Assembly (NCBI GenBank): GCA_002713215.1
Contig: PAVO01000048.1
Span: 1 to 36,251 of the forward strand
Length of the DNA stretch: 36,251 nucleotides
Source of the DNA: Crocinitomicaceae bacterium
Lineage (GTDB): Bacteria; Bacteroidota; Bacteroidia; Flavobacteriales_G; Salibacteraceae
Reading direction: 5' to 3'
Positions 1 to 36,251 of this stretch are shown one piece after another. The number at the start of each line of letters is the position of its first letter. Positions within the stretch are counted from its first letter, which is position 1. The notes beneath the pieces are model-generated. The model saw nothing but the letters and a program-made list of their open reading frames with translations. It searched no databases and was not told the DNA's origin. The translations under genes were made by a program, and so were the position numbers.

Positions 1-193
1 AATCAAATCCATAGCTCTTTATTTTTTGAGCTAAAGTCTGATTCAAAAACGTAATCTATTTACGGTTTGCCTAACACTAGGAAATTGCGGGATTCCCCTC
101 ATTTTTGTGTGATCAGGTGAGAGGATTCCAGCGTAAGTAGGTTACCTTTTAGAAATCTCACTTGCAAGCGCAAATTTTAAATTCTCGCTAGTA

Positions 194-574
194 TTATTCA
201 ACCTTAAATATCGTCCCTTCATTTTTGTAACCGAGCTTTTTATAGTATTCGTCAACATCCGACATTACAAAAACATCTTGGCCAGGGAATGCGGCAATTA
301 AGCATTCCAACAATTTTTTCCCAATTGTATGGCCTCTGTATTTTTTATGGGCCAATAAATCAATGATCCAGATGTATAAACCAGAATCATTTATGGAACG
401 AGAGTATCCGCAAATCTGCTCTTCAATTTGGGCTACGTAAGTAATTGAACCTTCCAGAACCTTACGGTATTTTGGGTTAAGGTAATCCTTCCATTCTTCA
501 CCTTCTGATTTAATGATTTCCAAGAGCCCATTATTATCTTTCAAAGGATCATATTTTCTAATTTCAATATTCAT
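194..574 (-). CDS. GNAT family N-acetyltransferase
   Basis: A 126-residue protein that spans one GNAT fold. The acetyl-CoA binding region is visible near residues 75-90 as a basic RGHTIGKKLLE stretch (the R/QxxGxG/A motif in slightly degenerate form). It follows a strand with the residues YIWIIDLLAHKKYRG, and a C-terminal DEYYKKLGYKNEG segment matches the usual GNAT end (YxxxGF/Y). It would transfer an acetyl group from acetyl-CoA to an amine; the substrate cannot be read from the sequence. It is monocistronic: the first 193 bases of the window hold no gene I can support, and the next gene is on the other strand. Fold call is solid, specificity unknown. Confidence 0.85.
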   Translation of the reverse strand: MNIEIRKYDPLKDNNGLLEIIKSEGEEWKDYLNPKYRKVLEGSITYVAQIEEQICGYSRSINDSGLYIWIIDLLAHKKYRGHTIGKKLLECLIAAFPGQDVFVMSDVDEYYKKLGYKNEGTIFKVE

Positions 575-772
575 TTTCTTTCAGGATTATTAAAACAGAC
601 TTCGCTGATACTACTAAAACCGCTAAGTTAAATAAGAAAAATCGCAGTGGCTTATTCCTTGCTATACCTTAGTTGATAAATATTAACCTAAAAAAAATTA
701 ATCGTAAATAGGTTACGTTCTTTAACCGTAGTTTTACATTGTAAAATTGATAAAATCATTAAACCAATTCCA

Positions 773-1015
773 ATGATTAAAATAAGAAAACCAACAAAAC
801 AGGCCAGGCTTAGTAGACGCGAAAAGCAGATTGTAAAAATGCTACTGGCAGAATATACCCAACTTGAAATTGCTAAAACCTTAGGAATACATCCCAATAC
901 GGTAAGTGATACCAAACGCCGGATAATGGAAAAGTGGCACGTAAAAACCATGGTGGGTATAGTAAAAGAGGGAATTAGGAAAGGTTACCTGGAGATGGAA
1001 GATGATTTAACCTAG
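773..1015 (+). CDS. Stand-alone LuxR/GerE-type HTH protein
   Basis: An 80-residue protein that is almost entirely a LuxR-type helix-turn-helix: LSRREKQIVKMLLAEYTQLEIAKTLGIHPNTVSDTKRRI fits the family pattern of an LTxRExxVL start, a turn before LGI, and a recognition helix with TVxxxxxxI. There is no receiver or ligand-binding domain upstream: the 199 bases between it and the divergent GNAT gene are AT-rich and non-coding. It probably binds DNA as a dimer, perhaps modulated by another protein. The start ATG is the only one before the HTH. It may be a truncated NarL-type regulator or a genuine small regulator; I favour the second because the N-terminus is basic and intact. Confidence 0.75.
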   Translation: MIKIRKPTKQARLSRREKQIVKMLLAEYTQLEIAKTLGIHPNTVSDTKRRIMEKWHVKTMVGIVKEGIRKGYLEMEDDLT

Positions 1016-1138
1016 GTGAGTTTGAAGGCTACCTAAAAAGGTCATACGAATTACTTTACGCGACACTTTCAGGCTTTTTCGATTTTGAATTAGATTGGAA
1101 TGATTCACATTTGTTAGCTACGATTCAAAAAAACAAAA

Positions 1139-2749
1139 ATGAAAAAACACAAACTCATTGCAATCAACGATTTGGAAGATAAGGTTCCCCATCACGCTCA
1201 GGTCAATGGCCTGGACTTGGTGCTGATTAAATACGACGATCAGGTATCAGTTCTTTATGGCCGCTGCCTTCATAGGGGTGCACTTATGTCCGACGGGCAC
1301 ATTGATGGACACAACCTGATTTGTGGCGTACATGGCTGGGATTATCGTTACGATACCGGAGTGAGTGAATACAACAATGCCGAAGCCTTACAAAAGTTTT
1401 CGGCTGCCATTGAAGATGGATTTGTTTGGGTGGATGAAAACGAGATCAATGCGTTTTTAGTCAAACATCCGCAACCTTTTAATCGGGATCAATACCAGGG
1501 ACAGTATGCCGATACACATCCTGAAGATACTGAACCCTATACAGGATACATTCAGGAGTTGTCTCGTAATGGTTTAAAAAACTATGGACATCATGGGCCT
1601 TCCGAATCCATGGGGGTCGATAGAAATACACTTCCCAAGTGGGAAGACATTCAATTCCTTCCTGCACAACTGGCCTCGAGGCCTTTGTTGGATGAAGAAC
1701 AGGTAAGCACACGAGTAGTAATTGGCCCCAATGCAAAGAAACCGCTCGAATTGGAGATTCCCTTGTTTGTTTCGGATATGAGTTTTGGAGCGCTATCGAG
1801 GGAAGCCAAAATATCCCTTTCTAAAGGAGCGGAAATAGCTGGAACCGGAATATGTAGTGGGGAAGGGGGAATGTTGCCCCAGGAGCAGGAAAACAACTCA
1901 CGTTACTTTTATGAATTGGCTTCCGGTAAATTCGGGTTTAGCTGGGATAAGGTAAAAAAAGCACAGGCCTTCCATTTTAAGGGTGGCCAGGGAGCAAAAA
2001 CTGGAACCGGAGGGCATTTACCAGGAAATAAAGTAACTAAGCAAATTGCCAGTGTTAGAGGGCTAAATGAAGGAGAAACCGCTATTTCTCCCGCAGCTTT
2101 TCCCGACATGTTCACCGCTTCCGATTTTAAAAAGTTTGCGGAAGAGGTTCGGGAACAAACCGGTGGAATTCCAATCGGATTTAAAATTGCGGCAAGTCAT
2201 GTTGAAGCCGATATTGATTTTGCCCTGGAAGTAGGAGTCGACTATATCATTTTAGATGGTAGAGGAGGAGGTACCGGTTCAGCACCTACCATTCTTAGAA
2301 ACAACATCAACGTACCCACCATTCCCGCTTTGGCAAGAGCACGAAAGCATTTGGATAAGGTAGGAGCAAAAGGTGTAACTCTGGTTATAACCGGAGGATT
2401 GCGTGTGGCAGACGATTTTTCAAAGGCTATGATGATGGGAGCCGATGCCATTGCCGTTTCCAATTCTGCATTGCAAGCCATCGGTTGCTTGGGAATGAGG
2501 GCGTGTAGCACCAATAACTGCCCGGTGGGAATTGCCACTCAAAAAGAAAGCCTGCGTCAGCGCATCATAATTGATCAATCGGCCAAACAACTGGCCAATT
2601 TCTTTAAAGCTTCAGCCGATTTAATGAAGGTGGTGGCTCGATCGTGTGGACACAACGATGTAAGGAAGTTCAATTTCAATGATTTGTCTACTTTGGATTA
2701 TAAAATGCATCAGTATACAGGAATTCCATTTGCTGGTATTTCGCAATAA
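1139..2749 (+). CDS. Rieske [2Fe-2S] domain fused to FMN-binding glutamate synthase-like domain
   Basis: A 536-residue fusion. Residues about 5-105 form a Rieske ferredoxin domain with both ligand boxes: C43-x-H45 and C62-x2-H65 (CLHRG and CGVHGW). Residues about 130-530 are the FMN/TIM-barrel synthase domain of GltB-type proteins, with the phosphate-binding region DGRGGGTG and the glutamate-synthase [3Fe-4S] ligands C450-x5-C456-x4-C461. There is no glutaminase domain and no GltD-like NADPH subunit nearby. The domain normally makes glutamate from 2-oxoglutarate and ammonia within GOGAT. Here the electron donor would have to reach FMN through the Rieske centre, which is inference. It is first in a tight run of five genes (next start 10 bases downstream). 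Stand-alone members of this family are often of unproven activity. Confidence 0.9.
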   Translation: MKKHKLIAINDLEDKVPHHAQVNGLDLVLIKYDDQVSVLYGRCLHRGALMSDGHIDGHNLICGVHGWDYRYDTGVSEYNNAEALQKFSAAIEDGFVWVDENEINAFLVKHPQPFNRDQYQGQYADTHPEDTEPYTGYIQELSRNGLKNYGHHGPSESMGVDRNTLPKWEDIQFLPAQLASRPLLDEEQVSTRVVIGPNAKKPLELEIPLFVSDMSFGALSREAKISLSKGAEIAGTGICSGEGGMLPQEQENNSRYFYELASGKFGFSWDKVKKAQAFHFKGGQGAKTGTGGHLPGNKVTKQIASVRGLNEGETAISPAAFPDMFTASDFKKFAEEVREQTGGIPIGFKIAASHVEADIDFALEVGVDYIILDGRGGGTGSAPTILRNNINVPTIPALARARKHLDKVGAKGVTLVITGGLRVADDFSKAMMMGADAIAVSNSALQAIGCLGMRACSTNNCPVGIATQKESLRQRIIIDQSAKQLANFFKASADLMKVVARSCGHNDVRKFNFNDLSTLDYKMHQYTGIPFAGISQ

Positions 2750-2759
2750 GAAATAAGAT

Positions 2760-3035
2760 ATGATTGAAAAATTGATAGCCTTCTTTCAAAAGCCTCGGGA
2801 AAAAACCTCCCAAGAGGCACCGAAAGGGTTTTGCCCCAACTGCTGGGGCGAACAGGAATACGATCAGCAAATTCGTGACTTACAAAGGGATATGCAAATC
2901 GACGTTAACAATCACAGGGCCAATTACGCCTTTATCCAAGATTTTGTGGTCAATAGAATTGATGGAATAAAGCTGAAGAAAGGAAATAATGGATATGAAT
3001 GTCCCGTGTGTAGAACCAAATATCCGGGAGAATAA
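2760..3035 (+). CDS. Small two-CxxC (zinc-ribbon-like) protein
   Basis: A 91-residue soluble protein with two Cys pairs, CPNC near residues 25-28 and CPVC near residues 81-84, separated by a charged, probably helical linker (QQIRDLQRDMQ...). Four cysteines arranged this way usually bind one zinc or an iron centre. I do not recognise a named family. It starts 10 bases after the Rieske/GltB fusion and ends 11 bases before the next gene, so co-transcription is very likely. It may be a small partner or metal-binding accessory of the upstream enzyme; that role is inferred only from position. Confidence 0.7.
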   Translation: MIEKLIAFFQKPREKTSQEAPKGFCPNCWGEQEYDQQIRDLQRDMQIDVNNHRANYAFIQDFVVNRIDGIKLKKGNNGYECPVCRTKYPGE

Positions 3036-3046
3036 ATAATCGAGAT

Positions 3047-3844
3047 ATGCACAATTATAATGAAACGGATAAACGAATTCACGCACTGAGCCAGGTTTTA
3101 GCAAAGGCGGGAAGATCTTTTGTACCCAAACAGGACGATGACAGCCATACCAACTTGTCCTTTGAACCGCTTGACTTTAGAGTTTATTCGAGATGGATAG
3201 AAACACCCAAAGGCAGGGTGATCTTATCCCTTAATTTATTGAATCTAAGTTTTGAGTGGCAATCGGAAAGTAAATCCATCATTCTAAGCGTTCCTGTAAT
3301 GGGAAAAACTATGGCCAGTGTTGAAAAAGAACTGGAAGAGGGAATTCGATTCATGGGTATTGAAAATGCTGATTTTTCTGCTGAGCTCCATTATGAAATT
3401 CCGGAGTATCCATTTTTAAATGATCCGGTTGCCGCCATTAACGCTGAAGACATAAAAGAATGGACCGAGAGAAGGAGAATGGCGAACATGGTTAGCGATG
3501 AGCTGTTGCGTTATTTGCAGGTAACTGCCGAAGTAAGAATTTGGCCACATCATTTCGATACAGGTTTTTATACTCAGGTAAGTTCTAAGATGTCCATTGG
3601 TTTTGGTTGGGCTATGAAGGATAACATTGCTGGCAATGCCTATTTCTACATGTCTGGTTATTCCGATGGAGGCGTTGATTATTCCAAGGTGAAGAATCTG
3701 CCTGTGGGACGATGGGAAGTCGGTGAACATTGGAATGGAGCAGTACTTTCTCTTTCCGATTTCGAGAACTTGTTATTTCACGACACGCAACCCATCATTA
3801 TTGGCTATTTAAAGGGAGCGAGTAATTGGTTTTTAAGGGCTTAA
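3047..3844 (+). CDS. Uncharacterised soluble protein (265 aa)
   Basis: No family recognised. There is no signal peptide and no obvious membrane segment. The sequence alternates charged and aromatic residues and has a likely beta-rich middle (RVYSRWIETPKGRVILSL) followed by a helical segment around residues 130-155 (EWTERRRMANMVSDELLRYL). It is cytoplasmic by appearance. The ATG at 3047 lies 11 bases after the stop of the two-CxxC gene, and its end overlaps the next gene by 19 bases, which argues for translational coupling inside one operon. Function unknown. Confidence 0.7.
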   Translation: MHNYNETDKRIHALSQVLAKAGRSFVPKQDDDSHTNLSFEPLDFRVYSRWIETPKGRVILSLNLLNLSFEWQSESKSIILSVPVMGKTMASVEKELEEGIRFMGIENADFSAELHYEIPEYPFLNDPVAAINAEDIKEWTERRRMANMVSDELLRYLQVTAEVRIWPHHFDTGFYTQVSSKMSIGFGWAMKDNIAGNAYFYMSGYSDGGVDYSKVKNLPVGRWEVGEHWNGAVLSLSDFENLLFHDTQPIIIGYLKGASNWFLRA

Positions 3845-4341
3845 AAACGAACTACTTTCTTGGGTTAGCATTAATTTTAATGCCATTAATGGGTATTTCG
3901 CAGCATGCAGAAACGAGTGAAGGTTCTGAATCTCATTGCTACTTCAAAAAGAACTCCTTTTCGTTGGGAATAGGTCTTCCATATTCCTTAAAATTGGATG
4001 TAGCAGGAATTAATGCCCGGTTTTATTACAACATTGGGGAAGCCATTTGTTTTGGTCCCGAGTTCTCCTATTTCAACAATGGTCACGAAGAGGTAATGGA
4101 TGTTGATTTTGTTGGGCATTATATTTTTGAGACACCCTGGGTAGGTCTATTTCCATTGGCGGGAGTAAACTATACCCTGGAAAAATCGAATCATCGTACC
4201 TTGAATGCCGTGGGAGTTGTGTTTGGTGCCGGGTTGCACAGAAATTTTGGAAAGGTGAGTTTGTTTGGCGAATATGCACACGTAGAAAGTAAATTACCCG
4301 ATGACTTTATTACGCTGGGTTTGTTCTACAACTTCAAATAA
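3826..4341 (+). CDS. Small secreted beta-barrel-like protein, TTG start
   Basis: A 171-residue protein beginning with a signal-peptide-like segment (FLGLALILMPLMGISQHA). The body is rich in alternating hydrophobic/aromatic strands separated by glycine and polar turns, ending in an aromatic residue before the final lysine (GLFYNFK). This resembles small eight-stranded outer-membrane barrels of Bacteroidota. No ATG lies before the signal peptide. The best start is TTG at 3826, preceded by a GGGAG-like ribosome site and overlapping the previous gene by 19 bases; an internal ATG at the signal-peptide core is possible but would remove its positive N-terminus. It sits just upstream of a ZIP metal transporter. 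Confidence 0.65.
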   Translation: MVFKGLKTNYFLGLALILMPLMGISQHAETSEGSESHCYFKKNSFSLGIGLPYSLKLDVAGINARFYYNIGEAICFGPEFSYFNNGHEEVMDVDFVGHYIFETPWVGLFPLAGVNYTLEKSNHRTLNAVGVVFGAGLHRNFGKVSLFGEYAHVESKLPDDFITLGLFYNFK

Positions 4342-4371
4342 GCCAACTTTGGTTAACAATAAAACGAGAAA

Positions 4372-5124
4372 ATGATGCCAATGTGGTTCGAAGCAGCTTT
4401 ATGGGGTTTTTTGGCCGGAGGAGCGCTCTTGATTGGAGCCTTTTTTGGATACTTTCTATCCCTTCCGAAATGGGTAATTTCTGCTGTAATGGCATTTGGT
4501 AGTGGTGTACTTGTTTCGGCTATGAGTTTTGAATTACTCGTTCCAGCGTATCAGGATTCAGGCCTTCTACCTGCTGCTTTCGGTTTTATGCTGGGTGCCT
4601 TACTGTATAGTTGCTCCAATTACTTATTAAGCATTCAGGGGGCAGGAAACAGGAAAAAGTCAAGTGGTCAGCAGACCGAAGATAATAAACAGGGAAGTGG
4701 AACAGCCATTGCTATGGGAGCTGCGTTGGATGGTGTTCCGGAATCAATTGCAATTGGTTTAACACTGGTGAACGGAAGTGTAAGCTTAGCCGCAGTAATA
4801 GCCATATTTATATCAAACATTCCGGAGGGAATTTCCAGCTCCGCAGGAATGAAGGTAGCAGGAAGAAAACCAATGTACATCTTTGGAATCTGGTTGTCAA
4901 TTGCAATCATTTCAGGCCTTTCGGCGGCATTGGGCTATAGTATGTGCAATCAAATTCCACTGTATATGCAAAGCGGAATAGTGGCCTGTGCAGGTGGAGC
5001 TATCCTGACCATGCTGGCCGATACCATGATTCCTGAAGCTTACGAGGGAACCGGCAATTGGACCGGGGTAATTATGTGTGTTGGGTTTTTGCTGGCCTTT
5101 GGACTATCTACCATGGAATTTTAG
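4372..5124 (+). CDS. ZIP-family metal transporter
   Basis: A 250-residue inner-membrane protein with about eight hydrophobic segments. The two signature helices of the ZIP fold are present: GAALDGVPESIAIGL (family pattern HN/DGxPE) and IFISNIPEGISSSAGM (NxPEG), which carry the metal-coordinating Asp/Asn/Glu residues. A variable hydrophilic loop (residues about 85-108, rich in Lys, Gln and Ser) precedes them, but it lacks the His-rich stretch of many ZIPs. It would import divalent zinc, iron or manganese down its gradient. It is last in the run starting at 1139, 30 bases after the secreted protein. Metal specificity cannot be assigned. Confidence 0.85.
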   Translation: MMPMWFEAALWGFLAGGALLIGAFFGYFLSLPKWVISAVMAFGSGVLVSAMSFELLVPAYQDSGLLPAAFGFMLGALLYSCSNYLLSIQGAGNRKKSSGQQTEDNKQGSGTAIAMGAALDGVPESIAIGLTLVNGSVSLAAVIAIFISNIPEGISSSAGMKVAGRKPMYIFGIWLSIAIISGLSAALGYSMCNQIPLYMQSGIVACAGGAILTMLADTMIPEAYEGTGNWTGVIMCVGFLLAFGLSTMEF

Positions 5125-5178
5125 TGATACCCTCTACCTAAGGTATACCCCTTACCCTAAAATCAGACAACAAACAGA

Positions 5179-5209
5179 TTGATAATTAAGAACTTACAAT
5201 CTAGTTTTG
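5179..5209 (+). promoter_or_regulatory. Bacteroidota-type promoter (TTG-N20-TAnnTTTG)
   Basis: TTG at 5179-5181 is followed after 20 bases by TAGTTTTG at 5202-5209, matching the Bacteroidota -33/-7 consensus. Transcription would begin around 5215, about 28 bases upstream of the small exported-peptide gene at 5244. It supports that short gene being real. Confidence 0.6.
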
Positions 5210-5243
5210 CTGGAGTGATTATTAATTTAAAACTCCTCAGGTT

Positions 5244-5417
5244 ATGAAAAGTATTTCTTTTTGGATGGTCGGTATTCTATTGGTTGCTGCGTCCACCGAG
5301 TTAAAATATCAAGAAGGAATCACTCAGGATGACAAACCTTTAATACAACCTCCATTATTTGTAACGACACCAAGCTCAATAACTCTGGCTTTTGGTCTTT
5401 CCAAGGCTGAGCTTTAA
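5244..5417 (+). CDS. Small exported peptide (57 aa), unrecognised
   Basis: A 57-codon frame starting MKSISFWMVGILLVAAS and ending GLSKAEL. The first 17 residues look like a signal peptide or single membrane anchor with one Lys followed by a hydrophobic core. The remainder is Pro/Thr-rich (KPLIQPPLFVTTPSS). A good promoter sits 35 bases upstream and the next gene starts 9 bases after its stop, so it may be co-transcribed with the Crp/Fnr-like regulator. No family is recognised; being short, it could still be a leader peptide for the downstream regulator. Confidence 0.5.
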   Translation: MKSISFWMVGILLVAASTELKYQEGITQDDKPLIQPPLFVTTPSSITLAFGLSKAEL

Positions 5418-5426
5418 TTTGGTCGG

Positions 5427-5966
5427 ATGAATCCCGCACTCCATTTTGTCCAATTGTATGAAGATTACCAGGGTACAGACTGCCAACAGAGAAGTTTTTC
5501 CAGAGGCGAATTCCTAACACGTTCTTGCGAGATTGAACGACACATTTACGTGATCTTAAAAGGTGGTGTGCGTGCGTTCTATGTGAGCGATAAGGAAGAA
5601 TTTACCATCCGCTTTGGATACAAAGATTCCATTATCAATTCATTGGCATCCTTTGTAAGTCAGCAACCTTCTGATTTATACCTACAGGCCTTACGAAGTA
5701 CAGAAGTGAAAATGATTCCGCGAGCGCCTTATTTTGATTTTGTGCATAGCTCTTTTGAAATACTGAAAATGCATAACGAACTAATGACCGGCGTTGTGGT
5801 TTCTCAATTGGAAAGAGAGCTCGACCTTCTTACTACATCGCCTCTAGGACGTTATGAGCGGGTATTGGAACGAAGCCCTCAACTGTTTCAGGAAATTCCG
5901 TTGAAATATATTGCCTCTTATTTACGTATGACTCCGGAAACTCTGAGTCGCCTGAGGAGTTCTTGA
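5427..5966 (+). CDS. Crp/Fnr-family transcriptional regulator
   Basis: A 179-residue protein with an N-terminal cyclic-nucleotide-binding beta-roll (about residues 20-115; ERHIYVILKGGVRAFYV and the following FTIRFGYKDSIINSL are typical strands). A dimerisation helix follows, then a C-terminal HTH (IPLKYIASYLRMTPETLSRLRS). The frame ends directly after the recognition helix, without the usual lysine tail, as in many short Bacteroidota Crp-like proteins. No Cys cluster for an Fnr iron-sulfur centre is seen, and cAMP-contact residues are not conserved, so the signal is unknown. A short inverted repeat (CTTGATT-TC-AATCAAG, 5962-5977) overlaps its stop codon. Confidence 0.85.
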   Translation: MNPALHFVQLYEDYQGTDCQQRSFSRGEFLTRSCEIERHIYVILKGGVRAFYVSDKEEFTIRFGYKDSIINSLASFVSQQPSDLYLQALRSTEVKMIPRAPYFDFVHSSFEILKMHNELMTGVVVSQLERELDLLTTSPLGRYERVLERSPQLFQEIPLKYIASYLRMTPETLSRLRSS

Positions 5967-6022
5967 TTTCAATCAAGGATTTTTGGTTTTTATCGACGGA
6001 CATTTGTTTCAAATAATTTGAT

Positions 6023-6604
6023 ATGAAGTTTAGAGCACTTGACCTGTTGGATGAAATGATTTCCCAAACCCGAGGGTTTATAGAAACCGCAGATGGTTAT
6101 AAACAGATGTCGGAGAAGGAGTTGAATTATAGGGAACTGGCAGATTCATGGAGCGTGCTGGAGTGCCTGGAACACTTGAATTTGTATGGTGATTTCTACC
6201 TGGGAGAGTTGGAGAAAAGAATAGTGGGTTCAAAACACGAAGCGGTGGAATATTTTAAGAGTACCTGGTTTGGAAACCGAACGGCGCTTTCTATGCTACC
6301 CAAGGAAGGTAAGAAACTCAACACCATGAATACTTTTAAGGATAAAAATCCGGTTCACTCCAATCTTTCGGTAACTACCATTGATCGATTTATTAAACAG
6401 CAGAAAATGATGATTCAATTACTGGAAAAGGCAAAGGGAGTTAACCTTACCAAGATCAGAACCGATATTACTTTGCCAATTCTTAAATTTAGGTTGGGGG
6501 ATACCTTGCGGTTTGTGATTAATCACAATATGCGGCATATGGCCCAGGCAGAAAAAGTGAGGGGCTTGGCCTTGCAAGTGGATAAAAGGATTTTGGATGT
6601 TTGA
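6023..6604 (+). CDS. DinB-fold (YfiT/DinB superfamily) protein
   Basis: A 193-residue all-helical protein with the hallmarks of the DinB four-helix bundle: SWSVLECLEHLNLYGDFYL near residues 40-58 provides the first His of the metal site (xxHL), and VINHNMRHMAQAEKVRGL near residues 165-182 provides the paired HxxxH. DinB-fold proteins are metal-dependent and include thiol transferases; no substrate can be assigned here. It starts 56 bases after the Crp/Fnr-like gene on the same strand. A second, diverged DinB-fold gene lies at 31918-32373. Confidence 0.8.
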   Translation: MKFRALDLLDEMISQTRGFIETADGYKQMSEKELNYRELADSWSVLECLEHLNLYGDFYLGELEKRIVGSKHEAVEYFKSTWFGNRTALSMLPKEGKKLNTMNTFKDKNPVHSNLSVTTIDRFIKQQKMMIQLLEKAKGVNLTKIRTDITLPILKFRLGDTLRFVINHNMRHMAQAEKVRGLALQVDKRILDV

Positions 6605-6637
6605 TCTTGGATCAAATACCTAACATCAAAAATCCAA
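6593..6637. terminator. Inverted repeats between convergent genes
   Basis: TTTGATC-TTG-GATCAAA (6600-6616) overlaps the DinB stop codon. A wider arm pair, TTGGATGTTTGAT (6593-6605) against ATCAAAAATCCAA (6625-6637), matches with one mismatch. It lies between two convergent genes and could end either transcript, but there is no long T-tract. Confidence 0.35.
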
Positions 6638-6650
6638 TATCCAATAAACC

Positions 6651-8120
6651 CTAATGCTGGATGACCAGTTTTTGCATGGAGCTATAATTGTCGGTTCCCT
6701 GAATTTGAATATAATAGATGCCGTTCGGAATGTCAGTTAGAATGTAATCCTTTCCACTACCATTTAAGGCAAACTGCTCAATCTTTCTTCCCTGAGCATC
6801 AAAGACCAAAAGCTTTTTGGCCCCCATTTTGGGGTTGTATTCCAGGTTCAATTCATTGTTGGCAGGGTTCGGGTAAATACGTATTTGACTGCTATTGCCG
6901 TATTCAGATACAGAGCTGGTGCACCATTCAGGAATAGCAGGGAGAGGTTGATATACACTTCCTTCTATTTTTACATTCGGCAGATAATCATAGATCAAAC
7001 GAGCTAAAGGAAAAAGGCCGGCCTTGTATGTGTTTGCCATAATTGTTACACCGTTTTTATTTTCGGGTGAATAATAAATTATAGTAGCAGTTTTAGCTTG
7101 TGAACCACTGTGCCAATACAACGTATCTCCGTTTCTTGCATTGGTGCTGGTTCCATAACCATAATAGGATTTCTTTCCGTCCCTGGGCACATGACGAGTA
7201 CCAAAAAGCTTTACCGTTGAATCAGTTATAAACTCTCGGTTTACAATTCCCTTCATTAATAAAGTAAGATCAATAACTGATGAGATCATTCCTCCACCCG
7301 GCGTTTTGTACGATACATCTTTAAAGTCGGTACTTGTGGTTGACGCGGGAATTACATTTCCACTTCCATCAATTTCATACCCTTTCGTTTCATTCGTGTA
7401 AGGCCGTTTATCCTGATATTCTATTTGTAAGTATGGAAGATCAAGCGCACATTTTACTTCATCGGCCATTACCTTTTCGTAAGCTTTCCCAGCTGCACGT
7501 TGGAGTACGGCCCCCATAAGGCAAAAGCCCCAGGTAGTGTATTGGTAGTGTTCGCCGGGTTTAAAGCAGATCTTTTGATTCTTGAAGATGTCCATAGCAG
7601 CTATTGGGTCGTAAGAATTCTTATGACCAGCAATGTAGTTGTCTCTTGCTGTTCTATCATAATTATCCTGGCAATACTGACCGCTGCCCATTCCTGAATA
7701 GTGAATTACACCGCTTTCATTCGATAATAGATCTTCAGATGTAATCGTTCCTTCCGGTTTTGCAGGATATTCCGGTACATAATCTCTTATATCTTTATTT
7801 AGATCTAACTTACCTTTTTCGACCAGCCTCATAGCCATAAGACCTGTAATGGTTTTGGATATAGAAGCAAGTCGGTATAGCGTGTATTCATCAGCTTTTA
7901 ATTGATTAATGGAATCTCTGTACCCATATCCCTTAAGTAATACAACTTCGCCGTTTCGTATAATTCCAACCGAAAGGCCAACAATTTTTTCTGCTGCTTT
8001 TTGGTCACGAATAAATTGTTCAATGGTATCAAGTGAAGCAGAGTCCATTCTTTCAAATTGGGCAAATAAGTTACCCGACAACAGTGAGCATATAACCATT
8101 AGCTGAAGAAACCTTTGCAT
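6651..8120 (-). CDS. T9SS-secreted serine hydrolase (class C beta-lactamase fold)
   Basis: 489 residues from the chosen ATG at 8120, which begins a clean signal peptide (MQRFLQLMVICSLLSGNLFAQ); the frame is open further upstream, but that would bury the signal. The beta-lactamase/DD-peptidase domain shows SxxK as SISK (S86, K89 by this start), a Tyr motif YTTWGF in place of the usual YxN, and WHSGS as the third box. The C-terminus is a T9SS type A sorting domain (IRIYPNPANNELNLEYN ... GIYYIQIQ). It would be exported to the outer membrane surface. The Asn-to-Thr change in the second motif makes classical beta-lactamase activity unlikely; esterase or peptidase activity is more plausible. It lies downstream of the ECF42 sigma gene on the same strand. 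Confidence 0.85.
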   Translation of the reverse strand: MQRFLQLMVICSLLSGNLFAQFERMDSASLDTIEQFIRDQKAAEKIVGLSVGIIRNGEVVLLKGYGYRDSINQLKADEYTLYRLASISKTITGLMAMRLVEKGKLDLNKDIRDYVPEYPAKPEGTITSEDLLSNESGVIHYSGMGSGQYCQDNYDRTARDNYIAGHKNSYDPIAAMDIFKNQKICFKPGEHYQYTTWGFCLMGAVLQRAAGKAYEKVMADEVKCALDLPYLQIEYQDKRPYTNETKGYEIDGSGNVIPASTTSTDFKDVSYKTPGGGMISSVIDLTLLMKGIVNREFITDSTVKLFGTRHVPRDGKKSYYGYGTSTNARNGDTLYWHSGSQAKTATIIYYSPENKNGVTIMANTYKAGLFPLARLIYDYLPNVKIEGSVYQPLPAIPEWCTSSVSEYGNSSQIRIYPNPANNELNLEYNPKMGAKKLLVFDAQGRKIEQFALNGSGKDYILTDIPNGIYYIQIQGTDNYSSMQKLVIQH

Positions 8121-8190
8121 AAATCTGAAATTAGAGCTTCGAATATACAAATTGAAAAAAGGTTGTAGGAATAATGGTTTCATTATCAAG

Positions 8191-9429
8191 TTAATGCAAA
8201 CAAGCTAATTTCGATTTTAGAAATCCCCTTTCCTTTAGGTTATCTGTTAAGTCAATTGCTTTTAGTAAACTGTCCTTTGCACCCTTGTTGTTAAGTTTAA
8301 TTTCCAGGTCACCTTTAATTGCATAATAGAGATGATTATTCGTGTAGTTTTTTCCATTGAGATTATTTAACTGTTTGAGCGCTGATTTAGCACCTTCAGC
8401 CTGATCAATAGCTACTATACGATTTAAACTCACAGTAGGAGAGGGGTAATAGCGATTCATAAGGTTGTACAAATCCAGGATTTGTTTCCAATTGGTATTT
8501 TCAAACGATTGTGCCAATGCATGCTCACGGGCAATGGCCGATTCGAAATGGTACCTGGAAAATGATTGGCCAGAAGCAGATTGGCCAAAGAAAATGTGCG
8601 CCCGATTCATCAATTCCTTATCCCATTTTGACCTATCTTGCTTATCCAGAGTAAGTAATTCAAGTTCATCGCTTACCCGGGCATCAAACCGGGAGAAATT
8701 GAATAGCATAAGCGAAAGAAGTGCCTTTAACTCGGGAGCACTATACCCTTCTTTTTGGTGTATGATTAATGCTAGGCGAATAGCGTCTTCGCATACATCT
8801 TTTTTAAGCAATGATTCACCCTCAACGGCCGTATAGCCATTGTTAAAGATTAAATAAATAACCTTGATTACCGCTCTAACTCGACCCATTAATTGGCCCT
8901 CGTTGGGCAACTGCAATTCTCCGACTTCCTCCTTAAACTTTTGCTTGGCTCGTGTAATGGCTTTTTTAACAGCCTCTGTGTTTTTCATGAACGCCCGGGC
9001 AATTTCCTTATTGCTAAATCCGCAGAGTAGTTTTAGGCTAAGCATAATTTGTTCAGACTCTTTCATACTTGGATGGCAGCAGGCAAAAATCATCATCAAC
9101 TGATCGTCATCTATGGAGTGTTCATTCATCGAATGTGGTGATTCCTCTCCTTTTTCCAATTCCGGATTGTATTCTACTGATTTATTGCTTCTTCGCAATG
9201 TGTCGATTACCTGGTTGTGGGCAACGCGATAGAGCCATTTTCCAGGATCTTTCGGAGATTCCTGGTAAGACCACATTCTCATAGCCTTATAAAGCGCCTC
9301 TTGTATAGCATCTTCAATTACATCAATGCAATTGGCCCCAAATTTTCCAACCAGAATTGAAACCAGTTTGGAGTATTCAGACCTAAAAATATGATCGATA
9401 GAATTAGAAACAGAAGTGTTATTAGACAT
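8191..9429 (-). CDS. ECF42-type RNA polymerase sigma factor with C-terminal extension
   Basis: A 412-residue sigma factor, much longer than a standard ECF (about 180). Region 2 is at residues about 10-85 (EDAIQEALYKAMRMW ... KWLYRVAHNQVIDTLRR). Region 4 lies near 125-180 (LSLKLLCGFSNKEIARAFM ... VKKAITRAKQKF). The remaining 230 residues are helical and TPR-like. This architecture and the adjacent YCII/DGPF gene define the ECF42 group, where the extension replaces a separate anti-sigma factor. The start ATG at 9427-9429 directly follows six Ts and a 12-bp-stem hairpin, so no ribosome-binding site can fit between them; no alternative start before region 2 was found. Confidence 0.9.
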   Translation of the reverse strand: MSNNTSVSNSIDHIFRSEYSKLVSILVGKFGANCIDVIEDAIQEALYKAMRMWSYQESPKDPGKWLYRVAHNQVIDTLRRSNKSVEYNPELEKGEESPHSMNEHSIDDDQLMMIFACCHPSMKESEQIMLSLKLLCGFSNKEIARAFMKNTEAVKKAITRAKQKFKEEVGELQLPNEGQLMGRVRAVIKVIYLIFNNGYTAVEGESLLKKDVCEDAIRLALIIHQKEGYSAPELKALLSLMLFNFSRFDARVSDELELLTLDKQDRSKWDKELMNRAHIFFGQSASGQSFSRYHFESAIAREHALAQSFENTNWKQILDLYNLMNRYYPSPTVSLNRIVAIDQAEGAKSALKQLNNLNGKNYTNNHLYYAIKGDLEIKLNNKGAKDSLLKAIDLTDNLKERGFLKSKLACLH

Positions 9430-9464
9430 AAAAAAGGCTCATCCCGGTTAGGCCGGGATGAGCC
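9430..9464 (-). terminator. Intrinsic terminator/attenuator touching the sigma start codon
   Basis: Perfect 12-bp arms, GGCTCATCCCGG (9436-9447) and CCGGGATGAGCC (9453-9464), flank a 5-base loop. On the minus strand the hairpin is followed by six Ts (9435-9430) and then immediately by the ATG of the sigma gene. It has the form of a rho-independent terminator for the upstream YCII/DGPF gene and would also control read-through into the sigma gene. Confidence 0.85.
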
Positions 9465-9487
9465 AAATTTATACAGGATTAATAAAA

Positions 9488-9829
9488 TTACATGCTCATT
9501 ATTTCCCTTACCTCTACATTGCCATTAGGACCTTCAAAGATGGGACACCCTTTGGCAATTTCTACGGCGGCGTTTTCGTTGTCCGCATTCACGATCAAAT
9601 ATCCGCCAACCATTTCTTTACCTTCTGCAAAAGGGCCATCAATTACCGTTTGTGCTCCATTAGAAACTTGCTTACCATCTTTATTTAGTGGTAAACCGTC
9701 TACCAATACACCTTCTTGTGCAAGTCCACCCATCCAGGTTTTCCATTTTCCCATGTGTACTTCCATTTCTTCAGGCGACATTTCTGCCATGGCATCACTT
9801 CCTCTAAATAAATACATAAATCGACTCAT
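9488..9829 (-). CDS. YCII-related (DGPF-domain) protein
   Basis: A 113-residue protein of the YCII superfamily. The family name motif is present as DGPFAEGKEMVGGYLIV near residues 64-80, with an N-terminal FMYLFRG strand and the MSPEEMEVHMGKWKTWM helix. These dimeric alpha-beta barrels are the conserved neighbours of ECF42 sigma factors and are their usual targets. Biochemical function is unproven for most members. It is transcribed toward the sigma gene, with 58 bases containing a strong terminator in between. Confidence 0.9.
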   Translation of the reverse strand: MSRFMYLFRGSDAMAEMSPEEMEVHMGKWKTWMGGLAQEGVLVDGLPLNKDGKQVSNGAQTVIDGPFAEGKEMVGGYLIVNADNENAAVEIAKGCPIFEGPNGNVEVREIMSM

Positions 9830-9971
9830 AATTTCTTGTTTTAGTTATTAATAATTGTCTCATTTGTTATACCAACGAACGAGGAAACCGAAAAGGGACA
9901 AGTTAGCAAAATATTTTCTGAATTATTTGCCTATGGCGGAATGGAATTGTGAGAATGAGGGTTTCCCCTTA

Positions 9972-10001
9972 TTGCCTACGAGTGGTGATCCATTATCTTT
10001 G
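9972..10001 (+). promoter_or_regulatory. Bacteroidota-type promoter (TTG-N19-TAnnTTTG)
   Basis: TTG (9972-9974) is followed after 19 bases by TATCTTTG (9994-10001). Transcription would start near 10008, about 50 bases before the ATG at 10060. This rules against any start upstream of 10000 for the ChbG-like gene, although the frame is open there. Confidence 0.6.
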
Positions 10002-10059
10002 GTCAGGTCACCTAAATTATAAAAATCATTATTCTATAAATCATCAAATACAAGTACCC

Positions 10060-11175
10060 ATGGCTCAAAACAATGTAAGATTTATTTTAACTGCAGACGA
10101 TTATGGTCCAATTGACTTTGTCAATAAGGGTATTATTCATCATGTTAGGGAAGGTAATATTAATTCGGTTCATGTATTTTCCAATTTCGACCGCAGTAAA
10201 CTGAAGGATAGTTTAAATGCATTGTACGATGCCGTTCCTGGCGGAAAGCAATTGGACCTGGGGATTCATCTTAGCCTGGTTTCCGGTTCACCCTTATACC
10301 AGGCTCCGGGTAAATCTATTGCGGAAACCTGGGGAGAATTTGTCAAGGCAGATAATCACGGGAAGTATATTTTTAAGGGAGTAAAGTATTTTAATGTTCA
10401 GTACCTGAAATTATCCGGTACTCCCGGACATCCGGATTATTTAGCTGCTCTTGATGGGGAATTCGATGCTCAAATAAAACAATTGGTGGACACAACCAAT
10501 GAGGTAAATGCCGGTAGGGAAGCAAAATTAAAGGTAACGTGCATTTCCAATCATCAGAATATCCTGACCATTTCGGAGGATCTTTTTGAACGACACATTG
10601 CAGCGGTAAACCGCTCGGGCCATGACCTGGCTTACCGACCTCCAAAGGTGGTTCCTAACTGGAAGGGTTGGTTGTATTATAAGTTGGTAGTAGCGGCTCA
10701 AATGAAAAAGGATTCCAAGGCTCTTAGACAAAAAATGCGACAGATGTTCGATGCTTTCCAGAACAACCAGTACACCGGTACCAAAACCATTCGAATGAAA
10801 TCGCCTTCTTACATAGATATTCGGTTTTATTCTTCCCTGGGGAGTGCAGCGAATAAAAACCCCAAAGCCAAGAACATTCCTGGGCAGGTGATCAAGTTTA
10901 CGAATTTCAGGAAGCATGCTTTTAATGGCTATGATAAAGTGGCCAATGATCCTGCCGGACCTGTAAAAGTAGAAATGGTATTTCATTTGGGTGATGGTCC
11001 TATGCCAAGCCAGCAAAGCCTGGAACAAACTTATCCGGGGGTAACCAGAAAGTACTTCGACAATCGTGAGGTTGAGTTTAAGGCATTGGAACGAATTAAA
11101 TCCAGGAGAAAGAACAAGGAAGTATTTGACAATTTGACTTCCTGGTCCAACTGTGGAATTGTGACTTACTCGTAA
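10060..11175 (+). CDS. ChbG/YdjC-like carbohydrate deacetylase
   Basis: 371 residues from the ATG at 10060. The YdjC fold opens at once with RFILTADDYGPIDFVN (metal-binding Asp pair D13/D14), followed by LDLGIHLSLVSG (metal His) and SNHQNI (second His region). Members remove acetyl groups from N-acetylated oligosaccharides such as chito-oligosaccharides, using a divalent metal. The C-terminal 150 residues (MRQMFDAFQNNQYTG onward) are longer than usual and end EMVFHLGDGP ... EFKALERIKS, as in family members that act on larger substrates. No signal peptide, so cytoplasmic. The next gene begins 12 bases later. Confidence 0.85.
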   Translation: MAQNNVRFILTADDYGPIDFVNKGIIHHVREGNINSVHVFSNFDRSKLKDSLNALYDAVPGGKQLDLGIHLSLVSGSPLYQAPGKSIAETWGEFVKADNHGKYIFKGVKYFNVQYLKLSGTPGHPDYLAALDGEFDAQIKQLVDTTNEVNAGREAKLKVTCISNHQNILTISEDLFERHIAAVNRSGHDLAYRPPKVVPNWKGWLYYKLVVAAQMKKDSKALRQKMRQMFDAFQNNQYTGTKTIRMKSPSYIDIRFYSSLGSAANKNPKAKNIPGQVIKFTNFRKHAFNGYDKVANDPAGPVKVEMVFHLGDGPMPSQQSLEQTYPGVTRKYFDNREVEFKALERIKSRRKNKEVFDNLTSWSNCGIVTYS

Positions 11176-11187
11176 TAGGTATTGATT

Positions 11188-11850
11188 ATGGAAGAAAATA
11201 AAACCCCAAGCCTGGAAGAGCGAATCCAGCAGGATTTGGAAGCCATTGCAAATAAAATTCAAAAGCAAAGCGCCTTTAGGCGTTTTATATTTGGTGTACT
11301 TCGACTCTTTGGCTTAAAGAACTTTCAGTTTAATGATATTCTGGATCAGTGTTTTGCGCTGTTAGCTTCATTGGAAGGAAAGAGCCACAAGGAATTGCTT
11401 GAAATACAAAAGAAAACCATTCTCCTTGAATCAAGCTATAAAAGAAAGGTGTTGTTTCCAAACCTTCTTTCAGGTATTTCTTACCTGGTTATTGGCAGCT
11501 ATATAGCTCGGCTTATATGGGATCATCGTGATTCTGAGACCATCTGGAATGAAGAAAGCCTGTTGTATATCATTGGTTTCTCAGGAACCATTCTCTTCTA
11601 TACCATTAAAATTATTCAGGGTAGTACATCAAAGGATAAAGTTGCACGATTTCTCGCGCGTATGGCTACCACCCTTGTGGTATGTTTTGTTCTATTGAAT
11701 ATTCTGGGTACCTCAACGGAAGGACAAATTATTGGCCCAAAAGGCCAAACCTACCTGCTTTATTTTACTTGCGGGTATAGCATTGAGGTGATCATTACTT
11801 TACTCAACAAGCTGATCGAAAAGGCCAATGAAATGATTAAGGCGTTTTGA
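11188..11850 (+). CDS. Uncharacterised four-TM membrane protein
   Basis: 220 residues from the ATG at 11188 (a TTG two codons earlier is possible). The N-terminal 90 residues are charged and helical (SLEERIQQDLEAIANKIQKQ). Four predicted membrane helices follow: around YLVIGSYIARLIW, LLYIIGFSGTILFYTI, MATTLVVCFVLLNIL and YLLYFTCGYSIEVIITLL. No family recognised. Only 12 bases separate it from the deacetylase gene, so the two are probably transcribed together, but no functional link is apparent. It is convergent with the gene at 11868. Confidence 0.65.
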   Translation: MEENKTPSLEERIQQDLEAIANKIQKQSAFRRFIFGVLRLFGLKNFQFNDILDQCFALLASLEGKSHKELLEIQKKTILLESSYKRKVLFPNLLSGISYLVIGSYIARLIWDHRDSETIWNEESLLYIIGFSGTILFYTIKIIQGSTSKDKVARFLARMATTLVVCFVLLNILGTSTEGQIIGPKGQTYLLYFTCGYSIEVIITLLNKLIEKANEMIKAF

Positions 11851-11867
11851 ATATCGAGTTATGTTAT

Positions 11868-12398
11868 TCAATAACACCAATACTTCTCAGCATTCTGGTT
11901 TTCTAAACTATCCAAAGTAACGTTACCTAGTTTCTTTAATTCGTTTTGAACCGAGCTATCCAATGGGTTACTGAAAAAGATAATTTCTCCCCTATGGGCG
12001 CAATTGTCAAAATAATAATGAGAATCATTGATCCGGTAATCCGTAAGTCCATGTTTGATACAGATCTGTTCTACGGCTTGCATACTTTCCCTCCTTGGTG
12101 AATCTGTTTCGTAGGCCGACCAATAGAGAAAACTCAGCAGAAGGGTGTAGAAAAGTACTATGAAGCCCACACTGAATTTTACAGCGTAAATGAGGAAATC
12201 CTGAATCCTTGTTTTTCGGATCAAAGCATAAATAACCATGACCACAAGGCATATGATCAGGAGAATTAAACCAAAGTAGCTTAGAATTAGCGTTGCAAAC
12301 CCGATTCCATCGTAGGGGCCCATATTGTCAAATGGTCCACAATAAACGAAATAGGGAAAAATCAGAAAAATATGAATGAGTACCAATTGCTTTTTCAT
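11868..12398 (-). CDS. Uncharacterised membrane protein (176 aa)
   Basis: Begins with a signal-like segment (LVLIHIFLIFPYFVYCG), followed by one or two strong membrane helices (GFATLILSYFGLILLIICLVVMVIYALI and FLIYAVKFSVGFIVLFYTLLLSFLYWSAY). A soluble C-terminal domain of about 75 residues contains four Cys (CIKH, DNCAHRG, final CY). No family recognised. It is last in the minus-strand block that starts at 17794, separated from the preceding secreted-protein gene by 42 bases. Confidence 0.6.
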   Translation of the reverse strand: MKKQLVLIHIFLIFPYFVYCGPFDNMGPYDGIGFATLILSYFGLILLIICLVVMVIYALIRKTRIQDFLIYAVKFSVGFIVLFYTLLLSFLYWSAYETDSPRRESMQAVEQICIKHGLTDYRINDSHYYFDNCAHRGEIIFFSNPLDSSVQNELKKLGNVTLDSLENQNAEKYWCY

Positions 12399-12440
12399 GA
12401 TAATGGAATTAAAACTATTTTTAGGATAAGGTTCATTATG

Positions 12441-14012
12441 CTAGCGGTGGCCTGGTTGCAAGGTGTACTTACCGTTTTTATTTTTCCGTAAATGCCAAGG
12501 AATGTCCAATTTTTCTCTCCAGGGGGAAAATGATTGTGAGCTAGGAGAATATTCAAATTGAATTCCATGTAAGTCGAACCAAACAGAGGCTAACTTGCCG
12601 TCTCGACCTGTAAATCGATATATATTTCGAACATTACCAGAACCAGTGTAATCGTACAACCAAACACCAGAATGATGCAATGGCCCTGGATTTTCAGATT
12701 CAAACCGATAATACTCTAGAATTCGCAAGATATTCTCTTTCTGGTATTGGGCGTAACTTGCCTCACGAATTACTCCATTAGGAAAATACAGAACACTTAC
12801 AACAGGTTGTTGTTTTTTATTATACCAGAACCGCATCATGATCCATTTATTACCATCATTGACTTTGTAGATCTCACGAATCAAATTGTCTGAGTATACA
12901 TATTTGTAATAAATTTTTACAAAGGGAGGCTGATCATTGAGATATTTTGCATTGGGTGAAGTAAGGTCATGCGTTTCCATATGATTTTCGCTGTATTTCA
13001 CCGTTCGTTGTTCGCTTTGGAAAGGTGACCTATGGGTATTTCTGCTTCTAATACCAGCACGCCCAAGAGAAACAACATTATCCGGTGTAGGGTATTTATA
13101 TTGGTCTATATGCTCGGGAGGTAAAGGGTGGTTCCCGTTCACTGGAAGAAACTTTTCAAAATTTGGCTTAGGGCTTAACGTTCCTAATCCGTATTTTTCG
13201 TGTGAAGCAATGCGATAGGGCCATGGAACCTTTATAGGCTCTTTATAATTGGCTAGTTGACCGTTCCTGGTACGCAAATGTCCGGTTTCTATGCCCAAGC
13301 TATAAATTATACCATGTGCATCAAAGCTGTATCCTGTTAGTTTTCCTGTTTGGCCATCGAAACCATAATTGGCCTTAGTTAGCCCCAAACGTGAGTAATC
13401 GAACAGAGAAATATGAGACACCCGATTCATATTATCACTAAATCGAATAACTCTGTGTGGCATTTTATTTTTGTATGTAATCCAATAATATTGAGTTATT
13501 ACTCCATTTTTGTTGTAGGATACGGATAAAATAGGATTTAGATCATTGTACCAAACCCGATGTGATATATAGGAGTTTCTTCCTAATGTTGTTTTAACCT
13601 CGCGAACTTTTCCTCTTACAAATGTCCATGTGTTGAATCGAGTTGAATCTAGTGCACTTCCTAATTTTTCTTTGAGTAACATTCTATAAGGAATTCCAAG
13701 CTCAGAAGTTCCCATGCCAGCATCAGTAAACATAAAACGTCTGAAACTAGCTTGGTAATCTTCCCAAAGCGGGCGTTCCATTGTTTTTAAAACCTGCTCT
13801 GAAATTTGGCTCAATTCTTCTTTAGAAATACTGTAGGTCAGGTAGTTTAGGTTTTTTGGTGCTTTATATTGCATTTGATTAAAGGCAGTTATATTCTGTG
13901 CTTTATTAGCATTTGAAAAAAAGAAAACCATTGCTAAAAGCAACAAAAACACTTGCCTAAGTTGCCTTGTAATGCAGTATAGTCTAAAAATAAGAGTGAC
14001 GATCTTTTTCAT
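12441..14012 (-). CDS. Secreted repeat protein (523 aa), unknown
   Basis: A hydrophobic export segment lies at residues about 20-38 (FLLLLAMVFFFSNANKAQ), preceded by an unusually long basic N-region; an internal ATG at the start of that segment is an alternative start. The mature part contains at least four related beta-type units in which WYN/YD is followed by a PxxSVxY/F strand and an NGVI/HGI turn, for example VWYNDLNPILSVSYNKNGVI, WFDLHGIQFEY and RFWYNKKQQPVVSVLYFPNG. These resemble YwqK/MORN-like or YD-type repeats. There is no T9SS tail. It starts one base after the membrane-protein gene at 14014 stops, so it belongs to the same transcript. Confidence 0.65.
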   Translation of the reverse strand: MKKIVTLIFRLYCITRQLRQVFLLLLAMVFFFSNANKAQNITAFNQMQYKAPKNLNYLTYSISKEELSQISEQVLKTMERPLWEDYQASFRRFMFTDAGMGTSELGIPYRMLLKEKLGSALDSTRFNTWTFVRGKVREVKTTLGRNSYISHRVWYNDLNPILSVSYNKNGVITQYYWITYKNKMPHRVIRFSDNMNRVSHISLFDYSRLGLTKANYGFDGQTGKLTGYSFDAHGIIYSLGIETGHLRTRNGQLANYKEPIKVPWPYRIASHEKYGLGTLSPKPNFEKFLPVNGNHPLPPEHIDQYKYPTPDNVVSLGRAGIRSRNTHRSPFQSEQRTVKYSENHMETHDLTSPNAKYLNDQPPFVKIYYKYVYSDNLIREIYKVNDGNKWIMMRFWYNKKQQPVVSVLYFPNGVIREASYAQYQKENILRILEYYRFESENPGPLHHSGVWLYDYTGSGNVRNIYRFTGRDGKLASVWFDLHGIQFEYSPSSQSFSPWREKLDIPWHLRKNKNGKYTLQPGHR

Positions 14013-14013
14013 T

Positions 14014-14772
14014 TTATTTCGATGAATTAATTTGTTGTTTATGAATTAGCGCGGGGTTTATGAATGCATTAGCAGCAAAATGGACAATGGCGGCAAGAAT
14101 CATTGCCACTCCGGTAAAAAATATGATCCAGGGAAAGTGTTGAGGTACATAGCTTTCATTAACCACGTTCAGTTCCTGTTCGGAAACAGCGAAGAAATTC
14201 AGGTTTCCAAACTGTCCGTAAATGAATGTCATATAATCCATAGTCCAGGAGATAATTATGGTGATTGAACCTATAATCAGCAGCGCCCAATCGAACTGGG
14301 TTAACCGAACTTTACGCCCCAGGTGACTAGCACGAACGAGTACAAAGCTTAGAGCAATCATTAATAATGATATGAGTACCGGACTCCAAACCGGGCCAAT
14401 CCAGGGCACGGGAATTAGAAACAATAAATCCCAGGTGAATAAAGAGGCTGGCCAATCGATAGTTAGGAATAAAAAGACATAGTAGAATATGTCCCAAATG
14501 GCAAAACAGTAGAGGAAGTAGGCAAACTGTTCTTGTTTTGATTTTCCATGGATGTAGCCCATATACAACAGCATAACTATGGTGCAGAACTCGCGAAACA
14601 CCTCCGTTTGAAGAATGGTAGTGGTCATTGGCTGTACTGGTTGGATGGGAAAGTCAAACCCAATGGGGTAGTACAACTCACGCAGATAGACGACTATAGC
14701 AGCCTCCATAAACCCCATGGCAATGCTAAAGATGGTGGGACCGATAAACGATTTTAGGGTTGTAGTCTTCAT
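14014..14772 (-). CDS. Uncharacterised polytopic membrane protein (252 aa)
   Basis: About six membrane helices, with a conserved-looking aromatic/proline loop between helices three and four (IPVPWIGPVWSPVL) and the helix FGFMEAAIVVYLRELYYP near the N-terminus. I have no named family for it. Genes either side are 1 and 10 bases away, so it lies inside one operon. The Pro/Trp-rich loop suggests a channel- or enzyme-like membrane site rather than a simple anchor; that is speculation. Confidence 0.65.
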   Translation of the reverse strand: MKTTTLKSFIGPTIFSIAMGFMEAAIVVYLRELYYPIGFDFPIQPVQPMTTTILQTEVFREFCTIVMLLYMGYIHGKSKQEQFAYFLYCFAIWDIFYYVFLFLTIDWPASLFTWDLLFLIPVPWIGPVWSPVLISLLMIALSFVLVRASHLGRKVRLTQFDWALLIIGSITIIISWTMDYMTFIYGQFGNLNFFAVSEQELNVVNESYVPQHFPWIIFFTGVAMILAAIVHFAANAFINPALIHKQQINSSK

Positions 14773-14782
14773 GCTTTTTATT

Positions 14783-15280
14783 TTAATGACTTGGTGTATT
14801 AAATGATTCTAATCTTTTGATGTTTCGTTTCACATCAAGCAAAACCAACCCACCAATTACTCCAAAAGCACAATCGATCAATTGATGAAAGAATGGAATT
14901 TCGCGAATAGGACCTGCAATAAGAGCCAATGGGAAGATCATGACACAGGCAATGAGTCCGAAGTCTATAACCCAAATATTTCGTATGGGATCCTTTAGCG
15001 GACCATAGAATACAACGGCAATAACCAGGTGAGCAAAGGCCAGCCAGTCAGTTCCATAAGCCATAAAGGGGTATTGTTGGTTGGTATGGGCCAAGGCCTG
15101 ATATACCTGATAAATCCATTTTCCAAATTCCGTATAGGGTGGAAATACATGAATAGCAATACTTAATTCGGTTTCCAGTGGAAAAGCAGTTATTCCTGAA
15201 ACAATTAATCCTCCCATAAAAATGAGAATACCCAGTTGTATTCTAACTTTTAATTGTTTTTCTGTTTTAGCGGTTTTCAT
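14783..15280 (-). CDS. Uncharacterised four-TM membrane protein (165 aa)
   Basis: Four hydrophobic helices are visible: IQLGILIFMGGLIVSGITAFPL, WLAFAHLVIAVVFYGPL, WVIDFGLIACVMIFPLALIAG and a C-terminal AFGVIGGLVLLDV. A loop with paired aromatic and charged residues (YGTDWLAFAHL, FYGPLKDPIRNIW) looks conserved. It overlaps the end of the DUF4173-like gene by 14 bases, which indicates translational coupling. Function unknown; the operon context pairs it with two other membrane proteins. Confidence 0.65.
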   Translation of the reverse strand: MKTAKTEKQLKVRIQLGILIFMGGLIVSGITAFPLETELSIAIHVFPPYTEFGKWIYQVYQALAHTNQQYPFMAYGTDWLAFAHLVIAVVFYGPLKDPIRNIWVIDFGLIACVMIFPLALIAGPIREIPFFHQLIDCAFGVIGGLVLLDVKRNIKRLESFNTPSH

Positions 15281-16781
15281 GATTATTATTTTTTAAGTAA
15301 TTAAATGCTTGATAATCGACATAGTTCCAGGATTGCCACGAAAGAGCCTCATAGTTGTAAACAAAGCGGGAAGTGTTGCTATCGAGCATTTTTTTACTCG
15401 AATAGCTACGCAGTTCTGAATCGAGCAAGGGTAAGACCCCGTTAGAAAGTGAGAAAAGGAAACTTTCGTCCAACACGGTAACCGATTGATGCTCCAGGTT
15501 GTATTTGGCGATGATACCATCCCAATAGATGGAACTTGAAATAACCAGAACCGCAAGAACACTCCAGGCATTTACCCGCCACAAGTAGAACCCCGATTTG
15601 CGCTTATGAATTTTGATTGTAAGGGTCAATAATCCAAATAGAGTAGCAGCCAGGAAGAAGAAAACACCAATGCGTTTATAAGCCAGTCCGTAGTATTCGA
15701 TATAATGGATATTCCTTAGCGCAACTGAAATTACCATAATCGCATTTTGAGCAATCCAAATGCTAGCGAGTACCAACAGGAACTTTCGCTTGTAATAAAA
15801 ATTCTGATTTTTTCGGAAATAGTAGAGCATGATAGCCATGGAAAGAAATATGCTCAGAATGAGAAAGAAGGTCCCTTCATGCACAAAATTGGATAGGCTC
15901 ATTTCACCATCGTACTCAAAACCAAACCAGATCCAATTGATATCAATACCATTGACAATGGCTATGAGCAGATTCACACATACCAGAAGAATCAGGGCAG
16001 ATCGGTATTCATTTTTCAGACCTAATGGATTTCGTTTGGGTAGGGAATAGGTACTGCGCAAAACATTTGAAGTCTGGTGACGAATTGCTCTTGGTTTACG
16101 GGTTCTGGTTATCCACTCGCTAAGTTTTGACTCACGGCTGGCAAACCCACCTACATCGTTCTTTATTAGTACCCAGGCGACCAGGCTGGTTCCCCATAGT
16201 ATAAAAAGGGAGCGAAAAATGGTTTCTTCGTCGAAGAGCGTGATCATAAGGTCATAAAACCACTCGCTTATATCTACAATGAACCCTTCGAAAATGGGAT
16301 TGGCAACACTGAAGATAAAAACGAAAACCAGAAGAAGAACAACCGGAATTACTGCGATTCTAATAAAACGAAAGACACTGGAAATACGAAACGATTTAGT
16401 CTCCATTTCTTTAATTGCCTTTACGAATTTTGACGGTAACAGCCAAAAATTCACCAGCGCGGTTGGTAGAGCAAAGGGGATAGACCGCAACCCTTGTTGG
16501 TTGATGAAACCAACAAGAATAAAAATGGAAACAAAGTGAATAACAAAAGTATATCCCGAACCGTGGTAGGTAAAAGCCAGGCTCGTGATTAAAACCGCTG
16601 CAATACTGGCTAATACTGGAATTCTGCTTAATGATTTTCGGTGAAACAGCACTACAATTACCAGGAGGTAGGTAGAAAACAAGGTGAGGTTAACTCCTGG
16701 CGGGTGTCCCCAGAATAAATAGTTAAACAATAAGGCACCGACTAGAAGAAAGACAATTTTAAGAGGACGTGAGTTTATCAT
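15267..16781 (-). CDS. DUF4173/DUF4153-like polytopic membrane protein
   Basis: A 504-residue inner-membrane protein with about eleven hydrophobic helices. The second half has the hallmark arrangement of the DUF4173 family: INWIWFGFEYDGEMSLSNFVHEGTF, then a helix, then IHYIEYYGLAYKRIGVFFFLAA. In many Bacteroidota this family sits beside a small winged-helix regulator, as here. Its biochemical role is not established. A perfect TACTTTG-N5-CAAAGTA palindrome lies 15 bases upstream of the ATG, so it is probably repressed by the adjacent regulator. Family-level confidence moderate. Confidence 0.75.
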   Translation of the reverse strand: MINSRPLKIVFLLVGALLFNYLFWGHPPGVNLTLFSTYLLVIVVLFHRKSLSRIPVLASIAAVLITSLAFTYHGSGYTFVIHFVSIFILVGFINQQGLRSIPFALPTALVNFWLLPSKFVKAIKEMETKSFRISSVFRFIRIAVIPVVLLLVFVFIFSVANPIFEGFIVDISEWFYDLMITLFDEETIFRSLFILWGTSLVAWVLIKNDVGGFASRESKLSEWITRTRKPRAIRHQTSNVLRSTYSLPKRNPLGLKNEYRSALILLVCVNLLIAIVNGIDINWIWFGFEYDGEMSLSNFVHEGTFFLILSIFLSMAIMLYYFRKNQNFYYKRKFLLVLASIWIAQNAIMVISVALRNIHYIEYYGLAYKRIGVFFFLAATLFGLLTLTIKIHKRKSGFYLWRVNAWSVLAVLVISSSIYWDGIIAKYNLEHQSVTVLDESFLFSLSNGVLPLLDSELRSYSSKKMLDSNTSRFVYNYEALSWQSWNYVDYQAFNYLKNNNHENR

Positions 16782-16795
16782 AATTATTTATAAAG

Positions 16796-16814
16796 TACTT
16801 TGAAATACAAAGTA
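16796..16814 (-). promoter_or_regulatory. Operator-like palindrome, copy 1
   Basis: TACTTTG-AAATA-CAAAGTA: perfect 7-bp arms and a 5-bp spacer, between the winged-helix regulator gene and the DUF4173-like gene. The same palindrome, including four flanking bases on the left (23 identical bases in all), recurs at 17800-17822. On the minus strand it contains CTTTG, compatible with overlap of a -7 element. Confidence 0.75.
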
Positions 16815-16831
16815 GATAATTAAAAAAAGAG

Positions 16832-17134
16832 CTATTTATGTTTAATTAATTTTTCAAGTGCGTTAAGATGTGATTTAAATGCATTTTTTCCTGCTTTAGT
16901 AGCAGAGTAGGAGGTGTTCGGTTTTTTATCAATAAACTGTTTGGTAATGGCCACGTAACCTTTCTTCTCCAGTGTATTGATATGGCTGGCAATATTTCCG
17001 TCTGTGGTTTGAAGCATTTCTTTCAATTGCTTAAAATCTACCACGTCGTTAACCATAAGAATAGACATAATTCCCAATCGAATTCTGTTTTCAAATGCCT
17101 TATTCAGGTTTGCTATTATTCCGTCGTTAGCCAT
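16832..17134 (-). CDS. Winged-helix transcriptional regulator (HTH_34/ArsR-like)
   Basis: A 100-residue MarR/ArsR-like winged-helix protein. The HTH is NRIRLGIMSILMVNDVVDFKQLKEML followed by recognition helix DGNIASHINTLEKKGYV; the wing is ITKQFIDKKPNTSYSATKAG. No Cys or other metal site is visible. Such regulators commonly act as repressors of neighbouring membrane-protein genes. It lies between two membrane-protein genes, each preceded by an identical palindrome, so autoregulation of its operon is likely. The gene starts nine bases after the stop of the gene at 17144. Confidence 0.85.
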   Translation of the reverse strand: MANDGIIANLNKAFENRIRLGIMSILMVNDVVDFKQLKEMLQTTDGNIASHINTLEKKGYVAITKQFIDKKPNTSYSATKAGKNAFKSHLNALEKLIKHK

Positions 17135-17143
17135 TCGAGAAAA

Positions 17144-17794
17144 CTAAGCGTTTTTGTCGTATTTAAAATACATAATGGTTCCGTAAACAATGTGCATAAC
17201 CCCAAAACCAATTGCCCAAAACAACAAACCATTTCCAATAAAAAAGGAAGCAAGCAAGCCTAATGCAATTTCTATGTAGCCCAGCATTCGGATGTCTCTA
17301 AGGGTATATTTACTGGCATTAACCAGGGCGAGTCCGTAAAACATAAGTGAGGCCGGAGCAGCAATGCCGTATATTCCATGATGAATTAGAATAAGGCAGA
17401 AAATACCACCGGTAATCAAAGGAATAGCCAGGTTTAAGAAAAGCCTTTTACTGGTAGATCCCCACAACTGTTGTCCCTTTTTCCGAGCTTGCCTGGCGGT
17501 AAGAATCAGGCCAAATACAATGGCGCTTACAAGAACAACACACGCAATCAAAATAAAATCCGTTATGAGCTCTGTACGAATATCGTAGAGGTTAGCAAAA
17601 GGGATTTCCAGGGATTCTGTACTGCGGTAGAATGATTCTAAGCGATAATAGGCAAGTCCTGAACCCACTAATGCTATTAATCCTGCCACAATTCCCGAAA
17701 GGCCACTCAATGAAATAAAGGTGCTGGAGCGTTCCATCATGGAACGAATTTCAGAGAGGTCTTCTAAATGTGTTTCTTTGTTTTCTGATTCCAT
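17144..17794 (-). CDS. Uncharacterised membrane protein, regulator-linked (216 aa)
   Basis: 216 residues from the ATG at 17794; the open frame continues upstream across the operator, so the longer start is unlikely. A cytoplasmic acidic N-terminus (ESENKETHLEDLSEIRSMM) is followed by about six membrane helices, including FISLSGLSGIVAGLIALVGSGLAYY and LITDFILIACVVLVSAIVFGLIL. The short acidic N-terminus plus membrane bundle recalls family members found beside HTH_34-type regulators in Bacteroidota. It leads the operon: copy 2 of the palindrome ends 9 bases before its ATG. Confidence 0.7.
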   Translation of the reverse strand: MESENKETHLEDLSEIRSMMERSSTFISLSGLSGIVAGLIALVGSGLAYYRLESFYRSTESLEIPFANLYDIRTELITDFILIACVVLVSAIVFGLILTARQARKKGQQLWGSTSKRLFLNLAIPLITGGIFCLILIHHGIYGIAAPASLMFYGLALVNASKYTLRDIRMLGYIEIALGLLASFFIGNGLLFWAIGFGVMHIVYGTIMYFKYDKNA

Positions 17795-17803
17795 AATAAA
17801 AAG

Positions 17804-17822
17804 TACTTTGAAATACAAAGTA
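17804..17822 (-). promoter_or_regulatory. Operator-like palindrome, copy 2
   Basis: TACTTTG-AAATA-CAAAGTA, identical to copy 1 at 16796-16814, located 9 bases upstream of the ATG at 17794. Read on the minus strand, TTACTTTG fits most of the TAnnTTTG -7 element, so protein bound here would block transcription initiation. Confidence 0.75.
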
Positions 17823-17910
17823 AAAGTATTTGATTCATTTATACCATTCAATTTCACATATTTTTTTAAAATATTTTTGAGCGCGTTGATAAAACAGAAC
17901 TAACGTTTTT

Positions 17911-18414
17911 ATGAAAACTCAGTTGATATATAGGCTAGGAGAGGAGCGAGATATTCCGCAACTCAACGAATTGGGACAGCTTTCTTACGGTGAATTCAAA
18001 ACGGTTTTAACACAGGAAAATTGGAATAAACTAAATGGACACCTATCGAATGTAGAAGAAACCAAATCGGCTTTTTACTCTGGAACCACTTATATATGCG
18101 AAGCTGAAGACCAGGTTGTTGGGATGATCTATTTAATTCCCAATGGAAATCCAACCGAACTATATGATAAGGCTTGGAGTTATATTCGATTTCTGGGAGT
18201 TCACCCAGAGTATCAGGGAAGAGGAATTGCCCGGCAGTTAACCAATTTGTGTCTCCTCGAAGCCAGGAAAACTGGAGAAAAGACCATTGCCTTGCATACT
18301 TCGGAAATGATGGTAAAGGCTCAGAACCTTTATGCTAGCTTAGGATTTGTAAAACACTGGGAGTTTGAACAATTTGGAAAACGGTATTGGATCTTTCTTA
18401 AGTCACTAGGCTAA
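17911..18414 (+). CDS. GNAT family N-acetyltransferase
   Basis: A 167-residue single-domain GNAT. The acetyl-CoA binding loop is explicit as VHPEYQGRGIARQLTNLCL (QGRGIA), preceded by the strand YIRFLGV, and the C-terminal ALHTSEMMVKAQNLYASLGF motif is classical. Substrate unknown. A TATTTTTG -7-like element (17872-17879) lies 31 bases upstream of the ATG. Its stop codon shares three bases with the stop of the convergent putative anti-sigma gene. Confidence 0.9.
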   Translation: MKTQLIYRLGEERDIPQLNELGQLSYGEFKTVLTQENWNKLNGHLSNVEETKSAFYSGTTYICEAEDQVVGMIYLIPNGNPTELYDKAWSYIRFLGVHPEYQGRGIARQLTNLCLLEARKTGEKTIALHTSEMMVKAQNLYASLGFVKHWEFEQFGKRYWIFLKSLG

Positions 18415-18824
18415 AGTCCAGCTCGGTTCAAAATCATACGATCTATCAGCAGAACCAACCCGGAAATTACGGTTATTCCTGCCAACAGCTTAATGTTACT
18501 GACCATTATATCGTACCAATTGAAATTGATATTTACCTGAAACAGACTAAAAGCAACGGAAGTTAATCCTATCACCAGAATAACAACCCCAAGGCTATAC
18601 CACCTATGCTTTATCGCCGATCGTTTTTCATTTTCTATAAATACTTGTTTCGCTATTAACGAAGAAAAATGAAGTGGAACTTGCGTTGAGTCTTTTTCCA
18701 ACTGCTGATATACTATTCGATAGGCTTTTACCTCATTCTTCGTCTCTTCATTTCCCGAACTTATCGGAGAGTTTAGATCACTATCCAATAAATTTTGAAT
18801 TTCTTGATCACTAATTTTCTTCAT
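18411..18824 (-). CDS. Putative anti-sigma factor, two-TM
   Basis: A 137-residue protein: cytoplasmic N-terminal helix region (residues 1-72, KISDQEIQNLLDSDLN...) then membrane helices at about 76-96 and 111-130. The cytoplasmic helical domain plus membrane anchor, and the position directly downstream of an ECF sigma gene with a 14-base overlap, are the standard features of anti-sigma factors. It lacks a zinc-binding HxxxCxxC (ZAS) motif, so it would be a non-ZAS type. The role is inferred from context and topology. Confidence 0.6.
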   Translation of the reverse strand: MKKISDQEIQNLLDSDLNSPISSGNEETKNEVKAYRIVYQQLEKDSTQVPLHFSSLIAKQVFIENEKRSAIKHRWYSLGVVILVIGLTSVAFSLFQVNINFNWYDIMVSNIKLLAGITVISGLVLLIDRMILNRAGL

Positions 18825-19374
18825 GGATTCTAAGATTAAGATTTGAGTGTTTTACAAGTTTTTCCTTTAATAGTTTTCGGGCTCTATAGAGGTAGTTTTT
18901 TACCGTACCTATGGGCCAGTTGGTTATTTCAACAATTTCAGGATAGCTCATTTCATTTAAATGGAACAGGGTGATAACCAGACCATATTGCTTTGGAAGC
19001 TGATTAATCTGCGTTCGCAAAAATTCCTTTTGGTCATTTAGAATAATGAGGGATTCAGGGGTTTGGAAATCTATGTTCTCCAATTCTGAATGGGTGAGTT
19101 TAATTTTCTTCTTTTTTAGATGATTTATGGTAGTATTGAAGGCAATTTTGGCAATCCATGTCGAAAGCTTGGACTGTTCTTTAAACTTAGGTAATTGTTT
19201 GAATACCAGTAAGAATACCTCCTGACAAAGATCCTCTATTTCTTCGCGTGGTTCTCCAATCAATTTCCCAACAACATGAAACACCAGTCGTTCGTTCTGT
19301 TCCACCAGAATTTTAAACGACCTTAAATCGCCATCCAGAATTTTTCCAATCAGGATACTATCTTCCATGCTCAC
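18811..19374 (-). CDS. ECF-type RNA polymerase sigma factor
   Basis: A standard-length 187-residue ECF sigma factor. Region 2 runs about residues 15-85 (IEDLCQEVFLLVFKQLPKFKE ... STWIAKIAFNTTINHLKKK), and region 4 is near 125-180 (LPKQYGLVITLFHLNEMSYPEIV ... IGTVKNYLYRARKLLKEKL). It overlaps a membrane-anchored putative anti-sigma factor by 14 bases and follows a small membrane-protein gene by 22 bases, forming a three-gene signalling operon. Confidence 0.9.
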   Translation of the reverse strand: MSMEDSILIGKILDGDLRSFKILVEQNERLVFHVVGKLIGEPREEIEDLCQEVFLLVFKQLPKFKEQSKLSTWIAKIAFNTTINHLKKKKIKLTHSELENIDFQTPESLIILNDQKEFLRTQINQLPKQYGLVITLFHLNEMSYPEIVEITNWPIGTVKNYLYRARKLLKEKLVKHSNLNLRIHEEN

Positions 19375-19396
19375 CTAACCGTTGAATTGGTTTGGA

Positions 19397-19741
19397 TTAA
19401 GCCTCAGAAGACATATTTTTTGCAACGAAATAGTAAATTAAAAAGCCAATTGCAATACACGTGATTTCGATTCCCCAGGGCAAGGTAGTATTGGCGTCGA
19501 ACGGTAAAAACTGAATTACTATTAATCCCATTCCGGCAAATAATCCAACCAATCCCCATTTAAGTGGGCTAAGTTTATTCTGCGATACATGATAGAGAGC
19601 TTTAATTTGTTCGGGTTCTATTTCCAATTTGCCTGCTTCCAGAATTTTTCTCCTTAAGCGAAATGAGGCAAAAACAAATGTTACCAGGGCAGTGCCAAGG
19701 AACATTACTGATAAAATAATTGCGGGGCCTATGTGATCCAT
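19397..19741 (-). CDS. Small three-TM membrane protein
   Basis: 114 residues with membrane helices at about 6-28 (PAIILSVMFLGTALVTFVFASF), 62-80 (WGLVGLFAGMGLIVIQFL) and 88-106 (WGIEITCIAIGFLIYYFV), and a cytoplasmic basic/acidic loop between the first two. It resembles the small DUF6249-like membrane proteins often found beside ECF sigma genes in Bacteroidota; I am not certain of the family. It is first gene of the sigma/anti-sigma operon. Confidence 0.65.
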   Translation of the reverse strand: MDHIGPAIILSVMFLGTALVTFVFASFRLRRKILEAGKLEIEPEQIKALYHVSQNKLSPLKWGLVGLFAGMGLIVIQFLPFDANTTLPWGIEITCIAIGFLIYYFVAKNMSSEA

Positions 19742-19850
19742 AATTTAAATTTTTAATCCATTAGACAGTAATGGAAGTTGAAAGGTTGCAATTATTTTTT
19801 AAACCATTATTCTTTTTACTTTGGCTTTTCATCCATTTGCATATCAATTC

Positions 19851-20774
19851 ATGGACAATCTGAAAAAAGCACTTTTTATTGGCTGCCTCGTGCTTATAGC
19901 CTTCTTGCCAATAACTGCTCCCATGGCATTGGTTGGAGGATTAGTGTTTGCCAGTACCCTGGATCATCCTTTTATTAAGTACAATAAGCTATGGATTAAC
20001 TGGATGTTGAAAATAGCCGTGGTTGGCTTGGGCTTTGGAATGAATCTGGTTGAAACATTGAATGCCGGAAAGAATGGATTACTGCTAACCGTTACTTCTA
20101 TTGCGTTTGTTTTGATTGGAGGGTACCTGTTGTATAAGCTGTTGAAAATAGACCGAAACACAGGGCATTTAATCTCAAGTGGAACGGCAATCTGTGGGGG
20201 CAGTGCCATTGCTGCCATTGCTCCATTAATTAAGGCCAATGAAAAGCAAATTAGTATAGCATTAGGTGTAGTTTTTTTACTCAATTCGTTAGCTCTGCTT
20301 GTATTTCCACCCGTTGGAACCTTTTTCAATCTTACTCAACACCAATTTGGACTCTGGAGTGCCATAGCTATACATGATACGTCATCGGTTGTGGGAGCCG
20401 CTCTGACTTACGGCGATGAAGCGCTTAAGGTGGCAACTACGGTTAAATTGGCCCGTGTACTGTGGATTATCCCTCTTTCCTTGCTGACTGTGATTATGTT
20501 TAAGGGAGAAAACAACAAGGTGAAAATTCCCTGGTTCATTGTCCTGTTTGTAGTGGTTATTGTAATTAACAGCTATTGGCCATTCTCAGGATTATTGTCC
20601 CATTGGATTCCATTTCTTTCTAAAAAACTGCTTGTCTTAACCTTGTTCTTGGTTGGTTCGGGATTGTCAATTAAAAGGATAAAAGAAGCCGGGTGGCAAC
20701 CCCTGGTTTTTGGATCAACCTTATGGCTCGGCGTTTCAATTTTAAGCCTGTCCTTTATTCTTTTTCAGTCCTAG
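19851..20774 (+). CDS. YeiH/UPF0324-family membrane protein (putative exporter)
   Basis: 307 residues from the ATG at 19851; a TTG at 19821 is in frame, but a TTACTTTG -7-like element (19816-19823) overlaps it. About nine to ten membrane helices. The signature of the PF03601 family is clear as SGTAICGGSAIAAIAPLI in the middle and IHDTSSVVGAALTYG in the later half. The family is annotated as putative sulfate/anion exporters; substrate is unproven. Intrinsic membrane location in the cytoplasmic membrane. Monocistronic here, convergent with the T9SS gene at 20897. Confidence 0.85.
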   Translation: MDNLKKALFIGCLVLIAFLPITAPMALVGGLVFASTLDHPFIKYNKLWINWMLKIAVVGLGFGMNLVETLNAGKNGLLLTVTSIAFVLIGGYLLYKLLKIDRNTGHLISSGTAICGGSAIAAIAPLIKANEKQISIALGVVFLLNSLALLVFPPVGTFFNLTQHQFGLWSAIAIHDTSSVVGAALTYGDEALKVATTVKLARVLWIIPLSLLTVIMFKGENNKVKIPWFIVLFVVVIVINSYWPFSGLLSHWIPFLSKKLLVLTLFLVGSGLSIKRIKEAGWQPLVFGSTLWLGVSILSLSFILFQS

Positions 20775-20836
20775 TTTCCAGCGATAAAAAACTATGGTGT
20801 TGTAGAATGATGTGGGTTAATAATACTACCGTATAA

Positions 20837-20862
20837 AAAAGACCGCCAAATGGCAGTCTTTT
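20837..20862 (-). terminator. Intrinsic terminator
   Basis: Arms of 12 bases (20837-20848 and 20851-20862) with A-rich and T-rich outer ends. One position is C-A on the plus strand but a G-T wobble on the minus strand, so it folds better for the minus-strand gene at 20897, though it may act in both directions between these convergent genes. Confidence 0.7.
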
Positions 20863-20896
20863 AATTAATGTCGTTTGCTTCTTATGAACCTACCCG

Positions 20897-21802
20897 CTAG
20901 TTAATAGTAATCTTCTGAGTCCAGAGTAGATCACCATTGGATGAACTGGCTCTTAAAAAATAAACACCGGTTTCATACTGAGTTAAATCAAATACTTGTT
21001 CTCCCTGGTTCTTATTCCACTCCATAAGCTTTGCACCCTGAACGGAATACAATTCTATGGTTTCCGATTCATTTGAATTAACGGTTACATATCCATGATT
21101 TGGATTGGGGTAAACCGAATGATACTGCTGCGGTTGAGTGGACTGTTTAATACCCACATTCTGATCAGTACTTACATCAATGGTCATACTACCATTTTTA
21201 GTAAGATTATCATCCCATCCTATGTCGTGCCCCACATTGGCAACAACGGTTAACGTCACCTTTTTATCACTCCCAAGTTCCGCATCGGTAATCAGGCTTT
21301 TTCTGTCCAGTGTATAAATAAGCTGATTTTGTGCTGTTTTGGTTTCAATAGAAATGCAACCGCTACACAGCACTTTTTTACTGCCTCCCGCAAGCGCTAT
21401 TGTACGTGGAAATGAGGTCCAGGTATAGTTAGAAGGGGCAGAGCCACTTTTGTCGGCATACATAGTTATGGTTTTATGTACGGGTACGGCAGGTGCCGTC
21501 CAATGTGTTCCTGTGGGTTCTCCACCATCGACACCATCTGGGAAAAAGAAACTAAAGTCTGCCGAGGGAGACGCAGCAAAAGGCAATAAATCGCTTACCG
21601 TTACCCTAAGCATTATTTTGTCCGTACTCTTGTCATAAGCATATTCCAGTTTTAGGGCATCCAATCCAGATGCCTGGGCATCTCCTGCAGCATCTGTTCC
21701 TGCGGTAACCCATGTTTGTCCTGTGGCCGAGAAAGTCATAAATAAGCAAAAAAGCCCTCCTGAAACCACTTTTAATCCTTTTAAAATTATCTGTATCATC
21801 AT
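20897..21802 (-). CDS. T9SS-sorted secreted protein, unknown
   Basis: 301 residues from the ATG at 21802. Signal peptide (ILKGLKVVSGGLFCLFMTFSATGQ). The mature region has a beta-sandwich look (LEYAYDKSTDKIMLRVTV, SADFSFFFPDGVDGGEPTG) resembling the carbohydrate-related or metal-binding beta domains found in many exported Bacteroidota proteins. A single Cys pair sits at LCSGC. The last 75 residues are a type A T9SS sorting domain (YPNPNHGYVTVNSNESE ... GVYFLRASS). Expected at the cell surface or released. No enzymatic motif seen. Confidence 0.75.
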   Translation of the reverse strand: MMIQIILKGLKVVSGGLFCLFMTFSATGQTWVTAGTDAAGDAQASGLDALKLEYAYDKSTDKIMLRVTVSDLLPFAASPSADFSFFFPDGVDGGEPTGTHWTAPAVPVHKTITMYADKSGSAPSNYTWTSFPRTIALAGGSKKVLCSGCISIETKTAQNQLIYTLDRKSLITDAELGSDKKVTLTVVANVGHDIGWDDNLTKNGSMTIDVSTDQNVGIKQSTQPQQYHSVYPNPNHGYVTVNSNESETIELYSVQGAKLMEWNKNQGEQVFDLTQYETGVYFLRASSSNGDLLWTQKITIN

Positions 21803-21953
21803 TATAAATTTTAAGTAAAACATATCTCTGTTAACCTGACGGAGGAGTGTGCTGTCGGTTGTCTATAAAATGATATGGCAAGTACCATATTTAAAAACGA
21901 CTATTTATAAAACAACCCAGAATAGGCGGGCTTTTACAGGCTATTTTTAGTTC

Positions 21954-23438
21954 ATGTTCAACAAGAGATTACAGGAATTAATCTTATGTTTATCCACTGC
22001 AGAAAGCCGTTATTTCAAGCAGTATTTAACGCGCTACTCCAGCCAAAATGATCAATCTAAGTTTGCCCGTCTTTTTGATGCTATTAGAAAATCTAAAAAA
22101 AGATTAGGCTTTTCGATCGATGGTAACTTGCAGAATAGGCTGTATCACTACGTATTGGAGTCTCTTCGTGCTAAAAACGCACAAGGTGGAGCGAGGATTC
22201 AATTGTTTCAATACCTAATTGATTCTGAAATTCTTCTGAAGAAAGCATTGTTTGATCAGGCATGGAAAAGACTGGTAAAGGCAGAACATGTTGCCCTGAA
22301 TTACGAAGAGTATTACTTGCTTGAAGATGTGTTTGAAAAACAAGAGTACTTATTACAGGTTCGTGTTAAGAGAAAGCAAAATGATATTGAACTTCAAAAC
22401 ATCAATCAAAAAAGGAATGAACTTGCCCTATTGAGGGATTACCTCTTTCGGATAAGTGAATTTCACAAGCTCTCTTACGAAGTTTTTAAACGAGAAGGAA
22501 GAATCTCCAGGAATCCAACATCGATTGAACCTTTAATTAAGGAAGGGGAAAGTTTGTTCAAGAATCTATCACGTTTTCATAATTCTTATAAAGCCCACCA
22601 GATTTGCCATGAGCTGGCGCGTTGTTATATGATGGCAGGAAAGGCGAATAAGGCCATTAGAGTGATTTCCATTTTGGGCGAATTGTATGAAAGTCGTAAT
22701 GAATTAAAATCAATCCACACGCGCAATTATGCCAGGTTTCTGAACCTTCAGGTGATCATTCTTAACCTACTTGGAGAATTTGAAAGGGTTAAGGAGGTGT
22801 TGGAAACGATTAGAAGTCTTGAAGGCCTTGCTACCGACGATAAAGAACTTCAGCTATTGATTTTCGAAAACGCCAATTTTCAGGAATTGGAGATGTATAT
22901 TCATCAGGGTGAATTTCAGCGAGCTGTGCTTCAAGTTCAAAAGGTATTGCCTGATTTAGAACCTATGATAACCAAAATTCACAACGTGAATGTACAATCC
23001 AAGTACTATCGAGTGGCATTGGCCTACTTTGGAAACCGCCAATACAAAGAAGCTTCCAGGTGGATTAATCAAAACATGCAATACGATGGAATCAAGTACC
23101 GTATTGATATTCAGGCCAGTCTTGAGATTCTTAATCTTTTGAATCACTATGAGCTGGGCAATTATCGGTTACTTTCCTATTTGTTACCATCTACCAAAAA
23201 GCGGTTGCAGAATTTGAATTTTTGGGGAAGGGGAGAAGAACTGTTTTTTCGATTGCTTGCTAAGTTGAAAGATGGTAGATTTTATGAGGTTGAGCCTTTG
23301 GTTCGTGATTTCTCCGAACAATTTCAAAATTTGGTACTGGAGGACCCTAAATACGGTCATTACCCCATGGCATATTTTAACCTTAAACATTGGTATCAAC
23401 CAAAATTGAGAGCATCCAGGGAATTGATTTACCGCTAA
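21954..23438 (+). CDS. Large helical (TPR-like) protein, unknown
   Basis: A 494-residue, almost entirely alpha-helical cytoplasmic protein. Repeating A/G-L-x-x-A-x-x-L spacings in the middle third (HELARCYMMAGKANKAIRVISILGELYESR, FQELEMYIHQGEFQRAVLQV) suggest TPR- or SEL1-like repeats. The N-terminal 60 residues (LQELILCLSTAESRYFKQYL) and the C-terminal HYPMAYFNLKHWYQ segment look like conserved caps. No signal peptide, no catalytic motif. It is divergent from the T9SS gene at 20897, with a shared 151-base intergenic region. A protein-protein interaction role is the most that can be said. Confidence 0.6.
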   Translation: MFNKRLQELILCLSTAESRYFKQYLTRYSSQNDQSKFARLFDAIRKSKKRLGFSIDGNLQNRLYHYVLESLRAKNAQGGARIQLFQYLIDSEILLKKALFDQAWKRLVKAEHVALNYEEYYLLEDVFEKQEYLLQVRVKRKQNDIELQNINQKRNELALLRDYLFRISEFHKLSYEVFKREGRISRNPTSIEPLIKEGESLFKNLSRFHNSYKAHQICHELARCYMMAGKANKAIRVISILGELYESRNELKSIHTRNYARFLNLQVIILNLLGEFERVKEVLETIRSLEGLATDDKELQLLIFENANFQELEMYIHQGEFQRAVLQVQKVLPDLEPMITKIHNVNVQSKYYRVALAYFGNRQYKEASRWINQNMQYDGIKYRIDIQASLEILNLLNHYELGNYRLLSYLLPSTKKRLQNLNFWGRGEELFFRLLAKLKDGRFYEVEPLVRDFSEQFQNLVLEDPKYGHYPMAYFNLKHWYQPKLRASRELIYR

Positions 23439-23483
23439 TCCCATTTTCCTGTAGTACGTTCTTGCTCATCATACTTTTATGGT

Positions 23484-23960
23484 ATGAACACATTTAAGAT
23501 TTTCGGACTTATTTTATTTTTATCAGGTCAATTGTTAGCCCACGCACAACATCAAGTAAAACCTTCTGATAGCACAGCTGTGATCAAGGTGGTTAATAAG
23601 CTGTTTGATGGTATGCGACAAAGCGATAGCGCGATGGTGCACGATGCATTTGCTGATGAGGTTCAGCTATTATCTACTTATACCAAAAAAGATGGAACTA
23701 AAATGGTTAAAGAGGGTAGTCTGGTTGAATTTTTAGTTGCTGTTGGAACTCATCATGATCAAGTATGGGACGAGAAGCTATATAATATTCTGGTATTTGT
23801 AGATGGTTCTATTGCCCAGGTATGGACAGAATATTCTTTTTATGTGGGCGATAAATTTTCGCACTGTGGAGTAGATGCTTTTCAGCTGGTTAAGTATGAA
23901 GGTAAATGGAGAATAGTAAGCCTGGTGGATACCCGAAAAAGATCAGGTTGTAAGAATTAG
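23484..23960 (+). CDS. Secreted NTF2-like (SnoaL/DUF4440-type) protein
   Basis: 158 residues. Signal peptide (IFGLILFLSGQLLAHAQ), then an NTF2-like cone: helix (AVIKVVNKLFDGMRQSDSAMVHDAFADEVQLLS), then strands ending IAQVWTEYSFYVGDKFSHCGVDAFQLVKYEGKWRIVSLVDTR. These small domains bind ligands or catalyse isomerisation/hydrolysis; no specific active-site triad is obvious. Located between a helical protein and a convergent two-component system, with its stop 12 bases from the regulator stop. Confidence 0.8.
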   Translation: MNTFKIFGLILFLSGQLLAHAQHQVKPSDSTAVIKVVNKLFDGMRQSDSAMVHDAFADEVQLLSTYTKKDGTKMVKEGSLVEFLVAVGTHHDQVWDEKLYNILVFVDGSIAQVWTEYSFYVGDKFSHCGVDAFQLVKYEGKWRIVSLVDTRKRSGCKN

Positions 23961-23971
23961 AATTTCTTCTG

Positions 23972-24673
23972 TTACGGGTAAGAAGAATCAAGGCGATAGC
24001 CAATACCGCGAATCGTTGTTAATTCAATGGAAGAAAAAGGAGCCAGTTTTTTTCTCAAGTGATGGATTTGCACATCCAGGTTTTTAACCGCTGCCGGAGA
24101 GGTGCTTTTCCAAATTTGTTCCATAAGAAATTGCTTTGGAAATACAGAATTCACCTTAGAAAAGAAGAGCTGAAGTAGTTTTGACTCGATAGGTTTTAGT
24201 TGAATTAACCCATTTGGATAGCTTAAAATGTCAGTTTGTTTATCCAGTTCAAAATCAAATAATTTAACAACGCTATTTTCTTCAGACAATCTTAGCAGAT
24301 CGGTCCTTCTAAGTACAGACTGAATTCGGGCGTAAAGTTCTTTTAATTCGAATGGTTTAGTCAGGTAGTCATCTGCGTGGAGGTCAAAGGCGGTTAACTT
24401 GTTTTCTAGGCTATTTAATGCAGTCAGGAATATAATGGGGGTAGTATTCTTCGATTTTCTAATCTTTTCAGCCAATTCAAAACCACTTAATCCCGGGAGC
24501 ATAATGTCTAATATAAAGAGGTCAAATCTTTTTTTATCCAACCAATTTGCTGCGTCCTGACCATCGGCTGCACAAACCACGTGCAATCCCTTTTCAATCA
24601 AAAAATCCCTTGTAATTGCCCGAATATCCGGATCATCTTCTGCAAACAATACCAACTGGCGCTCTACTGTCAT
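23972..24673 (-). CDS. OmpR-family response regulator
   Basis: 233 residues: receiver domain (acidic pocket E12-D13-D14, phospho-acceptor D56 in FILDIMLPG, T84, K106 in LTKPF) and a C-terminal winged-helix DNA-binding domain (KLLQLFFSKVNSVFPKQFLMEQIW ... VQIHHLRKKL ... TIRGIGYRLD). Complete and canonical. It begins immediately after the histidine kinase stop codon, with no intergenic bases, so the two are translationally linked. Confidence 0.92.
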   Translation of the reverse strand: MTVERQLVLFAEDDPDIRAITRDFLIEKGLHVVCAADGQDAANWLDKKRFDLFILDIMLPGLSGFELAEKIRKSKNTTPIIFLTALNSLENKLTAFDLHADDYLTKPFELKELYARIQSVLRRTDLLRLSEENSVVKLFDFELDKQTDILSYPNGLIQLKPIESKLLQLFFSKVNSVFPKQFLMEQIWKSTSPAAVKNLDVQIHHLRKKLAPFSSIELTTIRGIGYRLDSSYP

Positions 24674-26125
24674 TTATCTGTTTATTTCAAGTTGAATCAT
24701 AAATCCATTGCCATCGGGCAGGTTTTCGGCGTAAATTTTTCCGGAATTAGCTTTTATAACCGCCTTGCAATAGCTAAGGCCCACTCCAAACCCATTGGCT
24801 TGTGTTGCATCCATTCTAAAATAAGGATCAAAAATCTGCTTCAGGTATTTAGGATCCAGCCCCTTTCCATTATCAGAAATTCGGATCAGCGCAGACTTTC
24901 CGTTTTTCCGAGTTGCGATCTTAATCTTATTCCCTCCGTACTTCACCGCATTATCAATGATGTTTGAAAGTACTTGTGTAAGGTGAGTTGGGTTAAACCG
25001 AACATGAAGCAGGTTGTCCAAATTGGTTTCCAGCACTTTATTCAGGGACTTAGCCTTAGGATTGATGTTTTGTATGACTTCTTCCAGGATGGTTTTTACA
25101 TTAACATCGGTCTTTCCCCTGGAATATGCTTTGGCATCAATTCCACCTGAAACAAGAAAGGAATTCAATCCATTGCTCAATCCGTTCGATGCTTTTTCAA
25201 TGATGTTGAAATAGGGGTGTTGTTTAGCTTCCTCAGAATTATCCTTGATTCGTTCTACCGATAACAGTATTTTGGCAACTTGAGTATTGATTTCATGGCT
25301 AACATGGTTAAGCATAGCCTGCTGTGATTCGTTCAGTCTCTTTTCTTTTCGAACATTTCGCTCAACAGAGAAAAGCAACAGTGCGCAAAGAGCAATGAAG
25401 CCTAGTGCCAACAGGAATTCCCATTTTTTTACCCATGACCAGATGAGCTGATTTTTGTCTGTTTCAACCCGAAGCAGGTAACTGCCATTGGCCTGGTAAG
25501 TAAAATCTGAAAATAGTATTACCTCATCCAAGGTTTCAGAAGCTGCTAAATGAGCTGGTTTAGAATAAATTACCTTTCCAGTATTATCCTCAACCTGCCA
25601 ACCGGTAACAGCTATTCCCTTCGATTGATAAGAGGTTTCAATGAACTTTTGAATTGAATTGGTATCTCCGATAACAAACTTTCTGCTAGTATCAACAATA
25701 GAGCTCATTAAACTACTGTCCACCCAGCTTATAGGAGCTTTCTTTTGGTAATACGATTCACTGGGCTGGAGAGCGACCCGCATGTTAATATCGACCTTAG
25801 ATTCATTGTAGAAATCGATGGCGTTGTTGGGGAATTCTTTGGTATGACCACCTGCCACGCCGGTATAGCTGCTGATGGTATCAATACTTCCATTGTTACT
25901 GGTCTTAACCATATAAAGTCTATCCCTGGAATCGAAATGAACTTGTTTGATAAGGTTGTAGCATTGTGAATTGTTTTGGATGTTGTGCTTAATTTCTTCC
26001 AAGGCAAGGTTTGATTCGGCAGCCTGCTTAGTTTTCGCAATGGAATAGGAGTCCCAAAACCACAGACCAACTCCAACGATTAATAGAATTATAATGATTC
26101 TACTTGCATAGAGTATAACCTTCAT
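24674..26125 (-). CDS. Sensor histidine kinase
   Basis: A 483-residue classical membrane sensor: helix at about 9-24, periplasmic sensor of about 205 residues, helix at 235-254, then DHp and catalytic domains. Phospho-accepting H277 lies in NHVSHEINTQV, an H-box in which the usual LRTPL is replaced by INTQV. N-box NIIDNAVKYG (around 388-397), G1 DNGKGL, F-box IFDPYF and G2 GFGVGLSYC are intact. Periplasmic sensor family not recognised. Partner of the OmpR-type regulator downstream; divergent from a T9SS cargo gene. Confidence 0.9.
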   Translation of the reverse strand: MKVILYASRIIIILLIVGVGLWFWDSYSIAKTKQAAESNLALEEIKHNIQNNSQCYNLIKQVHFDSRDRLYMVKTSNNGSIDTISSYTGVAGGHTKEFPNNAIDFYNESKVDINMRVALQPSESYYQKKAPISWVDSSLMSSIVDTSRKFVIGDTNSIQKFIETSYQSKGIAVTGWQVEDNTGKVIYSKPAHLAASETLDEVILFSDFTYQANGSYLLRVETDKNQLIWSWVKKWEFLLALGFIALCALLLFSVERNVRKEKRLNESQQAMLNHVSHEINTQVAKILLSVERIKDNSEEAKQHPYFNIIEKASNGLSNGLNSFLVSGGIDAKAYSRGKTDVNVKTILEEVIQNINPKAKSLNKVLETNLDNLLHVRFNPTHLTQVLSNIIDNAVKYGGNKIKIATRKNGKSALIRISDNGKGLDPKYLKQIFDPYFRMDATQANGFGVGLSYCKAVIKANSGKIYAENLPDGNGFMIQLEINR

Positions 26126-26187
26126 TTCAATTTGGTGTTAAATCCAAGAAAAAGGTGATTAGTGTATCAAAGTTGGCTTTTGTTTTT

Positions 26188-26279
26188 AGGTTTTCAAAAG
26201 CCGGTTTTGTAAAACCTCATTCTCTTTTTGTGGCTCAACCTTTTCTGTACTTAAAGCTAAAACAGTGACAAAAGAGAAT
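26188..26279. repeat. Two adjacent inverted repeats in a divergent promoter region
   Basis: First, 26188-26217: AGGTTTT-CAAAA-GCCGG-TTTTG-T-AAAACCT, a nested hairpin. Second, ATTCTCTTTTTGT (26219-26231) against ACAAAAGAGAAT (26268-26279), perfect but for one extra T, enclosing 36 bases. Both lie between the divergent histidine kinase and T9SS gene, in a 324-base non-coding stretch; possible binding sites or leader structures. Confidence 0.5.
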
Positions 26280-26392
26280 TAATTTTTCCTTAAACCGATT
26301 AAGGGAAAATTTAGAAGATTGAGCAATATTCCAGGCAAACAAACCCCTCACTTAAACCAATGAAGCAGCCTATTTATGTGACAAATCAGCTA

Positions 26393-26423
26393 TTTACAGC
26401 CCAATAAATGGGAAATAGCTTTG
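26393..26423 (+). promoter_or_regulatory. Bacteroidota-type promoter
   Basis: TAGCTTTG (26416-26423) fits the TAnnTTTG -7 element exactly; TTTAC (26393-26397), 18 bases upstream, is a fair -33. Transcription would begin near 26430, 20 bases before the ATG at 26450. Confidence 0.5.
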
Positions 26424-26449
26424 AATCTTAATCTTAAAAATTTATTGTT

Positions 26450-27304
26450 ATGAAAAGAAATAATCTACTCTTATTATTTGCTGTCCTGACCATAGGATCA
26501 ACTCAGTTGAACGCACAAATTAAACATGTAGTTTTTGGTGCTAATATGAAACATGTCGGGACCGATGGATCAAACTCAACCAAGCTAAATAGCCTGTATG
26601 TCGATATTGACGAAGATGGTACCGATGATTTTTATGTTTCTCATTTGATGTACATGTCATTTAACATTTGGAATCTGAATTTTAATCAAATTGATGACAA
26701 CAGCCCTAAAATTGAATTTATTTATGATAAAGTGTTGGGAAGAAGCCAGGTTGGTGGAGACTACTTAAATAAAATGAAGGCCGGTGATGATGTCTCAAGT
26801 AAGGTTGGCAATTGGAGTTCAAAATATCCGGTATTAGGCGATGTCTATAATTCTAACTTCCATGGAGCAGGAGAGCAATACGTTGGGTATCGCCTAATTA
26901 TGCCTGGTGGAAAGTACAAGTATGGTTGGATGAAATTGGAGGTAAGCGGAAGTACGGATTATACAATTACACTTAAGGAGCATGCTTACCAAACCAAAGA
27001 AGATCAGGATCTAAAGGTTGGTGAGACAACCGCTGTTGGTATTAAAACTATAGCTCAACGAGCAAATAATATTGATCTGACGGTTTATCCAAACCCTAGC
27101 AATGGGCTTATTTCTGTACAACTTAATGAAGTAAAGGCGGGTATGAAAGCTGAGGTGTTAAGTGTTGATGGTAAGGTGCAGTTTTCAAATGAAATTATTG
27201 AACTAAATACACAATTGAATTTAAATGCACTTCCCCCTGGAATGTATTATGTGGTTGTTTCTAATGCGGAAGGCAGAGTAGTTTCTCCAATTATGCTGAA
27301 ATAA
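26450..27304 (+). CDS. T9SS-sorted secreted protein, unknown
   Basis: 284 residues with signal peptide (MKRNNLLLLFAVLTIGSTQLNAQ). The mature region is beta-rich and contains an acidic, calcium-site-like segment DIDEDGTDDFYVS near residues 50-62. The C-terminal 75 residues form the type A T9SS sorting domain (DLTVYPNPSNGLISVQL ... GMYYVVVSNAEGRVV). No catalytic motif. Exported and probably surface-attached. It is divergent from the two-component system and has its own promoter and a strong terminator; regulation by that system is possible but not shown. Confidence 0.8.
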   Translation: MKRNNLLLLFAVLTIGSTQLNAQIKHVVFGANMKHVGTDGSNSTKLNSLYVDIDEDGTDDFYVSHLMYMSFNIWNLNFNQIDDNSPKIEFIYDKVLGRSQVGGDYLNKMKAGDDVSSKVGNWSSKYPVLGDVYNSNFHGAGEQYVGYRLIMPGGKYKYGWMKLEVSGSTDYTITLKEHAYQTKEDQDLKVGETTAVGIKTIAQRANNIDLTVYPNPSNGLISVQLNEVKAGMKAEVLSVDGKVQFSNEIIELNTQLNLNALPPGMYYVVVSNAEGRVVSPIMLK

Positions 27305-27347
27305 CAAATGAAAATGGGTTGATAGCCTCAGTTATCATGGTCGAAAG

Positions 27348-27379
27348 GCGGGTTAATTCTTATTGATCCGCTTTTTTTT
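27348..27379 (+). terminator. Strong intrinsic terminator
   Basis: Stem GCGGGTTAAT / ATTGATCCGC (10 pairs including two G-U), 4-base loop TCTT, then eight Ts (27372-27379). It lies 43 bases downstream of the T9SS gene stop. Confidence 0.85.
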
Positions 27380-27410
27380 GCACAGTTTAAGGATAATGTG
27401 AGAATAGCCG

Positions 27411-27437
27411 TCGGTTCCTTGCTTGACAAGGAACCGA
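27411..27437. repeat. Perfect 11-bp inverted repeat
   Basis: TCGGTTCCTTG-CTTGA-CAAGGAACCGA, arms 27411-27421 and 27427-27437. There is no T-tract on either side, so it is not a standard terminator. It lies in the gap between the T9SS gene and glutathione peroxidase, close to a second palindromic unit. Confidence 0.6.
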
Positions 27438-27476
27438 TGAAGGAGCTCAGTGAAACTAATCTAGTGTTATTTCTAG

Positions 27477-27528
27477 ATTCCTGCTTTATGCTTCCGCAAA
27501 AGCTTCAGCAACACGCGGACGCAGGAAT
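27477..27528. repeat. Hairpin unit ATTCCTGC ... GCAGGAAT
   Basis: ATTCCTGC (27477-27484) pairs with GCAGGAAT (27521-27528), with a nested TCCGC/GCGGA pair inside. CTAGTGTTATTTCTAG lies just to the left. Together with 27411-27437 this has the look of a REP-like intergenic element of Bacteroidota. Confidence 0.45.
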
Positions 27529-27597
27529 GACGTTTCTTTTTATAGGGCAGTTTCTTTAACCCACATTATTCTTTAATAGCTCCTTTTTTTGTAGTTC

Positions 27598-28077
27598 TTA
27601 TTGCGGGAGTAATACTAAAATGTCTTCTTCCAGTTTTTCAGGTTTGGTCCTCGGAGAATAGCGCTTTATTGGGGTGCCATCGCTCGAAACCAGAAACTTA
27701 GTAAAGTTCCATTTAATCGAAGACCCCAATGTGCCGCTTAAGTTCTTTTTAAGGAATTTAAAAACAGGATGGGTATTTGGCCCATTGACCTTAATTTTCT
27801 CCGTAAGCTGAAAAGTAACCCCGTGGTTCTTCATGCAGGTCTGTTCCATAGATTCATTGCTTTCCGGTTCCTGATTTGCAAATTGATTGCACGGAAATCC
27901 TAAAACTACCAATCCCTTTTCCTTATAGGATTGATGCAATTGCTCTAATCCCGTGAATTGCGGTGTTAAACCACACTGGGTTGCTGTGTTTATCACCAGG
28001 ATAACATTTCCCTTGTAAGACTTCATTTTAATAAGGTTGCCACCCGGGTCTTTAACTTCTAAGTCGTAAAAATTCAT
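27598..28077 (-). CDS. Glutathione peroxidase (thioredoxin-type)
   Basis: 159 residues, full length for a bacterial GPx. The catalytic tetrad is in place: C35 in NTATQCGLTPQF, Q69 in FPCNQFANQEP, and W123-N124 in WNFTKF. A Cys at position 81 (QTCMKNHGV) matches the resolving Cys of thioredoxin-dependent members, so it would reduce hydroperoxides at the expense of thioredoxin rather than glutathione. It is cytoplasmic (no signal). Downstream of, and 81 bases from, the pirin gene on the same strand. Confidence 0.93.
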   Translation of the reverse strand: MNFYDLEVKDPGGNLIKMKSYKGNVILVINTATQCGLTPQFTGLEQLHQSYKEKGLVVLGFPCNQFANQEPESNESMEQTCMKNHGVTFQLTEKIKVNGPNTHPVFKFLKKNLSGTLGSSIKWNFTKFLVSSDGTPIKRYSPRTKPEKLEEDILVLLPQ

Positions 28078-28158
28078 TGCTTCAAAATAGCGGAATTTGA
28101 TTTGGATATTCCACAGCTAACCAGACAAATTGAACTAAAATTTGTTTAATTCCATTTC

Positions 28159-29016
28159 TTAGGTTGGAAAAGGAACGTAGGTATTATCTCCTGGTATTGC
28201 AGGAAACTCTTTATTTATCCAATCTTTTCTGGCCTTTTCTAACCTTTCTTTTGAAGAAGAAACGAAATTCCAGAGCAGAAATCGTTCTTCAGGAAAAGGC
28301 TCACCACCGAGCAACAATAGGTGACTGTTGGCCTCGATTTGAATTTCATTTTTGGCTGATTCCATATAAAGCAGGTTGTTCTGGTTAATAGTTTCCGATT
28401 CCAACTGTATCGCCCCTGAAATGACAATGATTCCTATTTCTCCTGTCAAATCGCAATCGCTTAAATTGAGAGAAGTTGACTCGATTGCCTTAAGTTCAAC
28501 CAGAAACAATTCGGAATGAACGGGGAGGGCAGAGGTTCGATTGAATCCGTTTCCGGCAAGTAGTTTTAGCTCAAGTCCTCTTTCTTTCCACTTCGGATGA
28601 TCGTCGTTTGCAACGTAATCAAACCGAGGTTCCATTTCTTCTAAGTGAGTTGGGAGAGCCAACCAAATTTGGTAGCCATGCATTTTTCGGTTATTGACTT
28701 TTCTAAGCTCTTCCGGGGTTCTTTCTGTATGGGCTACCCCTCGTCCAGCAGTCATTAAACCCACGTCACCGGCTTGAATTACCCGATATGCTCCAGTGCT
28801 ATCTCTATGTTCAACCGCTCCTTCAAAAAGATAGGTAAGCGTACATAATCCAACATGAGGATGTTGGTCTACATCAAAATTATCTGATGAGTTAAGTACT
28901 GCAGGCCCCATGTGATCAATAAAGGTAAATGGGCCTATTTGTCTTTTTTTTCTGAATGGCAATAGTCTGCCAACTACATGCCCGCCAATATCCCTGGCTC
29001 TTTCTGGAATTATCAT
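28159..29016 (-). CDS. Pirin family protein
   Basis: 285 residues, bicupin. The N-terminal cupin carries the pirin metal motif in VDQHPHVGLCTLTYLFEGAVEHRDSTG (two His), with a further His/Glu pair in GRGVAHTERTPEE. The C-terminal cupin is typical and ends PFPEERFLLWNFV. Some pirins are quercetin dioxygenases or redox-linked regulators; here the role is unassigned. Same strand as the glutathione peroxidase gene, suggesting a small oxidative-stress unit. Confidence 0.92.
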   Translation of the reverse strand: MIIPERARDIGGHVVGRLLPFRKKRQIGPFTFIDHMGPAVLNSSDNFDVDQHPHVGLCTLTYLFEGAVEHRDSTGAYRVIQAGDVGLMTAGRGVAHTERTPEELRKVNNRKMHGYQIWLALPTHLEEMEPRFDYVANDDHPKWKERGLELKLLAGNGFNRTSALPVHSELFLVELKAIESTSLNLSDCDLTGEIGIIVISGAIQLESETINQNNLLYMESAKNEIQIEANSHLLLLGGEPFPEERFLLWNFVSSSKERLEKARKDWINKEFPAIPGDNTYVPFPT

Positions 29017-29198
29017 TTTATCTGAATAGGAATTTTCTCGCGCTTCCGTTTTACTGAGCTAATTTATCCATTCTTATTGTTTAACAACAGGCGTAATGCT
29101 TTGGAACTCGAAAATAATTAAATCATTACCAAGCTATTTCGTAAATTCTTCCGTGTTTAATGGTGTTATATTGCATTTGTTTTACCAATATAGATTCT

Positions 29199-31913
29199 AT
29201 GAAAGCTAGTTTAACCGTTATCCTGATTTCCCTTTTTTCGCTAAGCGTATTTCCACAAACTAACCGAGCCAATTGGTGGTATTTTGGGAATAAGACTGGA
29301 GTCAACTTCAACACAACACCACCCACAACCTATGCCAATGGGGCAATGAATACCCTGGAGGGATCAGCTTCCATATCAGATAAGAATGGTAATTTACTTT
29401 TCTATACCGATGGACGAACAGTGTATAATAGGAACCATATGACCATGAGCAATGGAACCGGATTATTGGGGCATACTTCTTCATCGCACAGCGCCGTAAT
29501 TCTTCCGTATCCAGGAGACACAAACCTGTATTTCATTTTTAATGTCCCTTCTCAGCCCAATATAGGGTTAAATTACAGTATAGTTGATATGAGATTAAGT
29601 AGTGGATTAGGAGGTGTGCTATCCACTAAAAAGAACATACGATTAATGAACCCTCATCCCGTATCAGATAAACTTTGTGCAATAGAAAAAAAAGGAAAAA
29701 ATGGATATTGGGTTGTTGCGCAACGCAATGACAATTGGAATTTATATGCATTTTCCGTAACCAATTTGGGAGTAGATACTTCTGCAGTTATTAGTACCAC
29801 CGTACCGGTTAAAACAGGAAGTGTCCCACATTATGGCTGTATCAAAATTTCACCGAACGGCAAAAAAATCAGTCTTGCATATGGTGTTGGAGGTGCGTTT
29901 GTGATTGGCAATTTTAATCAGTCATCGGGTCAAGTATCGAATATGGATACGATTCGTTCTGTTTTTCCTTACGGCATTGAGTTTTCGCCCAATTCGAAAA
30001 GGCTCTATATAACCAATAATAACGGATTAAAGCAGTATGATCTATCGAGCAACAATATTTCATTAATAAGAAGGAGCAAGAGGTCTATTGCAAACAAACC
30101 TCCATTTGTACGTTACGGTCAAATTCAAACGGCTCCCAACAAAAAACTATATGTGGCAAGAATGAATAATAGTTCCTCTGCTACAAGTTTTCTGAGTGTT
30201 ATAAATTCTCCCAACGATACTGGAGTTAGCTGTAATTTCTCTGACAGCGGATTGGTTTTTCCAGCAGGGGGTAGGGTAATGCTTGGTTTACCTACCTACC
30301 CCGGTTCATATTTTAATGAGGACCCATTGTCCTACGCAAATTCCTGTGTTAATACAGGGGTTAGATTCAGTTTGTATGACACAACAGGAGTCGATTCGTT
30401 GTTTCTCGATTTTGGTGACTCAACTTCAGGTTTCAAAAATGTAACCAGAATTCTTCCGGACACTCACATGTATTCCAGCTCCGGAATAAAAACATTGACA
30501 CTAATTTTACATCGTACGATTAAAGGAATTAGCAAAACCGACACCTTTATTAATACGATTCAAATTGATGCTGCACCCATGGTTAATCTGGGTAATGATA
30601 CTTCGGCGTGCCTTGGAGATAGCTTACACATCAATATTTTATCCAGTATTCCTTTCAGTTTCCATTGGAATGATAGCTCTAGTTTGAGTCACTTAAACCT
30701 TAAAAGATCAGGTTATTATTGGCTGGAAGCTTCCAATGCTTGTGGCAAGAGCAGGGATTCGATCTTTATAAAAAATTTATTTAACGATTCACTAGACCTT
30801 GGAAATGACACGGTTATCTGCAAGGGAAATAGCTTGCGGTTATTCACACCTGATACCATTTCAAGCTACTTGTGGAATAATGGTGATACGGCCTTTCAAT
30901 CTTCATTTTCGAGCCCAGGTAAGGTTTGGTTACAGAAAACTAATATTTGCGGTACGATAAAAGATTCCATTGTATTGACAGTTCTTACTTCTCCGAAAAT
31001 TGAACTTGGACCTGATACAACCATTTGCAGCACGAGTCCTATATTTATTGGTGATGTGAGTCGCTCGCTGTATTCCACTTATCTGTGGAATACCGGTCGT
31101 ACAACCCATAGGATTTTTGTTTCAAGAGTAGGTCAATATTCGGTGATAGAAAAGAATAAGTGCGGTAGTATAACCGACTCTATATTTATTAGTTTGGATA
31201 TCAGTTTGGTGGTGGGCTTACCACAGGATACTACTGTTTGTAAAGGTGATTCGATGCTGTTAAAACCCAATTCGATTTATCCGAATTATTTCTGGAGTAC
31301 CGGCTCCGTTGATTCTTCGATATGGATATCGAACCCTGGCATGTATACCTTGACTTCAACCAATGCATGCGGTAGCAGGTTCGATTCGTTTACATTGGGC
31401 AATTATACTCCCGTTAAGCCGGTTATAAGTCGAGTCGGGGATACCTTAGTTTCAACCAAATCAAAGGTTTATCAATGGCATTTTAATGGAACAGTGTTAA
31501 GTGGTGACACCAATCAACGTTTGCCCATTGACACAATAGGCAGGTATAAGGTTTATGTTACCGACTCCAACGGTTGCCAGGCTAATTCTGTAGATACCCT
31601 TATTTCAATTATTTATAAGGATACGGTTGGAGTAGGTTTTAATAAACTAGGCAGCAGTTTTATTGACTTGAATTATAGGGTATATCCTAATCCGACTAAT
31701 GACTTCGTGATTGTGGAACTGAGGAGCAAGGAAAAGGTTGATTTGGAAGTGCTGGATGCCAAAGGTGCCGTTGTAATTCGAAGAAGTATTGAATCAAAAA
31801 ACAGGCTTCATAAGGAACGATTGGAGCTGCATGGGCTTACTCCAGGCTCCTATGTAGTGAGGCTTAGTAATGGACAATCCATTCGGTATTTTAGATTACA
31901 AAAAACTGAATAG
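29199..31913 (+). CDS. Large T9SS-sorted protein with repeated Cys-containing modules
   Basis: 904 residues from the ATG at 29199, which starts a clean signal peptide (MKASLTVILISLFSLSVFPQ). The N-terminal 360 residues form a propeller-like region that opens with NRANWWYFGNKTGVNFN, a pattern common in Bacteroidota surface proteins. A PKD-like segment follows (VDSLFLDFGDSTSGFKN). Then come four tandem modules of about 65-70 residues of the type L-G-x-D-T-x-x-C ... Y-x-W-x-x-G ... N-x-C-G ... D-S, plus a fifth partial one (VYQWHFNGT ... SNGCQAN). The tail is a type A T9SS domain (YRVYPNPTNDFVIVEL ... GSYVVRLSNGQ). Probable surface adhesin or gliding-related protein. Confidence 0.85.
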   Translation: MKASLTVILISLFSLSVFPQTNRANWWYFGNKTGVNFNTTPPTTYANGAMNTLEGSASISDKNGNLLFYTDGRTVYNRNHMTMSNGTGLLGHTSSSHSAVILPYPGDTNLYFIFNVPSQPNIGLNYSIVDMRLSSGLGGVLSTKKNIRLMNPHPVSDKLCAIEKKGKNGYWVVAQRNDNWNLYAFSVTNLGVDTSAVISTTVPVKTGSVPHYGCIKISPNGKKISLAYGVGGAFVIGNFNQSSGQVSNMDTIRSVFPYGIEFSPNSKRLYITNNNGLKQYDLSSNNISLIRRSKRSIANKPPFVRYGQIQTAPNKKLYVARMNNSSSATSFLSVINSPNDTGVSCNFSDSGLVFPAGGRVMLGLPTYPGSYFNEDPLSYANSCVNTGVRFSLYDTTGVDSLFLDFGDSTSGFKNVTRILPDTHMYSSSGIKTLTLILHRTIKGISKTDTFINTIQIDAAPMVNLGNDTSACLGDSLHINILSSIPFSFHWNDSSSLSHLNLKRSGYYWLEASNACGKSRDSIFIKNLFNDSLDLGNDTVICKGNSLRLFTPDTISSYLWNNGDTAFQSSFSSPGKVWLQKTNICGTIKDSIVLTVLTSPKIELGPDTTICSTSPIFIGDVSRSLYSTYLWNTGRTTHRIFVSRVGQYSVIEKNKCGSITDSIFISLDISLVVGLPQDTTVCKGDSMLLKPNSIYPNYFWSTGSVDSSIWISNPGMYTLTSTNACGSRFDSFTLGNYTPVKPVISRVGDTLVSTKSKVYQWHFNGTVLSGDTNQRLPIDTIGRYKVYVTDSNGCQANSVDTLISIIYKDTVGVGFNKLGSSFIDLNYRVYPNPTNDFVIVELRSKEKVDLEVLDAKGAVVIRRSIESKNRLHKERLELHGLTPGSYVVRLSNGQSIRYFRLQKTE

Positions 31914-31917
31914 ACCG

Positions 31918-32373
31918 TCAGTTCTCCACACTTGTTCTTGTTACGTATATGTAGTCGGTGATTAACGGACGAATTCCCAGGGAACGTAGTTCAGACATTA
32001 ACTGGCCTCGGTGGTGCGTAAAGTGGTTGGCCACCTGAAATAGAATCTGAGCCACCGTATTTTTAAACGCTTTGCCCTTGGCGTTTTTATAACTATCTGT
32101 TTCGTCAAAGTCCTTGGTGTCAATCAGTTTAATGGTTTTATCAAAGTTTTCCTTGTCCATTATTTTAAGTTGTTCCAACGGATGAACAACGTTGGGATCA
32201 ATAAAGGGTTTTCCTTCCATCCTTTCATTCCAGAGTTGGTTAGCTAAAATGGAATGGCTTATCAGGAAACGGCATCGATCCGAAATTCGGTCTTCGTGCT
32301 GAATCAGGTAGTCAATAATTTTTTGATTGATTTCGTGATGGTAGGCGAACATTTCTTTGTAAAAGTTTTTCAT
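31918..32373 (-). CDS. DinB-fold protein (second copy, diverged)
   Basis: 151 residues, four-helix bundle. The His ligands are seen in FLISHSILANQLWNERM (first) and QVANHFTHHRGQLMSELRSLG (HxxxH), the latter being the strong DinB hallmark. Its stop codon is four bases from that of the convergent T9SS gene. Metal-dependent transferase or hydrolase of unknown substrate. It is only distantly similar to the DinB-fold protein at 6023-6604. Confidence 0.85.
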   Translation of the reverse strand: MKNFYKEMFAYHHEINQKIIDYLIQHEDRISDRCRFLISHSILANQLWNERMEGKPFIDPNVVHPLEQLKIMDKENFDKTIKLIDTKDFDETDSYKNAKGKAFKNTVAQILFQVANHFTHHRGQLMSELRSLGIRPLITDYIYVTRTSVEN

Positions 32374-32555
32374 GATTCTAAATTAATACGATTTTGAATT
32401 CTATACCTCTATTAAGGATAAGGAGGAAAACTTTATTCGATCGGATTATAAAGCCGTAGGAGTGTGGAAGGTAAAACCTCATGATACAATTGTACGGTAA
32501 CACGGGGGTAGTATCTCTAAGGGTATGTTTCCTTAAACTTAGTTGGCGGTGGTTT

Positions 32556-33572
32556 TTATTCTTCTAATCTGTCAAAATAGCTCATCATCATATGAGGAAT
32601 TTCTCTCATGTACATTCTATATTCTTTTCTCACCCCATAATATTCTCTCATCATTGGGTGTTCAACGGTAAATTCCATAAGGTGCTTAAAATCAGATATT
32701 GCTTCTTGTTTTTTCTCCTTGCTTGAATGAGATTTGAGAATGTCTAATAATTCTTTTCCTGTATCATAAATCCAAGGAAAATCTTTTTTGAAGAAACTTA
32801 AAGCTATTAGGAATCCATAATGTTTTGAATTAGAACCTGGCATCATATGTATCAATTCTTTAATCATCATTGGATGAAATTTTCGAGACATTCTCCAGAA
32901 ATCAGAATCCTGATTGTGTCGGACAAAATTCCTTTGTTCTTGCAGATTTTGACTTATATACTCTATTGTTTCCAGAAGTTTAGAGTCTGGATTTCGAAGT
33001 AATTTTTGATTACTTCTTGCAAGATCAAGGATCTCTTCTAAAATTTCAGATGTATAGCCATTTTGTTCTTCTTCCTTTGGCACTTCATCATTTACGTCTT
33101 TTAGTTTGTTTAGCTCTTCTTCTAAAGTCGGATACCAAACTTCAAAAGCCTTTTCAAGTCTTGCATCAGCAATGGCAAGTTCTCCACACGCTTTATTAAG
33201 TGTCTTAACCAATTTTTTAATGTCTTCTTTTTGAAAAATGGTGGATTGAAACTGTAGTATTGGTCCATCAACTTCTGACCTTTTAATGTCAAACAAGAAG
33301 GGGCTAACAAAGGACTTATCCATTGTTTTCGATAATGCTCCTGCTTCAAAAGAAAGCCAAGGTGCGTTTAGGTTTTCCTTTGTTACACATAAAATACCGA
33401 AAGTAGAATCTTCAAGTTCGGTTGCTATGTCAGTACTCCATCTTGCACCTTTATCTATATCTTCTGATGATACGTATGGAACAATCGATTGAATGACGGA
33501 AGGAAGCCAGTCTCGGTAAACCAATGCTACCTTATGACTTTTGTTTCCTGACCAGCTTATAAATACTTTCAT
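32556..33572 (-). CDS. TIR-domain protein with C-terminal helical domain
   Basis: 338 residues. The TIR domain spans residues about 1-150: box 1 is MKVFISWSGNKS, and the catalytic-loop pattern NAPWLSFEAGALS places W72 and the candidate NADase glutamate E76. A charged linker (EELNKLKDVNDEVPKEEEQ) and a helical C-terminal domain (about 185-338) with repeated Met/aromatic helices (FHPMMIKELIHMMPG, EYRMYMREIPHMMMSYF) follow; no family recognised for it. TIR proteins of bacteria commonly cleave NAD+ or make cyclic-ADP-ribose signals in defence. The gene is AT-richer than its neighbours (sampled 60-base lines 27-33% GC against 35-52% in lines next to it). No partner gene adjoins it. Confidence 0.85.
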   Translation of the reverse strand: MKVFISWSGNKSHKVALVYRDWLPSVIQSIVPYVSSEDIDKGARWSTDIATELEDSTFGILCVTKENLNAPWLSFEAGALSKTMDKSFVSPFLFDIKRSEVDGPILQFQSTIFQKEDIKKLVKTLNKACGELAIADARLEKAFEVWYPTLEEELNKLKDVNDEVPKEEEQNGYTSEILEEILDLARSNQKLLRNPDSKLLETIEYISQNLQEQRNFVRHNQDSDFWRMSRKFHPMMIKELIHMMPGSNSKHYGFLIALSFFKKDFPWIYDTGKELLDILKSHSSKEKKQEAISDFKHLMEFTVEHPMMREYYGVRKEYRMYMREIPHMMMSYFDRLEE

Positions 33573-33789
33573 TCCGTTTATTTTAAATTACCCCAAACCC
33601 GCTTTTTTGATTCATTCAAGGACATTCTTAGTTCAAGTTTTCCTCTTCCAAACCTAGCCCACAATAGCCCTTAAAACAAGGAGGTAAATGCAGTAGGGGA
33701 AACATGGCCGAAGAATATTTAAGGGTGGGTTGGAGTAGGAGAACAGCTTATAACTTGGTTTTAGCAGCTGTTCGGGAAGAAGGTGAACT

Positions 33790-33854
33790 GCCTTAAACTA
33801 AGGCAAACCCCAATAAAACTAAGGTATCACTTAGTTGAACTAAGGCATGCCTTA
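33790..33854. promoter_or_regulatory. Cluster of AACTAAGG palindromes, 21-bp phased
   Basis: Three direct copies of AACTAAGG(C/T)A begin at 33796, 33817 and 33838, exactly 21 bp apart. They are embedded in palindromes: GCCTTA-AAC-TAAGGC (33790-33804), CTTAGTT-G-AACTAAG (33830-33844) and the perfect 14-mer TAAGGCATGCCTTA (33841-33854). Spacing by two helical turns is typical of cooperative operator or iteron arrays. Confidence 0.65.
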
Positions 33855-34084
33855 TAAATTTTAAGCGGTCTTTGTTTAACAAGGGGCTGTAAAGTAGTCC
33901 GGTAGGGGGATGCCGCAATTTTACTTAACATTACAAGCCTGTAATTTTTGCCCTTTTACGCATTTCCTAAACATGGAACAACATTTTTTACTTCCTTTGA
34001 GCTTATTAACCCATTAAGCAAAAACGAAAGAAAAGGAACGTATACCTTACATATAAGATATAGATAGCGGAAGCTGTTTTTTGT

Positions 34085-34190
34085 AAAGTCAAAAACTGGT
34101 AAATTTTAATACAAAAACAAGAATAGCCGAAGCTCGTGCCGTGGCGCGGGTCGGTTTGTTTTTGTAGGGGTATACCAGTACCTTGACTTT
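34085..34190. repeat. 106-bp nested inverted repeat with GC-rich core
   Basis: Arms from outside in: AAAGTCAA (34085-34092) / TTGACTTT (34183-34190); ACTGGTA (34095-34101) / TACCAGT (34173-34179); TACAAAAACAA (34110-34120) / TTGTTTTTGTA (34156-34166); GCCGA (34126-34130) / TCGGT (34151-34155); CTCGTGCC (34133-34140) / GGCGCGGG (34143-34150), the last with G-U pairs on the plus strand. A degenerate direct copy of ATAGCCGAAGCTC (34123-34135) sits at 34064-34076. It looks like a miniature mobile element, recombination site or structured RNA. Confidence 0.7.
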
Positions 34191-34269
34191 GCAGATTGTA
34201 TTCGCGCCTGCTTTTTTATAAAAACTCAAGAACAACCTAGATTGAATGGATACGTTATTACCATAGAAA

Positions 34270-35706
34270 ATGAAATGTTACATAACATACCTATTGTTAT
34301 TATTTAGCCTGGCTGGTCACGCCCAAAACTGGCAATACATTGACAGCCTTAGCGCCTGGCCCAACCCCAAGTTTATGTACGTCGATACCCTGCAGGATCG
34401 TTTGTACCTGGGAGGAGCCTTTGAAGACAACAACGGGCAGATTATGAGCCAATTGTTTTATTACGACGGTTATAAAACGCACAACATAGATACCTTGTCC
34501 TTACCCAGGCAACCGGGTAGAACCCTCTGTATGACCCGCTACAAAGGAGAACTGTATGTGGGAGGAGATTTTTTTAATTTGGGTAAAACCTATACCCGAA
34601 CCAACTCCCTGGCCAAAATGGACCACGACACCTTTGTAACGGTCAATCCCATTCAACACGGTATAGGCAACTGGAGTATCTACGACATGGTGGAATACAA
34701 GGGCAAACTCATTTTGGGTTTTTCGGGAGACAGTATGGGTGGCGTAAAAAGCCGGGGAATCGTTAGTTACGATGGGAGTAATTATGAATCTCTCGGAGGG
34801 GGAGTTTTACACAATGATGATTCTCCTTCAATAAATTCCCTGTCTGTTTATAAAGACAGATTGTATGCCGCTGGGAGTTTCTATGTGAAAATTGGAACTT
34901 CTTTCGACTACACAACCAGTAATTTTCAGGTATGGGATGAAGGAAGTCAACAATGGGGCATTGTTGATGGCTGGAAAGGAGGACACTTTGCCTTTATTAA
35001 TGAAATGATTGAATATAAGGGCGACCTCTACCTGATGGGAAGGTTTAAAACCAATGACAATGCCATAGCCAACGACATTGTTCGTTTTGATGGCACTTAC
35101 TTTTATTCGGTAGGTAAAGGTTGTGGCATGGCCCAAATATATAACGCCGTTGTATATAACGATGAACTATACGTTTGTGGACCCTTCCGCGAAATGGATG
35201 GTATGGTGGCCAATGGCCTGGCCAAGTGGAACGGAAAACGATGGTGTACCATTAGTAAGGATGTGTTTTTATACTCATCACAGATTCCCAGGCTCGAAGA
35301 CATTGCTTTCTATCACGATACGCTTTTTGTTTATGGGGGATTTAATCATATCAACAGCGATTCCATAAAAACCCTGGCCAAATGGGTGGGCGATAGCAGT
35401 ATGACCGATTTTTGTGCATCCCCCGCAAAGCAAGATACCGCCAACTACAACCTTTCGGTGGAAAGCCTGGTATCGCACAACCCAAACTGGAAGGTTTTTC
35501 CTAACCCGGCTCAGCGGATCATTACCCTGGAATTAGAAAACCTAAATAGCAAAAAAGAAGTGAAAGTGATAGATGCCTCGGGCCGGAAGGTGATTTGGGG
35601 CGTGGTGCAACAACCCATCTCCACGCTAAACTTGGAAGGGCTGAACCCGGGTATTTATATTTTACAAATAGAAGGATATGGAAGTAAACGTATACTGGTA
35701 AACTAG
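34270..35706 (+). CDS. T9SS-sorted beta-propeller-like protein
   Basis: 478 residues with signal peptide (YLLLLFSLAGHAQ). The mature region has about six copies of a roughly 50-60-residue unit of the form LYL/VxGxF ... NxIxxxDG, for instance LYLGGAFEDNNGQ, LYVGGDFFNLGKT, LYAAGSFYVKIG, LYLMGRFKTNDNA, LYVCGPFREMDGM and LFVYGGFNHINSD, consistent with a six-bladed propeller. The C-terminus is a type A T9SS sorting domain (WKVFPNPAQRIITLEL ... GIYILQIEG). Surface or released binding protein; ligand unknown. It is GC-richer than the TIR gene upstream. Confidence 0.85.
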   Translation: MKCYITYLLLLFSLAGHAQNWQYIDSLSAWPNPKFMYVDTLQDRLYLGGAFEDNNGQIMSQLFYYDGYKTHNIDTLSLPRQPGRTLCMTRYKGELYVGGDFFNLGKTYTRTNSLAKMDHDTFVTVNPIQHGIGNWSIYDMVEYKGKLILGFSGDSMGGVKSRGIVSYDGSNYESLGGGVLHNDDSPSINSLSVYKDRLYAAGSFYVKIGTSFDYTTSNFQVWDEGSQQWGIVDGWKGGHFAFINEMIEYKGDLYLMGRFKTNDNAIANDIVRFDGTYFYSVGKGCGMAQIYNAVVYNDELYVCGPFREMDGMVANGLAKWNGKRWCTISKDVFLYSSQIPRLEDIAFYHDTLFVYGGFNHINSDSIKTLAKWVGDSSMTDFCASPAKQDTANYNLSVESLVSHNPNWKVFPNPAQRIITLELENLNSKKEVKVIDASGRKVIWGVVQQPISTLNLEGLNPGIYILQIEGYGSKRILVN

Positions 35707-35745
35707 GAAATGTAAAATGTCAAAAAAATAAATGTAAAAAACCTG

Positions 35746-35815
35746 TTACACTGAGTACTTCGACAGGCTTATTACTAGCTCTGTCGAAATATTTACACTG
35801 AGCGTAGCCGAAGTG
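35746..35815. repeat. REP-like intergenic repeat
   Basis: TTACACTGAG occurs twice, at 35746-35755 and 35793-35802. Between them TTCGACAG (35759-35766) faces CTGTCGAA (35781-35788). The right end, CTGAGCGTAGCCGAAGTG (35798-35815), matches CTGAGCGAAGTCGAAGGG at 36111-36128 in 15 of 18 positions. Confidence 0.6.
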
Positions 35816-35852
35816 AAATGTCAAATCTCAAAGACTGAAGTGTAAAAAGAAC

Positions 35853-35882
35853 AAAAAAGCCGCTTTGCTGGAACAAAGCGGC
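35853..35882 (-). terminator. Intrinsic terminator, minus-strand orientation
   Basis: Stem GCCGCTTTG (35859-35867) / CAAAGCGGC (35874-35882), 6-base loop, followed on the minus strand by six Ts (35858-35853). It points to a minus-strand transcript entering from the right of the window, or works in both directions with the T9SS gene at 34270. Confidence 0.75.
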
Positions 35883-36251
35883 CTTAGATTAAATAGAACT
35901 ATGTCCCACAAAGACAAAACAATAAGGCTCTACGCCTTACACCCTACTTAACTTGCTTGCAAAAATACCAATAGTCTTGCGCATTGGAGCAAGCCAATCG
36001 ACAATTCCATTTATTAAGAAACATAATTTATAAATCGGAGCCACTCCGACAGTTGGTTGTTCATTGTCTCCTTTCCTTCTCAGCCATTAGGTCGGGAAAC
36101 ATCCCGTGTCCTGAGCGAAGTCGAAGGGCACTCCTTTAGACTTGCAAAGGAAGTTATTGATATCTTGAAATTATAATTAAAAAGGAAAAGGTACACTACC
36201 AGGTCACTCCAAGCTTCAAAGCTTATACGCTGATACAGACCTTTTCCTTCT
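35883..36251. other. 369 bases without a supported gene
   Basis: No frame of note on either strand. It holds a second REP-like unit (36111-36128), a small CGGGA-AACA-TCCCG hairpin (36093-36106) and, at the very end, 11-bp arms AAGGAAAAGGT (36182-36192) / ACCTTTTCCTT (36239-36249) around a core with two AAGCTT sites. The last may continue outside the window. Confidence 0.5.

Follow-up and report, generated by a model that had tools for sequence, protein, structure and literature searches.

In the genome of a Crocinitomicaceae bacterium (GenBank assembly GCA_002713215.1, contig PAVO01000048.1), a large nested inverted repeat occupies a gene-free region between a TIR gene and a T9SS-type gene, which raises the question of what kind of element it is. 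A preliminary description of this DNA offered three answers, namely a recombination site or cassette border, a structured RNA, and a non-coding RNA of a defence locus. The stretch analysed, hereafter the window, comprises 36,251 nucleotides of this contig. The analysis identifies the inverted repeat at 34085-34190 as the core of a 155-nt structured leader RNA, encoded at 34064-34218 on the plus strand. Judging from sequence features, this hairpin probably belongs to a family of leader RNAs that is spread across the Bacteroidota and acts in cis by transcription attenuation.

The hairpin and its genomic surroundings

All five nested arm pairs of the preliminary description are present between 34085 and 34190, and the core is indeed rich in GC (0.77 at 34126-34155 versus 0.39 in the whole window). 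Two groups of extra bases had been assigned to the left side: GAATA is unpaired as claimed, while the second group is either AA (34130-34131) or AG (34131-34132), depending on the register of pairing. Folded as RNA, the plus strand reaches -58.4 kcal/mol compared with -37.3 +/- 3.5 kcal/mol for dinucleotide shuffles (z -5.95, none of 200 as good); the fold of the minus strand is weaker (z -4.24), again with none of 200 shuffles as good. It had been overlooked that a tail and a T-run are part of the feature, which thereby extends over 34064-34218 and ends only 51 nt before the start of the T9SS-type gene. The individual parts are listed in Table 1.

Table 1. Coordinates of the leader RNA, its putative promoter box and the downstream gene in the window
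Feature	Position	Strand	Remarks
Promoter-like -7 box TTCCTTTG	33992-33999	+	Putative; one mismatch to TAnnTTTG; 72 nt before the element
5' mini-hairpin AGC-GGAA-GCT	34066-34075	+	5' hairpin of at least 3 bp drawable in 77/79 members, a count without shuffled control
Helix P2, 5' strand	34085-34092	+	Partner 34183-34190; 98.1% of cells paired (79 members); 8/8 pairs change on both sides
Helix P3, 5' strand (ACTGGTA)	34095-34101	+	Partner 34173-34179; 99.8% of cells paired; 7/7 pairs change on both sides
Helix P4, 5' strand	34110-34120	+	Partner 34156-34166; helices of this region 79-84% paired over 79 members
5-nt bulge GAATA	34121-34125	+	Same-side 5-nt bulges in predicted folds of the C40 and G004:C154 copies
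Helix P5, 5' strand	34126-34129	+	Partner 34152-34155 (fold)
Helix P6, 5' strand	34132-34139	+	Partner 34144-34151; P6 91% of cells paired over 79 members
Helix P6, 3' strand	34143-34151	+	Alternative partners: P6 5' strand or tail (helix T)
Helix P5, 3' strand	34152-34155	+	Fold
Helix P4, 3' strand	34156-34166	+	Fold
Helix P3, 3' strand (TACCAGT)	34173-34179	+	Conserved GGGTA and ACCT on its flanks
Helix P2, 3' strand	34183-34190	+	Covariation over 79 members
Tail	34200-34208	+	Complements 34143-34151 (helix T, 9 bp in the window copy, two G-U)
T6 run (U-tract)	34212-34217	+	Directly after the tail; T run of at least 5 in 68/79 members
Downstream gene, 478 aa	34270-35706	+	C-terminal T9SS type A sorting domain (Por_Secre_tail E 3.2e-10; TIGR04183 E 7e-12)

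The 478-aa protein encoded downstream has no relative by sequence among solved structures. The TIR gene on the other side (32556-33572, minus strand) gives a nearly full-length match to PADLOC TIR-TM (E 2.3e-121) and falls just below the cut-off for Pfam TIR_2. It is transcribed divergently, and the leader is directed at the T9SS-type gene; a non-coding RNA serving a defence locus is not supported for this copy. Tandem CTAAGG...CCTTAG palindromes occupy 33790-33860, in the interval that separates the leader from the divergent TIR gene, and similar clusters are found upstream of the second leader copy described below and at C34:19733, C39:8678, C39:254401 and C28:16823 of the same genome; they are possibly operator sites or a REP-like repeat.

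The source genome contains a second copy of the element at the end of contig C40, which shares 85% identity with the window copy, and no third one among 150 scored candidates. The C40 copy is located just upstream of a coding start, with only 7 nt between T-run and ATG, and the encoded protein begins like the T9SS-type protein of the window (the contig ends within the gene). Paralogues of the T9SS-type gene on contigs C8 and C28 have no copy upstream, and the leader is thus not tied to this gene family. Contigs C8 (at its end) and C40 (at its start) break inside genes whose protein starts resemble that of the T9SS-type gene, perhaps because repeated gene copies split the assembly.

A leader RNA family in the Bacteroidota

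A plain DNA search of 100 genomes with E-values up to 0.01 produced matches in 13 of them, of which, beyond the source genome, only two in genome G004 were real; nine of 15 weak matches were folded and judged to be chance, and the other six were left unfolded. The two source-genome and two G004 sequences adopt the same fold with many compensatory changes, and the covariance model R1 was built on these four. R1 retrieved three further members from 42 genomes of the order, giving seven founders; a weak match in G033 (E 0.0084) was absent from the search with the later model R3 and was dropped. Model R2 matches at least 98 of 395 Bacteroidia genomes at E <= 0.001, among them at least 82 of 339 near-complete ones. 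R3, built from 79 members, matches 6 of the 42 genomes of the order (a second match in G038 is weak, E 7.9e-5) and at least 67 of 395 genomes of a phylum-wide draw, 21 of which lie outside the Bacteroidia and were not individually inspected. The class-wide R2 and phylum-wide R3 searches scored seven candidates per genome, so these prevalences are lower bounds, and the highest copy number of seven matches per genome is set by the same number.

The 79 members comprise the seven founders, 69 elements from the class-wide R2 matches listed, two from viral contigs and one from a plasmid. The 69 were picked from the best E-value downward, with the better-scoring G387:C69 and G045:C37 left out, and the members studied are the better-scoring ones of the family. 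When R2 was run at E <= 1e-4 on 396,458 bases holding the 79 elements, it recovered exactly those 79 and nothing else; this serves as no more than a consistency check, as the elements had been found with R2. A strict pattern applied to 84,980 species proved too narrow and matched only the two G004 records; it was the covariance models that worked. Mean pairwise identity is 0.60 within genomes (33 pairs) versus 0.56 between genomes.

Among viral contigs, a first pattern gave no match and a second gave two, both of which belong to the 79 members; two queries against phages gave no match, and neither did one of four queries against plasmids. Full-length R3 matches are present on the plasmids pB3-10 of Rhizosphaericola mali (110 bits, annotated gene 59 nt after) and p1 of Chryseobacterium sp. 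JJR-5R (99 bits, annotated gene 41 nt after). These two copies (loci L186, NZ_CP139138.1, and L187, NZ_CP044017.1), which were outside the training set of every model, precede genes for hypothetical proteins. The third plasmid copy, included in the 79, is carried by a mobilizable plasmid of Chryseobacterium shandongense (L114, NZ_CP033916.1:55674-65770), where the leader has a gene for a LexA-family regulator on one side and, on the other, a short unannotated ORF (DUF6876) and then a T9SS sorting-domain gene. The subgroup f56 (L105, L107, L109, L146) starts with GAAGC.TTCGC and has an extra upstream inverted repeat across the promoter region; L105 is located 223 nt ahead of a TonB-dependent receptor gene, L107 and L109 appear alike by reading, and no such gene was found for L146. 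Taken together, it is close to certain that a conserved leader RNA family exists.

Conservation of an RNA structure on the sense strand

In a MAFFT alignment of the seven founders, 22 pairs are changed on both sides versus 11.0 in shuffles, and the covariation score is 0.534 compared with 0.234 for shuffled alignments and at most 0.165 with partners slid; MAFFT is blind to structure, and the tested structure was taken from predicted folds of the same seven sequences. For the 38 model pairs in 79 members, 88.8% of the cells are paired and the score is 0.660 versus 0.200 (shuffled) and at most 0.067 (slid), in an alignment that was fitted to the model and is hence biased towards its structure. 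P2 and P3 are almost free of non-standard pairs, and several of their positions use all four Watson-Crick types; one such position is U-A in 37 members, C-G in 17, G-C in 16 and A-U in nine, with no exception. P3 is flanked by two conserved internal loops, and GGGTA and ACCT around it may form a further helix, P7, to which a paired fraction of 83.7% lends weak support.

At paired sites, G-U outnumbers A-C by 29:2 in P2 and P3, 112:1 in P6, 129:42 in P4 and P5 and 23:3 in helix T, which indicates that the sense strand folds as RNA and that this is the conserved structure.

Two helices competing for one strand

The tail following the hairpin complements the 3' strand of P6 over at least 6 bp in 77 and at least 7 bp in 74 of the 79 members. 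Own tails fit better (score 21.1) than tails swapped between members (18.3 +/- 0.26; 0 of 2000 permutations). Six pairs of the resulting helix T, which are outside the model, are paired in 98.7% of the cells, with 15 double changes versus 2.6 in shuffles. Two of five measures for T, doubly changed pairs (94/500) and pair types (92/500), are no better than shuffles because T is so conserved. P6, paired in 91% of the cells, needs the same strand, and P6 and T are mutually exclusive; one position of the shared strand forms a U-G wobble in P6 in 60 members and G-C in T in 66. With loop costs ignored, the T duplex is predicted to be more stable than P6 in 73 of 79 members.

Two conserved, mutually exclusive helices, one of which runs into a U-run before a gene, typify a transcription attenuator, and the element displays exclusive helices, a terminator-like one among them, and a U-run as features of its sequence. 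Helix T encloses a loop of about 50-60 nt and is separated from the U-run by a few nucleotides, unlike a compact textbook terminator. If P2-P5 are kept, T would create a very long pseudoknot, and without P2-P5 much predicted energy would be lost. Furthermore, the 5' end offers the tail another partner (P1; 79.7% paired, 64 double changes versus 32 shuffled, positions 1-3 covarying with 256-258), so that the role of the tail may be structural. Many members have a GGGAC or AGGG motif approximately 15-45 nt after the U-run that could pair with GTCCC of the tail, possibly as a third tail partner or a sequestered start region.

Promoter motif and downstream reading frame

The -7 box consensus of the Bacteroidota is given as TAnnTTTG in the portion of PMC9723704 considered here. 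This motif occurs within 100 nt upstream of 59 of the 79 members, at two preferred distances, versus 7.7 in shuffles; the control counts are 6/79 on the opposite strand, 5/79 in the next 100 nt and 0/78 downstream. A matching -33 box was not evident upstream of the members. The box of the window fits the cluster of other members at -73 to -54, and the C40 copy has the same eight letters.

On the other side of the element, a same-strand ATG ORF of at least 100 aa starts within 400 nt in 63 of 76 members, and a divergent ORF flanks the opposite side in 22 of 74. Among the 63 downstream ORFs, 41 start 11-53 nt away and seven inside the tail, and for 15 the distance exceeds 60 nt. In ten of the 79 members, a search for a downstream ATG ORF of 80 aa or more gave no result; the available sequence was at most 1,500 nt for three of these ten and more than 2,000 nt for the other seven. 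An ATG is located 12-34 nt before the element end in 38 of 79 members; a leader peptide as a general feature was discarded, as this ATG has no consistent frame relation to the gene. In 26 of 79 members the ATG lies exactly 22 nt before the end, and most of these frames read M-S/T-H-A-..., some being fused in frame to the downstream gene. Strand-specific covariation, the promoter motif upstream and the gene just downstream bear out the structured RNA among the earlier suggestions.

Genes behind the leader

Of the proteins encoded downstream of the 69 R2 elements, 40 were scanned singly with Pfam, together with those of the window, and all 69 were tallied with PADLOC and NCBIfam (25 commonest families listed). 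The products are mixed. Some are secreted or surface proteins with T9SS sorting domain, SBBP beta-propeller, PKD, laminin-G-like, ice-binding-like or SprB repeat domains, or are TonB-dependent receptors. DNA methyltransferases and restriction proteins form a minority behind copies in other genomes (type III type in 4/69, as well as types ISP and Eco57I). Response regulators follow at least four of 69 elements, and a sigma-70-family factor and proteins of unknown function are also found. No reverse transcriptase family was detected among the 48 proteins scanned with Pfam (eight of the window, 40 from downstream genes). So mixed a regulon would suggest a general signal rather than one metabolite.

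Comparison with known RNA and DNA elements

No Rfam 15 family scores at or above its cut-off in the window, and even at E <= 5 none overlaps the element; in 20 further loci, there is no overlap at E <= 1. The best weak hits near the element, U12 and Spy490483c, fall short of their cut-offs and lie outside the hairpin. T-box, SAM and purine riboswitches are leaders with an intrinsic terminator. Riboswitch and attenuator leaders share with the element the location in a 5' leader, a conserved core, exclusive helices of which the last precedes a U-run, and a gene directly downstream. The element differs from riboswitch leaders by the missing Rfam 15 match in the members tested and by genes that do not belong to one pathway; moreover, the exchanged strand is at the hairpin tip, which gives the terminator-like helix its long loop. 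The leader might be a small-molecule riboswitch but is not classed as one here.

Integron attC sites are imperfect hairpins with one-sided extrahelical bases and the end boxes RYYYAAC and GTTRRRY. The element resembles them in its imperfect hairpin, the one-sided extrahelical bases and the unrelated genes adjoining it; however, the box pair is found in none of the 79 members on either strand, and the G-U bias of the sense RNA and the upstream promoter motif set it apart. On the single contig of G325, the copies are far apart. UpxY of Bacteroides and LoaP of Bacillus are specialised NusG antitermination factors. Their leaders likewise encode a read-through signal ahead of surface or accessory genes, but no such factor has been linked to the leader RNA described here.

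Flavo-1 RNA (RF01705), the nearest to the element in its distribution, is, according to the passages of PMC9723704 considered, a motif of unknown function that is widespread in the Bacteroidota and, like the element, present in many places. Its model has 76 positions, matched a single locus, outside the element (L085:1048-1123), and gave only two matches in the source genome, both below cut-off and on other contigs. HMP2_4205, HMP2_1065 and HMP_4078 are described in part of PMC8040213 as palindromic, 80-132 bp long and wholly or mostly from Bacteroidetes, the former two with predicted terminators. They are alike in size and host group and were compared by description only, so overlap is possible, as it is for the GUCCY-hairpin motif in the part of PMC2864571 considered. 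In the portions of the literature searched, no description of the leader RNA was found; in PMC11109978 and PMC8632094, none of five Bacteroidota name stems was found. The leader RNA has apparently not been described before.

Proposed mechanism and alternative explanations

In the proposed mechanism, transcription would start roughly 20-70 nt upstream and run through the element into the gene behind it. The RNA would fold into the long hairpin P2-P6, with P3 and its two flanking internal loops as the conserved part and the GC-rich P6 as expression platform. The 3' strand of P6 has two possible partners, its own 5' strand and, in the terminator-like helix T, the tail. Read-through would result as long as P6 holds, and transcription would stop before the gene once the tail displaces the P6 5' strand; the P2/P3 core may be read by some ligand, RNA or protein that sets the balance between P6 and T. 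The analysis shows the RNA fold, its strand, its position between promoter motif and gene, and the conservation of the competing pairing; that transcription terminates or reads through, in which direction a switch would work and that a signal exists at all are inferred. Besides the long loop of T and the pairing of the tail with the 5' end, the members with no downstream ORF or a distant one count against this mechanism. So do the highly mixed downstream genes, which point to no particular signal, and the -7 box of the window, which deviates from the consensus. A further-reaching proposal, tentative and rather short of likely, is that the family constitutes a new Bacteroidota-wide class of switch RNA that senses one general cell signal. 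This signal might be a nucleotide, a second messenger or the condition of the transcription apparatus, and strand exchange at the tip would set how strongly surface proteins, DNA methyltransferases, response regulators and a sigma factor are expressed.

Own promoter motif, terminator-like end (the T-run recorded in Table 1), a length of about 160-230 nt and several copies in many genomes would also suit a small RNA gene whose trans-acting transcript normally stops at the U-run, the gene behind being read only by leak-through or from its own promoter. We regard this as unlikely: a same-strand ORF begins within 60 nt in 54 of 77 cases, and the C40 copy has its ATG almost directly after the T-run, which leaves little room for another promoter. 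Unlikely, too, is a leader whose P3 core recruits an RNA-binding protein, or a specialised factor of the NusG type, that makes RNA polymerase resist termination. The two conserved internal loops around P3 and the very broad gene set, which is hard to explain by one metabolite, speak for such a protein-bound leader, which differs from the attenuator explanation only in its sensor. Improbable as well is one fixed fold without switching, which protects the mRNA 5' end or tunes translation and of which the pairings of the tail with the 5' end (P1) and with P6 are mere parts. The covariation of P1 positions 1-3 with 256-258 and an ATG often 11-53 nt downstream agree with it; however, P6 and T share a strand that is paired in 91% and 98.7% of the cells, respectively, and the predicted greater stability of T in 73 of 79 members suggests an exchange. 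In a fixed fold, moreover, the T-run would seem to serve no function.

A DNA element, be it a folded site of recombination or transposition or a miniature repeat, is very improbable, even though the long imperfect hairpin with extra bases on one side and the copies on three plasmids and two viral-collection contigs would fit one. The large excess of G-U over A-C is unexpected of duplex DNA, the pair of attC-type end boxes is missing in all 79 members, and the family is coupled to promoter and gene; identity within genomes hardly exceeds that between genomes (0.60 versus 0.56). A genome search, suggested earlier as a way to recognise a miniature element, returned not many dispersed copies, as expected of a MITE or REP sequence, but two (150 candidates scored), both of which precede genes with similar starts, and this disfavours a recombination site or cassette border as well. 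Up to seven matches per genome are found elsewhere, the counts being lower bounds with seven candidates scored per genome. An attenuator remains the preferred reading.

Implications

About a quarter of the sampled Bacteroidia genomes (at least 98 of 395) carry a large covarying RNA without Rfam match in the members tested. If the leader RNA is an attenuator, very different genes would belong to a common regulon, and whether they respond to a single shared signal becomes a testable question. An attenuator would also provide a practical handle on the control of secreted-protein and restriction-modification genes in environmental bacteria.
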